Virus record (IMG/VR): IMGVR_UViG_3300029448_000057
Location: 1 to 53,259 of that record
Source of the DNA: a virus
Length of the DNA stretch: 53,259 nucleotides
Direction: 5' to 3' (one strand)
The position numbers were made by a program, and so were the translations under genes. The notes beneath the pieces are model-generated. The model searched no databases. It worked only from the letters and a program-made list of their open reading frames with translations, and was not told the DNA's origin. Positions 1 to 53,259 of this stretch are shown here, one piece after another (the first letter of the stretch is position 1; each line of letters opens with the position of its first letter).

Positions 1-52
1 CATAGCTGCAAAAATTACACCCACATCTGTTACTAAAACTATAGGTAGCTAA
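1..52 (+). CDS. C-terminal end of the tail/structural protein that begins at 52970
   Basis: Base 1 completes a codon begun by the last two bases of the window (ac + c = Thr). The frame then runs through 16 more codons (ending TPTSVTKTIGS) to a TAA at 50-52. That TAA shares its last A with the ATG of the next gene, the same TAATG coupling seen throughout this genome. I therefore read it as the 3' end of the structural gene starting at GTG 52970, 113 residues in all. This holds only if the two window ends really are adjacent. The alternative is that 1-51 is an unrelated gene end. Confidence 0.7.
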   Translation, partial: IAAKITPTSVTKTIGS

Positions 53-282
53 TGCCAGACACGATTACCATAAACGATCAAGACTACGAAGTAGCCGATC
101 TTAACGATCAACAAAAATACTTGTTAAGTCAGATACAAGAACTACGAGTCAAGAAACAAGACCTCATGCGACAAACAGATGTAGTGTCCGCAGCACTTTC
201 TGTCTTTGAACAACAGCTTACTGCGTCTGTAGAAATAAAAGAAACCGAAACCAAAACCATCAACGAAATAGCGGAGAGCTAA
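52..282 (+). CDS. small coiled-coil phage protein (DUF6447-like)
   Basis: 76 residues. The N-terminus (TITINDQDYEVADLND) is followed by a predicted helical segment QQKYLLSQIQELRVKKQDLM and a hydrophobic heptad pattern, so most of the protein is probably one or two helices. The order 'T-I-N-x-x-x-Y-x-x-x-D-L' then a helix with L and Q repeats is the pattern I associate with the small DUF6447 family of marine phages, whose function is unknown. The ATG overlaps the stop of the preceding gene and the stop lies one base before the next start, so it is translated within the tail operon. A small virion component or an assembly chaperone are both possible. The family call is from memory and moderate. 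Confidence 0.6.
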   Translation: MPDTITINDQDYEVADLNDQQKYLLSQIQELRVKKQDLMRQTDVVSAALSVFEQQLTASVEIKETETKTINEIAES

Positions 283-283
283 C

Positions 284-1198
284 GTGTTTGGTATATCCGC
301 CTTTTCCCAGTCGCCTTTTGCGTCATTAGGCGGAACCCCCGTACAAGTAGATATATCGGGTGTAGCTGCAACTGCTTCGTTACCTGATCCTACACAAGTA
401 GATCCAGTAACGATAGATGCCGAAGCAAACGTAACGCCAAACGGTCAAGTAGGTACAGGTGGAGCCCCTACTGCTGGTGTAAATGCTCAGGCTATTGCTA
501 CTGTAGCAGGATTACAAAGTTCAGTTGGTTCAGTAACCGTTACTACAGACGCTGAAGCTAATGTTACACCTACAGGTCAATCAGCAACATCAACATTAGG
601 TGGTGTAGCTGTTGTTGCAGGTGGAGATATAGGGGTAGCTGGACTTGCAGCCACAGGATCTGTTGGAACTTTAAGTTTTGATGCTGAAGCTAACGTAACT
701 CCTGCAGGTCAGTCAGCTACTGGACAAGTTTCAGGTGTCGGTGTGAATGCACAAGCTGTTGCCACATTACCTACATTATCAGCATCTGTTGGTGCAGTTA
801 CAGTTGCCACAGTAGACGCTGAGGCTAACGTAACTCCAACAGGTCAGAGTGCAACTTTAGCAGTAGGCACACTAAGTGTGGTCGCTAAAGCTAATGTTAC
901 ACCGTTGGGGCAAGCAGGAACTGGAGCTGTAGGAACACTTACTTTTATAGGTAAAGCTAACGTAATAACAACAGGACAAAGTGCTACTTCTGCTTTAGGT
1001 ACTGTAACACCTTCTGCTGCAGCTAATACAACACTAACAGGTGTTGAAGTTACAACCAGCTTGGGTAATGTATTTTTGTGGGTAGAGGTAGATGATTCGC
1101 AAACACCTAATTATAGTGAGGTAAACACAAGCCAAACACCTAATTGGACTGAAGTAGATGATTCGCAAACACCTGATTGGGAAGAGTTTGCAGCTTAA
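284..1198 (+). CDS. repeat-rich tail or surface structural protein
   Basis: 304 residues from a GTG start at 284, one base after the upstream stop. The body is built of about seven imperfect repeats with the core DAEANVTPxGQSAT, each followed by a Val/Gly-rich stretch ending in GTL or GTV. The repeats degrade toward the C-terminus (AKANVTPLGQ, GKANVITTGQ). The last 40 residues hold a second repeat, three copies of a VDDSQTPNW-type unit. This low-charge, Thr/Val/Gly beta-repeat composition is typical of fibre or decoration proteins. Related GVAVSGLAGTSALGTVTV-type units occur in the gene at 49979, so the two may share a fold. No enzymatic motif is seen. Repeat number could vary between relatives. 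Confidence 0.65.
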   Translation: MFGISAFSQSPFASLGGTPVQVDISGVAATASLPDPTQVDPVTIDAEANVTPNGQVGTGGAPTAGVNAQAIATVAGLQSSVGSVTVTTDAEANVTPTGQSATSTLGGVAVVAGGDIGVAGLAATGSVGTLSFDAEANVTPAGQSATGQVSGVGVNAQAVATLPTLSASVGAVTVATVDAEANVTPTGQSATLAVGTLSVVAKANVTPLGQAGTGAVGTLTFIGKANVITTGQSATSALGTVTPSAAANTTLTGVEVTTSLGNVFLWVEVDDSQTPNYSEVNTSQTPNWTEVDDSQTPDWEEFAA

Positions 1199-1244
1199 AC
1201 TATGTTTATTTACGTTTTAATAATATAATAAATCTGAGGATATT

Positions 1245-2432
1245 ATGGCAAGTACATTTGATAATAATTTAAGATTAGCGGAAATGGCTACTGGTGACCA
1301 AGACGGTACATGGGGCACACAAACTAATACTAATTTAAGTCTTATTACAGACGCTTTTAAATACGGTTCAGAAGCCATAGCAAATGCTTCTTCTGATACT
1401 ATTACCCTAGCTAATGCAACAGCTGATGACGCAAGATCGTTTTACCTAAAATGCACAGGGGGCGGACAAGCGTGTACCGTAACTTTAGCTCCTAATACTG
1501 TATCTAAAGTTTGGATAATAGAAAATGCTACGAGTTACACATTAACTTTTTCTCAAGGTTCTGGTGCAAACATAGCCGTTGCTGCTGGGGCTACTAAGAT
1601 GATAGTTACAGACGGTGGTGGATCTAGTGCTGCTGTTTACGATGCTTTAGAAGATTTAGCTCTTGGTGGTACACCAACAGCTACTAATTTAACAGTTACT
1701 TCTTCTGTAACAGCAGATTCAGTAACTGCTCCTACCTTGACAGGATCAACTAGTGTAAAAACACCTTTAATAGAATACACCGATGGGGATGATGCTATAA
1801 CTATAGCTGACGGTGGCGGTATAACTGCTGCTGCGGGTATTACTTCTACTGCTGCTGCCAATACTTTTGGTGCTACATCTTTCAACGATGCAGATATTAC
1901 TAACGTTGGAAACATAAGCGTAGACGGTGTGTTAGGCGATGCTGACTCTGATACAGCCATGACCTTTTCTACTGATAACACAATAAGGTTTCAATGCGGA
2001 GGAAACAGTCAATTAATCATTTCTGATGGTGTGTTTTATCCACACGCTAACAATGATGTAGATTTGGGTTCTAGCTCTTATCAGTTTAAAGACGCATATT
2101 TTGATGGCACTGTTACAACAGACTCTATAACTAATTCTGGTGCTATTTATTCAGGTTCTTTTGTATACAGTTCAGATGTTTCTTTAAAAGAAGATATACA
2201 AACGATAGAAAACCCATTAGAAAAAGTACAAGCACTTAGAGGCGTTAGCTATAAATGGAAAGATACAGGCAGAAAAGATATCGGTTTAGTTGCTAATGAA
2301 GTAGAAGAAGTCTTACCTGAGTTGGTCGTAGAAAAAGGTCACAAACACATAGATTATGGACACATGATAGGACTTCTGGTTGAAGCTATGAAAGAACAAC
2401 AAAAAGAAATAGAGGAACTAAAAAATGCCTGA
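1245..2432 (+). CDS. tail fibre with C-terminal S74 intramolecular chaperone domain
   Basis: 395 residues. The first ~300 are Thr/Ala/Gly/Asp-rich beta-type sequence with repeated TADSVTAPTLTGS-like units. From about residue 309 the sequence becomes SSDVSLKEDIQ, followed by RKDIGLVANEVEEVLPELV and a C-terminal amphipathic helix. This is the Peptidase_S74 / endosialidase intramolecular chaperone layout. Ser310 and Lys315 match the SDxxLK catalytic dyad that releases the chaperone after trimerisation. The product is thus expected to be a trimeric receptor-binding fibre, with cleavage before Ser310. RBS-like TGAGGA precedes the ATG. The end overlaps the next gene by 8 bases. Confidence 0.85.
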   Translation: MASTFDNNLRLAEMATGDQDGTWGTQTNTNLSLITDAFKYGSEAIANASSDTITLANATADDARSFYLKCTGGGQACTVTLAPNTVSKVWIIENATSYTLTFSQGSGANIAVAAGATKMIVTDGGGSSAAVYDALEDLALGGTPTATNLTVTSSVTADSVTAPTLTGSTSVKTPLIEYTDGDDAITIADGGGITAAAGITSTAAANTFGATSFNDADITNVGNISVDGVLGDADSDTAMTFSTDNTIRFQCGGNSQLIISDGVFYPHANNDVDLGSSSYQFKDAYFDGTVTTDSITNSGAIYSGSFVYSSDVSLKEDIQTIENPLEKVQALRGVSYKWKDTGRKDIGLVANEVEEVLPELVVEKGHKHIDYGHMIGLLVEAMKEQQKEIEELKNA

Positions 2433-2958
2433 TTTCTTTCAATTAGGTTTAAACGACGAGTATGTTTTTAGATATGGTCCCGGCTCTGGAGGAAACTCTA
2501 GACCAGAATTAGGCAGATGGATAGGTTTGAGAAACACAGGCAGTAATGCTTTATTTATTCCTCAAAAAACAGAAACAGAATATACCGCTGTTTACAACAA
2601 TATAGGCAGTCTTTCTGGTATAACTCTAACTTCGGGGCAGTACGGTGTTTATACTATCAGTAGCGATTCAGCCGTAGGCAAGCTATACAGCAATACAGCA
2701 GCCATGGGACTACCCAGTGGTTCTGCGTGTTGGTCACCAAGCACACCGTCAGCCACATACGCTACTCCGCCTTCTTGTCCAAGCGGTTTTTCAGATGAGG
2801 GCGTAACTAACACAAAAGATGTGCAAACCAGTGATGAAGTAGGAAAAACAGGCGTTAACCACGGAGATGCAGGATGGATGGCGTATCAATACTTGGGATA
2901 TTATTGTCCCGGATCATTTGTCTCAAATATTTCAGTACGAGTTTGCTCTAAGGATTAA
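2425..2958 (+). CDS. hypothetical tail-associated protein
   Basis: 177 residues, unrecognised. It starts inside the end of the tail-fibre gene and stops one base before the thioredoxin-like gene, so it belongs to the tail operon. The sequence is Ser/Gly/Tyr-rich with few charged runs and contains six cysteines in the C-terminal two thirds (for example SACWSP, PPSCPSG, YYCPG, RVCSKD). It has no transmembrane segment and no signal peptide. The odd number of Cys-Pro and Pro-Ser elements suggests a small beta-domain on the tail tip or fibre. Its cysteines and the CxxC protein encoded next to it could be linked (an inference only). Confidence 0.6.
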   Translation: MPDFFQLGLNDEYVFRYGPGSGGNSRPELGRWIGLRNTGSNALFIPQKTETEYTAVYNNIGSLSGITLTSGQYGVYTISSDSAVGKLYSNTAAMGLPSGSACWSPSTPSATYATPPSCPSGFSDEGVTNTKDVQTSDEVGKTGVNHGDAGWMAYQYLGYYCPGSFVSNISVRVCSKD

Positions 2959-2959
2959 A

Positions 2960-3316
2960 ATGACTTTGATAGAATTAAAAGATTTAGAAACTACTTTAGC
3001 TGCAAGCCCTAATCAAAAACATGCTGTATATATAACTATGCAAGATTGTTCTGATTGCAGCACAAACGAAAACACTTTAAATAATGCTTTTTCTACAATA
3101 TCTGATATTAAGTGGTATAAAATTCATGTAACAGAGGAAACACCTTTCTTTGCGCCTACAACCGTACCGTCTGTTGTATTTTTTGAAGGTAGAAACAGAG
3201 TTGTCGAAGGTATTGGCATCATGGATTCTTCGAACATAGATGCCTTTGTGCAATTTGTAAAAAGCTTTCTTGGTCTCACCGAGGGAGAAAAATGGTTGAG
3301 CTCTATGGTTGAGTAA
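2960..3316 (+). CDS. thioredoxin-like protein with CSDC motif
   Basis: The ATG at 2960 lies one base after the upstream stop. A longer frame back to 2867 lies inside the preceding gene and I reject it. 118 residues: strand HAVYITM, then QDCSDCS (the CxxC redox motif, residues ~27-30), helix, and TTVPSVVFFEGRNRVVEGIG, which carries the cis-proline loop plus the beta-hairpin typical of thioredoxins and glutaredoxins. The length fits a thioredoxin fold. It would act as a disulfide oxidoreductase in the cytoplasm or be packaged with the tail. The motif is CSDC rather than CGPC, so redox specificity cannot be read. Its stop overlaps the next start (TAATG). Confidence 0.7.
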   Translation: MTLIELKDLETTLAASPNQKHAVYITMQDCSDCSTNENTLNNAFSTISDIKWYKIHVTEETPFFAPTTVPSVVFFEGRNRVVEGIGIMDSSNIDAFVQFVKSFLGLTEGEKWLSSMVE

Positions 3317-3471
3317 TGGAACTTAAACTTGAAAGAGATAGAAAATTAAATATTTGTAATAGTTGTGATAAGTATAATAAAGGTATGAAAATTTGTAGTA
3401 TTTGTAAATGTGTTATGCCACTTAAAGTTTTTATAAAAGGTAATACTTGTCCCCTAAATAAACATGGCTAG
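3316..3471 (+). CDS. small cysteine-rich zinc-binding-type protein
   Basis: 51 residues, short enough to be missed in gene calls. The ATG shares an A with the TAA of the thioredoxin-like gene, and its stop overlaps the next ATG by 8 bases, so it fits the coupled operon exactly. It contains CNSC, then CSICKC, then a final GNTCPL: CxxC, CxxCxC and C spacing suitable for one zinc site. I recall similar small phage proteins ending in a C-P-L-x-K-W type motif (DUF6171-like), which lends modest support. Function unknown; a structural zinc ribbon is the safest description. Confidence 0.6.
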   Translation: MELKLERDRKLNICNSCDKYNKGMKICSICKCVMPLKVFIKGNTCPLNKHG

Positions 3472-3673
3472 ATCAACAGTAACAGAAGTAGACAAAAGAT
3501 TAAGCTCACATGAGGCTGCATGTGAACAGAGGTGGCGTGAAAACTACCGTAGATTAGATTCTATAGAAAATGAAGTGCGTAGCGTGAATAAATCTATAAG
3601 AGCAGCATTGATATTTTTTGGTATCACCACATTAGGTATAGCGGGTTTTTTATTAAAAACTATTTTATTTTAA
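3464..3673 (+). CDS. single-TM membrane protein with coiled coil, holin- or XhlA-like
   Basis: 69 residues. A charged N-terminal helix (residues 1-44, with HEAACEQRWRENYRRLDSIE and heptad leucine/isoleucine spacing) is followed by one hydrophobic segment, ALIFFGITTLGIAGFLL, near residues 47-64, ending just before the C-terminus. This coiled coil plus one C-terminal membrane span is the architecture of XhlA-type haemolysin / lysis-accessory proteins. It sits directly upstream of the M15 peptidase, which supports a lysis role. A spanin or an anchor for the endolysin is also possible. The start overlaps the upstream gene. Confidence 0.55.
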   Translation: MARSTVTEVDKRLSSHEAACEQRWRENYRRLDSIENEVRSVNKSIRAALIFFGITTLGIAGFLLKTILF

Positions 3674-3682
3674 AATGATGAT

Positions 3683-4147
3683 ATGTTTAATCCAGAAACT
3701 AAATTATCAAAACACTTTAAACTCAAAGAGCTTGAGAAATCTCATACTGCTCAAAGAAATAGTATTGATAATAGAGTCAAAGATAAAATTATACTTGACA
3801 ATTTAGTTGTATTATGCGAAAATGTTCTTGAACCCATACGAACAAATTTTAATATTCCTTTTAGTCCTAATTCTGGCTATCGCAGTTTAGAGCTTAACAG
3901 ATTATTAGGGTCAAAAGATACTAGTCAACACGTCAAAGGTGAAGCTGTTGATATAGAAATACCCACTATTTCTAACAGAGATTTAGCAGAGTGGACAAAA
4001 CGTAACTGTGATTTTGATAATATAATTTTAGAATTTTATGATGAAGATGATCCACAAAGTGGTTGGGTACATGTTTCATACACTAAATCTACAGTTCGTA
4101 GAAAACAAACACTCATGTACAACGGTAGAGAGTACAAACATTTTTAA
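3683..4147 (+). CDS. M15-family peptidase, probable endolysin
   Basis: 154 residues, no signal peptide. Conserved features of the D-Ala-D-Ala carboxypeptidase-like M15_3 family are visible in order: SKHFKLKEL near the N-terminus, SGYRSLELN near residue 65, SQHVKGEAVDIE (zinc-binding His and Asp near residues 82-89) and GWVHVSY (second zinc His near residue 129). It would cleave peptidoglycan cross-bridges to release progeny. It lies behind a small coiled-coil membrane protein. The usual genome partner, a three-TM holin, is 3.7 kb downstream, so the lysis genes are interrupted by tail genes. Confidence 0.85.
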   Translation: MFNPETKLSKHFKLKELEKSHTAQRNSIDNRVKDKIILDNLVVLCENVLEPIRTNFNIPFSPNSGYRSLELNRLLGSKDTSQHVKGEAVDIEIPTISNRDLAEWTKRNCDFDNIILEFYDEDDPQSGWVHVSYTKSTVRRKQTLMYNGREYKHF

Positions 4148-4155
4148 TTTTAATT

Positions 4156-6042
4156 ATGGCTTTAAGGAAATTAATATTTAGACCTGGAATCAACAGAGAA
4201 GGGACTGACTACGATAACGAAGGCGGTTGGTTTGATGTCAACTTAGTCAGGTTTCGTAAAGGCAGACCTGAAAAGTTTGGTGGATGGGTAAAAGTATTTA
4301 CAGATTCTTACACAGGCATAGCTAGAGCACTACATAGTTGGGTGAATTTACAAGGTAGTAAATTACTAGGTATAGGGACAACTAAAAAATATTATATCAG
4401 TGGTGGTAGTTTTTACAGCAGCACTTCAGTTTTTAACGATATAACTCCAATAAGAAAAACTGTGTCGTGTACTTTTTCAGCAAGTGATACTTCATCCACT
4501 ATTACTGTCACTGCTGCTGCACATGGTTCATTAATTAATGATTATGTAATTTTTGCTGGTGCAACAACCTTGGGTGGTTTAATAACAGCTGAAGTATTAA
4601 ATCAAGAATATCAAATATTAGCAGTTACTGGCACTAATACATTCACTATAACAGCGAAAGATACTTCAGGTAACACAGTAACAGCTAATGCATCTGATAG
4701 TGGTAGTGGTGGAGGAAGTGCTACTGCAGCATTACAAGTTAGTTATGGAGCTGATGATTATGTCGCTTCAACAGGTTGGGGTGTTGGAGCATGGGGGGAT
4801 AGTACATGGGGTTCAACAACTGCTATTTCTGAACTTAATCAGTTAAGGTTATGGACACATGATAATTATGGAGAAGATTTAGTAATAAATATCCGTAATG
4901 GTGGTATTTATTATTGGGACGCTTCTGATAACTATTTAGCTACAGTTAGGGCAGTAGAATTAAAAAACAAGAGTGGTGCTAAATTAGTTCCTACTAAAGC
5001 CCTACAAGTTTTAACTTCAGAAAAAGATAGACACTTAATAGTTTTAGGAGCAGACAGAATAGATACTTCTGGAACAGCTAGAACAGGAACTATAGATCCT
5101 TTACATATAGCTTTTAGTGACCAAGAAAATCCTTTTAACTTCGAGCCATTATCTACTAATACAGCAGGTTCACTACAGTTATCATCTGGTTCTATAATAG
5201 TTGGAGCAGTAAAAGGTAGGCAAGAAACTTTGATATGGACAGACACAGCATTATACAGTATGCAGTTTATTGGTCCACCTTTTACATTCGGAATAAATTT
5301 AATAAATGAAAACTCTGGTTTAGTATCCCCCAAGGGAGCTATAACAACACCAAAAGGTATATTCTGGATGGGTTATGATAATTTTTATATCTATGGTGGT
5401 TCAGTGAATAAACTACCTTGCACTGTGCAAAATTATGTATTTAGTGATATAAATAAAAGTCAAATATATAAAGTTTTTGCTTTTACAATAAACGCTAAAA
5501 GTGAAGTAGGTTGGTATTATCCTTCTAAAAATTCTACTGAGATTGACAGGTATGTACTATATAATTATGAAGAAAATACTTGGACTTACGGTCAATTAGT
5601 TAGACACGCTTGGATTGATGAAGGAGTGTATGATTATCCACAAGCTACAGGAGCAACTTATTTATACGAGCATGAAACTGGTTTTGATGATGATGGCAGT
5701 CCAATGACAGGAGTTTTTATAGAATCTTCTGACTTAGATTTAGAAGATGGAGAACAATTTAGTTTTGTTAATAGACTCATTCCAGATGTTAAATTTTTAA
5801 ATACTAGTGGTGGTAATAAAATAAATTTAGTAACTAAAACAAGAAATTTTCCAGGAGATACACTAACTACTAGATCAACAACTTCAATAAGTCCTACCAC
5901 ACAAAAAGCTGATATAAGAGCAAGAGGTAGGCAGTTTGTGTTAAGGGTTGAATCAGATGATGACGATGTATCTGGTAACACAGGCACTGGTTGGCGTGTT
6001 GGTGCTACTAGAGTAGACTTCAAAAACGATGGCAGAAGATAA
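4156..6042 (+). CDS. tail hub / stabilisation-type structural protein
   Basis: 628 residues. The N-terminus (FRPGINREGTDYDNEGGWFDV, then RKGRPEKFGGW) is a start I associate with large marine-podovirus tail proteins loosely comparable to the P22 gp10 DNA-stabilisation/tail-hub protein. An inserted Thr/Ser/Ala-rich domain occupies roughly residues 95-200. Recurrent Trp-Thr and Gly-rich strand patterns after that suggest a beta-propeller-like body, for example GIFWMGYDNFYIYGG and NTWTYGQL. There is no enzymatic motif. The neighbours are tail genes on both sides and the stop overlaps the next ATG. The gp10 comparison is an inference from size, position and flavour of sequence. Confidence 0.6.
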   Translation: MALRKLIFRPGINREGTDYDNEGGWFDVNLVRFRKGRPEKFGGWVKVFTDSYTGIARALHSWVNLQGSKLLGIGTTKKYYISGGSFYSSTSVFNDITPIRKTVSCTFSASDTSSTITVTAAAHGSLINDYVIFAGATTLGGLITAEVLNQEYQILAVTGTNTFTITAKDTSGNTVTANASDSGSGGGSATAALQVSYGADDYVASTGWGVGAWGDSTWGSTTAISELNQLRLWTHDNYGEDLVINIRNGGIYYWDASDNYLATVRAVELKNKSGAKLVPTKALQVLTSEKDRHLIVLGADRIDTSGTARTGTIDPLHIAFSDQENPFNFEPLSTNTAGSLQLSSGSIIVGAVKGRQETLIWTDTALYSMQFIGPPFTFGINLINENSGLVSPKGAITTPKGIFWMGYDNFYIYGGSVNKLPCTVQNYVFSDINKSQIYKVFAFTINAKSEVGWYYPSKNSTEIDRYVLYNYEENTWTYGQLVRHAWIDEGVYDYPQATGATYLYEHETGFDDDGSPMTGVFIESSDLDLEDGEQFSFVNRLIPDVKFLNTSGGNKINLVTKTRNFPGDTLTTRSTTSISPTTQKADIRARGRQFVLRVESDDDDVSGNTGTGWRVGATRVDFKNDGRR

Positions 6043-6380
6043 TGGCAAAGTTATTACAAACAAACCTGCCTTTAGCACTTAATGACGATGTTAGTGCTGA
6101 CTTATACAACAGATTAATAAGAATTTTAGAAATCAACCTTGGTGAGTTTGACCCAAGCAATACTGATCAATTTTCTACCTTAGAAAGAAACGTAATAAGT
6201 TTTAATCCTGGAAGTATTATTTTTAACACAGATTTAGAAAAACTACAAGTATGGTCAGGCACTGCATGGTATAACATTGATATGCAGTTAGAAGAACAAA
6301 AGAATTTTTTAATGGTCAGTAGTTTAGGTAAAGTTACTGTCACTAATGTAAATAATGGCGACATAAGCATTAATTTATGA
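6042..6380 (+). CDS. small tail protein with fibre-tip-like motif
   Basis: 112 residues. The first half is helical and begins like an attachment segment (LNDDVSADLYNRLIRILEINL). The second half contains GSIIFNTDLEKLQVWSGTAWYNI, the 'GxxxFNtdtgklqvwnGtaW' unit often found at the ends of phage tail fibres and tail-spike head-binding parts. Its start overlaps the preceding tail gene by one base and its end overlaps the HNH gene by four (ATGA). Likely a tail accessory or fibre-connecting subunit. Confidence 0.6.
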   Translation: MAKLLQTNLPLALNDDVSADLYNRLIRILEINLGEFDPSNTDQFSTLERNVISFNPGSIIFNTDLEKLQVWSGTAWYNIDMQLEEQKNFLMVSSLGKVTVTNVNNGDISINL

Positions 6381-6820
6381 TTCATAAAGTTTGTAAAACT
6401 TGTAAAAATGAAACAGATAGGTTTGAGTTAGGTAAAAATGTATGTGATGTTTGTAGACAGAAACAAAAAGTTAAAAACATAACTAGGTCACACTATAGAT
6501 ATTTAAAAAACTTGTTTGTACAACTAAGGAATAAAAGAGAAAAACAAGGGCTTAAATGGTCATTAATACCTGAAGATTTATATGAAATATGGGATGAACA
6601 AGAAGGTAAATGTGCTCTTACAGGTATGCTATTAACTTATGATAGGATTAATGGTGGAAGTGATACTAATGTCTCTATTGATAGAATAAAACCTAAAGGC
6701 AAGTATGTTAAAAAAAATATACAACTAGTTACAAAAAAGGTAAACTTGTTAAAGCATACTATGGAACAAAATGATTTATTGGCTATCGTAGGTAAAATTT
6801 ATGAGAAGAAAATTTCCTGA
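6377..6820 (+). CDS. HNH-type endonuclease with N-terminal zinc ribbon
   Basis: 147 residues. The N-terminus carries two CxxC pairs (C6/C9 and C23/C26). The C-terminal half has GKCALTGM (C79), then VSIDRIKPKGKYVKKNIQLV and VNLLK. This is the HNH pattern of phage homing-type nucleases: D102 in S-I-D-R-I stands where the DH of the ββα-metal motif normally lies, with N114 and N123 following. The second histidine is replaced (DRI, not DHI), as in many phage members. It is wedged between tail genes with overlaps on both sides rather than in an intron. Its role could be free-standing homing or packaging-related nicking; which one is not decidable here. Confidence 0.7.
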   Translation: MIHKVCKTCKNETDRFELGKNVCDVCRQKQKVKNITRSHYRYLKNLFVQLRNKREKQGLKWSLIPEDLYEIWDEQEGKCALTGMLLTYDRINGGSDTNVSIDRIKPKGKYVKKNIQLVTKKVNLLKHTMEQNDLLAIVGKIYEKKIS

Positions 6821-7046
6821 AGTCAATAAAACCAGAAAGGGTGTTCCTAAAGCATACCTAAAAGGTGCTAAAAACCCTGCTGCACGTGAGCGAGAGATTT
6901 TAAAAACACGTAAAAAATATCTTTCGGGTAAAATGACTAAAGCTGATTATGAGGCTGTAGAAAAATCACGAGCAAAGGATGCAAAAGCTAAAACTAAAAA
7001 AGGGCGGAAGCGTACCAGCGTGCGTAAAAAAGTACGCAAAAAGTAG
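6801..7046 (+). CDS. basic phage protein, N-terminal half of a likely split DUF5824-like protein
   Basis: 81 residues, very Lys/Arg-rich. The sequence KTRKGVPKAYLKG followed by a helix of the AAREREILKTRKKYLSG type matches the N-terminal part of a marine phage family that I remember as DUF5824-like. In those proteins a second domain with a KVYKRG...SRPGQ motif follows in the same chain. Here that second domain lies in the +1 frame (6979-7431), and this frame ends in a low-complexity Lys/Arg tail. It overlaps the end of the HNH gene by 20 bases. Either gene fission, a recoding event, or a one-base sequence error near 6995-7010 explains it. Confidence 0.55.
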   Translation: MRRKFPEVNKTRKGVPKAYLKGAKNPAAREREILKTRKKYLSGKMTKADYEAVEKSRAKDAKAKTKKGRKRTSVRKKVRKK

Positions 7047-7431
7047 TGGTAAATCTGTTTCAACATTAAACAAGGTTTACAAAAGAGGACAAGGAGCTTA
7101 CTTTAGTTCTGGTTCACGTCCTGGACAATCTTCACACTCATGGGGTTGTGGACGTGTAAGATCTTTTGCTACTGGTAAAGGTGGTGCTAGAAAAGCAGAC
7201 GCTGATTTATTAGGTAAAAAGAAAAAGAAAAAAATGTCACACGGTGGTGAACATAAATTTAATCCTAAAAAGGCTGATCTAAACAAAGACGGTAAGCTAA
7301 GTTCATACGAAAGAAAAAGAGGCAGAGCTGTCGCAGCTAATATGTCTAGAGGTGGTCAGTTTAAACAAAGCAAACACAAAGGTTGTGGTGCTGTAATGAA
7401 CAATAGAAGAAAAACAACTAAATTCAGATGA
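6979..7431 (+). CDS. C-terminal half of the split DUF5824-like protein, with EF-hand-like tail
   Basis: 150 residues in frame +1 relative to the upstream gene, overlapping it by 68 bases. The core SVPACVKKYAKSSGKS, VYKRGQGAYFSSGSRPGQS, WGCGRVRSFATG and ADADLLGKKKKK is the recognisable second domain of the family; the usual form is RPGaTqxqWgxaRVnSF. A later segment, DLNKDGKLSSYERKRG, is a good single EF-hand/dockerin-type calcium loop. ATG 6979 has only a directly abutting AAAGG, too close for a normal ribosome binding site, so independent initiation is doubtful. A four-base ATGA overlap links it to the holin gene. Confidence 0.55.
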   Translation: MQKLKLKKGGSVPACVKKYAKSSGKSVSTLNKVYKRGQGAYFSSGSRPGQSSHSWGCGRVRSFATGKGGARKADADLLGKKKKKKMSHGGEHKFNPKKADLNKDGKLSSYERKRGRAVAANMSRGGQFKQSKHKGCGAVMNNRRKTTKFR

Positions 7432-7826
7432 GCGATCCTATAACAAACTCAGTAATCGGTATAGCCGATAAGGTGTTGGGTAAATTTGTACCTGACAAAA
7501 ATTTAAAAATGCAACTTGAGCATGAACTCAAGACACAATTACAAACTGCTAACTTAGCACAGATAGAAGTCAATAAGATTGAAGCTGCGAGTAAAAGTTG
7601 GTTTGTAGCTGGGTGGCGACCATCTGTCGGCTGGGTATGTAGTTTGGCTATGCTTTATCATTTTATTTTAGCTCCCATGCTACAGTTCGCTTTAGGTATA
7701 GCAGGGTTACAAGTAGCTTTACCTGAGTTTGACTTTAGTCAACTGTCTACTATATTAATGGCTATGTTAGGTATGGCTGGTTTAAGAACGTATGAGAAAC
7801 AACAGAAAGTAACTAAGGGTAACTAA
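7428..7826 (+). CDS. putative three-TM holin
   Basis: 132 residues. An amphipathic N-terminal region (IADKVLGKFVPDKNLKMQL) leads to SWFVAGWRPSVGWVCSLAML and two further hydrophobic stretches (FILAPMLQFALGIAGLQVAL and TILMAMLGMAGLRTYEK). The WRP-x-x-GW motif followed by two or three membrane spans is the signature of the HOLIN_3TMs family, also found in gene transfer agents. The protein would form inner-membrane holes that release the M15 endolysin. Coupled by ATGA overlap at the 5' end and by a one-base overlap to the next gene. Confidence 0.8.
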   Translation: MSDPITNSVIGIADKVLGKFVPDKNLKMQLEHELKTQLQTANLAQIEVNKIEAASKSWFVAGWRPSVGWVCSLAMLYHFILAPMLQFALGIAGLQVALPEFDFSQLSTILMAMLGMAGLRTYEKQQKVTKGN

Positions 7827-8971
7827 TGGATCTACAAGGTATAGCAACATTAGGTAGAGGTGGTGACACTATGCTAGGACACTTAACTCCTGGAGAAATA
7901 GTAATACCTAAACCTTTGGCTGATGACCCTGTATTTAAAAGAAAGTTATTTCAAGAGTTCATGAAAAATGACATGAATTTAAATACTTACATTGTAGGTA
8001 ATGATGCTAACCAAATTAATCCCTCTACAGGCATAGGTGAATACAAAACAATATTTGAAAGGTTTGGTGGGTTTATACAGCGTAATGCACCAGAGATCGG
8101 TGCTACTATAGGGTTTATTTTTGGTGGTCCAGCTGGTTCTGCTGCTGGTGGTGCAGTAGGTGAAGTTGTTAAAAGAGGTAAAAAAGTACAGATAGGGGAT
8201 GTAGCTCGGTCTGCTGCTAAAGCATATTTAGCTACTTCTGCTATACAAGGTGTAGGCATACAAGGCGGTGGAGGTTTTTCTACTAACCCTTTTGCTAACT
8301 TTGGTCAAGCTACTTCTGCAGCTGCATCTGGTATGGCTCCTGGAAGTCCAGGAAGTTATGTGCAAAACTTCGTGGCACGTGGTGCACAAATGATGGGAGC
8401 TAATCCTATAGGTGATGTACCCACATTCACTACTTCAATGAACGCACTTAGAGCTAACCCACTACAATATGCAGGGCTAGGTGCACTAGGCTTAACATCG
8501 TTAAGTGACATAGGTGGTGGTGGATCAGGAGGCAGTGCTCCACAATTTATTGACACACCACAATTAGGCGATTACATGTCAAGAGGATTAACTACTAGAG
8601 ATCAATTGATAAATAACCCTGTCATGAGTCCTGTACCTGGATTTACACAGATGCCAGATGGTAGTTTAGTACCAATATTAGACGATGATGAAGAGCAATT
8701 AGCCATGCCTTTCCCTACTTTTAACGTATTACCTGTAAAAGATGGAGGTATAATAGATTTAAGAAACGTAGGCGGTGATATATCAGACCCAGAAGGTTCT
8801 GGTGATGAGGATACTGTAAACGCTATATTAGCAGATGGCGAGTTTGTTTTGACTAAACAAGCTGTAGCTGGTGTAGGTGACGGTGATCATGACAATGGTA
8901 TAAAGAAACTTTATGATTTTATGAACAAAAATGAAAATAAAGCTAAATCAATGGGAATAGGTAGAGCATAA
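7826..8971 (+). CDS. internal virion / tail-associated protein, Gly-rich
   Basis: 381 residues. Two copies of a 'DGE' type element flank a Gly/Ala-rich middle: LTPGEIVIPKPLADDPVF near residue 25 and ILADGEFVLTKQAVAGVGDG near residue 340, the latter preceding a DHDNGIKKLYDFMN helix. The middle (residues ~85-135) contains GATIGFIFGGPAGSAAGGAVG, a glycine-zipper-like segment that could insert in a membrane. These elements recur in marine podovirus proteins encoded next to the ejection proteins. I infer a virion protein delivered with DNA. A calcium-type DGDHDNG loop is also visible. Confidence 0.55.
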   Translation: MDLQGIATLGRGGDTMLGHLTPGEIVIPKPLADDPVFKRKLFQEFMKNDMNLNTYIVGNDANQINPSTGIGEYKTIFERFGGFIQRNAPEIGATIGFIFGGPAGSAAGGAVGEVVKRGKKVQIGDVARSAAKAYLATSAIQGVGIQGGGGFSTNPFANFGQATSAAASGMAPGSPGSYVQNFVARGAQMMGANPIGDVPTFTTSMNALRANPLQYAGLGALGLTSLSDIGGGGSGGSAPQFIDTPQLGDYMSRGLTTRDQLINNPVMSPVPGFTQMPDGSLVPILDDDEEQLAMPFPTFNVLPVKDGGIIDLRNVGGDISDPEGSGDEDTVNAILADGEFVLTKQAVAGVGDGDHDNGIKKLYDFMNKNENKAKSMGIGRA

Positions 8972-10326
8972 TGTCAGAAACAGCAGAACAGTTTGCAATA
9001 ACAGCACCACCGAAGTATCTACAAGATTTTTTCGCTGGTGACCAAGAAGCAGGTATAGCAGGTATTTTACCTTTATTAAATCAAGAACTAGCTAATAGGT
9101 TCTTAACTATGGGCACTCCTGGAGCTACACCTTTCACATATAGAGGTGATAGGATAGCAGACTTTACACCTGCACAACTAGAAGCATTTAGACTAGCAGC
9201 AGAAGGTAGTGGTAGTTATATGCCCTTTTTTGATTCTGCTGAGAATCTTTATAATCAAGGCATACTTGGTGGGGCTAGTGGTATAGAAGAAGCTCAAAAT
9301 TTATTAAGAGCTATACCCGACCTAACTACAGCTTCTATAGTTGAAGGACAAGATGCAGCTAGAACAGGACTTGATACACTCAGATCAGCAGCAGATGTCG
9401 CAGGTGGTGCTAGTGGCAGATTTAGTATTGATGATGCACTAGAGTTTACTAATCCTTACCTAGAAGAAACTATAGATAAAACACTAGAAGATATAGGAGA
9501 ACAATTTTCTACTGCTGATATAGCTAATAGAGCAAGAGCTGTGGGCAGTGGTGCGTTTGGTGGTAGTAGGGCTAGGCTCAGTAGTGAAGAACTAGCCGAA
9601 AAATTTGGTGAAGGGGCTACTGATAGGATAGCAGCACTCAGGTCTGGTGCATTTGACAGAGCTACTAAATTAGCACAAGGAGCTTTTGAAAACGAACAAA
9701 GAAGAAGGCTAGGAGAAGCACAGTTACTATCTGGTATAGGTAGATTTGAAAGTGACATAGGTGCTAGATTAGGTACACTAGGCACTAACCTTGGTGCTAC
9801 GTTAGGTAATGTAGCTGGTGGTATAGGTAGTTTAGGTGGTAGCCTAGCTGACACATTGTTCAGCGGTGCTGGTAATTTAAGTAATTTAGGTACAGGAATG
9901 TATAACCTAGTAGGCACTGATATTAACAGGTTAGGCACAGTAGGAGCTTTACAACAAGCACAAGATCAACGTGGATTAGATCTTGACTTTAGTAATTTTG
10001 TTGGCCAATATAACTTACCATTAGAAACTATAGGTCAGATAGGTCAAATAGGAGCAGGGTTTGCCCCAGCTTTAGGTTCACAAACACAAGCAACCACTAC
10101 AAGCGAAGGCGGTGGCAGTAATCCATTGATGCAAGGTTTAGGTACTTTAATAGCAGGATATGGTATGTTAAATAACCCATATGCAAACTTGACTAACCAA
10201 GCACAAAATATTAACAGAGGGGCAGTGAGTGGACCTGCAGAATTTACTTTAAATAACATGAGACCTACACTTCCTAACACTGGAACATCACAAACTATTG
10301 ATGATAGATATTTTCAGATGGGGTAA
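8971..10326 (+). CDS. large internal virion protein, marine podovirus type
   Basis: 451 residues, following the previous gene with a one-base overlap. The N-terminal region (PPKYLQDFF, then TPFTYRGDRIADFTPAQLEAFRL) is a conserved opening of phage structural proteins of this size. The middle is a long helical, Arg/Glu/Ala-rich stretch (DIANRARAVGSGAFGGSRARLSSEELAE). The C-terminal third is a Gly/Leu-rich periodic segment (LGTNLGATLGNVAGGIGSLGG) that may span or perturb membranes. No catalytic motif. Order and composition suggest an ejection-type internal protein. Confidence 0.55.
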   Translation: MSETAEQFAITAPPKYLQDFFAGDQEAGIAGILPLLNQELANRFLTMGTPGATPFTYRGDRIADFTPAQLEAFRLAAEGSGSYMPFFDSAENLYNQGILGGASGIEEAQNLLRAIPDLTTASIVEGQDAARTGLDTLRSAADVAGGASGRFSIDDALEFTNPYLEETIDKTLEDIGEQFSTADIANRARAVGSGAFGGSRARLSSEELAEKFGEGATDRIAALRSGAFDRATKLAQGAFENEQRRRLGEAQLLSGIGRFESDIGARLGTLGTNLGATLGNVAGGIGSLGGSLADTLFSGAGNLSNLGTGMYNLVGTDINRLGTVGALQQAQDQRGLDLDFSNFVGQYNLPLETIGQIGQIGAGFAPALGSQTQATTTSEGGGSNPLMQGLGTLIAGYGMLNNPYANLTNQAQNINRGAVSGPAEFTLNNMRPTLPNTGTSQTIDDRYFQMG

Positions 10327-10329
10327 ATT

Positions 10330-12789
10330 ATGGCTATAAATAATTTACAAGGTCTTTTTAATCCTACACTTAATTTAGGTAATACACCTGAGTCTGAAGC
10401 ATTAAGTTTATTAGCACAAGGTGTTGATCCTATCAATGTAAGTATACAAACAGGCTTAAATTTTGAACAGTTACAAAGTCTCATGGACCGTCCTACTACT
10501 CCACCGACTACTAATAAATTAGACCCACTGAGTGAATCTGACTTAGCTCAGTTTGGACCTGAACTATCTAACTACTTATCAACAGGTAAAAGTTTAAGTA
10601 ATTTAGCAGATGAAGGTATAAGATCACTCACAAATAATACACAAGGTATGCCATTAGAGGCACCGCTCATAGAAAAAGAAATAGTGGATACTGTTAATAA
10701 ATTAGGTATTATGGGTAAAGATGAAAACACACCTACTGATGATTTACAAAACACCATTGATGCAAACACTGGTACAGCACTAGCTAATGCTAATAAAACA
10801 GGCAATCCTAACGATATTAATAACGCACAGAGAACACTTCAAGCTAATCTTAGTATTATAGACTTACTAGGTGACTCACCTGAGGATAGAAAAAAAGCTA
10901 TGAATATTTACAGAGATGCTGCCTCCATAATTATAGGGGATGACGACTATAGTCAGTTTGTTAGAACACCTGATAAAGCGATGCCTTATTTAGTAGCTGG
11001 TATGTCGCTTATAGAATCTGGTGCTGATGGTGATGATTGGGGTTCATCATTAACTAAGGCTTTTACTAAGTATGTTACTGCTGACAAAGCTGAAAAAGAT
11101 AGGTATGGTGATACCTTATTAAAACTTAAATTAGATAGAAAAAAGACCATTGATAATTTTGCTACTCAGTTAGCGTTAAGTGATATATCAACTGAACAAG
11201 CTATTAAAAAACAATTAATGACACAAAAAACTAACCCCTTTATAATTGATGGAGAGTCGGGTGTGCAATATCTTACTGAGTCAAACAAAAGACTTCTTAA
11301 TAATGCAGGGATAAATTTTAGACCATACTCTGCTGAATTTGATACTAAGTTAGATAATTTTACATTAACAGCAGAAGGTGGCTCTAGTGTTCATTTATTA
11401 ACACAAGCTCAAGCTAATGATTTGAGAAAAATAGGTTTTAGAATAGAAAAAGGTGATACGTTAAAAAACCAAGTTGCTTTTTACGATGAGAGTGATAATT
11501 TTTTAGGTTATGATAGCAAAGCAAACATTGACGCAAGAATTAAAGATGGTGAAAAAATTAATATAAAAACTTTTGCTGAAGTGCCAGCTACCGACACTGA
11601 AACTGGTAGACCAATATATGTAAGCCGTAATGTGTTAAACCCTAAATCAGATGCTTATGACCCACGATATGTTAGACAAGAAACTGGGATGTCTATATCT
11701 ACTGATGAAAATGGTAATCTAATTGTAGAAACAGGTGGAGGCACAGCTGGCAGTTCACTTAGGAATGCAAGACAAACTATTAAACCTTTTGAGGATAAAT
11801 TTGGTAACACATACGAAGGGGCTTCTATAGTTTTAGACACAGCCGATAGAGTTAAAAAACTTATAGAAAGTGGTGATGTAGTGTTTGGTGTTGCTGGTGC
11901 AGCAGTTTCAGGTGTACAAAGAGTTATTGATGAGATCAATGCTGCCTCATCATTTTTAAGTAACAAAAATAATTTTAAACCTAGTAATAAAAATAGATAT
12001 AACAGGTTATTTATTGATAAAAACGGTAATGGTGAAAGAGATGAAGGCGAAGATGTAGGCTATGATAAAATGTTTAAAGAAGTTTTTGACACAGGTGGCT
12101 TCAATGATATGTTTGGGTTTAGTCCTAGTGCTTTAAAAAATGCAAGGATTAAAAGAAGTGAACTACAAGCAGCACAATTCAGACTAGCACTAGCTAACGC
12201 TATGTTACTAGGACAAAGAAGTCGTGACATTTCTGACAAAGATTTAGTTTATCAAATGAAACAAATAGGTGCAGATGCTACTAGTTCAGAACAATTATTC
12301 ACCGTGCTAGACAGGCTTGAAAACGATGCCATAAATAGACTCGAATCAACTTTTAATCAATATTATGATAATATGTCCATGGGCTTTGCTCCAGCACCAA
12401 ACGGTAAAAGTTTCAGAGAATTAATGAAGGAACAAAGAGACGCACTTTATAACAGACCTATATCAATCACTGACCCTAATTCATTGAATATTTATCAAAG
12501 AATAGAAAGACAAAGAGAAAGGTTAAGTAACGAAAATGCACAACCTATAACAACTTTCCTAAGCGTCAATCCTGGAGACACTGATGCCGTAAGTGCAGCT
12601 TCTACACTTGATGATGTACGGTTAGGAAACAAAACATACAAACAACACTTTGATAATGTAGGTGGTGATTTTGATAAATTTAGAACATTAGTACAAACAT
12701 TTAAAAACTTGGGAATTAGTGAAGCAGCTATAAAAAGTTTTACTAAGTATTATGCAGAAAGATCAGGAGCTAGTGGTGCCGATAACTAA
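10330..12789 (+). CDS. very large internal virion (ejection-type) protein
   Basis: 819 residues. Mostly helical, charged and soluble, with no transmembrane segment. A clear EF-hand/dockerin-like loop, DKNGNGERDEGED, lies near residues 562-574 and could bind calcium. The C-terminal region has several Asn/Gln/Arg-rich helices (INRLESTFNQYYDNM, YQRIERQRERLSNENAQP). Size, helical character and position before another ~1000-residue protein parallel the internal core proteins of podoviruses (T7 gp15/gp16-like in role, not recognisably in sequence). Starts with a short gap after the previous gene, AATTATGG context. Confidence 0.55.
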   Translation: MAINNLQGLFNPTLNLGNTPESEALSLLAQGVDPINVSIQTGLNFEQLQSLMDRPTTPPTTNKLDPLSESDLAQFGPELSNYLSTGKSLSNLADEGIRSLTNNTQGMPLEAPLIEKEIVDTVNKLGIMGKDENTPTDDLQNTIDANTGTALANANKTGNPNDINNAQRTLQANLSIIDLLGDSPEDRKKAMNIYRDAASIIIGDDDYSQFVRTPDKAMPYLVAGMSLIESGADGDDWGSSLTKAFTKYVTADKAEKDRYGDTLLKLKLDRKKTIDNFATQLALSDISTEQAIKKQLMTQKTNPFIIDGESGVQYLTESNKRLLNNAGINFRPYSAEFDTKLDNFTLTAEGGSSVHLLTQAQANDLRKIGFRIEKGDTLKNQVAFYDESDNFLGYDSKANIDARIKDGEKINIKTFAEVPATDTETGRPIYVSRNVLNPKSDAYDPRYVRQETGMSISTDENGNLIVETGGGTAGSSLRNARQTIKPFEDKFGNTYEGASIVLDTADRVKKLIESGDVVFGVAGAAVSGVQRVIDEINAASSFLSNKNNFKPSNKNRYNRLFIDKNGNGERDEGEDVGYDKMFKEVFDTGGFNDMFGFSPSALKNARIKRSELQAAQFRLALANAMLLGQRSRDISDKDLVYQMKQIGADATSSEQLFTVLDRLENDAINRLESTFNQYYDNMSMGFAPAPNGKSFRELMKEQRDALYNRPISITDPNSLNIYQRIERQRERLSNENAQPITTFLSVNPGDTDAVSAASTLDDVRLGNKTYKQHFDNVGGDFDKFRTLVQTFKNLGISEAAIKSFTKYYAERSGASGADN

Positions 12790-15700
12790 AGAAGATGTTA
12801 TAAAAGACCCTAACTTGATGTTTGATTTTTTAAGTCAACCTAGTGTTGATACAGGCACACAGAGTGAAGCAGAAAGATTATACGAACAAGAAAAACTCAA
12901 AGCCTTCGGGTATGACCCTAAACCTAACCCAATGTTTCCCGAAGGCAGGGGTGTTTTAGATAGTTATCAAAAAGCAGTTGACGAAGGTTTTAAGGCTGGT
13001 GATCCATTTTTTTACTCACAAGATATGTTACAAGATGTTTCACCCAGAGCTAAAGGTGAATTTTTAGGCATTGATTACACTGGTGGAGCAGGTAATAACG
13101 TAGTTAGGTTATATCAATTGCTGCCTACAGATATTGATAATGAAACTAGGATAGACGCTGTTGACGCTATGTTGCGTAAAAACTATACTAAAGAGTTTGA
13201 CATACCAGAGGATTATGATTATGATGTTAAGCTAGACAGATCAGGTACAGTTGAGTTCACTTTTAATGACCCTAAAGATAATAACAAAAGGAAACCAGTC
13301 AACCCTCCTGGAATAAACTACGGTGATTTTAGATCATTTATCGAACCACTGTCCCTTGAAATAGTTGGTGGTGTTGGTGGTTATTTAGCAGGATTAGGTT
13401 CAGCATTCCTTACTAAAGGACGTGCTAAACTGAGCGACCCTTATGTTACAACCATACTTGGCGAAGCACTGGGCACTTATGTGTACAGACAAAATGTTTT
13501 AGATAACATGGTTAAAGAAGGTTACTTACCCTCTGATTATGATACTACAACTTCAGCTATAAAAGACTCTGGTATGACTGCAGCTTTTGGTGTCGGTGCC
13601 ACTACTATATTTAAATTAGCAGCATTAGCTTCTAAAGCTGGTGGTGCACCTTTAGGTATCAATGAAGACGAGTTTATAGAGTCATTTGAAAAAGTAGCTA
13701 GTGAAGCTGAAGAGTCTGGTTTATCTACCAGTGTTTACACTTCTCCACAAATACTTGAGAGAGGAGAACAAATGGGAAGTAAGATAGTTCTTTCTGTGCC
13801 TTCTGGTACTCAACAGCAAATTATAGATGAAATAAACGTACCAGACTCTAGACCAGAACTTAGAGAGAAAGTATCTGAACAGAAAACAATACAAAGAGAA
13901 AAACTAGATGAAGCCTTTGCTGATGAAGATTTGAGCGTTAGTCAGGCTCTAGAAGAAGGGGCTACTAGAGACATTAGTGGTAGACAGTTACAAGAAACTG
14001 TGACTGAAGCTGTTGAAACTTCGCCTAGGATGGTAAGTATAGAAAGAGACATAGATAACTTTAAAACTAAAAGTAATCAAACCTTTACTAGTATATTAGA
14101 TAACCCTGACGCTAATGTGTCTGACCTTACTAGAGATTTACAAAATGATTTTATCAAACTTGAAAGAGCTAAATATGATGAGCTAGACAAAGCATTTGAT
14201 GATGCTATAAAATCTCCTAAACTTGGAAAAAGTCAAGTATTTGATCTTAAAGCAGGTGGATCAGGTAGTATTGAAAAAGTAGCTGAAAGAATAAACCGTG
14301 ATCTTACTAAAGGTTTTTCTGACAAAAAACTTGCAGGAAGTTTTAATAATATAGTTAATAAAATTCAAGAGTCTCCTAAAATAAGCCAGAAGATTTTTAG
14401 AAATAACTTGTCAGAAATAAGAAGAGGACTCAATGACGCATATGCAGCTGGTGATGCTACTGCTATAGAAGCGTATACTGATTTACTAAACGCACACATA
14501 AGAACTCAAAAAAGAACTTACAAAAATCTTGGCTTAGAAAATGAGTTTAAACAAATAGAAGGTATAGAAAAATCATACGAAGAAGCTAATGCAATCTATA
14601 GAAGAAGCGTCATAGGTGATATTACCAGAGTGCTTAATGATGCTACTACAAGAGAAGTCAAAGTAGGATCAGTTGATGCTTTTAACAGAGTTAAAAAGTT
14701 TATCACACAAGGTGGTACTATCACAGGTAAAGGCGGAGAACAAATACTAACATCTCCTGCTTTTATGAAAGAAATATTAAGTGACGCAGATAATAAAGGT
14801 ATACAACTAGCATTAAGTTTTAAACAAGCGATCAAAAAAGATTTATTTGACAATGTGTTTAATGTTGATGAAGCAGGTAATGTAGTGCCTAAAAGTCCTA
14901 CAGCTTTTCAAGATTATTTTAAAACAAACAAAGACTTATTCAAAGAAGAGAACTTAATATTTACTAAAGATGAAATAGCGGACTTAACCAGTGTTAATAA
15001 AGCTAGTCAAGTATTTGAAAAAGACCTTGAAAGATTAAATAATTTAAGAAATATTGCTGTTAGTGAAGAGGGTGTGCCATTTTTATTTAAGGCTGGTGTG
15101 CTTGAAAATCCTGAAAAATGGTTTGGTAGTTTTTGGCAACCAGACAATATCACACAATCAGGTAGATTATTTAGGATATTAACAGATGATAAAACAGCAA
15201 ACGCTGACATAGTTGAGTCTGTTAGATCTAACATATATAATGACATATTAGAAAAAACATCTAAGACAACACCACAAGGTGACAAAGTATTTGATTCTAC
15301 TAAACTTGATGCATACCTTGATGATTATAGGACACAACTCACCCAATGGTACGGTGATGATTTTGTACCTAAAATGAAAAGCATTAACACAAGACTCAAA
15401 GTATTTGATGATCCTACAGGCAAGGGTTTAGCTCAAGGTGACTATGCCTTATTCAAAGCTGTAAACTCAATAGCTAGGGCACAAGTTGGTATGTTTACTA
15501 GAGAAGGTCGTATCATGACTGCTGTTAAAATGGTCGGTTCTATGATGTTTAGGCAAAGAGACTTAGATCTATTATTAGACCCAGACAAGTTATACAAAAG
15601 ATTGATGAAAGATAAATTTGTCAGAGACCCAAGAACTAGAGCTGTAGTTAGAGCATTAGGTAGGGTATTTTACAGAGAGTCAGCAAATGATATAGAAGGT

Positions 15701-15811
15701 AAAGAAGATCCTACTTTAGAAAAAGACCTAACTAATATAGGGGATGTTTTGAGGTTAAAATCAGGAGGTCTAGTCAGACCACCACTAATTAAGTTAAAAT
15801 ACAAGATATGA
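12776..15811 (+). CDS. ~1000-residue internal virion protein
   Basis: I prefer the GTG at 12776 because AGGAG at 12765-12769 lies six bases upstream. An ATG at 12752 gives 1019 residues but lacks a ribosome binding site and overlaps the previous gene by 38 bases. The protein is long, helical and charged (EYDGTATERINRDL-type segments), with one Gly/Leu-rich stretch near residue 210 (EIVGGVGGYLAGLGSAFL) that could be membrane-active. The C-terminus ends in SGGLVRPP, a short tail seen in marine phage internal proteins. It has no lysozyme motif that I can find. Probably ejected with DNA. The next gene overlaps its stop (ATGA). Confidence 0.6.
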   Translation: MPITKEDVIKDPNLMFDFLSQPSVDTGTQSEAERLYEQEKLKAFGYDPKPNPMFPEGRGVLDSYQKAVDEGFKAGDPFFYSQDMLQDVSPRAKGEFLGIDYTGGAGNNVVRLYQLLPTDIDNETRIDAVDAMLRKNYTKEFDIPEDYDYDVKLDRSGTVEFTFNDPKDNNKRKPVNPPGINYGDFRSFIEPLSLEIVGGVGGYLAGLGSAFLTKGRAKLSDPYVTTILGEALGTYVYRQNVLDNMVKEGYLPSDYDTTTSAIKDSGMTAAFGVGATTIFKLAALASKAGGAPLGINEDEFIESFEKVASEAEESGLSTSVYTSPQILERGEQMGSKIVLSVPSGTQQQIIDEINVPDSRPELREKVSEQKTIQREKLDEAFADEDLSVSQALEEGATRDISGRQLQETVTEAVETSPRMVSIERDIDNFKTKSNQTFTSILDNPDANVSDLTRDLQNDFIKLERAKYDELDKAFDDAIKSPKLGKSQVFDLKAGGSGSIEKVAERINRDLTKGFSDKKLAGSFNNIVNKIQESPKISQKIFRNNLSEIRRGLNDAYAAGDATAIEAYTDLLNAHIRTQKRTYKNLGLENEFKQIEGIEKSYEEANAIYRRSVIGDITRVLNDATTREVKVGSVDAFNRVKKFITQGGTITGKGGEQILTSPAFMKEILSDADNKGIQLALSFKQAIKKDLFDNVFNVDEAGNVVPKSPTAFQDYFKTNKDLFKEENLIFTKDEIADLTSVNKASQVFEKDLERLNNLRNIAVSEEGVPFLFKAGVLENPEKWFGSFWQPDNITQSGRLFRILTDDKTANADIVESVRSNIYNDILEKTSKTTPQGDKVFDSTKLDAYLDDYRTQLTQWYGDDFVPKMKSINTRLKVFDDPTGKGLAQGDYALFKAVNSIARAQVGMFTREGRIMTAVKMVGSMMFRQRDLDLLLDPDKLYKRLMKDKFVRDPRTRAVVRALGRVFYRESANDIEGKEDPTLEKDLTNIGDVLRLKSGGLVRPPLIKLKYKI

Positions 15812-16224
15812 TGATGGGCATAGCTAATCTTTTGAGAAACCAACAGTTTGGTAATATACAACCGTTGATACCTATGAACAGACCTATGCTACCAACTACA
15901 AGTAGAGGTGGCATAGCTAACTTGATGGGAATGTTTAATAGAACTCCTGGCATACAATCACTAGTAAATCCTAGAATGAACTTCAACCCACGTGGTAGTC
16001 AAGATTTACTTAATTTACTAGCTAGGCAAAGTATGTTTGCAGATTTCTTTACACCTAGAGTCAGTGATGACGATATGGAAAAAGATGAAGATAACATGTC
16101 AACACAAGACGTACCAGTTGCTGCACCTATTGATGCTGATGTAAACGTAGAAAGATCAATAAATATGAACAACCCAATGAATAATATGCCTAAATATAGG
16201 TTTAATATGCCAGACATGAGATAA
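15808..16224 (+). CDS. small Met/Asn/Pro-rich hypothetical protein
   Basis: 138 residues, unrecognised. It begins in an ATGA overlap with the preceding internal virion gene and is the last plus-strand gene before a convergent minus-strand gene. It has three consecutive ATG codons at 15808-15816. The sequence is unusually rich in Met, Asn and Pro (PMNRPMLPTTSRGGIANLMG, NMNNPMNNMPKYRFNMP) with an acidic patch (SDDDMEKDEDN). It looks disordered at both ends and could be a small virion or core-associated protein. Confidence 0.5.
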   Translation: MMMGIANLLRNQQFGNIQPLIPMNRPMLPTTSRGGIANLMGMFNRTPGIQSLVNPRMNFNPRGSQDLLNLLARQSMFADFFTPRVSDDDMEKDEDNMSTQDVPVAAPIDADVNVERSINMNNPMNNMPKYRFNMPDMR

Positions 16225-16229
16225 TTTTA

Positions 16230-16247
16230 CCTTTTTTTCGAAAAAGG
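16230..16247 (+). terminator. short hairpin at the convergent gene ends
   Basis: CCTTTTT (16230-16236), loop TTCG, AAAAAGG (16241-16247): a seven-pair stem closed by a stable UUCG loop, immediately after the stop at 16224 and facing the SNF2 gene end. It lacks a clear T-tract on the plus side, so termination is inferred from position. A second small dyad, GGACA...TGTCC, lies at 16259-16271. Confidence 0.4.
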
Positions 16248-16341
16248 GACTCATAAACGGACACCCTGTCCTCTAAGCACACCTAGTTAATACTTTCCCT
16301 AAGATAATAAAGTTTTTCCTTACAGTCGTTTTACGTTCCTT

Positions 16342-17784
16342 CTAGGTCAACCAGTCCTTCCATGTCTCTTCTCCAAGGACAGTTTGTGCTATTGACTGCT
16401 TTAAACGCAAAGCACGGACTATTTTCTCATCTACAGTCTTTTCACAAACAATATCTATGTATGTAACATTGTTTTTCTGCCCTATCCTGTGTGCCCTGTC
16501 TTCTGATTGTAACCTTTTTTCTAAATCGTAATTATTAGAATAATAAATAACGGTGCTAGCAGCAGTCAAAGTTATACCATAACCACCAGTTTGTGTATTA
16601 CCAACAAAGAACCGCATCTTGTCGTCCATGTCCTGAAACCTAGTAAGTGTTTCTTCTCTTTCAGCTTGTTCAATATCTCCATGATACTCACCTACTGAAT
16701 ATGAACCGTACCTTTCTCGTAGAGACTGAACAATCTTTTTGATGTCATGTCTGTAGTTAGCCCAGATAATAACTTTACCGTCTACTTCTTCTAGTATTTC
16801 TAAAAGTTCATTCAACCTGTTTGATTTTAATTCTTTAGTCAAACCCTCATCAGTGTTTACAAAACCACAAGCTATCTGGTGTAGTCTTATAATCTGTGTA
16901 ATTATATGATTAATAGTAACCTTACCTTCTGATAATACTGCTTGAGCATTTTTTTGAATATCTCTATAAACTTTTTTCTGCTCATCAGTCATCTCAATAG
17001 TTCTGCGTAAATAAATCTTGTCTGGTAAATCAAGGCAATCTTTTTTCAGTACTCTAAAACTAAATGTTTTTAAAGTCTCATTTAACTCTTCTAAGTTTTT
17101 GTAACCTTTAACTACCTTAAACACCCTACCACCACTTGATTGTTCCATCAAGTCAGCATACCTAGACCTAAAAGCGTAGTAACTACTAAAACCAAGTAAC
17201 GAGGGATCAAGAAACATACATTGACTAAATAAATCTAGTGGACTTTTAGTAACAGGAGAACCTGTCAGGATTCTTCTGTATTCAGCGTATTTACCTAACC
17301 GAACTGCATTCATAGTTCTTTTAGCAGATGGGTTTTTTATTGTAGTGCTTTCATCAATAATAAACATACTTTGTTTATTGTTTATAAACTTAACAGCAAA
17401 ATCAGTACCTTTTTTGGTACTAAGTGCTTCAATATTCATTACAAAGATGTGTAGCCTGTTAGACTCCATTAAAATACGTTCAAGGTTTAGTTTGTTCTTT
17501 TGAGTACCAGCAGGTGACCACTTCAATATGTTGTAGTCTATGTCATCTGGTAGGTGTGCTGGTATTTCTTTACTATACCAATTATCGTATACACCTTTAG
17601 GGGCTATGATTAAAACACCATTAATTTTTTTCTCTCTATATAAATTAGCAAAGTCATCAATTACTACTTTTGATTTACCACACCCCATCTCCATAAATAA
17701 AGCGTACTCTCTCTTGTCTTTACAAGCGTTCAATGCCTCTAATTGATGTTGATACGGTTGTGTTTTAAATAAAGCTGTTTCCAT
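16342..17784 (-). CDS. SNF2-family helicase/ATPase
   Basis: 480 residues, one of only two minus-strand genes. SF2 motifs in order: Q-motif region YQHQLEAL, Walker A MEMGCGKSK (31-39), IIAPKGVYDNW (Ia), IIDESTTIKN (DE at 144-145, DExx box), LTGSPVTKSP (III), VIIWANYRHD (IV), and the C-terminal QSEDRAHRIGQ (from residue 426), the SNF2 hallmark motif VI. Such enzymes translocate on duplex DNA. In phages they are linked to replication restart or recombination. At 480 residues it is compact, only the two RecA domains. No Shine-Dalgarno is visible upstream. It converges on the internal virion operon and diverges from the replication operon, so it is transcribed separately. Confidence 0.9.
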   Translation of the reverse strand: METALFKTQPYQHQLEALNACKDKREYALFMEMGCGKSKVVIDDFANLYREKKINGVLIIAPKGVYDNWYSKEIPAHLPDDIDYNILKWSPAGTQKNKLNLERILMESNRLHIFVMNIEALSTKKGTDFAVKFINNKQSMFIIDESTTIKNPSAKRTMNAVRLGKYAEYRRILTGSPVTKSPLDLFSQCMFLDPSLLGFSSYYAFRSRYADLMEQSSGGRVFKVVKGYKNLEELNETLKTFSFRVLKKDCLDLPDKIYLRRTIEMTDEQKKVYRDIQKNAQAVLSEGKVTINHIITQIIRLHQIACGFVNTDEGLTKELKSNRLNELLEILEEVDGKVIIWANYRHDIKKIVQSLRERYGSYSVGEYHGDIEQAEREETLTRFQDMDDKMRFFVGNTQTGGYGITLTAASTVIYYSNNYDLEKRLQSEDRAHRIGQKNNVTYIDIVCEKTVDEKIVRALRLKQSIAQTVLGEETWKDWLT

Positions 17785-18145
17785 ATATGTAACTATATAA
17801 TAAGTAAATTAAATATAAACGATAATGCACGATTTATCGACGCTAAGATACCAATAACGTAATAATAGTCTGGCTAATATATCTGTAAACACTGTGGTTA
17901 TAGGTATTATTTTAGCAACATATTAGCATATTAGCCATTTTTTGCGTAAACGTACTTTTATTAAAAGTTTATCTCTAGTATAGTTAAATAGTAAATAGTT
18001 TAGGTAGTGGTGGTGATGCCTTGATAATATCTAAAGTCAGAATCACTCCGATTATTTCTCCTAGAAGTCGACACACCACCATTATTCATAAATTTTTTAT
18101 TTACTTAATTAGTGAACCATATTAAAAAGGTAAAAAGAGAAAATT
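17785..18145. promoter_or_regulatory. divergent control region with dyads and TTAGC repeats
   Basis: 361 bases without a gene between the SNF2 helicase and the replication operon. Contents: a CGATAA-N8-TTATCG dyad (17820-17839); a perfect 10-base inverted pair TGGCTAATAT (17871-17880) and ATATTAGCCA (17928-17937), with two further TTAGC copies just before the second arm (17911-17927); and a 12-pair imperfect stem of 18004-18015 with 18074-18085 (core TGGTGGTG/CACCACCA) containing a smaller nested stem. These look like operators and a folded leader. A TTTACT-17-TAAAAA box at 18100-18128 is weak and too near the ATG. I could not fix one good sigma-70 promoter in either direction. Confidence 0.55.
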
Positions 18146-18697
18146 ATGACAAATATAAATAAAATATTAGAAGAAGATAGCACCACCGAACTAGAAGTTC
18201 AAAACGTATCAAGTATATCCCAAGCAGTAAAAAACCTCGAGAAAATCGAGGGAGAGATTGATGCTTTAGAAAAAAAGTTATCTGCTAAAAAAGACGAGTT
18301 TAAAAAACTTAGTGAGGATGAAATACCTAATTTATTAGAAGAATCAGGAGTCTCAGAGATTAAAACTACTGATGGCACAACTGTATCGATACAAAGGTTT
18401 TACTCTGCTAGGATAACTGAAGATAACCGAGATGAATGTTTTCGCTACCTTGAACAAAATGGTTTAGGTGATATTATTAAGAACACTGTTTCTGTCAACT
18501 TTGCTAAAGGAGAAGACAGTAACGCTAACGAACTTGCTGACGACTTAGAAAATAAAGGTTATATGCTCAACCAGAAAAAATGGGTAGAGCCTATGACCTT
18601 AAAAGCTGTCGTTAGAGAGCAGGTAGAAAAGGGTTCCGACCTCCCCTTAGATACCTTTAATGTATATGTAGGTCGCAAAACTAAATTTAAAAGGTGA
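18146..18697 (+). CDS. conserved-looking phage protein upstream of SSB-like gene
   Basis: 183 residues. Residues ~20-65 form a coiled coil (SQAVKNLEKIEGEIDALEK and on), followed by a compact domain with GTTVSIQRFYSARI and CFRYLEQNGLGDIIKNTV. The C-terminus is basic (YVGRKTKFKR). First gene of the replication operon, four bases before the SSB-like gene. I do not know a function. In related phages a similar protein sits at this place, so a replication accessory role is an inference from position alone. Confidence 0.6.
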   Translation: MTNINKILEEDSTTELEVQNVSSISQAVKNLEKIEGEIDALEKKLSAKKDEFKKLSEDEIPNLLEESGVSEIKTTDGTTVSIQRFYSARITEDNRDECFRYLEQNGLGDIIKNTVSVNFAKGEDSNANELADDLENKGYMLNQKKWVEPMTLKAVVREQVEKGSDLPLDTFNVYVGRKTKFKR

Positions 18698-18701
18698 AAA
18701 A

Positions 18702-19511
18702 ATGACCAATAAAAGTGCGACAGCAGAAGCGGTAGATGATACTGCTACTGAGCCATCAAAAAAAGAAGTAGTTAAAAAAGAAAAGACTGCCCTAGCTACT
18801 GCCTCTATGTTTGCTGAGGATGCAGGAGCAGGACTTGAAAATATAACTGCTGATGATGTAACTATACCTCGTTTAAAAATACTACAGGCTACTAGCCCTG
18901 AAGTAATGAAGAAAGACGGTAAGTACATCGAGGGTGCAGTAGCTGGTGATATTACCAATACTGTTTCAAAAGAAGTATTTCCTGAAGAAGAGGGTTGTAT
19001 AGTATTACCAGTTTCTTACAGGAGATTATTCTTAGAGTGGCAGCCACGTGAGACTGGTGGTGGTTTAGTTCAACAACACATGGATCAAAGTATCCTTAGT
19101 CAAACTAAAAAGGATGACAGGGGAGCTGATGTGTTAGAGAACGGTAACTACATTCAAACGTCTGCTACACATTATGCCTTAGTTTTAAGTGGAGACTCCT
19201 TTCAACAGGTTATGATTCCTATGGCAGGAACTCAGTTGAAAAAGTCAAGAACTTGGAACGCAGTTATGGCTAGTCTAAAAGTAAAAGCTGGTGATGGAAG
19301 AATGTTTACTCCGCCATCATATAGTCATACTTACAGACTAAAAACTGTACAGGAGTCAAACGATAAGGGTACTTGGTTTGGTTGGAATATTGAATTAGTA
19401 GGTCCAATCACAGAAGATCAAGTTTCGTTTTACGAGGCAGCAAAAGAGTTTGCGTTAAGCATAAACGCTGGTGCAGTCAAAATGGAAGGAGGACAAGACA
19501 CTCCATTCTAA
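18702..19511 (+). CDS. probable ssDNA-binding-type protein
   Basis: 269 residues. A disordered, Ala/Thr/Lys-rich N-terminus leads into a domain with IPRLKILQATSPEV, KYIEGAVAGDI and EGCIVLPVSYRRLFLEW, a pattern shared by a phage family usually left unnamed or called single-strand DNA binding. TQLKKSRTWNAVMASLK is a conserved basic helix. The last residues, GGQDTPF, resemble the acidic C-terminal tip of bacterial SSB (DDDIPF), the part that recruits partner proteins. Location just before primase and helicase fits SSB function. I see no OB-fold signature by eye, so the call rests on context and the tip. Confidence 0.55.
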   Translation: MTNKSATAEAVDDTATEPSKKEVVKKEKTALATASMFAEDAGAGLENITADDVTIPRLKILQATSPEVMKKDGKYIEGAVAGDITNTVSKEVFPEEEGCIVLPVSYRRLFLEWQPRETGGGLVQQHMDQSILSQTKKDDRGADVLENGNYIQTSATHYALVLSGDSFQQVMIPMAGTQLKKSRTWNAVMASLKVKAGDGRMFTPPSYSHTYRLKTVQESNDKGTWFGWNIELVGPITEDQVSFYEAAKEFALSINAGAVKMEGGQDTPF

Positions 19512-19521
19512 AACCCACACT

Positions 19522-19560
19522 GGCAGGGGGTTTATTAATATCAAGCCTTTACCCCCTGTC
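19522..19560 (+). promoter_or_regulatory. strong intergenic hairpin before the TTG-started primase
   Basis: GGCAGGGGGT (19522-19531) and ACCCCCTGTC (19551-19560) pair over 10 bases with one G-U, closing a 19-base loop. No T-tract follows; instead the TTG start of the primase comes 20 bases later. It could stabilise or attenuate the mRNA between the SSB-like and primase genes, or act as a partial terminator. Confidence 0.5.
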
Positions 19561-19579
19561 ACAATAAAAGAGAAATTAA

Positions 19580-21088
19580 TTGGAAACAGCAGAAAAACTG
19601 TACGGGATCTTTCACGGCTCAAATAGGGCTCATGGTAGTTTTACTGTTGGTATAGCATCTACAGGTCAAAAAACTCAAGGCACTGCTAAAACTATAAAGA
19701 CTGTAGGAGCAAACCTTAAACATTGGCAAAAACATTTAGAGGGTCAAGAAGGGCTTGGTATCATACCTATTGACGAAGAAAACTGCGTAAAGTGGGGAGC
19801 GATTGACATTGACTTGTACTCTTTAAACTTAGAAGCCTTAGTAAAAAAGATAGAAGAATTTAAACTACCACTGGTAGTCTGTAGGAGTAAAAGTGGTGGT
19901 GCACATGTGTACTGCTTCTTAAAAGAAAAAGCCCCTGCTGGTGACATGCAAGATAAATTAAGAGAGATAGCTGCAGGATTAGGATATGGTGGTGTAGAAA
20001 TATTCCCTAAACAAAGAGAAGTTTTAGTTGATAGAGGAGATATAGGCAGTTGGTTAAACATGCCTTATTTTGAAGGAGATACTTCACTCAGGTATGCTTT
20101 TGATAAAAAAGGTAAAGCGTTGACTGTAGAAGGTTTTATTAAGTTTGTTGAAAAAAGATCTATCACACATGAAGAATTATTAAACCTAGATATACCCACT
20201 CTAGATGATATAAAGGATGGTCCACCTTGTTTACAGGTTTTACTAAAACAAGGCTTCCCGCAAGGTACAAGAAATAATGGACTATTTAATGTAGGGGTTT
20301 ATTTGAAAAAAGCTAACCCAGAAAAATGGGAAACAGAGATAGAAGATTATAACAGAAAATATGTGAGTCCACCTCTGCCAGCACAGGAAGTTTTAACACT
20401 CATAAGCACACTAAGGAAAAAAGAGTATAACTATAAATGCTCTGATGAACCTATTAAGTCTTATTGTAATGTAGCTAAGTGCAGAACCTGTAAGTTTGGG
20501 GTAGGTGGTGGTGGAGCAGCCCCAACATTCTCTAGTTTAGCTAAACTTGACTCAAAGCCACCACTGTGGTTTTTATCTATCGATGACAAACGTCTAGAGC
20601 TTAGCACTGAGCAGTTACAAAATCAAATAAAGTTTCAAAGGGTGTGTATGGAGACATTAAATATTATGCCCCCACGTATGAATGATAGAGGTTGGCAGGC
20701 ACTTATACAGAACCTTATGGACAACGGTATGGAGATTATAGAGGTGAGTAACGACATATCTGTTGATGGTCAATTTAATGAGTTACTAGAGTCCTTCTGT
20801 ACCGATATGGCACAAGCTAACTCTAAAGAAGAAATACTTTTAGGTAAGCCTTTTACAGAGGAAGGTAGAACATTTTTTAGGATTAAAGACTTAAAAGAAT
20901 ATTTAGTTAAGCACAGATTTACTGAACTAGAAACTAATCGCATAGCCTCTAAGCTAAGGGACATGAAAGCTGAACATAAGTTTGTGAATATGAAGGGTAG
21001 GGGTGTTAATCTTTGGTCTATACCTGAGTTTGATTATGGTGAAGAAGTTGCCCTACCCACACAGATATTTGATGAGGGGGGCATATGA
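19580..21088 (+). CDS. archaeo-eukaryotic-type (AEP/TOTE-like) primase
   Basis: 502 residues from TTG 19580; the codon before it is an in-frame TAA and no ATG follows for over 100 residues, so the TTG is well supported. AEP motifs: GAIDID (D76, D78, metal-binding), SKSGGAHVYCF (H109), VEIFPKQ (E140), then WLNMPYF. Downstream a cysteine cluster C287/C296/C301/C304 matches a primase C-terminal zinc or Fe-S type site. The remaining ~200 residues are helical with a winged-helix-like end. It would make primers for PolA. No ring helicase is fused to it, so unwinding probably falls to the SF1 enzyme encoded next (ATGA overlap). Confidence 0.8.
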   Translation: METAEKLYGIFHGSNRAHGSFTVGIASTGQKTQGTAKTIKTVGANLKHWQKHLEGQEGLGIIPIDEENCVKWGAIDIDLYSLNLEALVKKIEEFKLPLVVCRSKSGGAHVYCFLKEKAPAGDMQDKLREIAAGLGYGGVEIFPKQREVLVDRGDIGSWLNMPYFEGDTSLRYAFDKKGKALTVEGFIKFVEKRSITHEELLNLDIPTLDDIKDGPPCLQVLLKQGFPQGTRNNGLFNVGVYLKKANPEKWETEIEDYNRKYVSPPLPAQEVLTLISTLRKKEYNYKCSDEPIKSYCNVAKCRTCKFGVGGGGAAPTFSSLAKLDSKPPLWFLSIDDKRLELSTEQLQNQIKFQRVCMETLNIMPPRMNDRGWQALIQNLMDNGMEIIEVSNDISVDGQFNELLESFCTDMAQANSKEEILLGKPFTEEGRTFFRIKDLKEYLVKHRFTELETNRIASKLRDMKAEHKFVNMKGRGVNLWSIPEFDYGEEVALPTQIFDEGGI

Positions 21089-22578
21089 CTTGGAATGTCG
21101 TCCTTGGTCCACCTGGAACTGGAAAAACAACGTACCTTTTATCAAAAGTTGAGGAGCATTTAGAAAAAGGTACTCCTCCAGATAGGCTTGGTTACTTAGC
21201 TTTTACTAAAAAAGCAGCAAACGAGGCACTAGACAGAGCCATGGATAAGTTTGATTATAGTCCTGACGATTTACCATATTTTAGGACACTACACTCTCTT
21301 TGTTATCGTTGGCTAGGTTTTAATAAAAATGATGTATTAGCTAGAAGTGATCTTAGAGACCTTAGTATAAAAATAGGAGAGAAGATAAACTCAGCTTGGG
21401 ACGGTGAAAACTTAATGTCACTCAGTAGTAGTGGTGATGAAATGTTATTCCTAGAAAATATGGCTAGAAATAAATTACAAGATTATCGTAGTGCTTGGAA
21501 TGAATCTGCACCTGACATAAGTTTTATGCACTTTGATTGGTTTGTAAGGAATTATAAAGCATTTAAGCAAAGCAACTTTTTAATAGATTACACAGATATG
21601 CTTGATATGTTTTGTTCATCGCCAGATAAACCTAAACTCGAGGTACTAATTATAGACGAGGCACAGGATCTATCAGCTTTACAATGGCAGTGTGTAGCTA
21701 AGTTAGCAGAAGGTGTTGAGCATGTTTATATAGCTGGTGACGATGACCAAGCTATTTATAAGTGGGCAGGGGCTGATGTAAATCAGTTTATAAATCTAGA
21801 AGGTAAGTTAACCTACTTAAAACAATCTTACAGAGTTCCTCGTAAAGTACATGACGTGGCGTTAAGAATAGTCAAAAGGATAGGTAATAGAAAAGAAAAG
21901 GTTTGGGAACCTAGAAGTTTAGAAGGCACTGTAAACAGACATGTTAGTTTTGAACACATTGATATGTCGGTCGGTGAGTGGTTAGTTTTAGCTAGAAATA
22001 ATTACTTACTGACACAGGTTGAAGAACATTTAAGAAAGGTGGGTAAGGTTTACGAGAAAAATAGTAAGCCATCTGTGTCTCCTATATTACTCAATGCCAT
22101 ACTTGACTGGGAAAGGTTGAGAAAAGGTGAAAGAGTTCAGGCTGACAAGATACGAAAAATATATGGTTACATGAGAGCTGGTAAAGAAGTTCGTAGAGGT
22201 TTTAAAACTTTGAAGACTGCTGTAGGTGATGAGATGCTTTCAATACAGGATCTAAAGCGTGTGTATGGTTTAATGGTAGACACTATTTGGCATGAATGTT
22301 TCAAGCTCATAGGAAATACTCAAAGAGAATATCTTATATCTTGTTTGCGTAATAATGAGAAACTGTCTGAGTCTAAAATAAGGTTGAATACTATCCATGC
22401 CTCAAAAGGCGGTGAGTCTGAGAACGTGGTTATTTTGTCTGACATGGCTCGTAGGTCATACGATGAGTTATACACTAACCCTGATAATGAGTGTAGAACT
22501 TTTTATGTCGGTGTAACTAGAACTAAAAATAATTTACATTTAGTAAATGGTAAAACAAGAAGGGAGTTTATATTCTAA
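21085..22578 (+). CDS. SF1 (UvrD/Dda-type) DNA helicase
   Basis: 497 residues. Walker A GPPGTGKT (8-15), LAFTKKAANEAL (Ia), IIDEAQDLS (D191-E192-A193-Q194, motif II), AGDDDQAIYKWAGAD (III), LKQSYRVP (IV), NTIHASKGGESENVVIL (V) and YVGVTRTKNNLHLV (VI) are all present in order. The NTIHASKG and VTRT forms are typical of UvrD/Rep-like and Dda-like enzymes. The likely role is DNA unwinding at the fork or in recombination. ATGA coupling to the primase and one-base overlap with the next gene place it in the replication operon. Confidence 0.88.
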   Translation: MTWNVVLGPPGTGKTTYLLSKVEEHLEKGTPPDRLGYLAFTKKAANEALDRAMDKFDYSPDDLPYFRTLHSLCYRWLGFNKNDVLARSDLRDLSIKIGEKINSAWDGENLMSLSSSGDEMLFLENMARNKLQDYRSAWNESAPDISFMHFDWFVRNYKAFKQSNFLIDYTDMLDMFCSSPDKPKLEVLIIDEAQDLSALQWQCVAKLAEGVEHVYIAGDDDQAIYKWAGADVNQFINLEGKLTYLKQSYRVPRKVHDVALRIVKRIGNRKEKVWEPRSLEGTVNRHVSFEHIDMSVGEWLVLARNNYLLTQVEEHLRKVGKVYEKNSKPSVSPILLNAILDWERLRKGERVQADKIRKIYGYMRAGKEVRRGFKTLKTAVGDEMLSIQDLKRVYGLMVDTIWHECFKLIGNTQREYLISCLRNNEKLSESKIRLNTIHASKGGESENVVILSDMARRSYDELYTNPDNECRTFYVGVTRTKNNLHLVNGKTRREFIF

Positions 22579-23171
22579 TGATACTTAATTTTAAAAAATA
22601 TTTTGATTCTTTTGACCCAGAGTTTACTTTTTGGGATCCACCTGTAATACGAGATTATGGGGGTGGTAAAATTATAGGCAGACCAACACGTGGTTTTGGC
22701 GATGGTGTGTTTGAGTATGCTGGTAAATTAATGGATCCTGAACCTTGGGGAGCTGAAGACTTTATGATACCAATCAAAAAGAAAGCAGAAAAATTAGCTG
22801 GTACTATATTGGGCAAAGATGTAAACTTTACGTTTTGCCTGTGTGGGTATTATTCTACTAATGGTGAAGGATTGAATCACCACACCGACACAGTACCTAC
22901 AGAAGACGACTTAGTAATATCTATATCATTTGGTGCACCTCGCCTGTTTGAGTGGAGAGAGTATAACGCTGACATTAAAAAGTCTACAAATACTAGTGAA
23001 GTTATTCAGGCATTACACCTACTTGATTATACTACTGAGAATTATTTATTAGAACATGGGGATGCTTTAGTCTTTGATGGTAAATCACAGATGAGAGCTA
23101 CTCATGGTATACCAGATATTAAAGTACCAGCTGGTGAGAGGATAAACATGACTTTTAGAAGTGGTATTTAA
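22578..23171 (+). CDS. AlkB-like 2-oxoglutarate/Fe(II) dioxygenase
   Basis: 197 residues. The double-stranded beta-helix signature is complete: H102-T-D104 within NHHTDTVP, the SISFGAPRLFEWR strand pair, distal H176 in RATHGIP, and R188-INMTF-R194 (the AlkB RxxxxxR motif that binds 2-oxoglutarate and shapes the base pocket). AlkB proteins remove methyl lesions by oxidation; some relatives oxidise bases as a modification step. Being just upstream of thymine-modification-type genes leaves both repair and modification open. Probably a cytoplasmic enzyme on ssDNA or dsDNA. Confidence 0.85.
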   Translation: MILNFKKYFDSFDPEFTFWDPPVIRDYGGGKIIGRPTRGFGDGVFEYAGKLMDPEPWGAEDFMIPIKKKAEKLAGTILGKDVNFTFCLCGYYSTNGEGLNHHTDTVPTEDDLVISISFGAPRLFEWREYNADIKKSTNTSEVIQALHLLDYTTENYLLEHGDALVFDGKSQMRATHGIPDIKVPAGERINMTFRSGI

Positions 23172-23181
23172 TTGCTATACT

Positions 23182-23203
23182 TTTACTTTACAAGTAAAGT
23201 AAA
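23182..23203. promoter_or_regulatory. near-perfect 10+2+10 palindrome in a gene gap
   Basis: TTTACTTTAC (23182-23191), two bases AA, GTAAAGTAAA (23194-23203): a full match of ten-base arms in the 40-base gap before the next gene. The same 10-mer TTTACTTTAC recurs at 38599-38608 at a promoter-like site. With a TAAATA at 23205-23210 it could include a weak promoter, or be an operator or RNA hairpin. Confidence 0.5.
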
Positions 23204-23211
23204 CTAAATAT

Positions 23212-23691
23212 ATGAATATATTTGTTTTAGATAAAGATATAAAAACTGCCGCACAGATGCACTGTGACAAGCATGTATCTAAAATGATACTTGAGTCCGC
23301 ACAGATGCTTTGTACAGCACTCTGGAATAATTATCAAGACGCTCCATACAAACCTGTGCATGCTAAACACCCTTGTACTTTATGGGCTTCAGACAGTTTG
23401 GAAAACTGGGAGTGGCTTAGAGACTTTGCTATTTATTTAAATGAAGAGTTTTGCTGGAGGTACGATAGGAGCTGTAACCATAAATCAGCTGATGTAATAC
23501 TTTCTTTAACTAGACCTAATATAGAAAGTAAAGGGCTACAACAACACCCACAATGTATGCCAGATGAGTACAAAGTAACTAATGACCCTATACAAGCATA
23601 TAGAAATTATTATGTAGGAGAGAAACATTTTGCCGTCTGGACTAAGCGTGATACTCCTCGTTGGTATACAGAACATTTAGGAATTTTTTAA
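23212..23691 (+). CDS. conserved phage protein of the MNIFVLD/CDKH type
   Basis: 159 residues. Opens with MNIFVLDKDIKTAAQMHCDKHV, then HPCTLWASDSLENWEWL, a Lys/His-rich loop and DPIQAYRNYYVGEKHFAVW with a final TPRWYTEH. I recall this family as widespread in marine phages and usually unannotated. The CDKH helix faintly resembles the first helix of pyrimidine-dimer DNA glycosylases, but I would not assign that activity on this alone. Its position between an AlkB-like enzyme and a thymine-modification protein makes a DNA base-related role a reasonable guess. Good ATG, AT-rich upstream gap with a palindrome. Confidence 0.6.
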   Translation: MNIFVLDKDIKTAAQMHCDKHVSKMILESAQMLCTALWNNYQDAPYKPVHAKHPCTLWASDSLENWEWLRDFAIYLNEEFCWRYDRSCNHKSADVILSLTRPNIESKGLQQHPQCMPDEYKVTNDPIQAYRNYYVGEKHFAVWTKRDTPRWYTEHLGIF

Positions 23692-23698
23692 GGTAGAT

Positions 23699-24544
23699 AT
23701 GAAAGTAAGAGAAAAAAATATTGAAGGCTTTTTTAAGTATGTAAACGAAAGAGAGATGATTCGTATCCGTAAGGAAAGTGGTATGAACCCACCTTGGACA
23801 GAGGATAAAATATTAAAGGAGTTTAGTTTTTGTAACGTATCTAGAGAGGATGACCGTGTTACTAAATGGATAAGAGAAAACTGGAGAGAGCCATACGCTG
23901 ACCACCCCAATCTACCTTTCGCTATGGCGGTAGCTAGGCAAATTAATTGGCCAGATACTTTAGCCGACATAGGTTTTCCTGTAGAGTGGAAGCCTAGAGA
24001 GGTTAAAGCTATTATGCAAGCAAGGAAGGATGCAGGAGAAAAAGTCTACACAGGTGCTTATATGTTGACAGGAACTTTAGGTGGTTCTAAGATTGAGCAA
24101 ACAGTAGATAAAATTTTAACTCCCTTGTATAATAAACACCCAGAGATACTGGGTTATTCATTAGAATCAACATGGCGTAATTATCTACCATATCCAGGAT
24201 TTAGTGGTTTTATGGCTTATGAGGTCGTTACCGACTTAAGACACACTCATCACTTAGGTAATGCTGTAGATATACATAGCTGGGCTAATCCAGGTCCAGG
24301 TGCTAAACGTGGTATCAACAGAATTAATGGTTATGATTTAGATAACCGCATGACTATGGAGGAGTGGGTAAACGAGATGAAAGAGTTACTTGAAGAGTCT
24401 CCTTATCATTTAGAAGGGCATTTTACAAGGTGGTTAGAGATGAGAGATATTGAACATAACTTATGTGAGTTTGATAAGTACGAAAGAGTGAGGCTAGGGC
24501 AAGGTAGACCTAGAGCAAAATATAACTATGCAAATAGATCGTAA
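23699..24544 (+). CDS. thymine pyrophosphorylase / 5-hmdU kinase helical-domain protein
   Basis: 281 residues. Diagnostic segments in order: FFKYVNEREMIRIRKESG, PPWTEDKIL, FCNVSREDDRVTKWI, FAMAVARQINWPDTLA, EKVYTGAYML, GFSGFMAYEVVTDL, GPGAKRGINRI, and the C-terminal HNLCEFDKYERVRLGQGRPR. These are the hallmarks of the family annotated as 5-hmdU DNA kinase helical domain or alpha-glutamyl/putrescinyl thymine pyrophosphorylase, from the work of Iyer, Aravind and colleagues on DNA base hypermodification. The family is proposed to act on pyrophosphorylated hydroxymethyl-uracil in DNA, giving alpha-substituted thymines. No separate P-loop kinase is seen nearby. This is the strongest evidence for modified DNA here. 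Confidence 0.85.
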   Translation: MKVREKNIEGFFKYVNEREMIRIRKESGMNPPWTEDKILKEFSFCNVSREDDRVTKWIRENWREPYADHPNLPFAMAVARQINWPDTLADIGFPVEWKPREVKAIMQARKDAGEKVYTGAYMLTGTLGGSKIEQTVDKILTPLYNKHPEILGYSLESTWRNYLPYPGFSGFMAYEVVTDLRHTHHLGNAVDIHSWANPGPGAKRGINRINGYDLDNRMTMEEWVNEMKELLEESPYHLEGHFTRWLEMRDIEHNLCEFDKYERVRLGQGRPRAKYNYANRS

Positions 24545-24755
24545 AGCGTTATTAGAATCGGTTACAGATACAAGTTTAGGGTTCATAATAAATTTCCCTT
24601 TATCTTGGTTAGTTTTATTTCTAATGTTGATGTTTACTCAAGACGCACTATTAATATCAATAATACAAACTACTGTAATAACTGTAACTGCTATTATCAG
24701 AAGATACATTACAAGAATTTATTTTAGAGATTTAACTTATAAGGAGGAACAATGA
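24528..24755 (+). CDS. two-TM small membrane protein (DUF7220-like)
   Basis: 75 residues. Two hydrophobic stretches, SLGFIINFPLSWLVLFLML (~16-34) and ALLISIIQTTVITVTAII (~40-57), then a basic/aromatic tail RRYITRIYFRDL. The DTSLGFIINF...RRYITR pattern is the one I associate with DUF7220 phage proteins, function unknown. It overlaps the end of the pyrophosphorylase-type gene by 17 bases and the start of the glycosyltransferase-like gene by four, so it is a passenger or partner in this cassette. Confidence 0.6.
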   Translation: MQIDRKALLESVTDTSLGFIINFPLSWLVLFLMLMFTQDALLISIIQTTVITVTAIIRRYITRIYFRDLTYKEEQ

Positions 24756-25516
24756 AAATTTATATTCCCACTAGAGGAAGACCGCTTAATCAAGAAACTT
24801 TAAAATGGTTTCCTAAAGAAATGCAGACAGATGGTTCTGTAGTCTTAGTAATAGACGAAGACGAAAAAGATGAATACTTTAAATATAAAGATACACCTAA
24901 GATGATTGTACCTAAAGACTGTATAGGTATAGGTCCAAAGCGTAAGTACATTGTAGAAAATACAGATGACTCTCGTATAGTTATGTTAGACGATGACTTA
25001 CGTTTTTATGTTCGTAAAAGTCCAACAGATTGGCACTTACGTTATCTAGAATCAAATGAGTACCCAGCCTTGTTTGGTTTGCTTGATGAGTGGATGAGTC
25101 AGGACTATGCTCATGTAGGAATTAGTGCTAGAGAAGGTAACAACCGTGTAGAAGATTTATCTGTAGAGAACACTAGGTATATGAGGGTATTAGGTTACAA
25201 CTTAGATGTTTTTCCTGATGACGTAGAGTGGGGGAGAACTAAAGTGATGGAGGATTTTGACATAGCCTTACAACTATTAAGAAGAGGTAGAGCCAGTAAG
25301 ATAAGTTTTTACTATGCTCAGGGTCAAAAGTCTTCGAACGCTAAAGGTGGGTGTAGTGAATGGAGAACTATTGATGTACATAATGAGGGGGCTGAAAGGC
25401 TGCATGAGTTACACCCTGATTATGTCAAGGTGGTTGAAAAACAAACTAAAACAGCTTGGAATGGATTACCTCGTAAGGATGTAATCATAAGTTGGAAAAA
25501 AGCATATAGAGGTTAA
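24752..25516 (+). CDS. GT-A fold glycosyltransferase-like protein
   Basis: 254 residues. N-terminus IYIPTRGRPLNQETL is a nucleotide-sugar-binding start for a GT-A glycosyltransferase, and a DDD at residues 80-82 (VMLDDDLRF) is the metal-binding DxD-type motif. KVMEDFDIALQLLRRGRASK later resembles the acceptor/catalytic ED segment of GT2-like enzymes. Its place between a thymine pyrophosphorylase-type gene and a ThyA-family gene recalls the TET/JBP-associated glycosyltransferases predicted to decorate hydroxymethylated bases. It could instead act on a cell or virion glycan. Sugar and acceptor cannot be read from sequence. An AGGAGGA ribosome site precedes the ATG. Confidence 0.7.
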   Translation: MKIYIPTRGRPLNQETLKWFPKEMQTDGSVVLVIDEDEKDEYFKYKDTPKMIVPKDCIGIGPKRKYIVENTDDSRIVMLDDDLRFYVRKSPTDWHLRYLESNEYPALFGLLDEWMSQDYAHVGISAREGNNRVEDLSVENTRYMRVLGYNLDVFPDDVEWGRTKVMEDFDIALQLLRRGRASKISFYYAQGQKSSNAKGGCSEWRTIDVHNEGAERLHELHPDYVKVVEKQTKTAWNGLPRKDVIISWKKAYRG

Positions 25517-25518
25517 AA

Positions 25519-26547
25519 ATGCAAGTATTAACAGTTAGGAACGTAGAGGATGCCTTCTTACAAGGTATGAACCTTTTACAAGAAGACCATAATATTGAAA
25601 TAACAAGGAATGGTCAAGCATATGTTTGTCCTGAACCTGTAACCACAATATTTACAGAGCCTACAGAAAGAGTTATTTTTTGGGAGGAAAGAGATGCTAA
25701 CCCCTTTTTCCATTTTATGGAGGGACTATGGATGTTAGCAGGTCGTAATGATCTAAAGTCCATGGAGTTTTATAACAAACGCATGAGAGAGTACAGTGAT
25801 GATGGTGAGATCTTATGGGGAGCTTACGGTTGGCGATGGAGAGAGTATTTTAATAAAGATCAGCTACAAATAATTATCGATAGGCTAAATAAAAATAAAT
25901 CAGACAGGCGATGTGTATTACAGATGTGGGATGCTGTAGAAGACTTAAATAGGAACGGTGTTGATGTGCCTTGTAATACCCATATATATTTCCTTGTCCG
26001 TCATTGTGAACAGATGGGCTACCCTGTATTAGAGATGACTGTCTGTAATAGGTCAAACGATATAATCTGGGGAGCGTATGGGGCAAACGCAGTACACCTT
26101 TCTATGTTACAAGAATACGTGGCTAGTGCTATAGGTGTAAAGGTCGGTAAGTATAGACAGATTAGTAATAACTATCATGCATATAAAAAGATATATGACG
26201 AAATATATGAAGAGATGATGAAAAGAGATGCCTTTGATTTTTATACAACAAAATATCTTTTATCAAAAAACCCTTATACAATAGAAGAAGTAGAGCCTTA
26301 TCAGATGGTAAATACAGATTACAAGAAGTGGACGAGTGACTTACACTCTTTCATAGATCGCAAACCTTTTACTGATATGAGTCCTGATACTGATCCCTTT
26401 TTCTTAGAAGTAGCGTGTCCTATACAAGACGCATGGTATTTATCCAAAGAAGTTAGTAAGGAAGAGGCTTTACTTGAAATACAATACTGTAAAGCAACCG
26501 ACTGGGCTAAAGCCTGCTTTGAGTGGCTCACTGCTCGTGTTAAATAA
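25519..26547 (+). CDS. thymidylate synthase-family enzyme (ThyA-like, possibly dUMP hydroxymethylase)
   Basis: 342 residues. The catalytic cysteine is in DVPCNTHIYFLV (C152), with RSNDIIWGAYGANAVHL behind it. N190, the likely counterpart of E. coli Asn177, keeps it a dUMP- rather than dCMP-type enzyme. NPFFHFMEGLWMLAGRNDL and ILWGAYGWRWR are the folate/dUMP pocket segments. The enzyme adds a one-carbon unit to dUMP using methylene-tetrahydrofolate, giving either dTMP or, in some phages, hydroxymethyl-dUMP. The surrounding modification genes make the second option attractive. It is longer than bacterial ThyA (264), with an extra C-terminal region. Confidence 0.85.
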   Translation: MQVLTVRNVEDAFLQGMNLLQEDHNIEITRNGQAYVCPEPVTTIFTEPTERVIFWEERDANPFFHFMEGLWMLAGRNDLKSMEFYNKRMREYSDDGEILWGAYGWRWREYFNKDQLQIIIDRLNKNKSDRRCVLQMWDAVEDLNRNGVDVPCNTHIYFLVRHCEQMGYPVLEMTVCNRSNDIIWGAYGANAVHLSMLQEYVASAIGVKVGKYRQISNNYHAYKKIYDEIYEEMMKRDAFDFYTTKYLLSKNPYTIEEVEPYQMVNTDYKKWTSDLHSFIDRKPFTDMSPDTDPFFLEVACPIQDAWYLSKEVSKEEALLEIQYCKATDWAKACFEWLTARVK

Positions 26548-26556
26548 GGAGATTCA

Positions 26557-27237
26557 ATGATACACCAATGGTCTTATAGCAGGTTATCCTGTTTTGAAAA
26601 ATGTCCCAAACAAGCTGAATTTAAATTTGTAAAAAGGATAAAGGAACCTGGAAGTCCAGCTATGGACCGTGGTAAAGATATGCATAAACTGTGTGAGGAA
26701 TACATCCGTGGGCACTTTGATGAAATACCAAAAGAGTTAAAAGACTTTGAAGACGGTTTTAATTTATTAAAAGACTTACATGAAAAGGGTCAAGTGATAT
26801 GTGAAAGTGACTGGGCTTTTACCAAAGAATGGGAAAAAACTGGTTGGTTTGAAGAGGATACTTGGGGCAGAGCTAAAGTAGATGCGTTTGTTTATGACGA
26901 GGGTAATAGTAAAGAAGCTAGGGTCATTGACTTTAAAACTGGTCGTTATGATGGTAATCAAGATGCACATAAAGAACAGTGTGAGCTATATGGTTCTATA
27001 GCTTTGAAACGCTACCCCGAACTAGAAAAAATTATTACAGAGATGTGGTATTTAGATCATAATAAGATTGACAAATATGTTTATGATCAAGACAGTATCA
27101 ATATAAAAAGAAATAAAATAGAAGTGAGGGCTATTGAGATGACAGAAGCTACTGAGTTTCCTGCTAAACCTCAAAAGTTCAAATGTAAATGGTGCTACTT
27201 TGGTAGACAAAATATGTGTAGAGAGGCTGCAGTATGA
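26557..27237 (+). CDS. Cas4/RecB-type PD-(D/E)XK nuclease with Fe-S cysteines
   Basis: 226 residues. WSYSRLSCFEKCP at the N-terminus, D109, then VIDFKTGR (D125, K127), the metal-binding core of the PD-(D/E)XK fold, and QCELYGSIALKRYP. Cysteines near both ends (C12 or C16, and C210, C213, C221 in KCKWCYFGRQNMC) match the 4Fe-4S arrangement of Cas4/AddB-like nucleases. The likely role is end resection in recombination. No cas1, cas2 or array is nearby, so it is not a CRISPR gene here. The start overlaps no gene; the stop overlaps the next gene by four. Confidence 0.85.
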   Translation: MIHQWSYSRLSCFEKCPKQAEFKFVKRIKEPGSPAMDRGKDMHKLCEEYIRGHFDEIPKELKDFEDGFNLLKDLHEKGQVICESDWAFTKEWEKTGWFEEDTWGRAKVDAFVYDEGNSKEARVIDFKTGRYDGNQDAHKEQCELYGSIALKRYPELEKIITEMWYLDHNKIDKYVYDQDSINIKRNKIEVRAIEMTEATEFPAKPQKFKCKWCYFGRQNMCREAAV

Positions 27238-27530
27238 CAACAAATATAAAAATGATAAAAATATTAGCTATGAAAGACGTTGATGACCTTGAAAAGTCAG
27301 AGAAGTCTTATGGGGATAGTTGGCGTAAGTATGACGGTATAAGTGCGTTTATGAATTTAGCTCGTAAATGGGATCGTATAGAGAACCAATCTAAAAATAA
27401 AAAGTATGATTTATTTGAGGCTATAAAAGAGGACATGTCTGATGAAGGCATATTAGATGACATACGAGATTTAAGGAGATATTGTTTATTAATAGAAAGC
27501 TATATGCTAGAACATCATTATAAGAAATAA
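27234..27530 (+). CDS. small phage protein, possibly Nmad1/DUF1599-like
   Basis: 98 residues, compact and helical. SYGDSWRKYDG, then FMNLARKWDRIE and ILDDIRDLRRYCLLIESYM, give a 'Y-G-x-S-W ... KxxRI ... DLxxYxxLI' order that resembles Nmad1 (nucleotide-modification-associated domain 1, DUF1599) proteins. Nmad1 members occur beside DNA base modification genes, which is the context here. By eye the match is suggestive, not firm. Both ends overlap neighbours by one to four bases, including the PolA start. Confidence 0.5.
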   Translation: MTTNIKMIKILAMKDVDDLEKSEKSYGDSWRKYDGISAFMNLARKWDRIENQSKNKKYDLFEAIKEDMSDEGILDDIRDLRRYCLLIESYMLEHHYKK

Positions 27531-29407
27531 TGTTACAAGAGTCTTTTTTTAAACCAGACTCTGATTGGAGTCCGCCTACAAGTTTTCCTAATCTAACTAC
27601 TGCTAAAGAAATAGCCATAGATTTAGAAACTTATGATCCTTTGCTACTTACTCATGGTCCAAGCTGGGCATTAGGTCAAGGTAGGATTATAGGTATCTGT
27701 GTCGCTACTGAAGGATACAAGGGTTATTTTCCTGTAGCTCATGAGAACGGTGCTAATTTAGATAAAGGTGTGGTTTACAGGTGGTTAGCTAATTTATTAG
27801 TTTGTAAGAACGATAAAATTTTTCATAACGCACAGTATGACGTAGGTTGGTTATTATCTGAAGGCTTTATTATTAATGGTAAGATACACGATACTATGAT
27901 GGCTGCTCCTTTAATAAATGAAAATGAGTACAGTTATTCATTAAATAATTTAGGTAAAAGGTTTTTAAATGAAATAAAAGATGAGTCCCTGTTGACAGAG
28001 GCAGCAGAGGCTTTAGGTATTAATCCTAAGTCAGAGATGTATAAATTAGAACCTAAGTATGTAGGTTTATATGGAGAACAAGATGCTGACTTAACTTACA
28101 GGTTATGGCAGGTATTAAAAAAGAAATTAGTAGAGGAGGGTGTAGAGGAAATATATGAGCTTGAGTCATCACTCATTAGAGTATTAATTGACATGCGTAA
28201 ACGTGGTGTAAGAGTTGACTTAGATAAAGCTGAACAGGTCGGTAAAAAACTAGAGAAGGAAGAAAACAAATTACTTGATCAAATTAAAAAAGATTATGGC
28301 TATCGCCCTGATCTATGGTCAGCAGCCTCTGTGGCACAGGTATTTGATAGAGCTGGGTTAAGCTACCCTACCTCGCCTAAATTAAAAGCTCCAAGTTTTA
28401 CAGCTGTGTGGTTAGAAGATCATAACCATAAGTTGCCTTTAGCTATCGGTAAGGCTAGAAAAATCAATAAAGCTAGAACTACTTTTATAGATAAGATGAT
28501 TATGGAACATCAGGTCAAAGGTAGGTTGCACGGTGAGTTACACCCATTAAGGTCAGACGACGGTGGTACTGTTACAGGAAGGTTTAGTTCAAGTAACCCT
28601 AACTTACAGCAAGTACCTGCTAGAGACCCAGAACTTGGACCTATGATACGTTCTTTGTTTTTACCTGAAGAAGATATGCACTGGGGTTGTTTTGATTACT
28701 CACAACAAGAACCTAGACTTACTGTGCATTATTCTGTAATGACTAATCAACAAGGGGCACAAGAAGCTGCAGATGAGTACCGTAACGAAAATGCAGACTT
28801 TCACCAGATAGTTGCTGACATGGCTAACATAAGTCGTAAAGAGGCAAAAGATATTAATCTTGGTCTAAGCTACGGTATGGGTAAAGAAAAGCTGACTAAG
28901 CAGTTAGGTATAAGTGTAGAAGAAGCGGAAAGGTTGTTTGAACAGTACCATGCAAGAGTGCCTTTTGTCCGTGGTCTACGAGACAGTGCAGCACGACTGG
29001 CTGCTAATAGAGGGTACATAACCACACTATTAGGTCGTAAGTGTAGGTTTAACTTATACGAGCCAAAGTTTGATAGAAATACTCCGTATCCTTACGAGAA
29101 AGCTATAGAGGTTTATGGAGATAAAATTAAAAGGGCTTTTACATATAAAGCTATGAATCGATTAATACAAGGTTCAGCAGCAGATATGACTAAGAAAGCA
29201 ATGTTAAATTTGTATAGGGAGGGGTTTTTAGCACATGCTCAAGTACACGATGAATTAGATATTTCAGTGGGGGATAAAAAAGAGTGTGACATAGTAGTTG
29301 AGATTATGCGTGACTGTGTTACACTTAAAGTTCCTAATAAAGTTGATGCTGAGATAGGTGTAAACTGGGGGAGTGTTGAAGATTATAAGGAGTATTTTGC
29401 TAAGTAA
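27530..29407 (+). CDS. polA: family A DNA polymerase with 3'-5' exonuclease
   Basis: 625 residues. The exonuclease DEDD motifs are D31-L-E33 (AIDLETYDP), HNAQYDVGW, and YGEQDADLTYRLW. In the polymerase, motif A is GCFDYSQQEPRLT (D389), motif B RKEAKDINLGLSYGMG, and motif C HAQVHDELDIS (H573-D574-E575). It lacks a 5'-3' exonuclease domain. In motif B the residue after INL's asparagine is Leu444, the position equivalent to E. coli Phe762, where phages carry Phe, Tyr or Leu. No CxxCxGxG DnaJ-like insert is seen. Genome replication enzyme. Its ATG overlaps the previous stop. Confidence 0.92.
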   Translation: MLQESFFKPDSDWSPPTSFPNLTTAKEIAIDLETYDPLLLTHGPSWALGQGRIIGICVATEGYKGYFPVAHENGANLDKGVVYRWLANLLVCKNDKIFHNAQYDVGWLLSEGFIINGKIHDTMMAAPLINENEYSYSLNNLGKRFLNEIKDESLLTEAAEALGINPKSEMYKLEPKYVGLYGEQDADLTYRLWQVLKKKLVEEGVEEIYELESSLIRVLIDMRKRGVRVDLDKAEQVGKKLEKEENKLLDQIKKDYGYRPDLWSAASVAQVFDRAGLSYPTSPKLKAPSFTAVWLEDHNHKLPLAIGKARKINKARTTFIDKMIMEHQVKGRLHGELHPLRSDDGGTVTGRFSSSNPNLQQVPARDPELGPMIRSLFLPEEDMHWGCFDYSQQEPRLTVHYSVMTNQQGAQEAADEYRNENADFHQIVADMANISRKEAKDINLGLSYGMGKEKLTKQLGISVEEAERLFEQYHARVPFVRGLRDSAARLAANRGYITTLLGRKCRFNLYEPKFDRNTPYPYEKAIEVYGDKIKRAFTYKAMNRLIQGSAADMTKKAMLNLYREGFLAHAQVHDELDISVGDKKECDIVVEIMRDCVTLKVPNKVDAEIGVNWGSVEDYKEYFAK

Positions 29408-29410
29408 CAG

Positions 29411-29737
29411 ATGAAAAAAACTGAGAGAAAAAAACTGTACTTTGAAATATACATGTTATACACTAACAGTGATATTACATTAGAAGATTTAGGCTATAAG
29501 TACGACATGTCAAAACAGAGAGTGTGGCAAATTATTAGGATGTCAAAGATAGGCATGAGTGATTACTATAAAGGATTAAAGGTATATAATGATATCAATA
29601 GGGACTTTAGAACAAACTACTCACACATGGGTAAGAGTTATGTAAACGAACTTATGCGTGCGTGGTTAAGGGAAAATAATATACGCTTAATTAAAAATGG
29701 CACAGAAAAGTTTACACAGGACTACGAGTTTAGCTGA
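29411..29737 (+). CDS. helix-turn-helix protein (sigma-70 region 4-like)
   Basis: 108 residues, three bases after polA. The sequence ITLEDLGYKYDMSKQRVWQII (residues ~23-43) matches the T/L-E-E-[LI]-G-x-x-x-x-x-S-x-x-R-V-x-Q-I form of the sigma factor region 4 helix-turn-helix. No region 2 is present, so it is not a full sigma factor. A transcription regulator or anti-sigma-like protein is likely. The rest is helical and Lys/Arg-rich. Its end overlaps the DUF1289 gene. Confidence 0.6.
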   Translation: MKKTERKKLYFEIYMLYTNSDITLEDLGYKYDMSKQRVWQIIRMSKIGMSDYYKGLKVYNDINRDFRTNYSHMGKSYVNELMRAWLRENNIRLIKNGTEKFTQDYEFS

Positions 29738-29954
29738 TTCTCCTTGTATCGGCACATGCTCTGTAACTCAGTGGGGAGATACTACCTGTAAGGGATGTGG
29801 CAGAACTGACCAAGAAATTAGGGAGTGGAACACATACTCAGATAATCAAAAGAAACTTATCGTTATTAACTGTTGGAACTTAGGTTACACACCTAGACAA
29901 AAAAGAGAGCTTGAAGAGGATCTCAAAAAAAGTAACCAATATCCTATAAATTAA
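29697..29954 (+). CDS. DUF1289 cysteine-rich protein
   Basis: 85 residues. SPCIGTC, then CKGCGRTDQEIREWN with C17, C21, C31 and C34, is the DUF1289 signature (a small metal- or Fe-S-binding module). Function unknown; it occurs in bacteria and some phages. The ATG at 29697 lies inside the HTH gene (41-base overlap) and lacks a clear ribosome site, so initiation may depend on coupling. The conserved part begins at residue 15. Confidence 0.75.
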   Translation: MAQKSLHRTTSLADSPCIGTCSVTQWGDTTCKGCGRTDQEIREWNTYSDNQKKLIVINCWNLGYTPRQKRELEEDLKKSNQYPIN

Positions 29955-30012
29955 TTTAATCCCCTATAAGTTATTAGGTAACTTTTAACCATATAACAAA
30001 GGAGGTATAAAT

Positions 30013-31044
30013 ATGGCACACCAAGTTGAAACTATGGCTTACGCTGGGCAAGTTCCCTGGCATGGCTTAGGAGTGAAAGTTGAAGATAACTTAACTCCCG
30101 ACGAGATGCTTGTACAAGCTGGACTTAATTGGACAGTTAGTAAAAGACATCTTTACACACACGCTGACCCTGATGTCAACGCTAGTGATGACTTGTTATT
30201 TGTTGACAAGTACTCAGTGTTGGTTAGGGATAGTGATAATAAAACCTTTGGTCCAGTCGGTCCCAAGTTCATACCAACCCAGAATAAGGATGCTTTTAAG
30301 TTCTTTAAAAAGTTTACTGATGCTGGTAATATGAAGATGGATACCGCTGGTTCACTTAAAAACGGTGAGCAGGTTTGGGGTTTAGCCAAAATTAATGATG
30401 GCTTTACTCTTCCTGGAGATGACCGTGTTTTAGGTTACTTATTATTAAGCGTGTCCCACACTTGGGGTAAAGCTAATGAGATTAGGTTTACTCCTATAAG
30501 AGTTGTGTGTAACAATACTTTGAGTTATGCTCTAGGTATGAAGGACACTATGGGCTCGTTTAAAATGAGTCATACACAAGTGTTCGACAACGACTTGATA
30601 TACGCTGCTGAGCAAGCACTAGGTATAGCTGATGACCAAATGAGTCTATACAAAGAGCAGGCAGAGTTCTTAAGTTCTAAGAGCTATACACAAGAAAAGG
30701 TAGTATCATACATTAGTGAGTTACTTCAACCTGACTTACTAAAACAACAGTCTGAGATGGAAAAAACTACTGAAATAAGGGCTATCGCTAATCGTCAAAC
30801 TATGCTTGACGAGTTTAAGATGATTCCTTCCCTTGTGCATTCTTCATTAGAGACACAACCTGGAGCCAACATGAAGTCCTCTAAAGGGACTTGGTGGGGT
30901 GCAGCGAATGCAGTTACTTACGTCATTGACCATAAGTGGGGTCGTGATAGAGATGCTTCGTTACACAACGCATGGTTTGGTGGACGTGCTAACCTTAAGA
31001 ATAAAGCGATGGATTTAGCCGTCGAATACGCTAAGGCAGCATAA
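30013..31044 (+). CDS. DUF932 phage/plasmid-like protein
   Basis: 343 residues. Starts MAHQVETMAYAGQVPWHGLG, with LLFVDKYSVLVRDSDNKTFG and IRVVCNNTLSYAL following: these are the diagnostic segments of the DUF932 family (TIGR03299-type phage/plasmid-like protein). Biochemical role unknown. A very strong ribosome binding site, AAAGGAGGT at 29998-30006, lies six bases before the ATG, so high expression is likely. Its stop overlaps the next ATG. Confidence 0.85.
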   Translation: MAHQVETMAYAGQVPWHGLGVKVEDNLTPDEMLVQAGLNWTVSKRHLYTHADPDVNASDDLLFVDKYSVLVRDSDNKTFGPVGPKFIPTQNKDAFKFFKKFTDAGNMKMDTAGSLKNGEQVWGLAKINDGFTLPGDDRVLGYLLLSVSHTWGKANEIRFTPIRVVCNNTLSYALGMKDTMGSFKMSHTQVFDNDLIYAAEQALGIADDQMSLYKEQAEFLSSKSYTQEKVVSYISELLQPDLLKQQSEMEKTTEIRAIANRQTMLDEFKMIPSLVHSSLETQPGANMKSSKGTWWGAANAVTYVIDHKWGRDRDASLHNAWFGGRANLKNKAMDLAVEYAKAA

Positions 31045-31343
31045 TGAGAGATTACAGCTACGAGGAACTAGCAGACCTTACACAAGAGTTGGCTGAGGAA
31101 CTCGTAGCTGTAGCTCGTGAAAGAGCTATTGAAAGAGGACTACCTACTCACCTTATCTCAGGTGCCATGCTCTTTGGTGCCGTTGCAGCTGCCATCCGTA
31201 TGGCTGAAGATCAAAGCGAAGATTCTGAATTAAGTTACGATGATATTGACTTTCACAGCCTATCAACTGTAATGAAAATCGGTCTTGACTCTGCGATTTT
31301 TTATTATGGCAACATACAAGAAGACTACGATACTTTACACTAA
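31044..31343 (+). CDS. small acidic hypothetical protein
   Basis: 99 residues, coupled to DUF932 by a TAATG overlap. It is acidic, mostly helical (EELADLTQELAEELVAVARERAIERG, shown in part) with a hydrophobic Ala/Met face around AMLFGAVAAAIRMAED. It has no known motif. Such small partners commonly follow DUF932, so a functional pair is possible but unproven. Promoter-like sequence follows in the gap before the next gene. Confidence 0.55.
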   Translation: MRDYSYEELADLTQELAEELVAVARERAIERGLPTHLISGAMLFGAVAAAIRMAEDQSEDSELSYDDIDFHSLSTVMKIGLDSAIFYYGNIQEDYDTLH

Positions 31344-31345
31344 TC

Positions 31346-31374
31346 TTTACTTTAATTACGATCTGTTATAATAT
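31346..31374 (+). promoter_or_regulatory. TTTACT-17-TAATAT promoter-like box
   Basis: TTTACT (31346-31351), 17 bases, TAATAT (31369-31374), with a consensus TATAAT also at 31367-31372. It lies in the gap before a gene with a good AAGGAG ribosome site. The same TTTACT-17-TAATAT arrangement occurs at 35164. Likely a sigma-70-type promoter. Confidence 0.55.
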
Positions 31375-31401
31375 TTACTATTATTAACTAAGGAGCATTT
31401 T

Positions 31402-31755
31402 ATGAGCAAAGAAAGTTTAAAAAAAAGTTTAACTTGGAAAGATCTGAGAGAACTTATCAACCTATCCACTAAGAGAAAATATAATAGAGTATTGAACATT
31501 GATTTTTTATTCACTAATATAAAAGAAAATTATAACGAACTAAATGAGGACACTGTTTTTATAGCTTCACCACTCATGGTTCATGAACACAAAGAGGGTA
31601 AAAAGTGTGAACCACACATGAGAATATCTGTATGGGTTCCTGGATTAAATCAAATAGTACTCGACTGTGATATGGATTTGTGGCGTAGTTATGAGTCTTT
31701 AGGTGATGCTACAGAAACATTAGTCGAACTTTTTCAAAACAAAGAGGTACATTAA
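31402..31755 (+). CDS. hypothetical protein
   Basis: 117 residues, unrecognised. Lys-rich N-terminus (KESLKKSLTWKDLREL), central hydrophobic-strand pattern with TVFIASPLMVHEHKEGKKC and RISVWVPGLNQIVLDCDMD, acidic C-terminal helix. Looks like a small alpha/beta domain, cytoplasmic. Own promoter-like box and AAGGAG ribosome site suggest a separately controlled first gene of a group of small accessory genes. The stop overlaps the next ATG. Confidence 0.55.
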   Translation: MSKESLKKSLTWKDLRELINLSTKRKYNRVLNIDFLFTNIKENYNELNEDTVFIASPLMVHEHKEGKKCEPHMRISVWVPGLNQIVLDCDMDLWRSYESLGDATETLVELFQNKEVH

Positions 31756-31991
31756 TGGAAATTACTAAAGATATTCCTATCCCTGAACTTAAAACCCCCA
31801 GCAGAAACAAATATGATTTGTGGAAAATGGAGGTAGGTGACAGTTTTGCTATACCATTTAACGATACTGATGCTGTTAAAGTTAGAACTGCTGTTAGTAA
31901 CTATGGACGCAGGAACGATAAAAAGTTTGTAACTCGTAAAGTTATGGAAGATGATCAAACTTTTTTACGTGTGTGGAGGATTGATGCCTGA
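31755..31991 (+). CDS. small paralogue A of a 'GDSF' phage protein pair
   Basis: 78 residues. KYDLWKMEVGDSFAIPF, AVKVRTAVSNYGRRNDKKF and TFLRVWRIDA form a pattern of strand, helix and a final VWR strand. The following gene repeats the pattern (LKTMKQGDGFF, KEANKIADSVYKYAKRYGKRF), so the two are probably tandem paralogues. Function unknown; small basic proteins of this kind often bind nucleic acid. Starts at the stop of the previous gene. Confidence 0.55.
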   Translation: MEITKDIPIPELKTPSRNKYDLWKMEVGDSFAIPFNDTDAVKVRTAVSNYGRRNDKKFVTRKVMEDDQTFLRVWRIDA

Positions 31992-32193
31992 TAAATATAA
32001 TCTTAAAACTATGAAGCAAGGTGACGGTTTTTTCCGTACTTGTGAGAGCAGGAAAGAAGCTAATAAAATAGCTGACTCAGTTTACAAATATGCTAAGAGA
32101 TATGGTAAAAGATTTACCACTAATATTAAACCATGGTTTCATAACAACTTTCAAATCTTAGTACAAAGGTTGCCTGATGAAACTGACACCTAA
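31984..32193 (+). CDS. small paralogue B of the 'GDSF' phage protein pair
   Basis: 69 residues from ATG 31984, preceded by GGAGG; a longer frame back to 31951 lies inside paralogue A and I reject it. NLKTMKQGDGFFRTCESRKE then KYAKRYGKRFTTNIK mirrors paralogue A in the order of conserved positions. Overlaps paralogue A by eight bases and the TerS gene by 17 bases. Function unknown. Tandem duplication followed by divergence is the simplest history. Confidence 0.55.
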   Translation: MPDKYNLKTMKQGDGFFRTCESRKEANKIADSVYKYAKRYGKRFTTNIKPWFHNNFQILVQRLPDETDT

Positions 32194-32647
32194 ACAAGAG
32201 AAGTTTGCTCAAGCAGTGGCTAAAGGTATGTCCAAAAAAGATGCTGCTATAGAAGCTGGTTACTCAGAAAAAAATGCTGGTAAAGCAGGCACTACCCTTA
32301 CCAGTGATCAATATCCCCTAGTACAAGACAGAATAAAAACCCTACAGACTAGAGCAGCAGATAAAGCTGAGTTGAGCCTTACTACTCACCTTACTGATTT
32401 AAAAGATATACGGGATGGTGCTATGCGTAATAATGCTTTCAGTGCAGCTGTAACAGCAGAAGTGGCTCGTGGTAAGGCAGCAGGTCTGTATGTTAATCGT
32501 AGTGAACTTACTGTTAATAGAGTTGACACTATGTCAAAAGATGAAGTGTTAGAAAGAATGAAACAACTTTATCATGAGACTGGTGGTATACTGCCACAAG
32601 GTAAGTTTATCGAAGGCGATTACGAAGAAATAGATAATACTGACTAG
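32177..32647 (+). CDS. terminase small subunit
   Basis: 156 residues. LTPKQEKFAQAVAKGMSKKDAAIEAGYSEKNA is, taken in pieces, the N-terminal helix-turn-helix opening of the Terminase_2 family (conserved 'LtpkQ..F...y..G....kAa..AGYs'), followed by an oligomerisation region and an acidic C-terminus (EGDYEEIDNTD) that would contact the large subunit. It recognises the packaging site. Unusually it is 7.3 kb upstream of the large subunit, with early-type small genes and the repeat region between. Confidence 0.75.
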   Translation: MKLTPKQEKFAQAVAKGMSKKDAAIEAGYSEKNAGKAGTTLTSDQYPLVQDRIKTLQTRAADKAELSLTTHLTDLKDIRDGAMRNNAFSAAVTAEVARGKAAGLYVNRSELTVNRVDTMSKDEVLERMKQLYHETGGILPQGKFIEGDYEEIDNTD

Positions 32648-32712
32648 TCCTTTACCATCATAACGATGTCGGGCTAAATAAGTTTACTTAATTAATTTAT
32701 ATGGAGGAACTT

Positions 32713-32847
32713 ATGAGTACAAAAGAAAAACGCATGACACCTGAAGAACGTAGACGTATCAGTAGCCAATACACTATCGCCCCTGCTTACAACAAGGGAG
32801 CCTATCAAGTTATACCTAAAAAAGACATCAAACATATAGGGAGGTAA
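32713..32847 (+). CDS. small basic hypothetical protein
   Basis: 44 residues, beginning MSTKEKRMTPEERRRISSQ and ending KKDIKHIGR. Preceded by ATGGAGGAACTT (good ribosome site GGAGG, seven bases away) and followed one base later by the next ATG, with GGGAGG at its end serving that gene. Composition is basic with a central Tyr/Pro/Ala section. I consider it a true gene because of the ribosome site and the tight spacing. Confidence 0.55.
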   Translation: MSTKEKRMTPEERRRISSQYTIAPAYNKGAYQVIPKKDIKHIGR

Positions 32848-32848
32848 C

Positions 32849-33157
32849 ATGACACAATACACTAACGAAGTTATAAGAGTTCACTTAATGCAAAAAGCTA
32901 AAGAGTGGGGCATGTCACCGATCATGTATTACTACCATGATGGTATAGCTGAAACAAGATATCAAGACGGTACTATAGAAGAATTACACAAGGGCGAGGA
33001 GAACCCACGTGTCTACCCTAGTGATTGGTCTGATGAAGATTATTTAGAACAGTTCATGCGTAGCGATGTGTTTAGGAGACAAGAAAAATATGAAGAGTGG
33101 CATAGTCTAAAAGTGGGTAAGGACGGGAGATTATATGATTCAATCATACAAGAATGA
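32849..33157 (+). CDS. hypothetical protein
   Basis: 102 residues, unrecognised. Amphipathic opening (TNEVIRVHLMQKAKEWGMSP), then Tyr-rich segments (MYYYHDGIAETRYQDG) and an acidic, Arg-containing C-terminal part (EQFMRSDVFRRQEKYEEW). No membrane segment and no metal motif. Ribosome site GGGAGG lies at the end of the preceding gene. Its end overlaps the next gene by 23 bases. Confidence 0.55.
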   Translation: MTQYTNEVIRVHLMQKAKEWGMSPIMYYYHDGIAETRYQDGTIEELHKGEENPRVYPSDWSDEDYLEQFMRSDVFRRQEKYEEWHSLKVGKDGRLYDSIIQE

Positions 33158-33713
33158 GATACGTCAGGATATTCATAATTGGATTAATAACTTTCTTAAT
33201 CATCCTAACCCAAACACTAGCGGTGAACTTCTCTGTCCATTTGCTAAATCTATACTCGACTCTGGGAAACTAAGAATAGAAGTCAACAGCACTTTATTTA
33301 GTCCTGCCTTTTACGACAAGATGATTCCTACTTTTGATCCTAGTAAAGAGGAAGTTTTAATACTTGCCTCTACTACTGATGATAGATCAAAAGCAGAGTT
33401 GTCTTCTTATTGTAAGTATGGTAACTATATACACTATTACAAAGATGATATTTATTTAATGGACTTTCACCCAGATAACAGTGATGAAGCTGAAGAGCAG
33501 TTTGGTACTAGTGACTATAGTGACGTTGATCCTGTTCCGTATACCATGCTGTTTGTACAAAAACTAAGTTCATTAGTGAAAGCATCAAGACAGCTACAGC
33601 TTAGAAATTATTATGATAAATGGGAACATCTTGATTATATTAATCTTGTAAAGCCTAGAGAAATACTCTGGAAAATGTTTAAGAATTATCATGCTAATAG
33701 GTTGACCAATTAG
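33135..33713 (+). CDS. hypothetical protein
   Basis: 192 residues, unrecognised. Helical N-terminus with IHNWINNFLNHPNPNT, then EVLILASTTDD and a Tyr-rich acidic middle (CKYGNYIHYYKDDIYLMDF), ending in a basic helix near LVKPREILWKMF. Possible alpha/beta fold but no catalytic signature. The start has GGGAG upstream and overlaps the previous gene. The 222 bases after it hold an RNA-structure candidate. Confidence 0.55.
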   Translation: MIQSYKNEIRQDIHNWINNFLNHPNPNTSGELLCPFAKSILDSGKLRIEVNSTLFSPAFYDKMIPTFDPSKEEVLILASTTDDRSKAELSSYCKYGNYIHYYKDDIYLMDFHPDNSDEAEEQFGTSDYSDVDPVPYTMLFVQKLSSLVKASRQLQLRNYYDKWEHLDYINLVKPREILWKMFKNYHANRLTN

Positions 33714-33726
33714 CATGACAATGAGA

Positions 33727-33853
33727 GACTGTCAGACTTCCTCTCCTGCTTGTTTGCTGGTGGGCTGCCCAAAGTTAGATGTGTGTGATATCCTTGACAG
33801 TCGGGGTTTATTGTTTTTACCTTTCATAGCGGATTAATCTAACACAGCAAACA
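33727..33853 (+). ncRNA. candidate structured RNA with pseudoknot
   Basis: In the 222-base gene gap three perfect inverted pairs interlock: GACTGTCA (33727-33734) with TGACAGTC (33795-33802); TGTTTGCTG (33751-33759) with CAGCAAACA (33845-33853); and GTTAGAT (33774-33780) with ATCTAAC (33837-33843). The second and third stack almost end to end (one-base gap on the 3' side), and the first pairs into the loop they enclose, which makes a pseudoknot. GGGCTGCCC sits in the 5' bulge. Could be a small RNA or a leader element for the gene at 33936. Confidence 0.5.
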
Positions 33854-33935
33854 CTCCCCTAAAACTTAGGATAATGCTAAGGACTAAAACCGATCTAGGT
33901 AATAATTACTTTTTAACTATAAAGGAGTAAATATT

Positions 33936-34322
33936 ATGAATCAAGAACTTAAAGCTAAAGTCAAAGACTCAATGCGTCTTTGGTATGAGACCTGTGTCTT
34001 TGTTGACGGTCATGGTTTTTACCGTGCTGAGATGTACAAAGATGCTGGAGTACCTAGCGAGTTAGTTGATGACCTCGTCAGAAACCATAAATCTAAACCT
34101 ATAGGTTACGATAACCCTATCGGCAAGGAAACCATTTTTGGTAGTGACGGTCAAGTCATGGATGAAACTTATGCTGTGTATCATAATGACTTTCTTGCTG
34201 CTATCTGCGTTGCTTTAGGCTTAGACGCTACGAGTAATGCTTGGGGTAGGGGATTTAGGTCTAAGGAACTTTATAATCGCATACGAAAATTTAAGGAGGG
34301 TTTAGAAAATGAGCTTGTTTAA
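33936..34322 (+). CDS. hypothetical protein
   Basis: 128 residues, unrecognised. Contains RLWYETCVFVDGHGFYRAEMY, DAGVPSELVDDLVRN and ALGLDATSNAWGRGFRSKEL, suggesting a small mixed alpha/beta or helical domain. A strong AAAGGAG ribosome site precedes the ATG, and a TAATGCTAAGGA repeat element lies in the upstream gap (33872-33884), shared with two later gaps. The end overlaps a small zinc-ribbon gene. Confidence 0.55.
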   Translation: MNQELKAKVKDSMRLWYETCVFVDGHGFYRAEMYKDAGVPSELVDDLVRNHKSKPIGYDNPIGKETIFGSDGQVMDETYAVYHNDFLAAICVALGLDATSNAWGRGFRSKELYNRIRKFKEGLENELV

Positions 34323-34431
34323 ATATGAGGATCCAGTTATTGAGTGTGACTACTGTGGTAAAGAAGCTGTAGTACAACAATCAGGGATATTTTTATGTGG
34401 TTGTTGTTCGGGGGTGTACAATGGTAACTAA
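34309..34431 (+). CDS. tiny zinc-ribbon protein
   Basis: 40 residues, not a standard-length gene but well placed. VIECDYCGKEAVV and LCGCCSG give two CxxC pairs about 16 residues apart, a typical zinc-ribbon spacing. AAGGAGGG lies about nine bases upstream of the ATG. It overlaps the preceding gene by 14 bases and the following by 11. Probably a small nucleic-acid- or protein-binding ribbon; function unknown. Confidence 0.6.
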   Translation: MSLFKYEDPVIECDYCGKEAVVQQSGIFLCGCCSGVYNGN

Positions 34432-34579
34432 GGCTAGAGGTGGTAAAGTTGAACACCTATCAAAAACAGGAGCTCGTGGTAAAAAAACTTCTCAAGGTAA
34501 TCACCGCAACATAGGTTTTAGTACCATGAATAAAAATAAACGTAGATCATTTAAATCATATCGAGGTCAAGGAAGATGA
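34421..34579 (+). CDS. small basic Gly/Lys-rich protein
   Basis: 52 residues from ATG 34421, with GGGGGT upstream; the longer frame back to 34397 lies within the zinc-ribbon gene and I do not favour it. KARGGKVEHLSKTGARGKKT, then NHRNIGFSTMNKNKRRS and a final SYRGQGR. Highly basic, Gly-rich, no fold evident; probably disordered and nucleic-acid-binding. ATGA overlap with the next gene. Confidence 0.5.
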   Translation: MVTKARGGKVEHLSKTGARGKKTSQGNHRNIGFSTMNKNKRRSFKSYRGQGR

Positions 34580-34956
34580 TTATAGCAGAAAAAGATCATG
34601 AAGCTCGTATTATTCGTGGCTTCTTGTACTACTTGTTTAGAGAGTGTAATTTATATTGGCACGATGATAGCGATATTGATCACGATAAAAAAGAGTATGG
34701 CAATTATGTAAAACTGAGAAAGTTTTTAGTTCGTGAGGGCTTTATCTTAGATGATGAGCACTACGACTTGTCAAGGGAACTTTATAAGTTTTCAGACTTC
34801 TATGCTAATGTTCCGTACCATAGTAAATACTATAATGATCCACAGCGTGATGCTGACTTTGAAAAAGCATTTGATAAAGTTATGAGTCATTACGATAGCT
34901 TCCCTGAAGATGTAAAAGCAGAAATAGATGAAGATTTATCTGAGTTTGAACTATGA
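34576..34956 (+). CDS. hypothetical acidic protein
   Basis: 126 residues, unrecognised. Rich in Asp, His and Tyr (YWHDDSDIDHDKKEYGNY) with an acidic C-terminus (EIDEDLSEFEL). The many acidic residues suggest a DNA-mimic type surface charge, but this is composition only. Overlaps both neighbours by four bases, so it is made from the same transcript as the small basic protein upstream. No membrane segment. Confidence 0.5.
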   Translation: MIIAEKDHEARIIRGFLYYLFRECNLYWHDDSDIDHDKKEYGNYVKLRKFLVREGFILDDEHYDLSRELYKFSDFYANVPYHSKYYNDPQRDADFEKAFDKVMSHYDSFPEDVKAEIDEDLSEFEL

Positions 34957-35156
34957 CGTTTGAAGAAGCTGAACTTAAGTTTTTGAAAAAGACACCAAAA
35001 GGTTTTGAGAAAAAACCTTGTAAGGATTATTCGTCGTTACGCAAAGGTGGCTGGATCATTAGGGATACCGAAGAAATGACAATCGGTTGGGTAGGTAAAC
35101 GAGGTGACATCCAAGTTTACGATTACCGTGACCGTGTTCCAGGAGATGATCATTAG
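34953..35156 (+). CDS. small hypothetical protein
   Basis: 67 residues. FEEAELKFLKKTPKGFEKKP then GGWIIRDTEEMTIGWVGKRGD and VYDYRDRVPGDD. A short beta-rich fold with Lys-rich opening is likely. No motif is recognised. The gap after it holds a promoter-like box and a hairpin. Confidence 0.5.
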   Translation: MTFEEAELKFLKKTPKGFEKKPCKDYSSLRKGGWIIRDTEEMTIGWVGKRGDIQVYDYRDRVPGDDH

Positions 35157-35163
35157 ATTGTTA

Positions 35164-35192
35164 TTTACTATGGTATTCTTCTACTTTAATAT
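35164..35192 (+). promoter_or_regulatory. TTTACT-17-TAATAT promoter-like box with leader hairpin
   Basis: TTTACT (35164-35169), 17 bases, TAATAT (35187-35192), the same pair of hexamers as at 31346. Downstream a hairpin is visible: TGGCA (35206-35210), TG, TGCCA (35213-35217), flanked by AAGGT (35200-35204) and ACCTT (35223-35227). GGAG precedes the ATG at 35249. Confidence 0.5.
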
Positions 35193-35248
35193 ATATACTA
35201 AGGTTTGGCATGTGCCAGTAATACCTTAAATAAATCGGAGTAAATATT

Positions 35249-35566
35249 ATGGCTAAAACAGCTGTTAAAAAGAAACCAGGAGTGACTAAAAAAGCTCCTG
35301 TCAAACCAACACCTACTGTTGCTAAGGGTCAGCTATCTAAGATTGCTGAGACTAACAGTGTTAGGATTAATCTAGGTAACTTAGATCCTGACTCAGTAAT
35401 TACCAAAACTGGTAAGATGCCGAGGGTACAACATAACCTAGAGCGTGTCAATGACTTTCACGGCAAGACTGTCCGTGAAGCGTTAGAGTCACGCAGGATG
35501 GATGCTAGAGACATCAAGTATGATGTTGATAAAGGTTTTTACACCTTGGAGTCATCCAGTAAATAA
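35249..35566 (+). CDS. Lys-rich small protein
   Basis: 105 residues. A basic, Pro/Ala/Lys-rich, disordered N-terminus (AKTAVKKKPGVTKKAPVKP) is followed by a folded part with VRINLGNLDPDSVI and HGKTVREALESRRMDARDI. The pattern is reminiscent of small nucleic-acid-binding proteins but I recognise no family. It has its own promoter-like box and is closed by a good terminator, so it is likely a separately expressed single gene. Confidence 0.6.
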   Translation: MAKTAVKKKPGVTKKAPVKPTPTVAKGQLSKIAETNSVRINLGNLDPDSVITKTGKMPRVQHNLERVNDFHGKTVREALESRRMDARDIKYDVDKGFYTLESSSK

Positions 35567-35572
35567 CCCAAG

Positions 35573-35600
35573 TGCCCCTCTTTTGAGGGGCATTTTATTT
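35573..35600 (+). terminator. rho-independent terminator
   Basis: TGCCCCTC (35573-35580), TTTT loop, GAGGGGCA (35585-35592), followed by TTTTATTT. A GC-rich eight-pair stem plus T-tract seven bases after the stop of the Lys-rich gene, with the next gene's AGGAGG starting at 35601. Confidence 0.85.
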
Positions 35601-35609
35601 AGGAGGTCT

Positions 35610-35858
35610 ATGAAAAGCACTATTGAAGACATGAAGTTAGTTTTATTTGATCCTAAAACCGAGGAGTGCTTAGCTGAATCAGAAGAAGAGATGTGGGATT
35701 ACTTAGGCGAGTACTTAAATCAAGATAATATTAAGACCGAGTTACTTGTTCTTTTGTTAGAGGAGTTGGGGTTTAGTAGAGACCGTGATATATTTTGGAT
35801 GGATGATGAAGACAATCATTTAAAGTATGTTGACTTTAATGAAAAGAAATTTATATGA
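35610..35858 (+). CDS. small acidic hypothetical protein
   Basis: 82 residues from ATG 35610, which has a perfect AGGAGG at 35601-35606; a longer frame back to 35502 overlaps the previous gene and the terminator and is not credible. Very acidic (EECLAESEEEMWDYLGEYL, then FWMDDEDNH). Helical. The start immediately behind a terminator means it relies on read-through or on a promoter inside the stem region. Overlaps the next ATG by four. Confidence 0.55.
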   Translation: MKSTIEDMKLVLFDPKTEECLAESEEEMWDYLGEYLNQDNIKTELLVLLLEELGFSRDRDIFWMDDEDNHLKYVDFNEKKFI

Positions 35859-36181
35859 AAAAGAACTGCCTAAGATGCGAAAAAGTTTTTGAGCCTGAGA
35901 AACCAACAGGTTATTACTGTAGTGAAACATGTATGAGGCAGGATCAATATGAACAAAGAAAAGCTATCTTTAGTAAATCAGATATCAACTCTGGTTTTGA
36001 TCGTGACTATTATCAAACACTAAACCTTGAAGACCTATACGGTCGCTGCACATTGACTGGCGATGCCATAGCGTACATAGAAAAATATAAAGTGGGCGAG
36101 TATTATGTACAAGAAGATACTGAAGAACTTAAACGTATCATGTGGGAAGAATATAAGCCTGTTCGGTTTAAAAAAGATTAA
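35855..36181 (+). CDS. hypothetical protein with MYND-like cysteine motif
   Basis: 108 residues. NCLRCEKVFEPEKPTGYYCSE then CMRQD (C5, C8, C22, C26) forms a CxxC-x13-CxxxC zinc-type site at the N-terminus, followed by helical, acidic sequence ending in KRIMWEEYKPVRFKKD. Comparable small zinc-finger proteins are frequent in phages. ATGA overlap with the acidic protein upstream suggests they are made together. Target unknown. Confidence 0.55.
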   Translation: MKKNCLRCEKVFEPEKPTGYYCSETCMRQDQYEQRKAIFSKSDINSGFDRDYYQTLNLEDLYGRCTLTGDAIAYIEKYKVGEYYVQEDTEELKRIMWEEYKPVRFKKD

Positions 36182-36194
36182 ACAGTCTACTGAC

Positions 36195-36230
36195 TAATGC
36201 TAGGAATGCTAGCGATCCCGCCTATACTTT
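36195..36230 (+). repeat. intergenic repeat element, copy A
   Basis: Thirty-six bases beginning TAATGCTAGGAATGCTAG and ending CCTATACTTT. Copy B (36939-36974) matches at 28 of 36 positions without gaps, including TAATGCTAGGAA, GATCC and TATACTT. It lies just before the AAGGAGG of the next gene. A diverged third copy (TAATGCTAAGGA) starts at 33872. Possibly a phage promoter whose -10 is TATACT. Confidence 0.65.
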
Positions 36231-36261
36231 ATTAATAACTAATTAAGGAGGTTACAACAAA

Positions 36262-36642
36262 ATGGCAAAATTATATAAAAGTACAGATCTTTTCGATGTT
36301 TACATTATTGATCCACATAATACCCCTATGTTTAGAAGACGCAAGACTGGTTATAGTGTGGCTAGTCCTGAAGGTCGTCTGAAAGTGTTTAGTGGTAGAT
36401 TAAAAGATGCAGAGTATGTCTTGGATATGTATGATGCTCTTTGGTCCAAGGTGGTTGATGAGCGTTTAGGTACTAGACCTGTGCAGGATTTAACTGATGA
36501 TCATATACTTTTAAACTGGGAGAGCTGTGATATTGTAGCGGTTGACCAAAAAGATGACAGCCGTCAGTTCTTTTTTGTCGGTGGTTCTAGTTTACAAGAA
36601 AGATGGTTAGCTAATGAACCTTTTACAGTGGAGGCATTATGA
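36262..36642 (+). CDS. hypothetical protein
   Basis: 126 residues, unrecognised. Starts AKLYKSTDLFDVYII, with TPMFRRRKTGYSVASPEG and ILLNWESCDIVAVDQKD. Mixed beta-rich sequence. Strong AAGGAGG ribosome site with 10-base spacing, and the repeat element upstream suggests its own promoter. Its stop overlaps the next gene by four (ATGA). Confidence 0.55.
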   Translation: MAKLYKSTDLFDVYIIDPHNTPMFRRRKTGYSVASPEGRLKVFSGRLKDAEYVLDMYDALWSKVVDERLGTRPVQDLTDDHILLNWESCDIVAVDQKDDSRQFFFVGGSSLQERWLANEPFTVEAL

Positions 36643-36941
36643 ACAGTCCTATTAAATTTAAATCAGGGAACGTGTTTGTATGGGAATCTGTCGTAGATGA
36701 TCATATGGAACAAGCTATGGACGATCCTAGTGAAGTAGCTATCGTTGTTGATAAATATCTAGATAAATTTAAAATGTTTGACCAACAATCTATGTCAGCT
36801 GGTAATGTTGATGGAGCTCACGGTGGTGTTGGTTTATATATTTATAAAATGGAAGACGATGACTGGATCTATATAGCTCATTTTATTTATGAAGTCGAGT
36901 ATCAATGCTTCTTGTTCCGTCATAAAAAAGTTACCGAGTAA
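36639..36941 (+). CDS. hypothetical protein
   Basis: 100 residues, unrecognised; acidic, with FKSGNVFVWESVVDD, DGAHGGVGLYIYKMEDDDW and YEVEYQCFLFRHKK. Possible small beta-sandwich. The stop codon is the first base triplet of repeat element copy B (TAATGC), so the repeat begins inside this gene's end. Confidence 0.55.
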   Translation: MNSPIKFKSGNVFVWESVVDDHMEQAMDDPSEVAIVVDKYLDKFKMFDQQSMSAGNVDGAHGGVGLYIYKMEDDDWIYIAHFIYEVEYQCFLFRHKKVTE

Positions 36942-36974
36942 TGCTAGGAAGGAATGTGATCCAGCTTATACTTA
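36939..36974 (+). repeat. intergenic repeat element, copy B
   Basis: TAATGCTAGGAAGGAATG then GATCC and TTATACTTA, 28/36 identical to copy A at 36195. It overlaps the preceding stop codon and lies upstream of AAGGAGG and the next ATG. Same role as copy A is likely. Confidence 0.65.
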
Positions 36975-36998
36975 TATTTTAACTATTAAGGAGGTTTT

Positions 36999-37547
36999 AT
37001 GAATAATCTAGAAAAATATGTCAACTACGTTCAGCCTGTCGTTCAAGCGGTGGCTGAACATCATATGCCATTTTATCGGCTTCAATACTTTGAACTAAGT
37101 CCTGATGATTTATATATTAATGATAGTGGCTTGGTTGAGTTTATGACTCAAGAAAAATATTTACCTGAAGACTTTAGCGGTAGTATTCCTATGGTTTATG
37201 CTCAGTGGGGTGAAGAATCTGGCTCGTGTATCATCTTAGAAATACCACCTGCCCAACGCTATTTGTTGTCACCTTTATTAACTGATATCTTATCAGGTGC
37301 TTATGCTCGTGAAGCTGGTCAGTTAAAAGAACAGTGGGATAATAATAAAAATCGTGTTACTTACTGTGCTCTAGAGTTCATACATGGTGAACAACACTCG
37401 GGTTATGATCTGAGTGAAGTGTTCCCAGACTTCGTAGGTAAAGGTTGTGGTGTAGGTGCTGGGCATGTTGTTGACTTTGTTAGTAGGAGTCTTGGTTTAA
37501 ATTATTTAGATCTTGAAAACCCTTATCACTACAATAATATGTTTTAA
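36999..37547 (+). CDS. hypothetical protein, last gene before the control region
   Basis: 182 residues, unrecognised. NYVQPVVQAVAEHHMPFYRL, then a beta-rich middle (EESGSCIILEIPPAQRYLL) and a C-terminal part containing YDLSEVFPDFVGKGCGVGAGH and NYLDLENPYHYNN. Cytoplasmic-type sequence. Strong AAGGAGG. Closed by a very good terminator, so it ends an operon of early-type small genes. Confidence 0.55.
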   Translation: MNNLEKYVNYVQPVVQAVAEHHMPFYRLQYFELSPDDLYINDSGLVEFMTQEKYLPEDFSGSIPMVYAQWGEESGSCIILEIPPAQRYLLSPLLTDILSGAYAREAGQLKEQWDNNKNRVTYCALEFIHGEQHSGYDLSEVFPDFVGKGCGVGAGHVVDFVSRSLGLNYLDLENPYHYNNMF

Positions 37548-37561
37548 GTGATTACCTATTA

Positions 37562-37597
37562 GGAGCAGGCAGGAATGTCTGCTCCTTTTTTATTTTT
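37562..37597 (+). terminator. strong rho-independent terminator
   Basis: GGAGCAGGCA (37562-37571), GGAA tetraloop, TGTCTGCTCC (37576-37585; ten pairs with one G-U), then TTTTTTATTTTT. Ends the early-type operon before the repeat-rich region. Confidence 0.9.
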
Positions 37598-38138
37598 CCA
37601 CATCTTTTACTAATAAGCCAATAACCATAGGACTGGAACGACTGTAATAGATCCTTCTAGTGTGGATATTGGCTATTATATTGGCGACCTATTGACTAGG
37701 ACGATGTAATATGGACCATGGTGGGTGGTTCTTGGGGCGTTATACTTAGTGAACATAAAGCATGTGAAAGATAAATGATATATGACTTAGGAATATTCTA
37801 GACCCTATATAAGAACCAGCAATCCACGGACTCAGACACACGACCCAAAAGCTATGAACCATGGACCATGAACTATGGCAGATGATCGCATTGGCTAATA
37901 TTCACATCACATTGTGATCGCACTCGCACACCCCCCAAGATCCATGGACCATGTGATCATGATCGTGTCTCTTGGGAACTTGTACTTGGACCATTGACCA
38001 TCGCACTCGCATCGCATTGTGATCGCACAGTTACGATTGTCAGGGTCGATCGCAGATCGCATCAGAACCTTGGATTATGGACGGTGGTCAGTGGTGCGTG
38101 GTTATTGGAACTTGGACTTGCACTTGATTAGGACGGAA
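37598..38138. other. non-coding repeat-dense region, origin or master control candidate
   Basis: 541 bases without a credible gene, visibly richer in G and C than its surroundings. Repeats seen: GATCGCA five times (37884, 37916, 38021, and tandem 38048 and 38055); ATCGCA extra at 38000 and 38011; a 14-base direct repeat CATTGTGATCGCAC at 37910 and 38015; a 12-base repeat ATCGCACTCGCA at 37917 and 38000; ATGGACCATG at 37711, 37861 and 37944, two of them inside the palindrome CATGGACCATG; and GGAACTTG at 37975 and 38107. It lies between an early-type terminator and the minus-strand gene, with A+T-rich sequence beyond 38380. This suits an iteron-type origin or a packaging or regulatory locus. 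Confidence 0.65.
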
Positions 38139-38166
38139 AAAAGAAGGGGGGGCTTTTGACCCCCCC
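38135..38166 (-). terminator. minus-strand rho-independent terminator
   Basis: Seven G (38146-38152) and seven C (38160-38166) with a CTTTTGA loop. On the minus strand the stem is followed by TTCTTTTTTCC. It ends the small minus-strand gene and argues that this gene is transcribed. Confidence 0.8.
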
Positions 38167-38173
38167 GACTTAC

Positions 38174-38365
38174 TTAGGATTGATACTTGATAAATCCGTT
38201 TTTAAGGGCGTAGCTGAAATCAGCTTTTACCCCTAGCTTTTGATCCTTAGCCTTTTGAAAAGTAAGACCAACCCAGGACTTATACATACCTACGTTATGT
38301 TCAGCCCTAACCCTAGCGTAATTATCGCCTAAAACGAGTTTTTTATTAAAATCAATATTTTTCAT
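38174..38365 (-). CDS. small minus-strand hypothetical protein
   Basis: 63 residues, MKNIDFNKKLVLGDNYARV then AEHNVGMYKSWVGLTFQKAKD and a final NGFIKYQS. Basic, mixed alpha/beta, unrecognised. Evidence that it is real: a terminator immediately downstream in its own direction, and a TTTACT-17-TAAAAT promoter-like pair upstream on the minus strand (38467 to 38439). A control protein, antisense to nothing and facing the origin-like repeats, is possible (inferred from place only). Confidence 0.65.
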   Translation of the reverse strand: MKNIDFNKKLVLGDNYARVRAEHNVGMYKSWVGLTFQKAKDQKLGVKADFSYALKNGFIKYQS

Positions 38366-38398
38366 AGTATTACCTATATTAAGGGTGATTATCTTTAT

Positions 38399-38433
38399 TA
38401 AGTTAATAAATACCCTTTTAACTTATTAACTTA
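38399..38433. promoter_or_regulatory. 11-base inverted repeat, operator candidate
   Basis: TAAGTTAATAA (38399-38409) and TTATTAACTTA (38423-38433) are a perfect 11-base inverted pair with a 13-base spacer, between the minus-strand promoter-like pair and the ATG of the minus gene. A good operator candidate, or a leader hairpin. Confidence 0.55.
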
Positions 38434-38438
38434 TATAT

Positions 38439-38467
38439 ATTTTAGTATACTAGTTAATCAAAGTAAA
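38439..38467 (-). promoter_or_regulatory. TTTACT-17-TAAAAT promoter-like box, minus strand
   Basis: On the minus strand TTTACT (38467-38462), 17 bases, TAAAAT (38444-38439), pointing toward the small minus-strand gene. Matches the TTTACT-17 spacing of other gaps in the window. Confidence 0.5.
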
Positions 38468-38598
38468 CTATAAATAAAAGAAAATAAATTCTAATATATG
38501 TATATAACTTTTAGTTATATGCCCCCCCACCCCCTTTACTTTCGTGGTGCCCACCCACCCGACCCTTGTTAAGTTTTTGACTCTCATTTACCTATGAT

Positions 38599-38627
38599 TT
38601 TACTTTACCCCCCAACCGCTATATGAT
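38599..38627 (+). promoter_or_regulatory. TTTACT-17-TATGAT promoter of the structural operon (candidate)
   Basis: TTTACT (38599-38604), 17 bases, TATGAT (38622-38627), 45 bases before the first gene of the head operon. Includes the 10-mer TTTACTTTAC also present in the palindrome at 23182. Flanked upstream by a C-rich tract (38521-38565) of unknown meaning. Confidence 0.55.
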
Positions 38628-38672
38628 AGTTTTCAGAGACAACGACAACAAAAAATTTTTTGCAAAATTTTT

Positions 38673-39047
38673 ATGCCAGCGATAGAGTTATCAGACTATT
38701 ACATTGAATTAATTGGGTTCTTGCTAACTCTCCTTATAGGTTTAGCTATTAAAGACTGGGCAACGAGCTTCGTCAAAGGTGCCATGTTTCGTTTCGGTTC
38801 AAGCTTCAAAGAAGGCGATCGAGTCATATTAGATGGTAACCAAGCCATGATTATAAAGATAGGAATGTCTCAAACAGTGTTTGGTATTTATTCGGATGAC
38901 GGTTATACTTGGCGATACGTACCAAACGAAAAGATCTCTACACTAAAGATCGCCAAGGTCGTGGACCCTGAACTACACGCTGATAGTGTAGAAGAGAAGG
39001 CTAAACGTATAGAGGACTTGTTAGGTAGAAGTAAAAACGAGAGGTAA
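38673..39047 (+). CDS. MscS-like small membrane protein
   Basis: 124 residues. A hydrophobic helix near residues 11-30 (YIELIGFLLTLLIGLAI) leads to DWATSFVKGAMFRFGSSF and FKEGDRVILDGNQAMIIKIGM, then DDGYTWRYVPNEKIST. This is the pore-lining helix plus beta domain of MscS mechanosensitive channels (compare their FxxGD.V...G..G.V..I and PN motifs), in a protein less than half the normal size. Residues 95-124 are a charged helix. First gene of the terminase-to-tail operon, no Shine-Dalgarno visible. Function in a phage unclear: a host membrane effector or lysis aid. Confidence 0.7.
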   Translation: MPAIELSDYYIELIGFLLTLLIGLAIKDWATSFVKGAMFRFGSSFKEGDRVILDGNQAMIIKIGMSQTVFGIYSDDGYTWRYVPNEKISTLKIAKVVDPELHADSVEEKAKRIEDLLGRSKNER

Positions 39048-39050
39048 TAA

Positions 39051-39173
39051 ATGGAATTATTATTAGGTTTAGTATTGGGGGTTATATTAGCTTCCATGGG
39101 CTGGGGTGTATGGTTATCAAAGAGTGACACTAAAACCATCAACAAAGCTAAAAAACTTTTTACTGTGAAATAA
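39051..39173 (+). CDS. tiny single-TM protein
   Basis: 40 residues, MELLLGLVLGVILASMGWGVW then a basic cytoplasmic tail (SKSDTKTINKAKKLF). Hydrophobic N-terminal helix of about 20 residues. Starts three bases after the MscS-like gene, GAGG before the ATG, and its stop overlaps the following ATG. It may work with the MscS-like protein. Confidence 0.6.
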   Translation: MELLLGLVLGVILASMGWGVWLSKSDTKTINKAKKLFTVK

Positions 39174-39475
39174 TGCCAAGAAAAAAAGATCCTAAAAAAG
39201 GTACTGGTAAAAAACCTAAAGGATCAAGTAGAAGATTATACACTGATGAAAATCCAAAAGACACAGTCAGGATCAAGTATGCTACACCAGCAGACGCCAG
39301 AGCAACTGTGGCAAAAGTTAAAAAAATTAATAAACCTTTTGCTAGAAAAATTCAAATACTTACCGTCATGGAACAACGAGCCAAAGTCTCTGGTAAAAAA
39401 GAACAAGCAAGTATTGCTAAAAAAGGTAAAGAAGCTATAAGGAGGAAACATGGCAGAAAAATCAACAAAAAGTAG
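39173..39475 (+). CDS. basic conserved phage protein upstream of terminase
   Basis: 100 residues. MPRKKDPKKGTGKKPKGSSRRLYTDENPKDTV, in parts, then KYATPADARATVAKVKKINK and ARKIQILTVMEQRAKVSG. I recall this family (DUF5872-like) as widespread in pelagic phages, unknown function; highly basic, so nucleic-acid contact is likely. ATG shares a base with the previous stop. Overlaps the next gene by 26 bases. Confidence 0.65.
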   Translation: MPRKKDPKKGTGKKPKGSSRRLYTDENPKDTVRIKYATPADARATVAKVKKINKPFARKIQILTVMEQRAKVSGKKEQASIAKKGKEAIRRKHGRKINKK

Positions 39476-39932
39476 AACACCCACAGACACTGGTATAGAT
39501 CTAAAAGGTATAGCTTCTTTTTTATTAGGTGACCCTAATGATCCAATGTCATACTTGCGTCTTGGTCCATTTCCCGTGGGTCCATTCCTTAAAAAAGCAG
39601 AAGCTGCACAAAATAAATTCAATAAAGGACAAACTTCACAGAGGGTAGGATCTCAAAGCGGTGATGCTGGTGAAGAGGCTTTTGGTAGTAAATTAATTGA
39701 TGAAGCAAACGAAGACATGGCTGCACTTAGAAGAGAGCTGGGGTTATTAGATGATGCGGAGTTTATGAAAAGTATCCAAGGTCAAACAGAACCAAATAAA
39801 AGACTATTGATGAACTTAAAGTACGGTGATAATCCACCACCTAAAACTGACCCTAACACACCACTAGTTGAAAACCCTGATTTTATAAAAAGACTTCAGG
39901 AGTTAAATGAGCAAAATAGAAGAAAAAAATAA
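39450..39932 (+). CDS. hypothetical protein before the terminase
   Basis: 160 residues, unrecognised. Ser/Thr/Lys-rich opening, LKGIASFLLGDPNDPM, LRLGPFPVGPFLKKAEAAQNK, a disordered Gln/Ser/Gly section and a helical acidic end (RLQELNEQNRRKK). AAGGAGG precedes the ATG. Overlaps TerL by 26 bases, so probably co-translated. Could be a packaging accessory, but nothing in the sequence proves it. Confidence 0.5.
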   Translation: MAEKSTKSRTPTDTGIDLKGIASFLLGDPNDPMSYLRLGPFPVGPFLKKAEAAQNKFNKGQTSQRVGSQSGDAGEEAFGSKLIDEANEDMAALRRELGLLDDAEFMKSIQGQTEPNKRLLMNLKYGDNPPPKTDPNTPLVENPDFIKRLQELNEQNRRKK

Positions 39933-41439
39933 TTTAGCTAATTTACCTGAGTCTGTACTAAAAGAACATTTAAAACTTACAGAAAGACTCAAAGAGATTG
40001 ACCGTGTAGAAACGTGTCAAAATGATTTTTTATCTTTTGTTAAATCACAATGGCCATCTTTTATAGAAGGTCCACATCATGTGAAAATGGCTAAAGCGTT
40101 TGATCGTATAGCTGAGGGCAAAGTAAAAAGGTTAATAATCAATATGCCCCCTCGTCATACTAAATCAGAGTTTGCGAGTCATTATTTTCCAGCATATCTC
40201 GTGGGTCGCAATCCCTCACTCAAAATACTCCAAGCGACCCACACTGCAGATCTAGCTGTGAAGTTTGGTAGAAAGATTCGTGACCTTATGATGACGGATG
40301 ATTTTGAGAAAGTTTTTCCTGATGTTTTAATAAACCCTGATTCAAAAGCTGCAGGTAAATGGGAAACACAAGATAAACGTGATAGTAAAAAACGTGGTGA
40401 GTATTATGCAGTAGGAACAGGTGGTGCGTTAGCTGGTCGTGGTGCGGATCTATTTATTATTGATGACCCACACTCAGAGCAAGATGCATTATCAAAAGTT
40501 GCACTAGAAGATACTTACGAGTGGTATACTTCTGGACCAAGACAGCGTTTACAACCTGGAGGTGCCATCGTTATAGTTATGACAAGGTGGAACGTAAACG
40601 ATCTTACTGGTAAATTAATAAAAGATGCAGCTAGAGATCCTAAAGCAGATCAATGGGAAGTTATAGAATTACCTGCTATACTACCTAGCGGTAAACCACT
40701 GTGGGAAAACTACTGGTCACTTGAAGAATTAGAGGGTGTAAAAGCATCACTACAAGGTGGTCCTAAGTGGCACGCACAATATATGCAGAACCCTACGAGT
40801 GAGGAAGGTGCACTTATAAAGCGTGATTGGTGGAAAGAATGGCAAAGTGAAAAACCACCAGAGTGTGAATATATTATACAGAGTTATGATACAGCGTTTT
40901 TGAAAAAAGAGATGGCAGATTACTCAGCTATTACTACGTGGGGAGTTTTTTATCCAGAAGGTCGTATAGGTGAAAGTGATGAGATTTACGACGGTAATGC
41001 TCCACACATTATACTTTTAGATACTATCAAAGGTAGGTACAACTTTCCTGAACTTAAAGCAGTAGCTTTTGAACAGTATGAACACTGGGAACCTGATGTA
41101 GTAATTATTGAGGCTAAAGCAAGTGGGCTACCACTTACTCAAGAGTTGCGTAACATAGGCATACCTGTACAAACTTTTACTCCATCTAGAGGTAATGACA
41201 AAGTTGCTAGGGTGAATGCATGTGCTCCTTTATTTGAATCAGGCATGGTTTGGTACCCAGATAAAAAATGGGCATGGGAAGTTATTGAAGAATGTGCAGC
41301 GTTTCCGTCAGGTGATCATGATGACTTGGTTGACTCAACCACCCAAGCGTTAATGCGTTTTAGGCAAGGTGGCTTTATACAACTGCCGAACGATTATGAA
41401 GAAGAAGTATTATATAGAAAGAAAATGAGTTATTATTAA
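39907..41439 (+). CDS. terminase large subunit
   Basis: 510 residues. The ATPase domain has a variant Walker A, NMPPRHTKSEF (residues ~80-87), GGALAGRGADLFIIDDPHSE (Walker B, D186-D187) and TRWNVNDLTG (coupling motif). The nuclease domain has IQSYDTAF (D328), VIIEAKASG (E402) and SGDHDDLVDSTTQAL (D470-D473) as metal ligands. It translocates DNA into the procapsid and cuts the concatemer. Small subunit is encoded 7.3 kb upstream. Precedes the portal in the classical order. Confidence 0.93.
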   Translation: MSKIEEKNNLANLPESVLKEHLKLTERLKEIDRVETCQNDFLSFVKSQWPSFIEGPHHVKMAKAFDRIAEGKVKRLIINMPPRHTKSEFASHYFPAYLVGRNPSLKILQATHTADLAVKFGRKIRDLMMTDDFEKVFPDVLINPDSKAAGKWETQDKRDSKKRGEYYAVGTGGALAGRGADLFIIDDPHSEQDALSKVALEDTYEWYTSGPRQRLQPGGAIVIVMTRWNVNDLTGKLIKDAARDPKADQWEVIELPAILPSGKPLWENYWSLEELEGVKASLQGGPKWHAQYMQNPTSEEGALIKRDWWKEWQSEKPPECEYIIQSYDTAFLKKEMADYSAITTWGVFYPEGRIGESDEIYDGNAPHIILLDTIKGRYNFPELKAVAFEQYEHWEPDVVIIEAKASGLPLTQELRNIGIPVQTFTPSRGNDKVARVNACAPLFESGMVWYPDKKWAWEVIEECAAFPSGDHDDLVDSTTQALMRFRQGGFIQLPNDYEEEVLYRKKMSYY

Positions 41440-41457
41440 TAACCTCAAGTTATAATT

Positions 41458-43857
41458 ATGGCAATAGAAAAGCAAAGATACCCCAAAGGTGGTCAATCAG
41501 CATTAGGTTTAGATGATCCTGCTGAAGAACAACTAACCATAGAACTACCAGAAGACCCTAACATACAAACTGAAGAGACTCAAACTTTTGAACTTGGTCC
41601 TGATGGTAATATGAGGGCGGTTGAAGAAACAAGTGAAACTATAATTACTGATCATGAAGTTAATTTAGCCGAAGTTTTAGATGAAGCAACACTTAAGTCA
41701 ATGGCTTCACAGTTAGTTTCTGATTTTGAAGAAGACAAAGAGTCAAGACAGGAGTGGTTAGATGGATTTACTAAAGGTTTAGACCTACTTGGCATACAAA
41801 CAGAGGATAGAGAAGAACCTTTTCCTGGAGCAGCAGGGGTAACTCACCCACTTTTGTCAGAGGCAACCACACAATTTCAAGCACAAGCCTATAAAGAATT
41901 ACTTCCACCGAGTGGACCAGTATCAACTAGGATAGTTGGTGACGAAAATAGCGAAACTTTAGCACAATCTAAGCGTGTTAAGGAGTTTATGAACTACCAA
42001 ATCACCGAAGTTATGCAAGATTATGATGCAGAGATGGATTCTTTGCTATTTTATCTACCACTTTCTGGTTCTGCTTTCAAAAAAGTCTATTTTAACAGTA
42101 TTTTAGACCGTGCAGCAGCAACTTTTGTAAAAGCAGACGATTTAGTAGTCAGTTATGACACTACTAACCTAGAAACTAGCCCTAGAATTACACACGTAGT
42201 CAATATGACAGGTAATGACATCAGAAAAATGCAATTAAGCGGAGTTTATAGGGATATTGAGATAGGAAAAGCAGGATCTGATGAATATGATGAAGCAAAA
42301 GAGAAAATGGATGACTTGCAAGGTATATCAAGACCAGCAAGTGACTATAATCAGTACACTTTATTAGAATTACACGTTGATTTAGAACTAGAAGGCATTG
42401 ATGAATATGATTTTGCTGTTCCTTACATAGTTACTATATTAGAAGATACTAACGAGATACTAGCTATACGCAGAAACTGGAATAACGGTGACAACATGTT
42501 CAGGAAGAAAGAATATTTTGTACACTATAAGTTCTTGCCAGGATTAGGATTTTATGGCTTTGGTTTAATACACATGATTGGTGGTTTAACTAAGTCAGCT
42601 ACATCTATACTAAGACAGTTAATAGATGCTGGTACATTAAGTAACCTACCAGCTGGTTTCAAAGCACGTGGTATGCGAGTACAAGGCGAAGATGAGCCAT
42701 TGAGACCTGGAGAGTTTAGAGATGTAGATGTTCCAGGAGGAGTGATCAGGGACGCTTTGATGCCTTTACCTTACAAAGAGCCATCTAACGTGCTAGCACA
42801 ATTATTAGGGTTACTTATAGATAGTGGTAGAAGGTTTGCTTCAATAGCTGATATGCAAGTTGGGGACATAGGTAGTCAACAGCTTCCAGTAGGAACTACT
42901 GTAGCTATGTTAGAACGTGGTACTAAAGTAATGTCAGCTATACACAAAAGAATGCACTCTGCACAAAAGAAAGAGTTCCGTTTATTATCTAATATTTTTT
43001 CTAAGTTTTTACCACCAACATACCCTTACGCTATAGAAGGTGGACAACAAGAAATAAAATTATCTGACTTTGATGATCGTATTGATATTATTCCAGTAAG
43101 TGACCCTAATATTTTTAGTATGTCACAAAGGGTAATGTTAGCACAACAACAACTTCAAATGGCAGGTCAAGCACCTCAAATACATAATTTAAGAGAAGCA
43201 TACAAAAGAATGTATGAGGCTTTAGAAGTTAAAAATATAGACGCTATATTACCGCCTATACCAGAAGTTCCACCACGTGATCCTATATCTGAACATCAAG
43301 CATCAATGTTAGGTCAACCTATAAAAGCGTTTGAGTTTCAAAACCATGAAGCATATATAGCAGCACACGTTGCATTTTTACAAAACCCTAACACACAACA
43401 GAATCCTACAGCAGTACAAGCTATAAGTGCTAATATACAAGAACACCAAGCTATGTTGTATAAATTACAGATAGAGCAAGTCTTAGGTCAGCCGTTGCCA
43501 GATATGGGAACACAACCTTTACCGCCTGAAGTAATGAACGAACTAGCCTTAGTAGCTGCACAAGCTACTCAGCAGGTAACTGGTCAACAACAGGCATTAA
43601 TCCAAGCACAGCAAAATGCTCAGGTTAATCCCATAGTTGAACTTGAGAAAGAAAAATTAGCTCAAAAAGATAGAGCTGATACTTTACGAACTCAGGTGGA
43701 TTTAGCTAAAATAGAATCTAGCGAATCTGTTGCTGAAATGAGAATAGCACAGGATCGTGAAGAAGCTCTACTTAAAGCTAGAGAAAATATAACTAAGTCC
43801 TATGCGGATATATTGAAAGATATACGAACAGCGGACACTAACAACAAAGGAGCATAA
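41458..43857 (+). CDS. portal protein, P22-like
   Basis: 799 residues, following TerL. SRQEWLDGFTKGLDLLGIQ, PFPGAAGVTHPLLSEA, FMNYQITEVMQDYDAEMD, LSGSAFKKVYF, PYIVTILEDTNEILAI and FRKKEYFVHYKFLPGLGFYGFG are recognisable segments of large portal proteins of the P22-like type. The C-terminal ~200 residues are helical and Gln-rich (ATQQVTGQQQALIQAQQNAQ), like the barrel region of P22 gp1. It forms the dodecameric connector for packaging. Acidic N-terminal 60 residues. Confidence 0.88.
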   Translation: MAIEKQRYPKGGQSALGLDDPAEEQLTIELPEDPNIQTEETQTFELGPDGNMRAVEETSETIITDHEVNLAEVLDEATLKSMASQLVSDFEEDKESRQEWLDGFTKGLDLLGIQTEDREEPFPGAAGVTHPLLSEATTQFQAQAYKELLPPSGPVSTRIVGDENSETLAQSKRVKEFMNYQITEVMQDYDAEMDSLLFYLPLSGSAFKKVYFNSILDRAAATFVKADDLVVSYDTTNLETSPRITHVVNMTGNDIRKMQLSGVYRDIEIGKAGSDEYDEAKEKMDDLQGISRPASDYNQYTLLELHVDLELEGIDEYDFAVPYIVTILEDTNEILAIRRNWNNGDNMFRKKEYFVHYKFLPGLGFYGFGLIHMIGGLTKSATSILRQLIDAGTLSNLPAGFKARGMRVQGEDEPLRPGEFRDVDVPGGVIRDALMPLPYKEPSNVLAQLLGLLIDSGRRFASIADMQVGDIGSQQLPVGTTVAMLERGTKVMSAIHKRMHSAQKKEFRLLSNIFSKFLPPTYPYAIEGGQQEIKLSDFDDRIDIIPVSDPNIFSMSQRVMLAQQQLQMAGQAPQIHNLREAYKRMYEALEVKNIDAILPPIPEVPPRDPISEHQASMLGQPIKAFEFQNHEAYIAAHVAFLQNPNTQQNPTAVQAISANIQEHQAMLYKLQIEQVLGQPLPDMGTQPLPPEVMNELALVAAQATQQVTGQQQALIQAQQNAQVNPIVELEKEKLAQKDRADTLRTQVDLAKIESSESVAEMRIAQDREEALLKARENITKSYADILKDIRTADTNNKGA

Positions 43858-43858
43858 A

Positions 43859-43969
43859 ATGCCTGGAACTATGAGAATGAAGCCTAAAAAGAAAAATGGT
43901 AAAACCATGATGAACAGAGGTGGGGCTGCCAATAAAAAGAAAAAAATGATGAAGAAAAAGAAGAAGTAA
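43859..43969 (+). CDS. tiny Met/Lys-rich protein
   Basis: 36 residues, MPGTMRMKPKKKNGKTMMN then RGGAANKKKKMMKKKKK. AAAGGAG before the ATG. Two to three bases separate it from both neighbours. Extreme basic composition suggests nucleic-acid or capsid-interior contact. Similar Met/Lys tails are encoded after portal genes of marine phages. Confidence 0.6.
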   Translation: MPGTMRMKPKKKNGKTMMNRGGAANKKKKMMKKKKK

Positions 43970-43971
43970 CC

Positions 43972-44166
43972 ATGAAAGATACAACTAAATACAAAGAAGT
44001 CACAGGTGTGGCTGCTCCTTCAAGGTTAGATCTTGGTGTTGTGCCAAAAAGATCCCGTGAGATTTTATACGGTAAAGTTTTTGGTATGGGTCAAGAGACT
44101 GTACAGGGTAAGGGTAAAGCCACTCAAGGCACTAAATACAATAAATGTGTTAGTGGTAAGAGATAG
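43972..44166 (+). CDS. small basic hypothetical protein
   Basis: 64 residues. MKDTTKYKEVTGVAAPSRLD then VPKRSREILYGKVFGMGQE and a Gly/Lys/Gln-rich tail with one cysteine. No fold recognised. Sits in the portal-to-scaffold group, probably a minor head protein. Confidence 0.55.
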   Translation: MKDTTKYKEVTGVAAPSRLDLGVVPKRSREILYGKVFGMGQETVQGKGKATQGTKYNKCVSGKR

Positions 44167-44174
44167 GTTAAACC

Positions 44175-44441
44175 ATGCCGGAATACAAGGGCAGGAAAGT
44201 AACTCTTAATAAACCACGCAGAATTAAAAAAGGCGACCCAGGATATGGTAAAAAAACACGTGAAGTGTTTGTTAAAAACCCTAAAACTGGTAGGGTTAAA
44301 AGAGTTACTTTTGGTGATCCTAAATTAGGAGCACACCCTGGAGACAAAAAACGTAAAAGGTCTTATTGTGCTCGTAGTAGAAGTTTAGGTAGTGATAAAA
44401 CCAAAGCAAACTACTGGTCAAGAAGACAATGGAAATGTTAA
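44175..44441 (+). CDS. conserved phage head-region protein (GRKVTLNKPRR type)
   Basis: 88 residues. KGRKVTLNKPRRIKKGDPGYGKK, VKRVTFGDPKLGAHPG and a final ANYWSRRQWKC match a small family I have seen in many marine myo- and podoviruses, with the usual 'VxFGDP...RRKSF.ARH...YWSCKxW' ending, here partly changed. Basic; function unknown but consistently near capsid-assembly genes. Its C-terminus still ends in a Cys. Confidence 0.65.
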   Translation: MPEYKGRKVTLNKPRRIKKGDPGYGKKTREVFVKNPKTGRVKRVTFGDPKLGAHPGDKKRKRSYCARSRSLGSDKTKANYWSRRQWKC

Positions 44442-44444
44442 TTA

Positions 44445-44639
44445 ATGGATCCTATTTATTTCACTGAAAAGTTATTAAGACAGATTAGAGAAAGGACAGC
44501 CCAGTTAGAAGAAACTCTTTTACATGGTGCTGTACAAGATTGGGAAAGTTATAGACAAATTGTTGGTGAACTGTCAGGTCTAAGATTCACCGAACAATTA
44601 ATTATAGACCTGCTTGACTCAAAGGAAAAAAATGAGTGA
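44445..44639 (+). CDS. small coiled-coil head-region protein
   Basis: 64 residues, DPIYFTEKLLRQIRERTAQLE, then ESYRQIVGELSGLRFTEQLI. Almost entirely helical with heptad leucines; related small proteins occur beside the GRKVTLNKPRR-type gene in other phages. Starts three bases after it, overlaps the co-chaperonin gene by eight. Confidence 0.6.
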   Translation: MDPIYFTEKLLRQIRERTAQLEETLLHGAVQDWESYRQIVGELSGLRFTEQLIIDLLDSKEKNE

Positions 44640-45099
44640 ACTAAGTTTTGGTGACGGCACCACAAAAACCGAACCCATCCCAGATGTTAAATTAAATTTT
44701 GACAAAGAACCAGAAGAACCCAAAGAAGTTTATACCCCTGAGGCTGTACAAGAAGATGATTCTTTAATAGATAAACTTCCTAGTCCTACAGGTTATAGAC
44801 TTTTGATATTACCTTTTGTACCTAAAGAAAAAACTAAAGGTGGTATTATTTTAGCTACACAAACTTTAGAAAAGGAAAGACTAGCTACTAATGTTGGTTT
44901 CGTAGTATCATTAGGTCCAGATGCTTACAAAGATGCTCGAAAATTTCCCGAAGGGGCTTGGTGTAAAGCTAAGGATTGGGTAATCTTTGGAAGGTACGCA
45001 GGGGCTAGAATCAAGATTGATGGTGGTGATCTGCGTTTATTAAACGACGATGAAGTTTTAGCAGTTATAGATGATCCAGAGGATATCTTAGTTGGTTAA
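44632..45099 (+). CDS. GroES-like co-chaperonin
   Basis: 155 residues from ATG 44632 (AAAGG seven bases upstream); a TTG at 44614 is less likely. After a disordered acidic extension of about 50 residues: PTGYRLLILPFVPKEKTKGGIIL with the G70-G71-I72-I73-L74 mobile-loop motif that binds GroEL, GFVVSLGPDAYKD, then WVIFGRYAGARI and DEVLAVID. This is the Cpn10 fold. It would replace host GroES so that the host chaperonin folds the capsid protein, as T4 gp31 does. Placed just before scaffold and capsid genes. Confidence 0.88.
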   Translation: MSELSFGDGTTKTEPIPDVKLNFDKEPEEPKEVYTPEAVQEDDSLIDKLPSPTGYRLLILPFVPKEKTKGGIILATQTLEKERLATNVGFVVSLGPDAYKDARKFPEGAWCKAKDWVIFGRYAGARIKIDGGDLRLLNDDEVLAVIDDPEDILVG

Positions 45100-45128
45100 T
45101 TTTATCACGCACACAAAAGAGGTGAATC

Positions 45129-46052
45129 ATGGCTGAACCCATGCAAGAAGTAGAAGAGACGAAAGAAGAAGAGGTAGTAGAGGTAGACTTAGTAGAGGAT
45201 ACTAATACAGGTGAAGTAACTACAGCTCCTGAGCCTGAAGAGGTAACAGAAGTAGTAGAAGAAACTAAGGCTGAGGATACTACTGAAGAAATAGAAGAGT
45301 ATAGCGACTCAGTCCAAAAACGCATAAATAAACTCACATATAAAATAAGAGAGGCTGAAAGAAGAGAAAAAGCTGCGATTGAATATGCACAAAGTGTACA
45401 AGATCAGTTAAATAAAACTAAAACAGACCTTTCACAAAAAGATAAAAACCTATATGATGAGTATAGTGCAAGAGTTGCATCTGAGCTTAAAGTAGCAGAG
45501 GATGCTTACAGAACTGCACATGATGAAGGTAATACTGATATCATGTTGCAAGCACAAAAAGATATAGCTAAATTATCTGTTGAGCTAGAAAGTCTTAATC
45601 GTGTTAAACCAAGCGATGATGACAAAGGAGAGGGTGCAGCTGAGGTAGTAACAAACGCTCCTCAACCTCAAACTCCTCAACCAGAGCAAGTAGCTCAGCC
45701 TGACCCTAAAGCACAGGAATGGGCTAAAAGAAATACTTGGTTTGGTGATGACATAGCAATGACCAGTAGTGCTTTTGCTTTTCATCAACAGCTAATAGAA
45801 AGCGAAGGATTTGATCCTGCTTCAGATGAATATTATTCTGAGTTGGATAAAAGAATGGCGGAGGCTTTTCCTACTAAGGTAGGAAACAGCAACCAAAATA
45901 ATAACGTGAAAGAAGTTGTTGCAGTACCCTCTCGTGGGGTTAGTCGTAGCACCAAAAAATCACGCACTGTTCGATTGACGCCTAGTCAAGTAGCTATCGC
46001 TAAAAGATTAGGTGTTTCAGTTGAAGATTACGCTAAACATGTGAAAACATAG
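45129..46052 (+). CDS. capsid scaffolding protein
   Basis: 307 residues. Acidic N-terminal 60 residues (EEVVEVDLVEDTNTG and on), coiled coil near 62-160 (KRINKLTYKIREAERREKAA and EDAYRTAHDEGNTD), Pro/Gln-rich linker near 180, and a basic C-terminus with RSTKKSRTVRLTPSQVAIAKRLG (the helix-loop-helix that contacts coat protein). Length, charge layout and place before the coat gene are those of internal scaffolds. Ribosome site AGAGGTG. Confidence 0.82.
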   Translation: MAEPMQEVEETKEEEVVEVDLVEDTNTGEVTTAPEPEEVTEVVEETKAEDTTEEIEEYSDSVQKRINKLTYKIREAERREKAAIEYAQSVQDQLNKTKTDLSQKDKNLYDEYSARVASELKVAEDAYRTAHDEGNTDIMLQAQKDIAKLSVELESLNRVKPSDDDKGEGAAEVVTNAPQPQTPQPEQVAQPDPKAQEWAKRNTWFGDDIAMTSSAFAFHQQLIESEGFDPASDEYYSELDKRMAEAFPTKVGNSNQNNNVKEVVAVPSRGVSRSTKKSRTVRLTPSQVAIAKRLGVSVEDYAKHVKT

Positions 46053-46061
46053 GAGTTAAAA

Positions 46062-46559
46062 ATGGCAAAACAAGTTGACATACATGAGGAAACTGAAGCC
46101 ACTAAATCGGATCGATCTCCTCGATCTGCTGAGTCACGGGATAAACAATCTCGTGCGAAACCATGGCAACCACCGTCTTTATTAGACGCACCAGAGCCAC
46201 CAGATGGATACGTACACAGATGGATACGTGAATCAATGATGGGGCAAGATGACAAAGCGAATATGTCTAAACGTATTCGTGAAGGATGGGAACCAGTGAG
46301 AGCTGAAGAATATCCTGAGTTTGATGCACCTACTGTTGAGGATGGTAAACATGCTGGAGTTATCGGTGTGGGGGGTCTGATACTCGCTAGGATTCCGATC
46401 GAGATCGTCGAGCAGCGACGCCAATATTTTGAACAGATGGCTAATGACCAGATGGAAGCTGTAGATCGTAACCTAATGAGAGAAAGTAGCTCAGTCATGC
46501 CTATTGATAAACCCAATAGACAAACTAGAGTTACCTTTGGAAAAGGTGGTGCTGATTAA
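46062..46559 (+). CDS. conserved head-region protein between scaffold and coat
   Basis: 165 residues. KPWQPPSLLDAPEPPDGYVHR and RWIRESMMG, then KRIREGWEPVRAEEYP and GGLILARIPIEIVEQRRQYFE. I recognise this as a family invariably encoded between scaffold and coat in this class of phages; function unknown, probably a minor head or assembly protein. Helical and basic/acidic mixed. Its stop codon lies inside a terminator-like stem. Confidence 0.7.
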   Translation: MAKQVDIHEETEATKSDRSPRSAESRDKQSRAKPWQPPSLLDAPEPPDGYVHRWIRESMMGQDDKANMSKRIREGWEPVRAEEYPEFDAPTVEDGKHAGVIGVGGLILARIPIEIVEQRRQYFEQMANDQMEAVDRNLMRESSSVMPIDKPNRQTRVTFGKGGAD

Positions 46560-46582
46560 TCAGCACTTAATTTATTTTTTTA
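46549..46582 (+). terminator. terminator/attenuator overlapping a gene end
   Basis: GTGCTGA (46549-46555), TTAA loop, TCAGCAC (46560-46566), then TTAATTTATTTTTTTT. The stop codon TAA (46557-46559) is in the loop. A seven-pair stem plus T-tract upstream of the decoration and capsid genes, in the same operon: probably a partial terminator or transcript-processing stem that sets apart the capsid mRNA. Confidence 0.7.
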
Positions 46583-46598
46583 CATAAGGTGAAATAAT

Positions 46599-47141
46599 AT
46601 GGCAAATGTAAACGATCCAAATGGATTCACACCAGCATATCATATGTCTGGAGGAACAATCCGTCCATCCGAGTTTGCTATCCAAAGTGGTGCTACTGGT
46701 GACATCTTCGCAGGTGACGTCGTTAAACTAGCTTCTGGATATGTTTTACAAGGTGGGGCAACGGATGCTCCTTTAGGTGTATTCTATGGTGTTGAATATA
46801 CTGCTACTGATGGTGAAATCATTTTCTCAAGAAAATGGCCAAGTACCACTACTACGCAAGGTTCTGCAAACGCTAAAGCATATGTATATGCTGACCCTAA
46901 TATTGCTTATGAAGCACAGTTCACAGGAACTCCTTCACAAGCTGATGTAGGTAAAGTGCATACTATCTCTACAACTGCAGGTGATACTAACAACAACCGT
47001 TCGAAAGAAGGTGTAACTACAACTACTGCTAGTGGAATAGCTAAATTAGTTGCTTACGTGGATTCTCCAAGTAACTCAGCTAATGCTCAATACGCTAGAG
47101 GGTATTTTACGTTCCCAGCTTCTACATTCGGTAACGACTAA
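46599..47141 (+). CDS. head decoration-like protein
   Basis: 180 residues. ANVNDPNGFTPAYHMSGGTIRP, then AIQSGATGDIFAGDVVKLASG, PLGVFYGVEYTATDGEIIFS and a Thr/Ser-rich beta end. This pattern is typical of the capsid decoration or minor head protein encoded just before the coat in marine podoviruses. Mostly beta strands. AAGGTG ribosome site. It follows a terminator-like stem. Confidence 0.75.
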   Translation: MANVNDPNGFTPAYHMSGGTIRPSEFAIQSGATGDIFAGDVVKLASGYVLQGGATDAPLGVFYGVEYTATDGEIIFSRKWPSTTTTQGSANAKAYVYADPNIAYEAQFTGTPSQADVGKVHTISTTAGDTNNNRSKEGVTTTTASGIAKLVAYVDSPSNSANAQYARGYFTFPASTFGND

Positions 47142-47152
47142 AAGGTGATATA

Positions 47153-48061
47153 ATGGCTATAAATAGAGCGCAACTAGTAAAAGAGCTTGAGCCAGGATTG
47201 AACGCACTGTTTGGTCTAGAGTATAACAGATACGAAAATGAACATGCTGAAATTTTCGACACTGAAACTTCTGACAGAGCTTTCGAAGAGGAAGTAATGT
47301 TATCAGGTTTCGGGCAAGCTCCTGTAAAAGGAGAAGGTGCCGCAGTGACTTATGATTCAGCTCAAGAAACTTTCACTTCTAGATACTCCCACGAAACAGT
47401 TGCTTTAGCTTTTGCGTTGACTGAAGAAGCTATCGAAGATAACCTCTACGATACACTATCTTCTAGATACACTAGAGCTTTAGCTAGATCTATGGCGAAC
47501 ACTAAGCAAGTGAAAGCAGCAAATGTGTTAAATAATGGTTTCTCAACTTCCTTCCCTGGAGGAGACGGCAAACCGTTAATGACTACTGACCACCCTACTT
47601 TAACAGCAGGTGATCAGAAAAACGAACTTAGCACTGCTGCCGACTTGAATGAAACTTCTCTTGAAAATGCTATGATTGATATATCAGCTTTCCAAGATGA
47701 GAGAGGTATTAAAGTCAATGTTCAAGCAAGAAAATTGATTGTACCGCCTCAACTTCAATTCGTGGCTGACAGAATATTAAACTCTCCTGGAAGAGTTGGT
47801 ACTTCTGACAACGACATTAACGCATTGAGAAACATGGGTATGCTACCTGAAGGTTACACAGTAAATCATTACTTAACCGACACTGACGCATTCTTCATTA
47901 AGACTGATGCTCCTAATGGTTTGAAGCATTTTGAAAGAGCACCTCTTACCACTGGTATGGAAGGTGACTTTGAAACTGGTAATGTCAGATACAAAGCAAG
48001 AGAAAGATATTCTTTTGGTTTTAGTGACTGGCGTGCGATTTTTGGTTCTCCTGGAGCTTAA
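47153..48061 (+). CDS. major capsid protein, Mu gpT-like
   Basis: 302 residues. MAINRAQLVKELEPGLNALFG, YNRYENEHAEIFDTETSDRAFEEEV (in parts), SGFGQAPVKGEGAAVTYDSA, TRALARSMANTKQVKAANVLNN and KPLMTTDHPT are recognisable segments of the Mu-like major head subunit family. HK97 fold by inference. AAAGGTG before the ATG. It is followed directly by a good terminator, allowing high and separate expression together with the decoration gene. Confidence 0.9.
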   Translation: MAINRAQLVKELEPGLNALFGLEYNRYENEHAEIFDTETSDRAFEEEVMLSGFGQAPVKGEGAAVTYDSAQETFTSRYSHETVALAFALTEEAIEDNLYDTLSSRYTRALARSMANTKQVKAANVLNNGFSTSFPGGDGKPLMTTDHPTLTAGDQKNELSTAADLNETSLENAMIDISAFQDERGIKVNVQARKLIVPPQLQFVADRILNSPGRVGTSDNDINALRNMGMLPEGYTVNHYLTDTDAFFIKTDAPNGLKHFERAPLTTGMEGDFETGNVRYKARERYSFGFSDWRAIFGSPGA

Positions 48062-48076
48062 TCGCTGTAAGTTTGA

Positions 48077-48105
48077 GAAAGGGGCTTTATGCCCCTTTCT
48101 TTTTT
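48077..48105 (+). terminator. rho-independent terminator after the capsid gene
   Basis: GAAAGGGGC (48077-48085), TTTAT loop, GCCCCTTTC (48091-48099), followed by TTTTTT. Nine pairs, in the first 45 bases after the capsid stop. The T-tract overlaps the -35 of the following promoter. Confidence 0.92.
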
Positions 48106-48132
48106 GTTATAAACAGAATACAATTATATAAT
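48104..48132 (+). promoter_or_regulatory. sigma-70-like promoter TTGTTA-17-TATAAT
   Basis: TTGTTA (48104-48109), 17-base spacer, perfect TATAAT (48127-48132). It begins in the T-tract of the capsid terminator, so tail genes downstream can be transcribed independently of the capsid operon. Best promoter match in the window. Confidence 0.75.
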
Positions 48133-48144
48133 CCGTGAGTAACC

Positions 48145-48189
48145 ATTGTTCTGACTGACACGGCAGACTTACTCCAAAGACAGAACAAT
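48145..48189 (+). promoter_or_regulatory. leader stem between promoter and gene
   Basis: ATTGTTCTG (48145-48153) pairs perfectly with CAGAACAAT (48181-48189) across 27 bases, in the 5' leader of the transcript from the TTGTTA-TATAAT promoter and nine bases before the TTAGGAG ribosome site. Could protect the 5' end or control translation. Confidence 0.55.
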
Positions 48190-48208
48190 AATTTAGTTAG
48201 GAGATAAA

Positions 48209-48715
48209 ATGGCTAAATCAACTTTTTCAGGTCCAGTAAAATCAATATCTGGATTTATTTCGGCAGGTAATACAGCAGTTGTCAGTTTGACAGCTGACAC
48301 TAGTTTAACAGTAGCTTCACACGCAGGTAGAATATTGACTTGTAATGATGCTGATGGTAAATTTACATTACCTAGTATTGTAACTACAGCACCTTCTGAT
48401 CCAACTGATCCTAATCAGTTAAATAATTTAGGAGCTAGTTTCTTTTTCGTAATCGAAACTGCAGCTACTGACCTAGATATTAAAACTGATGGTACAGATA
48501 AATTTGTCGGTGGGCTTTACACTGGTAAAGACGATGCTACTGGTAAAACTTTTATATCAGGTGCATCTAATGATGTAATTACAATGAATGGATCAACTAA
48601 AGGTGGACTAGCAGGTAGTATAGTAAAAGTTACTGCTATCGCTGCTGCTAAATATGCTGTTGAAGGTATTATTTTAGGTTCAGGAACTATAGTTACTCCA
48701 TTTGCTGACGCTTAA
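48209..48715 (+). CDS. head/tail structural protein (decoration-type)
   Basis: 168 residues. AKSTFSGPVKSISGFISAGNT then TSLTVASHAGRILTCNDADG and SFFFVIETAATDLDIKTDG, ending VEGIILGSGTIVTPFADA. The MAKSTFSGPV-type start is common in marine podovirus capsid-decoration or head-fibre proteins. Beta-rich, no cysteine pair. First gene behind the new promoter and leader stem. TTAGGAG ribosome site. Confidence 0.65.
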   Translation: MAKSTFSGPVKSISGFISAGNTAVVSLTADTSLTVASHAGRILTCNDADGKFTLPSIVTTAPSDPTDPNQLNNLGASFFFVIETAATDLDIKTDGTDKFVGGLYTGKDDATGKTFISGASNDVITMNGSTKGGLAGSIVKVTAIAAAKYAVEGIILGSGTIVTPFADA

Positions 48716-48730
48716 TATTAGGAGATAGTT

Positions 48731-49141
48731 ATGGCAGACGCAGTAACGTCTACAACCATTTTAGATGGTGATAAAGACTTTATAGTTCAGCTTACAAATG
48801 TTAGTGACGGCACTGGTGAAAGTGCTGTCACTAAAGTCGATGTAAGTGGCTTATCAACAAGGTCAAGTGATGGTGCAGCATGCACAGGTGTAAAACTAAA
48901 TAAAATCTTTTATAGCATTTTAGGTTTTACTAAAATAGGACTATTTTGGGACGCATCCTCAGATACTTTATGTATGGAGTTAAACCCTAGTGCTGATGGT
49001 GTGTTAGACTTTAGTCCTTTCGGTGGATTACAAAATACTTCAGGTTCAGGTAAAACTGGTGATATACAACTTACTACTACTGGACACAGTAGTGGTGATA
49101 CTTATATGATAGTTTTACACTGTATTAAGAGCTATGGGTAA
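48731..49141 (+). CDS. structural protein, head-tail region
   Basis: 136 residues. TSTTILDGDKDFIVQLTNVSDG, VTKVDVSGLSTRSSDG and KIGLFWDASSDTLCMELNPS, with a Gly/Asp-rich end. Beta-sandwich-like, resembles small decoration or fibre proteins. TTAGGAG precedes the ATG. Two bases before the adaptor gene. Confidence 0.6.
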   Translation: MADAVTSTTILDGDKDFIVQLTNVSDGTGESAVTKVDVSGLSTRSSDGAACTGVKLNKIFYSILGFTKIGLFWDASSDTLCMELNPSADGVLDFSPFGGLQNTSGSGKTGDIQLTTTGHSSGDTYMIVLHCIKSYG

Positions 49142-49143
49142 TT

Positions 49144-49821
49144 ATGGCTACATCAGGAACAAAGACTTTTTCGCTTACTATAGCGGATACAATAGAAGAA
49201 GCCTACGAGTTAGCAGGTCTAGAACTTAGAACTGGGTACGATGCAGAAACTGCTCGTAGGTCTCTTAACATTATGTTTGCTGATTGGGCTAACAGAGGTG
49301 TTAATCTTTGGACTATCGAACAAGTTACCCTAAATTTAACATCAGGAACTGCCTCATACGATCTTAATGCTTATGACTTAGATATAGTCTCAGCAGTGAT
49401 ACGACAGACAGATGCTAATAGTACACAAACTGATCTACAAATAACTAATATAGGAAGATCAGAATATTTAAGCATACCTAATAAAGCTGCAACAGGTAGA
49501 CCATCACAATATTTTATTGATAGACAAATAACACCAGTGCTTAAAGTCTGGCCAACACCAGACAGTAGTGCTACATATCAGTTTGTTTCTTATAGAATAC
49601 AAAGAATAGATGACGCATCTGCTTCAGCACAAGACCCAGAAGTTCCTTCTAGGTTTATGCCATGCATGGCAAGTGGGTTAGCTTATTACATAGCGTTAAA
49701 GAAAAACCCTGAAAAATCTGCTATTTTAAAAGCACAATACGAACAAGATTTTAAACTAGCTTCAGAGGAAGATAGGAATAGAGCATCCGTAATGCTTACA
49801 CCTTCAAGGAGTTCATACTAA
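49144..49821 (+). CDS. head-tail adaptor (P22 gp4-like)
   Basis: 225 residues. TIEEAYELAGLELRTGYDAETARRSL, ADWANRGVNLWTIEQVTLNL, SYDLNAYDLDIVSAVIRQ, GRPSQYFIDRQITPVLKVWPTPD and FMPCMASGLAYYIALKKNPE match the tail accessory / connector family typified by P22 gp4, in which a helical N-terminus packs on the portal. Stop overlaps the next ATG (TAATG). Confidence 0.82.
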   Translation: MATSGTKTFSLTIADTIEEAYELAGLELRTGYDAETARRSLNIMFADWANRGVNLWTIEQVTLNLTSGTASYDLNAYDLDIVSAVIRQTDANSTQTDLQITNIGRSEYLSIPNKAATGRPSQYFIDRQITPVLKVWPTPDSSATYQFVSYRIQRIDDASASAQDPEVPSRFMPCMASGLAYYIALKKNPEKSAILKAQYEQDFKLASEEDRNRASVMLTPSRSSY

Positions 49822-49979
49822 TGCCTAGACATAAAAAAGGACTATGGGCTAATATACACGCCAAACGTAAACGCATAAAAGCTGGTAGTGGTGAAAAAAT
49901 GCGTAAAAAAGGTGCTAAAGGTGCCCCCACTAAAGCACAGATGGCTGCAGCTAAAAGGTCTAGAAAGAGGAAAAAATAA
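49821..49979 (+). CDS. small basic conserved phage protein
   Basis: 52 residues, PRHKKGLWANIHAKRKRIKAG then SGEKMRKKGAKGAPTKAQ. I know this 'GLWANIHAKRKRIKAGSGEKMR' pattern as a recurring small protein in marine phage structural operons; function unknown, likely DNA- or capsid-contacting. Stop and start overlap at both ends (TAATG), confirming the frame. Confidence 0.7.
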   Translation: MPRHKKGLWANIHAKRKRIKAGSGEKMRKKGAKGAPTKAQMAAAKRSRKRKK

Positions 49980-50824
49980 TGGCGTATGCCAGTGGCAAAT
50001 ATTCTAGAGCTATATGCGATAGATGTGGGTTTGATTATCCATATAATGACTTAAAAAAAGAGTGGAATGGCTTAAAAACTTGCCCCTCTTGCTTTGAACC
50101 AAAACACCCACAGCTAGATCCATCACACAATGTAAGAGATATAGAAACATTACGTGATCCAAGACCTTCGGTAAAAGCTCCTACAACAGGATACGGTAGA
50201 GTATTTAGTGCTAACCCTAAAGATTCTAATGGTGTGTCAGGTGTACCGATGAATGGAACTTCACACAATGATCCTATAGGTAACTCGTTTTTTGTTAAGA
50301 GAGCTATAACTGCAGTAGGAGAGGTAACTGTAGGGCTACCAGAAGCAGTCAATGTAAGCACAGACTTATCAGGGTATGGCTTAACTAGTAGTCTCGGTAG
50401 TGTTACAACTTCTGTTGAAGGAGTAGCAGTAAGTGGTTTAGCAGGTACTTCAGCTTTAGGAACAGTTACGGTAAGTATTCCTACTACATATACAGTTACA
50501 GTAGCATCAGGCACTAATTCTTACGGTACAGGAAATAAATTCTACTTAAACGGTTCAGTAAGTCCTACCATAACTTTATCAGAGGGAAGCACTTACACAT
50601 TTGATCAATCTGATTCTAGTAATTCAACACACCCTCTAAGGTTTTCTACAACAGCTAACGGTACACATGGTGGTGGTTCAGAGTATACTACAGGAGTAAC
50701 TACTTATGGAACACCTGGAAGCTCGGGGGCATATACACAGATTACGGTAGCTTCAGGTGCACCGACACTTTATTACTACTGTACGAATCACTCAGGCATG
50801 GGTGGTCAGGCAAATACAACATAA
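49979..50824 (+). CDS. zinc-ribbon plus cupredoxin-like structural protein
   Basis: 281 residues in three parts. Residues 1-60: CDRC (C13, C16) and CPSC (C35, C38), a zinc ribbon. Residues ~95-170: Val/Gly repeats of the GVAVSGLAGTSALGTVTV type shared with the gene at 284. Residues ~175-281: a cupredoxin-type domain, with candidate copper ligands H218 (THPLRF), C268, H271 and M274 in YYYCTNHSGMGG. The C-x2-H-x2-M spacing is that of type 1 copper sites. Whether copper is bound is unknown; the order of domains in a virion protein is unusual. Confidence 0.75.
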   Translation: MAYASGKYSRAICDRCGFDYPYNDLKKEWNGLKTCPSCFEPKHPQLDPSHNVRDIETLRDPRPSVKAPTTGYGRVFSANPKDSNGVSGVPMNGTSHNDPIGNSFFVKRAITAVGEVTVGLPEAVNVSTDLSGYGLTSSLGSVTTSVEGVAVSGLAGTSALGTVTVSIPTTYTVTVASGTNSYGTGNKFYLNGSVSPTITLSEGSTYTFDQSDSSNSTHPLRFSTTANGTHGGGSEYTTGVTTYGTPGSSGAYTQITVASGAPTLYYYCTNHSGMGGQANTT

Positions 50825-50861
50825 TGTATTAATTATTTTAAGATGTGAGTATAATAACGAT

Positions 50862-51509
50862 ATGAGTTACACTTTGAGCACATTACAGACAGCTATCAAA
50901 GATTATCTTGAAACTGATGAAACTACTTTTAATAATAATTTAAATAATTTTATTAAAAATACAGAAGAAAAAATTTTAAAAAGTATTCAACTTGATGTTT
51001 TTAGAAAGAATGTTACAGGAACAGGTACATCTGGTACAACTTATTTGAGTACACCTAGTGACTATTTAGCTTCTAATAGTTTAGCTATTATTGATTCAGA
51101 TAATGTTTATACTTACTTACAGCTCAAACATGTTTCTTTTATAAGAGATTTTACTCCAGATTCAGACACTACTGGTGTTCCTAAATATTACGCAGAGTTT
51201 GATGAGGATACATTTATACTTGCACCTAAACCTAACAGTAATTATTCTTTTGAATTACACTACACTGCTAGACCAACTTCTTTGACAGCAGGTAGTGCTA
51301 GTGGAACAACTTGGTTATCAACCAATGCTCCTTTAGCTTTGTTGTATGGTAGTTTAGCAGAGGCAAGTATATTTCTTAAAAACTATGAAGGTGTACAATT
51401 TTACGATAAACTTTACCAAGAAGCTATGGCAGCTTTAAAAATATTTGAAGAAGGTAAAAATACTCGTGATCAATACCGTTATGATGAGGTTAGAAGACAG
51501 CCTGTTTAA
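50862..51509 (+). CDS. tail adaptor-type protein
   Basis: 215 residues from ATG 50862; the longer frame from 50757 lies in the previous gene. SYTLSTLQTAIKDYLETDETTF, NNFIKNTEEKILKSIQLDVFRK, DYLASNSLAIIDSDNVYTYLQL and ALLYGSLAEASIFLKNYEGVQ are typical of phage adaptor or tail-tube-type proteins in this class. Only a weak GTGAG before the start. Overlaps the next gene by one base. Confidence 0.68.
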   Translation: MSYTLSTLQTAIKDYLETDETTFNNNLNNFIKNTEEKILKSIQLDVFRKNVTGTGTSGTTYLSTPSDYLASNSLAIIDSDNVYTYLQLKHVSFIRDFTPDSDTTGVPKYYAEFDEDTFILAPKPNSNYSFELHYTARPTSLTAGSASGTTWLSTNAPLALLYGSLAEASIFLKNYEGVQFYDKLYQEAMAALKIFEEGKNTRDQYRYDEVRRQPV

Positions 51510-52240
51510 TGATAGAGCCAGAACTTAAAGGAAAAAATATAGCCATAGTAGCTATGGGGGAGAGTCAACTAGACTTTCATCTATCACTCATACACTCTAA
51601 CAAATATGATGAAGTGTGGTCTATAAACTGCATGGGAGCCATAGTTAAATCAGATAGAGTTTTTATGTTAGATCCACCCAGTCGTTTTTTAGACACTGAC
51701 GATGCAGGAACACAAACAGGAATTATGAGGGAGTGGCTACCTAACACTGACACCCCTATCTATACATGTACTTTGGATTACAGAGTTCCTTCTAGCATCC
51801 TTTATCCGCTTGAAGAAGTAGTACGAGCAACAGACTGTGCTTATCTTAATAATACTGTGCCTTTTGCTTTTGCTTATGCTATTTATCAACAAGTTGGTTG
51901 TATCAATTTATTCGGTATAGATTTTAGCTATAAAGGCAATCTACACTTTGCTGAAGCAGGTAGGGCTTGTTGTGAGTTTTGGTTAGCTAAGTGTATTGAG
52001 AGAGGCATTGAAGTTAAAGTTGGTGCTAGGTCTGGACTTTTAGATACTAACGTGCCTATAGAAGAAAGAGTCTATGGTTATCATAGACTTGATGACCCAG
52101 ATATAATGGTATTAGACAACGGTGAATTTAGACAAATCAAACTCAGTGAATATAATAATAGGATTTATCAAGAAAATTTAAAAAATGTAAAAGAGTTTAG
52201 AACTATTTTAGACTCACCACCTGAAGCAAAGAGGTATTGA
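51509..52240 (+). CDS. Rossmann-like protein (DUF115/GT-type)
   Basis: 243 residues. GKNIAIVAMGESQLDFHLSL gives a Rossmann first strand and loop, followed by YDEVWSINCMGAIVKSDRVFMLDP and a later VGCINLFGIDFSYKGNLHFAE. Such phage proteins are remotely similar to DUF115 / sialyltransferase-like nucleotide-binding folds; the substrate is unknown. It lies among tail genes, so virion glycan or cell-wall recognition is conceivable. No signal peptide. Confidence 0.6.
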   Translation: MIEPELKGKNIAIVAMGESQLDFHLSLIHSNKYDEVWSINCMGAIVKSDRVFMLDPPSRFLDTDDAGTQTGIMREWLPNTDTPIYTCTLDYRVPSSILYPLEEVVRATDCAYLNNTVPFAFAYAIYQQVGCINLFGIDFSYKGNLHFAEAGRACCEFWLAKCIERGIEVKVGARSGLLDTNVPIEERVYGYHRLDDPDIMVLDNGEFRQIKLSEYNNRIYQENLKNVKEFRTILDSPPEAKRY

Positions 52241-52527
52241 TGTTAATAGATGTGGTATCAGGGCTAGGAAATTTAGATATAGCCACTGAAGAAAATAGAG
52301 GACACCCACCTGAGTTTTGGGCTGAAAAAGCTACTGATAAAATATGTGGTATTTCTGAAGATGCAGCACCACACATTAGACAACAAGCAGAGGCTTTTAG
52401 ACTAGCTATTTACAACACAATACTTTATTATATCAAAAGTGCCATCAACAGTGAACGCTGCACTATGCGTAATCTGCTGGAAAAACAAGGGCATGAGGAT
52501 TTAGCAAAAATAATAAAGGAGCTATAA
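52237..52527 (+). CDS. small conserved phage protein (HPPEFWAEKATDKI type)
   Basis: 96 residues. GHPPEFWAEKATDKICGISED, then PHIRQQAEAFRLAIYNTILYY and RNLLEKQGHEDLAKIIKEL. A helical family that I have met next to tail genes in many T7-like and marine podoviruses; function unknown. Overlaps its neighbours by one to four bases. Confidence 0.65.
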   Translation: MMLIDVVSGLGNLDIATEENRGHPPEFWAEKATDKICGISEDAAPHIRQQAEAFRLAIYNTILYYIKSAINSERCTMRNLLEKQGHEDLAKIIKEL

Positions 52528-52528
52528 C

Positions 52529-52957
52529 ATGGCAATAAGTTCAACACTAACAACAAGTTTTAAACAAGAACTTTTAGTTGGTACACACAACTTTACACTG
52601 TCCAGTGGAAATACTTTTAAACTAGCTTTATACACAAGTTCAGCTACTTTGGGGGCAACTACCACTGCTTTTACCACAACTAATCAAGCATCAGGTACTA
52701 ATTACAGTTCTGGTGGTGGCACATTAACAAATGTTACACCAACTACTACAGGTACAACTGCAGTAACTGATTTTGCTGACCTTACTTTCGGTACAGCTAC
52801 TATAACTGCTAGAGGGTGTATGATTTATAACTCAAGTCAAAGCAACAAGTCAGTTGCTACGATTGACTTTGGTGGTGATAAAACTTCTACGGCAGGTGAC
52901 TTTACAATAGTATTTCCAGCAAAAGCAGCATCTACAGCTATTATTAGAATAGCGTAA
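52529..52957 (+). CDS. tail or surface structural protein
   Basis: 142 residues. SSTLTTSFKQELLVGTHNF, NTFKLALYTSSATLGATTT, DFADLTFGTATITARGCMIYN and VATIDFGGDKTSTAGDFTIVFPA are conserved features of a beta-type phage structural family common in marine phages. Thr/Ser-rich, no enzymatic motif. Good GGAG before the ATG. Next gene starts 12 bases after its stop. Confidence 0.72.
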   Translation: MAISSTLTTSFKQELLVGTHNFTLSSGNTFKLALYTSSATLGATTTAFTTTNQASGTNYSSGGGTLTNVTPTTTGTTAVTDFADLTFGTATITARGCMIYNSSQSNKSVATIDFGGDKTSTAGDFTIVFPAKAASTAIIRIA

Positions 52958-52969
52958 GGGGGAAGCAAA

Positions 52970-53259
52970 GTGGCTTTCGTCCTTAACGACAGAGTAAAGG
53001 AAACTACCACCACTACTGGTACAGGTACTATTAACCTTGCTGGTGCAGCAACTGGTTTTGAAACTTTTGTTGCAGGTATAGGTAATAGTAATGTTACCTA
53101 CTACTGTATAGCAGGTCAAGGTACAGCGGAGTTTGAAGTAGGTATCGGAACAGTTACCGATGCCTCACCTGACACGTTATCCAGAACAACCATTCTTTCT
53201 AGCACTAACAGCGATAGTGCTGTTGATTTTAGTGCAGGCACAAAAGATGTGTTCTGTAC
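52970..53259 (+). CDS. tail structural protein, 5' part (continues at base 1)
   Basis: GTG start at 52970 (AAGGGGGAAG upstream), 96 codons visible: AFVLNDRVKETTTTTGTGTI, NLAGAATGFETFVAGIG and VGIGTVTDASPDTLSRTTIL, then FSAGTKDVFC. This VKETTTTTGTGTI family is frequent in phage tail regions. The frame is open at the window end and continues in frame at base 1 to a stop at 50-52, giving 113 residues if the ends are joined. The protein is a small beta-rich virion component. Confidence 0.75.
   Translation, partial: MAFVLNDRVKETTTTTGTGTINLAGAATGFETFVAGIGNSNVTYYCIAGQGTAEFEVGIGTVTDASPDTLSRTTILSSTNSDSAVDFSAGTKDVFC

Follow-up and report, generated by a model that had tools for sequence, protein, structure and literature searches.

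Genes of the cassette

The window (the whole 53,259-nucleotide stretch analysed) belongs to a marine phage related to the HTVC023P type. Its terL is 56–61% identical to those of HTVC023P-type pelagiphages, and its polA is 48–51% identical to those of HTVC023P, HTVC027P and 023Pt_psg01. A run of plus-strand ORFs, all of them real, extends from the primase to polA with intergenic gaps of −17 to +40 bp, and the gene for the family A DNA polymerase (27530..29407, +; PF00476, 2e-60) lies directly downstream of the cassette. The best model for this polymerase was DpoZ at 320 bits, below the 500-bit cut-off of that model.

The 281-aa protein encoded at 23699..24544 (+) belongs to the HMUDK_hel/aGPT-Pplase1 family (PF18723, 1.4e-43; 149.7 bits against a curated cut-off of 25), and its AlphaFold2 model has a pLDDT of 95.7. 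Residues R18, F44, R49, D52, F171, D179, G199, G201, G205, C256, E257 and K260 are invariant in kinase- and glycosyltransferase-partnered homologues; the window protein carries them, and the polar ones are identical between the two groups. A sequence-only reading of this DNA had assigned the family correctly, citing 5-hmdU kinase helical-domain / 'thymine pyrophosphorylase' motifs. Transfer after phosphorylation is the task of a separate family, PF18724, which is absent here, so this name should not be taken for the function of the 281-aa protein. We propose that it is a 5-hmdU-presenting or -targeting subunit.

A GT-A-type TET-associated glycosyltransferase (TAGT) is encoded at 24752..25516 (+). 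The match to PF20691 (2.3e-20; 73.8 bits against a cut-off of 27.5) and the DDD metal motif at residues 80–82 agree with its earlier description as a GT-A-like protein with DDD, and it also matches phrog_842 (beta-glucosyl-HMC-alpha-glucosyltransferase) at 1.7e-49. Its proposed role is sugar transfer to 5-hmdU in DNA. Among 44 loci retrieved with the window TAGT (the TAGT set), all 44 contained ThyA, none contained the kinase (0/44), and HMUDK_hel was present in all except two loci truncated by the end of their contig. HMUDK_hel is not a constant requirement for TAGT, since MW202897 has TAGT and a dUMP-type ThyA but lacks HMUDK_hel altogether.

The 342-aa ThyA-family protein (25519..26547, +) is a predicted dUMP-type pyrimidine hydroxymethylase (PF00303, 2.4e-20; phrog_5131, 2.6e-111). 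It is 45% identical over 99% of its length to the M6-group enzymes, among them the hydroxymethylase homologue of phage M6. The catalytic C152 and the dUMP-selective N190, both already picked out in the sequence-only reading, align with C146 and N177 of Escherichia coli ThyA, and in the residue alignment the N190 column holds N in the window enzyme and D in T4-type dCMP hydroxymethylases. By family and N190, it is a predicted dUMP hydroxymethylase such as an M6-type pathway requires. N190 is common to true thymidylate synthases as well, and by itself therefore cannot separate the two activities.

Upstream, 22578..23171 (+) encodes an AlkB-family 2OG-Fe(II) dioxygenase of the ALKBH2/3-like type (PF13532, 1e-16), with HxD at 102, H160 and R188xxxxxR194. 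The family and motifs claimed for it were thus recovered; its nearest solved relatives are the repair enzymes ALKBH3/ALKBH2, not TET/JBP. It was the sole oxygenase examined, and the TET/JBP oxygenase expected with a TAGT was not found. The gene is present in 33 of the 44 loci of the TAGT set, its position varies, and it is missing or displaced in relatives. TET-like oxidation by this protein was rejected given these relatives and this distribution. The protein is dispensable and, judging from its family, probably an accessory DNA repair enzyme.

The 98-aa YGDSW...DLRRY protein (27234..27530, +) is cassette-associated, occurring in 43 of the 44 loci. A stretch resembling it by eye forms part of the C-terminal portion of ThyA in phages LuckyBarnes and Montesquieu. 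Its model is a four-helix fold whose top Foldseek matches were MazG-like and insignificant, a weak hint that it is possibly a MazG-like nucleotide pyrophosphohydrolase. Its proposed identity as Nmad1 was abandoned: no Nmad match was obtained, and DUF1599 (PF07659), which we take to be Nmad1, matched neither this protein at E ≤ 10 nor any of 32 family members.

Three genes of the run had been left out of the earlier description. One, at 23212..23691 (+), lies directly upstream of HMUDK_hel and encodes a 159-aa phrog_624 'DNA binding protein' (1.5e-51) present in 36 of the 44 loci. Another, at 24528..24755 (+), overlaps both its neighbours and encodes a small membrane-like DUF7220 protein of 75 aa (PF23858, 1.8e-7); among the loci compared it was found only in the window and the loci of the record with an identical cassette (L004, L009 and L075), and it is no conserved cassette member. 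The third, at 26557..27237 (+), encodes a PD-(D/E)XK exonuclease (PF12705, 3.2e-16), a replication/recombination neighbour.

Absence of the kinase and ADDT, and comparison with known systems

The sequence-only reading had noted that the cassette lacks an obvious P-loop 5-hmdU kinase, and wider searches bore this out. A scan for GxxxxGK[ST] in all ORFs of the record matched only a UvrD-like helicase, and tblastn of M6 gp54 against the whole record retrieved no relative and no hidden kinase. No relative of M6 gp51 (ADDT) was detected in the window, nor did any M6 radical SAM or PLP accessory gene match there. Both the kinase (PF18748) and ADDT (PF18724) are absent from ten near-complete relatives of 59–65 kb, all of which carry HMUDK_hel and TAGT. 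About 100 related marine loci consistently lack the kinase and have TAGT in its place.

The window resembles Pseudomonas phages M6 and PaMx11 in having HMUDK_hel (40% identical to M6 gp55) and a ThyA-type hydroxymethylase beside polA. However, M6 encodes the kinase gp54, the transferase gp51 (a PF18724 member, like PaMx11 gp46) and radical SAM- and PLP-type genes, whereas the window has none of these and carries TAGT instead. With T6-type hmC glucosylation it shares a TAGT-family enzyme adjoining a ThyA-family hydroxymethylase; in contrast to that system, its ThyA is dUMP-type, HMUDK_hel is present, and no alpha- or beta-glucosyltransferase was seen. In the 5-hmdU DNA kinase of Bacillus phages Goe26 and SP10, HMUDK_hel is the C-terminal domain, fused to a P-loop kinase domain that the window lacks. 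Brevibacterium phage LuckyBarnes and Microbacterium phages Luna18, Juanyo and Mercedes combine HMUDK_hel, a ThyA-family enzyme and TAGT without PF18748, as in the window, but their sequences are distant from it, and the Microbacterium phages have a dCMP-type ThyA and a thymidylate-kinase-like gene.

In HTVC023P-group pelagiphages, passages of Bolanos et al. 2022 (PMC9599517) already report thymidylate synthase and aG/PT-PPlase1 beside polA, accompanied in some cases by TAGT and a 5'-deoxynucleotidase. The window lacks this HD nucleotidase. The same passages interpret the cassette as M6-like thymidine hypermodification and do not remark on the missing kinase and ADDT.

Partner exchange of HMUDK_hel

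HMUDK_hel was found in 28 of 32 records of a first set, accompanied by TAGT in 14, by the kinase in 11, by both in none and by neither in three. A distant set (n = 30) contained 12 with TAGT only, eight with the kinase only, one with both and nine with neither. In total, ADDT was detected in 13 records, of which 12 also had the kinase; the phage contig L152 carries kinase, ADDT and TAGT together. Among 62 representative HMUDK_hel proteins, the partner was the kinase in 20, TAGT in 31, a verified unrelated GT-B enzyme in three and kinase plus TAGT in one, the rest having neither. The exclusion statistic (1/20/34/7; Fisher 1.7e-9) ignores relatedness, and a test on independent pairs had only five supported pairs, too few to reach 0.05.

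On the tree of the 62 proteins, the TAGT label requires ten changes (seven forced by supported branches) and the kinase label eight (six forced). Sister pairs with swapped partners are L140 (kinase) and L150 (GT-B), L151 (GT-B) and L156 (TAGT), and L128 (TAGT) and L136 (GT-B). Two further loci without kinase and TAGT, L183 and L184, encode a member of the same GT-B family that either adjoins HMUDK_hel and ThyA or lies between them. L147 was considered as a further GT-B locus and rejected; its upstream fragment has no Pfam match, was missed by the GT-B profile, and the locus is counted under 'neither'. In Goe26 the kinase and HMUDK_hel form one protein, and no natural HMUDK_hel–glycosyltransferase fusion was found among the fetched loci.

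The presence of HMUDK_hel beside a kinase elsewhere and with TAGT here suggests that the chemistry was swapped while the same base-handling part was kept. Tentatively, HMUDK_hel may be a general base-presenting or -targeting module whose catalytic partner is exchanged among P-loop kinase, GT-A and GT-B enzymes; in abundant marine phages, the machinery that leads elsewhere to amino-acid thymines would then serve to make sugar-modified 5-hmdU. The pairing of HMUDK_hel and TAGT with a dCMP-type ThyA in Microbacterium phages indicates that the presence of HMUDK_hel does not strictly imply 5-hmdU.

Proposed pathway and alternatives

We modestly favour a cassette that makes glycosylated 5-hydroxymethyluracil in phage DNA. 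The chemistry, the sugar and the presenting role of HMUDK_hel are what we infer on top of the observed gene content and order, residues, kinase and ADDT absence, and partner exchange in relatives. The ThyA-family enzyme, by its family and residues, would convert dUMP into 5-hmdUMP, cell kinases would raise this to 5-hmdUTP, and the family A polymerase would insert it at part of the T positions; breakdown of a competing nucleotide is a possible contribution of the 98-aa protein. HMUDK_hel would then bind 5-hmdU in DNA, probably in preferred sequence contexts, and present the base to its catalytic partner, which would be the 5-hmdU DNA kinase in M6-type phages and TAGT here. TAGT would add a sugar to the 5-hydroxymethyl group, and the product would shield the DNA from host nucleases. 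The gene families are consistent with the earlier suggestion that 5-hmdU is made from dUMP and then decorated, perhaps by glycosylation. In the best reading, the amino-acid branch is not used here.

Alternatively, HMUDK_hel might itself be catalytic, for example in transfer or hydrolysis on 5-hmdU in DNA, with TAGT glycosylating independently. Its polar residues are strongly conserved, and many bacteria carry solo chromosomal homologues that have no partner gene in the neighbourhood; HMUDK_hel proteins may therefore be active in their own right. Its best structural match, a weak one, is likewise to an enzyme: 8z2n, a 5-PmdU glycinyltransferase (Foldseek probability 0.97, TM 0.40–0.46, E 0.09). 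Nevertheless, in most phage loci with ThyA, HMUDK_hel has a base-modifying catalytic partner, either encoded next to it or joined to it in a fusion protein. Sequence homology to ADDT was rejected (hhalign probability 5%, not significant), which leaves structural resemblance alone. We regard a catalytic HMUDK_hel as rather unlikely.

It is less probable still that an M6-like amino-acid branch operates with an unrecognized or host-supplied kinase, 5-hmdU being phosphorylated and substituted and the sugar added later by TAGT. The HMUDK_hel and ThyA of the window are those of M6-type phages, and L152 holds all three enzymes; this reading is opposed by the ten near-complete relatives without kinase and ADDT, by the helicase as the only P-loop match and by the lack of radical SAM and PLP matches in the window.

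Ordinary nucleotide metabolism, in which ThyA makes dTMP, TAGT acts on another substrate and HMUDK_hel is a relic, would fit the occurrence of N190 in true thymidylate synthases. We consider it very unlikely, as the window ThyA groups with M6-group hydroxymethylase homologues (phrog_5131), ThyA accompanies TAGT throughout the TAGT set, HMUDK_hel is retained save in truncated contigs and its invariant residues are kept. Least probable of all is glycosylation of hmC rather than hmU: TAGT/phrog_842 members act on glucosyl-hmC in T6-like phages (PMC13390438) and in Microbacterium phages HMUDK_hel and TAGT accompany a dCMP-type ThyA, but the window enzyme carries N at the position occupied by D in T4-type enzymes and is closest to M6-group dUMP enzymes.

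Implications

Co-location of thymidylate synthase, aG/PT-PPlase1 and, in some cases, TAGT near polA is already on record in passages of PMC9599517. If glycosylated 5-hmdU is indeed the product, a widespread marine phage group would start from a nucleotide precursor, and not from oxidation in DNA, to make a modification resembling base J, and a protein named after the 5-hmdU kinase would have a function separable from the kinase. This raises the testable question of how HMUDK_hel acts on DNA, alone and with each partner. Gene content would then predict which kind of modified thymidine, with an amino acid or with a sugar, to expect in a given phage.

Layout of the cassette and phage group

The window is a linear virus contig from IMG/VR (53,259 bases) in which the genes from primase to polymerase are close-packed on the + strand. 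Their order is primase, UvrD-like helicase, AlkB-like dioxygenase, phrog_624 protein, HMUDK_hel (PF18723; 281 aa, 23699-24544), DUF7220, TET-associated glycosyltransferase (TAGT), ThyA family, PD-(D/E)XK exonuclease, a 98-aa protein and family A polymerase. Profile searches bore out the families of four of the five proteins that the sequence-only reading had assigned to a thymine hypermodification cassette, and the motifs it quoted were found in the window proteins (HxD/H/RxxxxxR, DDD at 80-82, C152 and N190). The fifth, the 98-aa protein, had been likened to Nmad1; DUF1599, which we take to be Nmad1, gave no match to it even at E<=10, and profile searches returned no PHROG hit for it and no Pfam hit that passed the cut-off.

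Because of its polymerase (48-51% identity) and large terminase (56-61%), the window was grouped with the HTVC023P-type pelagiphages HTVC023P, HTVC027P and 023Pt_psg01. Profile searches detected neither HMUDK_hel nor TAGT in HTVC023P, 023Pt_psg01 and DSL-LC04. Bolanos et al. 2022 (PMC9599517) describe a thymidylate synthase and aG/PT-PPlase1 close to polA in this group, note that some such loci also encode a TAGT-like glucosyltransferase and a 5'-deoxynucleotidase, and liken the pelagiphage cassette to that of M6; co-location of the cassette genes is therefore not new.

ThyA-family enzyme

The window enzyme is 45% identical to M6-group enzymes across 99% of its length, and some M6-group relatives are annotated as deoxyuridylate hydroxymethyltransferase. 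In an alignment numbered after E. coli ThyA it keeps E58, Y94, C146, R166, S167, D169, N177, H207 and Y209, while a T4-type dCMP hydroxymethylase and the Microbacterium phage enzymes have a D beside the N177 column. This residue pattern favours dUMP as substrate and supports its use by the window enzyme, fitting a hydroxymethylase and a thymidylate synthase alike. Three Microbacterium phages (L114, L115 and L116) encode a thymidylate-kinase-like protein along with HMUDK_hel and TAGT, and their ThyA is of the dCMP type (D).

Exchange of partner genes

M6 encodes a 5-hmdU kinase (gp54, PF18748), an amino acid:DNA transferase (ADDT; gp51, PF18724) and HMUDK_hel (gp55, by profile match). In M6 and PaMx11 the gene immediately preceding HMUDK_hel is the kinase, and Bacillus phage Goe26 fuses both into one 636-aa protein (L173:5056-6966; PF18748 at 35-193, PF18723 at 312-597). 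The window, as the sequence-only reading had noted, lacks this kinase: no relative of gp51 or gp54 was found there, and a P-loop scan returned only the helicase. PF18748 and PF18724 likewise had no match in 10 out of 10 relatives of 59-65 kb, each with HMUDK_hel and TAGT. In the M6 and PaMx11 records the kinase is annotated 'terminase small subunit' (L001:5411-5974 and L008:5429-5998).

Among 28 HMUDK_hel records, 14 carried TAGT, 11 the kinase, none both and three neither; a further 30 contigs, more distant, gave 12, 8, 1 and 9, absence from a single contig being weak evidence because many contigs are fragments. ADDT was present in 13 records, 12 of which also had the kinase. The TAGT-only state was seen in marine phages, Brevibacterium phage LuckyBarnes and Microbacterium phages. 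A GT-B glycosyltransferase lies near HMUDK_hel in three contigs without kinase and TAGT (L136, L150 and L151), and a member of this GT-B family is also encoded at L183 and L184, two loci that came later from another collection. A tree of 62 proteins, whose deep positions are unsure owing to long branches, requires 10 changes of the TAGT label (at least seven on supported branches) and eight of the kinase label (at least six), as counted with contig L147 classed as GT-B, before its reclassification; some sister pairs carry unlike partners. Fisher's test of the partner distribution gave 1.7e-9, a statistic that ignores relatedness, and a phylogeny-aware pairwise test, with too few pairs, was not significant.

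L152 is the sole fetched contig combining kinase, ADDT and TAGT, and its product is perhaps a sugar on amino-acid-modified thymidine. In L147 (596-3022), PIG-L-like deacetylase, APS-kinase-like and sulfotransferase-like genes surround HMUDK_hel, before ThyA, and the DNA possibly bears a sulfated, de-acetylated sugar. L136 (10794-13606) encodes a cupin, an FkbM-type methyltransferase, the GT-B glycosyltransferase and a dUTPase-like ORF between HMUDK_hel and ThyA, a gene set that would suit additional methylation of the sugar.

Role of HMUDK_hel

The AlphaFold2 model of the window HMUDK_hel is confident (pLDDT 95.7). Its best solved-structure match is 8z2n, the 5-PmdU glycinyltransferase PaMx11 gp46 (Foldseek probability 0.97, E 0.09, TM 0.40-0.46), a resemblance that profile-profile comparison did not back. 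Invariant residues are identical in kinase-partnered and glycosyltransferase-partnered homologues. Because partner chemistry varies while HMUDK_hel stays unchanged, we infer that it handles a substrate common to both partner types, 5-hydroxymethyl-pyrimidine in DNA. Two observations count against this role. The 40-kb genome MW202897 encodes TAGT, a dUMP-type ThyA and an HD protein, and HMUDK_hel was not found in it. Solo chromosomal homologues in Clostridia, Bacilli, cyanobacteria and others (L190-L253) mostly have no ThyA, kinase or TAGT nearby, and a role in repair or defence is possible for them. In Hyphomicrobium, a 591-aa ORF joins a thymidylate-kinase-like P-loop (EGPDGVGKST) to HMUDK_hel (L242, 7197-8972). 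The TG/TC preference of the M6 modification has been ascribed to the kinase (PMC6449724); HMUDK_hel could carry it.

Accessory genes

A gap of 7 bp separates the phrog_624 gene ('DNA binding protein'; 23212-23691, + strand) from HMUDK_hel downstream, and most marine loci keep the gene in this position. The AlkB-like protein, whose nearest relatives are ALKBH2/3, probably acts in repair; its gene occurs in 33 of the 44 loci found by searching with TAGT, in differing positions. The 98-aa family is present in 43 of these 44 and in some kinase-type loci (L140); by eye, the ThyA proteins of LuckyBarnes and Montesquieu contain a stretch resembling it in their C-terminal parts. The top matches of its predicted structure, not significant, are MazG-type pyrophosphohydrolases. 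Since a dTTPase has been described for PhiW-14 infection (PMC5977210), a nucleotide-cleaning role is plausible.

The cassette is of the phage 5-hmdU hypermodification type, a kind already known. By the gene content observed, it is a variant in which glycosyltransfer would stand in for phosphorylation and amino-acid transfer, with a glycosylated product predicted.

Follow-up and report, generated by a model that had tools for sequence, protein, structure and literature searches.

We find that positions 33727–33853 on the plus strand of the virus record IMGVR_UViG_3300029448_000057 very probably encode a conserved, structured and pseudoknotted RNA of 127 nt; the comparison of sequences on which this reading is based leads us to put its probability at about 0.93. 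The record, 53,259 bases long and analysed over its full length, is referred to as the window. A distant phage carries a counterpart of 130 nt at the syntenic position, recovered as a covariance-model match, and this relative keeps 28 of the 29 predicted base pairs, 11 of them with both letters changed. Since the fold, including the knot, is kept despite so many changed letters, the RNA is taken to be real, and the functional pseudoknotted RNA proposed in an earlier note on the window alone is thus supported by conservation.

The fold is built on three perfect inverted pairs of 8, 9 and 7 bases described in the earlier note, all of which are present in the window, with the strand order a < b < c < a′ < c′ < b′ as it was given there. 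Stem a (8 bp) pairs 33727–33734 with 33795–33802, stem b (9 bp) pairs 33751–33759 with 33845–33853, and stem c (7 bp) pairs 33774–33780 with 33837–33843, all on the plus strand. The topology is that of an H-type pseudoknot, in which stem a crosses with the stem pair b + c (9 + 7 bp), with a 14-nt bulge (the b–c insertion, 33760–33773) between b and c on one side and one conserved A (33844, between c′ and b′) on the other. Stems a and b are joined by a pyrimidine-rich loop (33735–33750), which is 16 nt long and UCCUC-rich in both sequences. Directly 3′ of stem a lies a further hairpin, P4 (33803–33823, with 33803–33807 paired to 33819–33823); neither this hairpin nor the conserved unpaired stretches and the possible small hairpin 3′ of stem c, both described below, had been seen in the earlier note. 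Segment lengths are equal in the window and the relative save at one junction.

The covariance model that led to the relative was initially made from the window only, with two identical rows and the nested stems, and without stem a. It was searched against whole records (n = 20) behind terminase-related and other loci; those behind TerL-related loci had to be taken in full, since the element is located farther out than the 10-kb flanks, and it was there that the match was found. Strong matches were obtained in 3 of these 20 records, i.e. a window-identical contig and two IMG/VR phage contigs, IMGVR_UViG_3300025101_000038 (G009, the record behind L056; match at 24662–24807) and IMGVR_UViG_3300030380_004437 (G001, the record behind L013; match at 28649–28794), both at full length and 35.3 bits, with E-values of 2.5e-7 and 3.1e-7, respectively. 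A window-only model to which P4 was added gave 55.4 bits (E 4e-12). Both matches are flanked by homologues of the same two genes as in the window (44% and 39% identity), and the shared order runs from the small terminase (87% identity) through the phrog_28122 gene (45%), the RNA, the 128-aa gene (39%) and a zinc-ribbon gene (48%) to a 60-aa gene (65%). Because G009 and G001 are identical over the 526 nt compared, they were counted as one independent sequence, and the covariation described here is that between two distinct sequences, with one further contig identical to the window.

Other search routes were also followed. A blastn search against INPHARED gave no relative of the RNA, tblastn of the neighbouring genes gave no match except four distant relatives of the upstream gene, a locus search with the two flanking proteins returned only the window-identical contig, and exact DNA pattern searches returned chance matches or that same contig; for the 120 exact-pattern stretches, the loci were model-searched for the part L081–L160. 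No match was found with model R1 among 50 records, nor with model R3 among 50 further records, one of which was a bacterial genome, or, under stricter filters, among the 398 genomes examined from a single bacterial phylum; the viral records searched include many fragments. A weak model match in MW574966.1 (E 0.0043) lies within an annotated gene and misses most pairs, and was taken as chance, as were three matches at E 0.3–0.9, three at E 0.33–0.61 and other weak ones.

The two sequences align without gaps over the 97 nt that run from stem a through P4, and 50 of these letters are identical. This alignment was drawn by hand and is simpler than that of the alignment program, which, like the models, was ignorant of stem a and placed its 5′ strand two columns off, with compensating gaps. 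In the relative, 15 of the predicted pairs are the same, 2 show one-sided changes, 11 show two-sided changes and 1, the outermost pair of stem b, is broken. Compensatory changes among relatives, which the earlier note had named as a check, were found in every stem: all 8 pairs of the crossing stem a are kept with 5 two-sided changes, 8 of the 9 pairs of stem b with 2, all 7 of stem c with 1, and all 5 of P4 with 3. When the relative was shuffled 20,000 times, 11.6 of the 29 pairs were formed on average and 21 at most, and full pairing of stem a (8/8) was reached in 19 of the 20,000 shuffles. When only the 47 letters that differ within the 97-nt segment were permuted, the 13 pairs of stem a and P4 were all formed in 2 of 20,000 cases, and sliding strand a′ by 1 to 6 bases left 1 to 5 of the 8 pairs in the relative.

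As to the origin of these stems, a, b and c had been drawn on the window in the earlier note, and P4 was drawn after viewing both sequences. For b, c and P4 together, a pair-count tool gave 100% of cells paired versus 34–46% in slid positions, with 9 of 500 shuffles as high, in an alignment that sets the outermost pair of b against a gap. For P4 alone, 67 of 500 shuffles were as high, a control that is weak with two sequences. On the strength of its changed and still matching pairs, the predicted P4 hairpin is also supported.

The earlier note had further held that the joint arrangement of the stems was suggestive of a functional RNA. The stems are real to judge from the relative; from the window by itself, this part of the argument is weak. 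When the 222-base gap was put through 2000 dinucleotide shuffles, the same topology with at least 24 bp appeared 8 times, and any three-stem pseudoknot of that size 25 times. A scan of the full 53 kb returned the topology 4 times, of which 3 fall within genes, and any such pseudoknot 18 times, so that the arrangement alone is approximately what would be expected in a stretch of that length. Folding energies, the comparison with shuffled controls that the earlier note had also proposed, were no better than those of shuffled sequence, with or without the pseudoknot. This is one of the two outcomes that the earlier note had named as counting against its reading; the other, a lack of compensatory changes, did not occur. 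For the minimum free energy, z was +0.45 over the gap and +0.33 over 33720–33862, i.e. stability is not in excess. In a heuristic pseudoknot-capable folder the knot of the earlier note was the best structure, and equally low energies were reached by 69 of 157 and 68 of 200 shuffles; for the 127-nt element 237 of 300 shuffles were as low or lower, and for the relative 31 of 300, all of these pseudoknot energies being home-made with a fixed penalty of 7 kcal/mol and indicative only. We gave covariation precedence over energy because it is a direct test of pairing, and comparison of energies with shuffles is a weak one for pseudoknots. The shuffle counts, the three other places in the window and the unexceptional energies are what a functionless chance set of inverted repeats would produce, and that explanation is nevertheless very improbable in the face of the pairs kept, and changed on both sides, in a syntenic relative.

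Besides the stems, several unpaired stretches are conserved between the two sequences: the UCCUC-rich loop, the CCAAA that ends the b–c insertion in both, GUGUGUGA, a UUA, the single A that separates c′ from b′, and the U-rich loop of P4. These point to a core that may be held by tertiary contacts. The segment with GUGUGUGA (33781–33791, plus strand) may itself fold into a hairpin of 4 bp, reading GUGU-GUG-AUAU in the window and GUGU-GUG-ACAC in the relative, with 4/4 pairs in both; the chance of 4/4 pairs in a random 11-mer is 0.022. RNAalifold, run on the model-fitted alignment, returned b, c, P4 and this small hairpin, and since the alignment had been fitted to b, c and P4 beforehand, what this result chiefly adds is the small hairpin. 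We regard it as possibly real. Two other stems of the window, GAGAG/CTCTC around a and the internal TGGG/CCCA hairpin between b and c, are absent from the relative and were rejected. A tentative proposal, which we would not rate highly, is that marine phages have an undescribed class of compact RNAs, pseudoknotted and built around a core that binds a ligand or is catalytic, and that the element, as a member of it, acts as a phage-encoded switch or a ribozyme. In this proposal the core would consist of the conserved GUGUGUGA, CCAAA, UUA and P4-loop stretches, which an H-type pseudoknot and its embedded hairpins would hold in place.

The gap in which the RNA lies (33714–33935, 222 bases) has a 192-aa gene as its 5′ neighbour and a 128-aa gene as its 3′ neighbour, all on the plus strand. 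It is otherwise geneless, as the earlier note had stated: a frame of 40 codons at 33715–33837 is without coding signal, scores below 99.85% of same-size in-frame windows and has equal GC at its three codon positions, unlike the genes of the phage. In the relative, a frame of 50 codons runs open through the RNA, in a different register with respect to it, and the two phages therefore conserve neither a small gene nor a product of frameshifting. These frames bear on the notion of a recoding signal, by which the pseudoknot past the stop codon would stimulate read-through or frameshifting of the upstream gene. Its position just 3′ of the stop, with the two frames open across the RNA, would suit such a role; still, the read-through extensions are short and unlike each other, the +1 frames share no peptide (the one in the window having no coding signal), and a slippery site common to both sequences was not seen by inspection, so that recoding is exceedingly improbable. 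A terminator-like hairpin at 33792–33806 of the window has no counterpart in the relative, and the attenuator reading was therefore dropped; in addition, no Shine–Dalgarno or terminator arrangement common to window and relative, and no shared expression platform, was found.

The record is that of a marine bacteriophage, whose large terminase shares 60.6% identity with its counterpart in Pelagibacter phage HTVC027P and 60.7% with the one in seawater phage 023Pt_psg01. The upstream gene (33135–33713, plus strand) belongs to phrog_28122, of which the function is not known, and is 31% identical to a gene of Puniceispirillum phage HMO-2011. Its stop codon lies 13 nt 5′ of stem a in the window and 3 nt from the start of the RNA in the relative. 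Between the end of the RNA and the start of the downstream gene there are 82 nt in the window and about 250 nt in the relative, and this spacer is not conserved, being occupied by a 62-codon frame in the relative and by a repeat-like leader in the window. The downstream 128-aa gene (33936–34322, plus strand) is also of a function not known: no explanatory family was found for its protein in Pfam, PHROG or PADLOC searches, and the fold prediction (pLDDT 42) is uninformative. A small zinc-ribbon-like gene (34309–34428) overlaps it in the window, and in the relative (L320 12–521, minus strand) the two form one fused frame of 169 aa.

Among the 20 records searched first, 3 carried the RNA, the downstream gene was confined to these 3, and 6 held the upstream family. 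A set of 50 records, not including the window itself, was also searched for these three features: the RNA was present in 2, the downstream gene was again confined to these, and 10 records held the upstream family, 8 of which had been included because of that gene. The RNA thus goes with the downstream gene and not with the upstream family, a co-occurrence that comprises two lineages and is suggestive of a link between the RNA and the downstream gene rather than the upstream family. Being tied to the downstream module in this way, the RNA is read by us, with moderate confidence, as a cis-acting intercistronic regulatory element. It would be transcribed within a polycistronic mRNA, from the coding strand and right after the upstream stop, and would act in cis on the downstream module, i.e. 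the 128-aa gene and the neighbouring zinc-ribbon gene, either as a protein-bound translational operator or as a ligand switch.

Two other roles have to be weighed against this positional evidence. The RNA might protect or delimit an mRNA end, as an exonuclease block or a processing site for the transcript of the upstream gene; this would agree with the short distances from the upstream stop and would suit a pseudoknot with no obvious expression platform, yet 8 of the 10 records holding the upstream family are without the RNA, and we consider the role unlikely. Somewhat better placed, although still doubtful, is a trans-acting small RNA cut from the mRNA, whose pyrimidine-rich loop (UCCUC...CUGCUU, 33737–33751) would bind Shine–Dalgarno-like sites in messages of the phage or the host. 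In both sequences this loop is rich in UCCUC and left unpaired by the shared structure, and the element is a self-contained domain with flanks that are not conserved; on the RNA's strand of the window, however, there is neither a promoter-like site 5′ nor a terminator 3′, and synteny and co-occurrence with the downstream gene fit a cis element better.

Some further features of the region were noted in passing. The stop codon of the upstream gene lies within a 10-bp hairpin (33690–33719), and part of the 3′ arm of this hairpin (33710–33716) can alternatively pair with 33874–33880, beyond the RNA. A frame of 44 codons at 32712–32845, omitted from the listing of frames of 60 aa, falls within 32737–32852, where the DNA is 84% identical to G001 near 26820, at a different position in the gene cluster; this frame is probably a real small gene that was relocated. 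A leader is repeated at 33872–33935, 36182–36261 and 36942–36998 of the window and at 25784, 25056 and 22561 of G001, with the consensus GATCC-N3-(C/T)TATACTT, a TAGGGAT on its 5′ side in some copies, and then AAGGAG and a start codon. In G001 this gives a near palindrome, GGGATC...GATCCC; exact copies lie on the gene strand in both the window and G001, and the copy 3′ of the RNA is degenerate. This leader looks like a phage promoter with an operator. Lastly, 1,125 bases at 37548–38672 (39% GC) hold no listed gene and contain ATGGACCATG-like and TGTGATCGCAC repeat units, long imperfect inverted repeats, C-rich blocks and, on both strands, strong hairpins with T runs after them; this segment is perhaps a replication origin or another RNA.

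Riboswitches have been described as rare in phages (PMC9004378). The present element is a structured RNA that was seen by eye in a single sequence and later confirmed by syntenic covariation, and its crossing stem is a feature that energy-based screens would miss. If it is a switch, an operator or a ribozyme, it would provide a handle on the regulation of a module of unknown genes in these marine phages, and the prediction of pairs, 28 of 29 being kept, makes tests by compensatory mutation straightforward.

The RNA fits no catalogued Rfam family. With Rfam 15 there were 0 matches at the gathering cut-off over the whole window, permissive scans of the window and relative elements gave unrelated best matches far below the cut-off, and models of HDV-like ribozymes and of the preQ1-II/III and SAM-II riboswitches gave nothing at E ≤ 10 for either sequence; ARAGORN found 0 tRNA or tmRNA genes in the window. 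An H-type pseudoknot forms the core of the preQ1-II/III and SAM-II riboswitches, and in preQ1-II/III a hairpin is embedded between the crossing strands. The element described here has a core of the same type, with P4 placed like that embedded hairpin, but has longer stems and joining regions, and its last strand is without a Shine–Dalgarno sequence common to both sequences.

HDV-like ribozymes have the strand order P1-P2-P3-P1′-P4-P2′, with a pyrimidine L3 that forms P1.1, a short J1/2 and a catalytic C in J4/2. A self-cleaving or mRNA-processing ribozyme with this kind of order (a, b/c, small hairpin, a′, P4, c′/b′) could be envisaged for the present RNA by analogy, the more so as its long unpaired stretches are fully conserved; the likeness in order holds only if the 4-bp hairpin at 33781–33791 is real. 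Against this, and besides the null result with the HDV-like models, the a–b joining region that would correspond to J1/2 is 16 nt long, P4 abuts stem a without a preceding junction, the GUG loop of the small hairpin has neither the P1.1 signature nor a conserved CC, and the cytosines of the last junction, corresponding to J4/2, are not aligned. We therefore hold a ribozyme of this type to be rather improbable.

The portions of the open-licence literature consulted, including those of a paper on HMO-2011-type phages (PMC9038755), do not describe an element of this kind. A glutamine riboswitch next to a tmRNA is carried by marine phage Melnitz and phages related to it (PMC9004378), evidence that structured regulatory RNAs do exist in phages of streamlined marine bacteria; that case involves a known riboswitch class and a tmRNA, neither of which was found in the window by the Rfam and ARAGORN scans. 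The nearest functional precedent, by analogy, would be the gene 32 operator of T4 and RB69, an intercistronic phage pseudoknot through which the gene for the single-stranded DNA-binding protein is regulated autogenously (PMC535899). The gene 32 pseudoknot, present in both phages, measures ∼28 nt and is followed by UUAAA repeats (PMC535899), whereas the RNA described here has 127 nt and four stems and precedes a gene for a 128-aa protein of no assigned function. As in gene 32, a phage pseudoknot lies between two genes and upstream of a gene in the same orientation, here on a putative common transcript.
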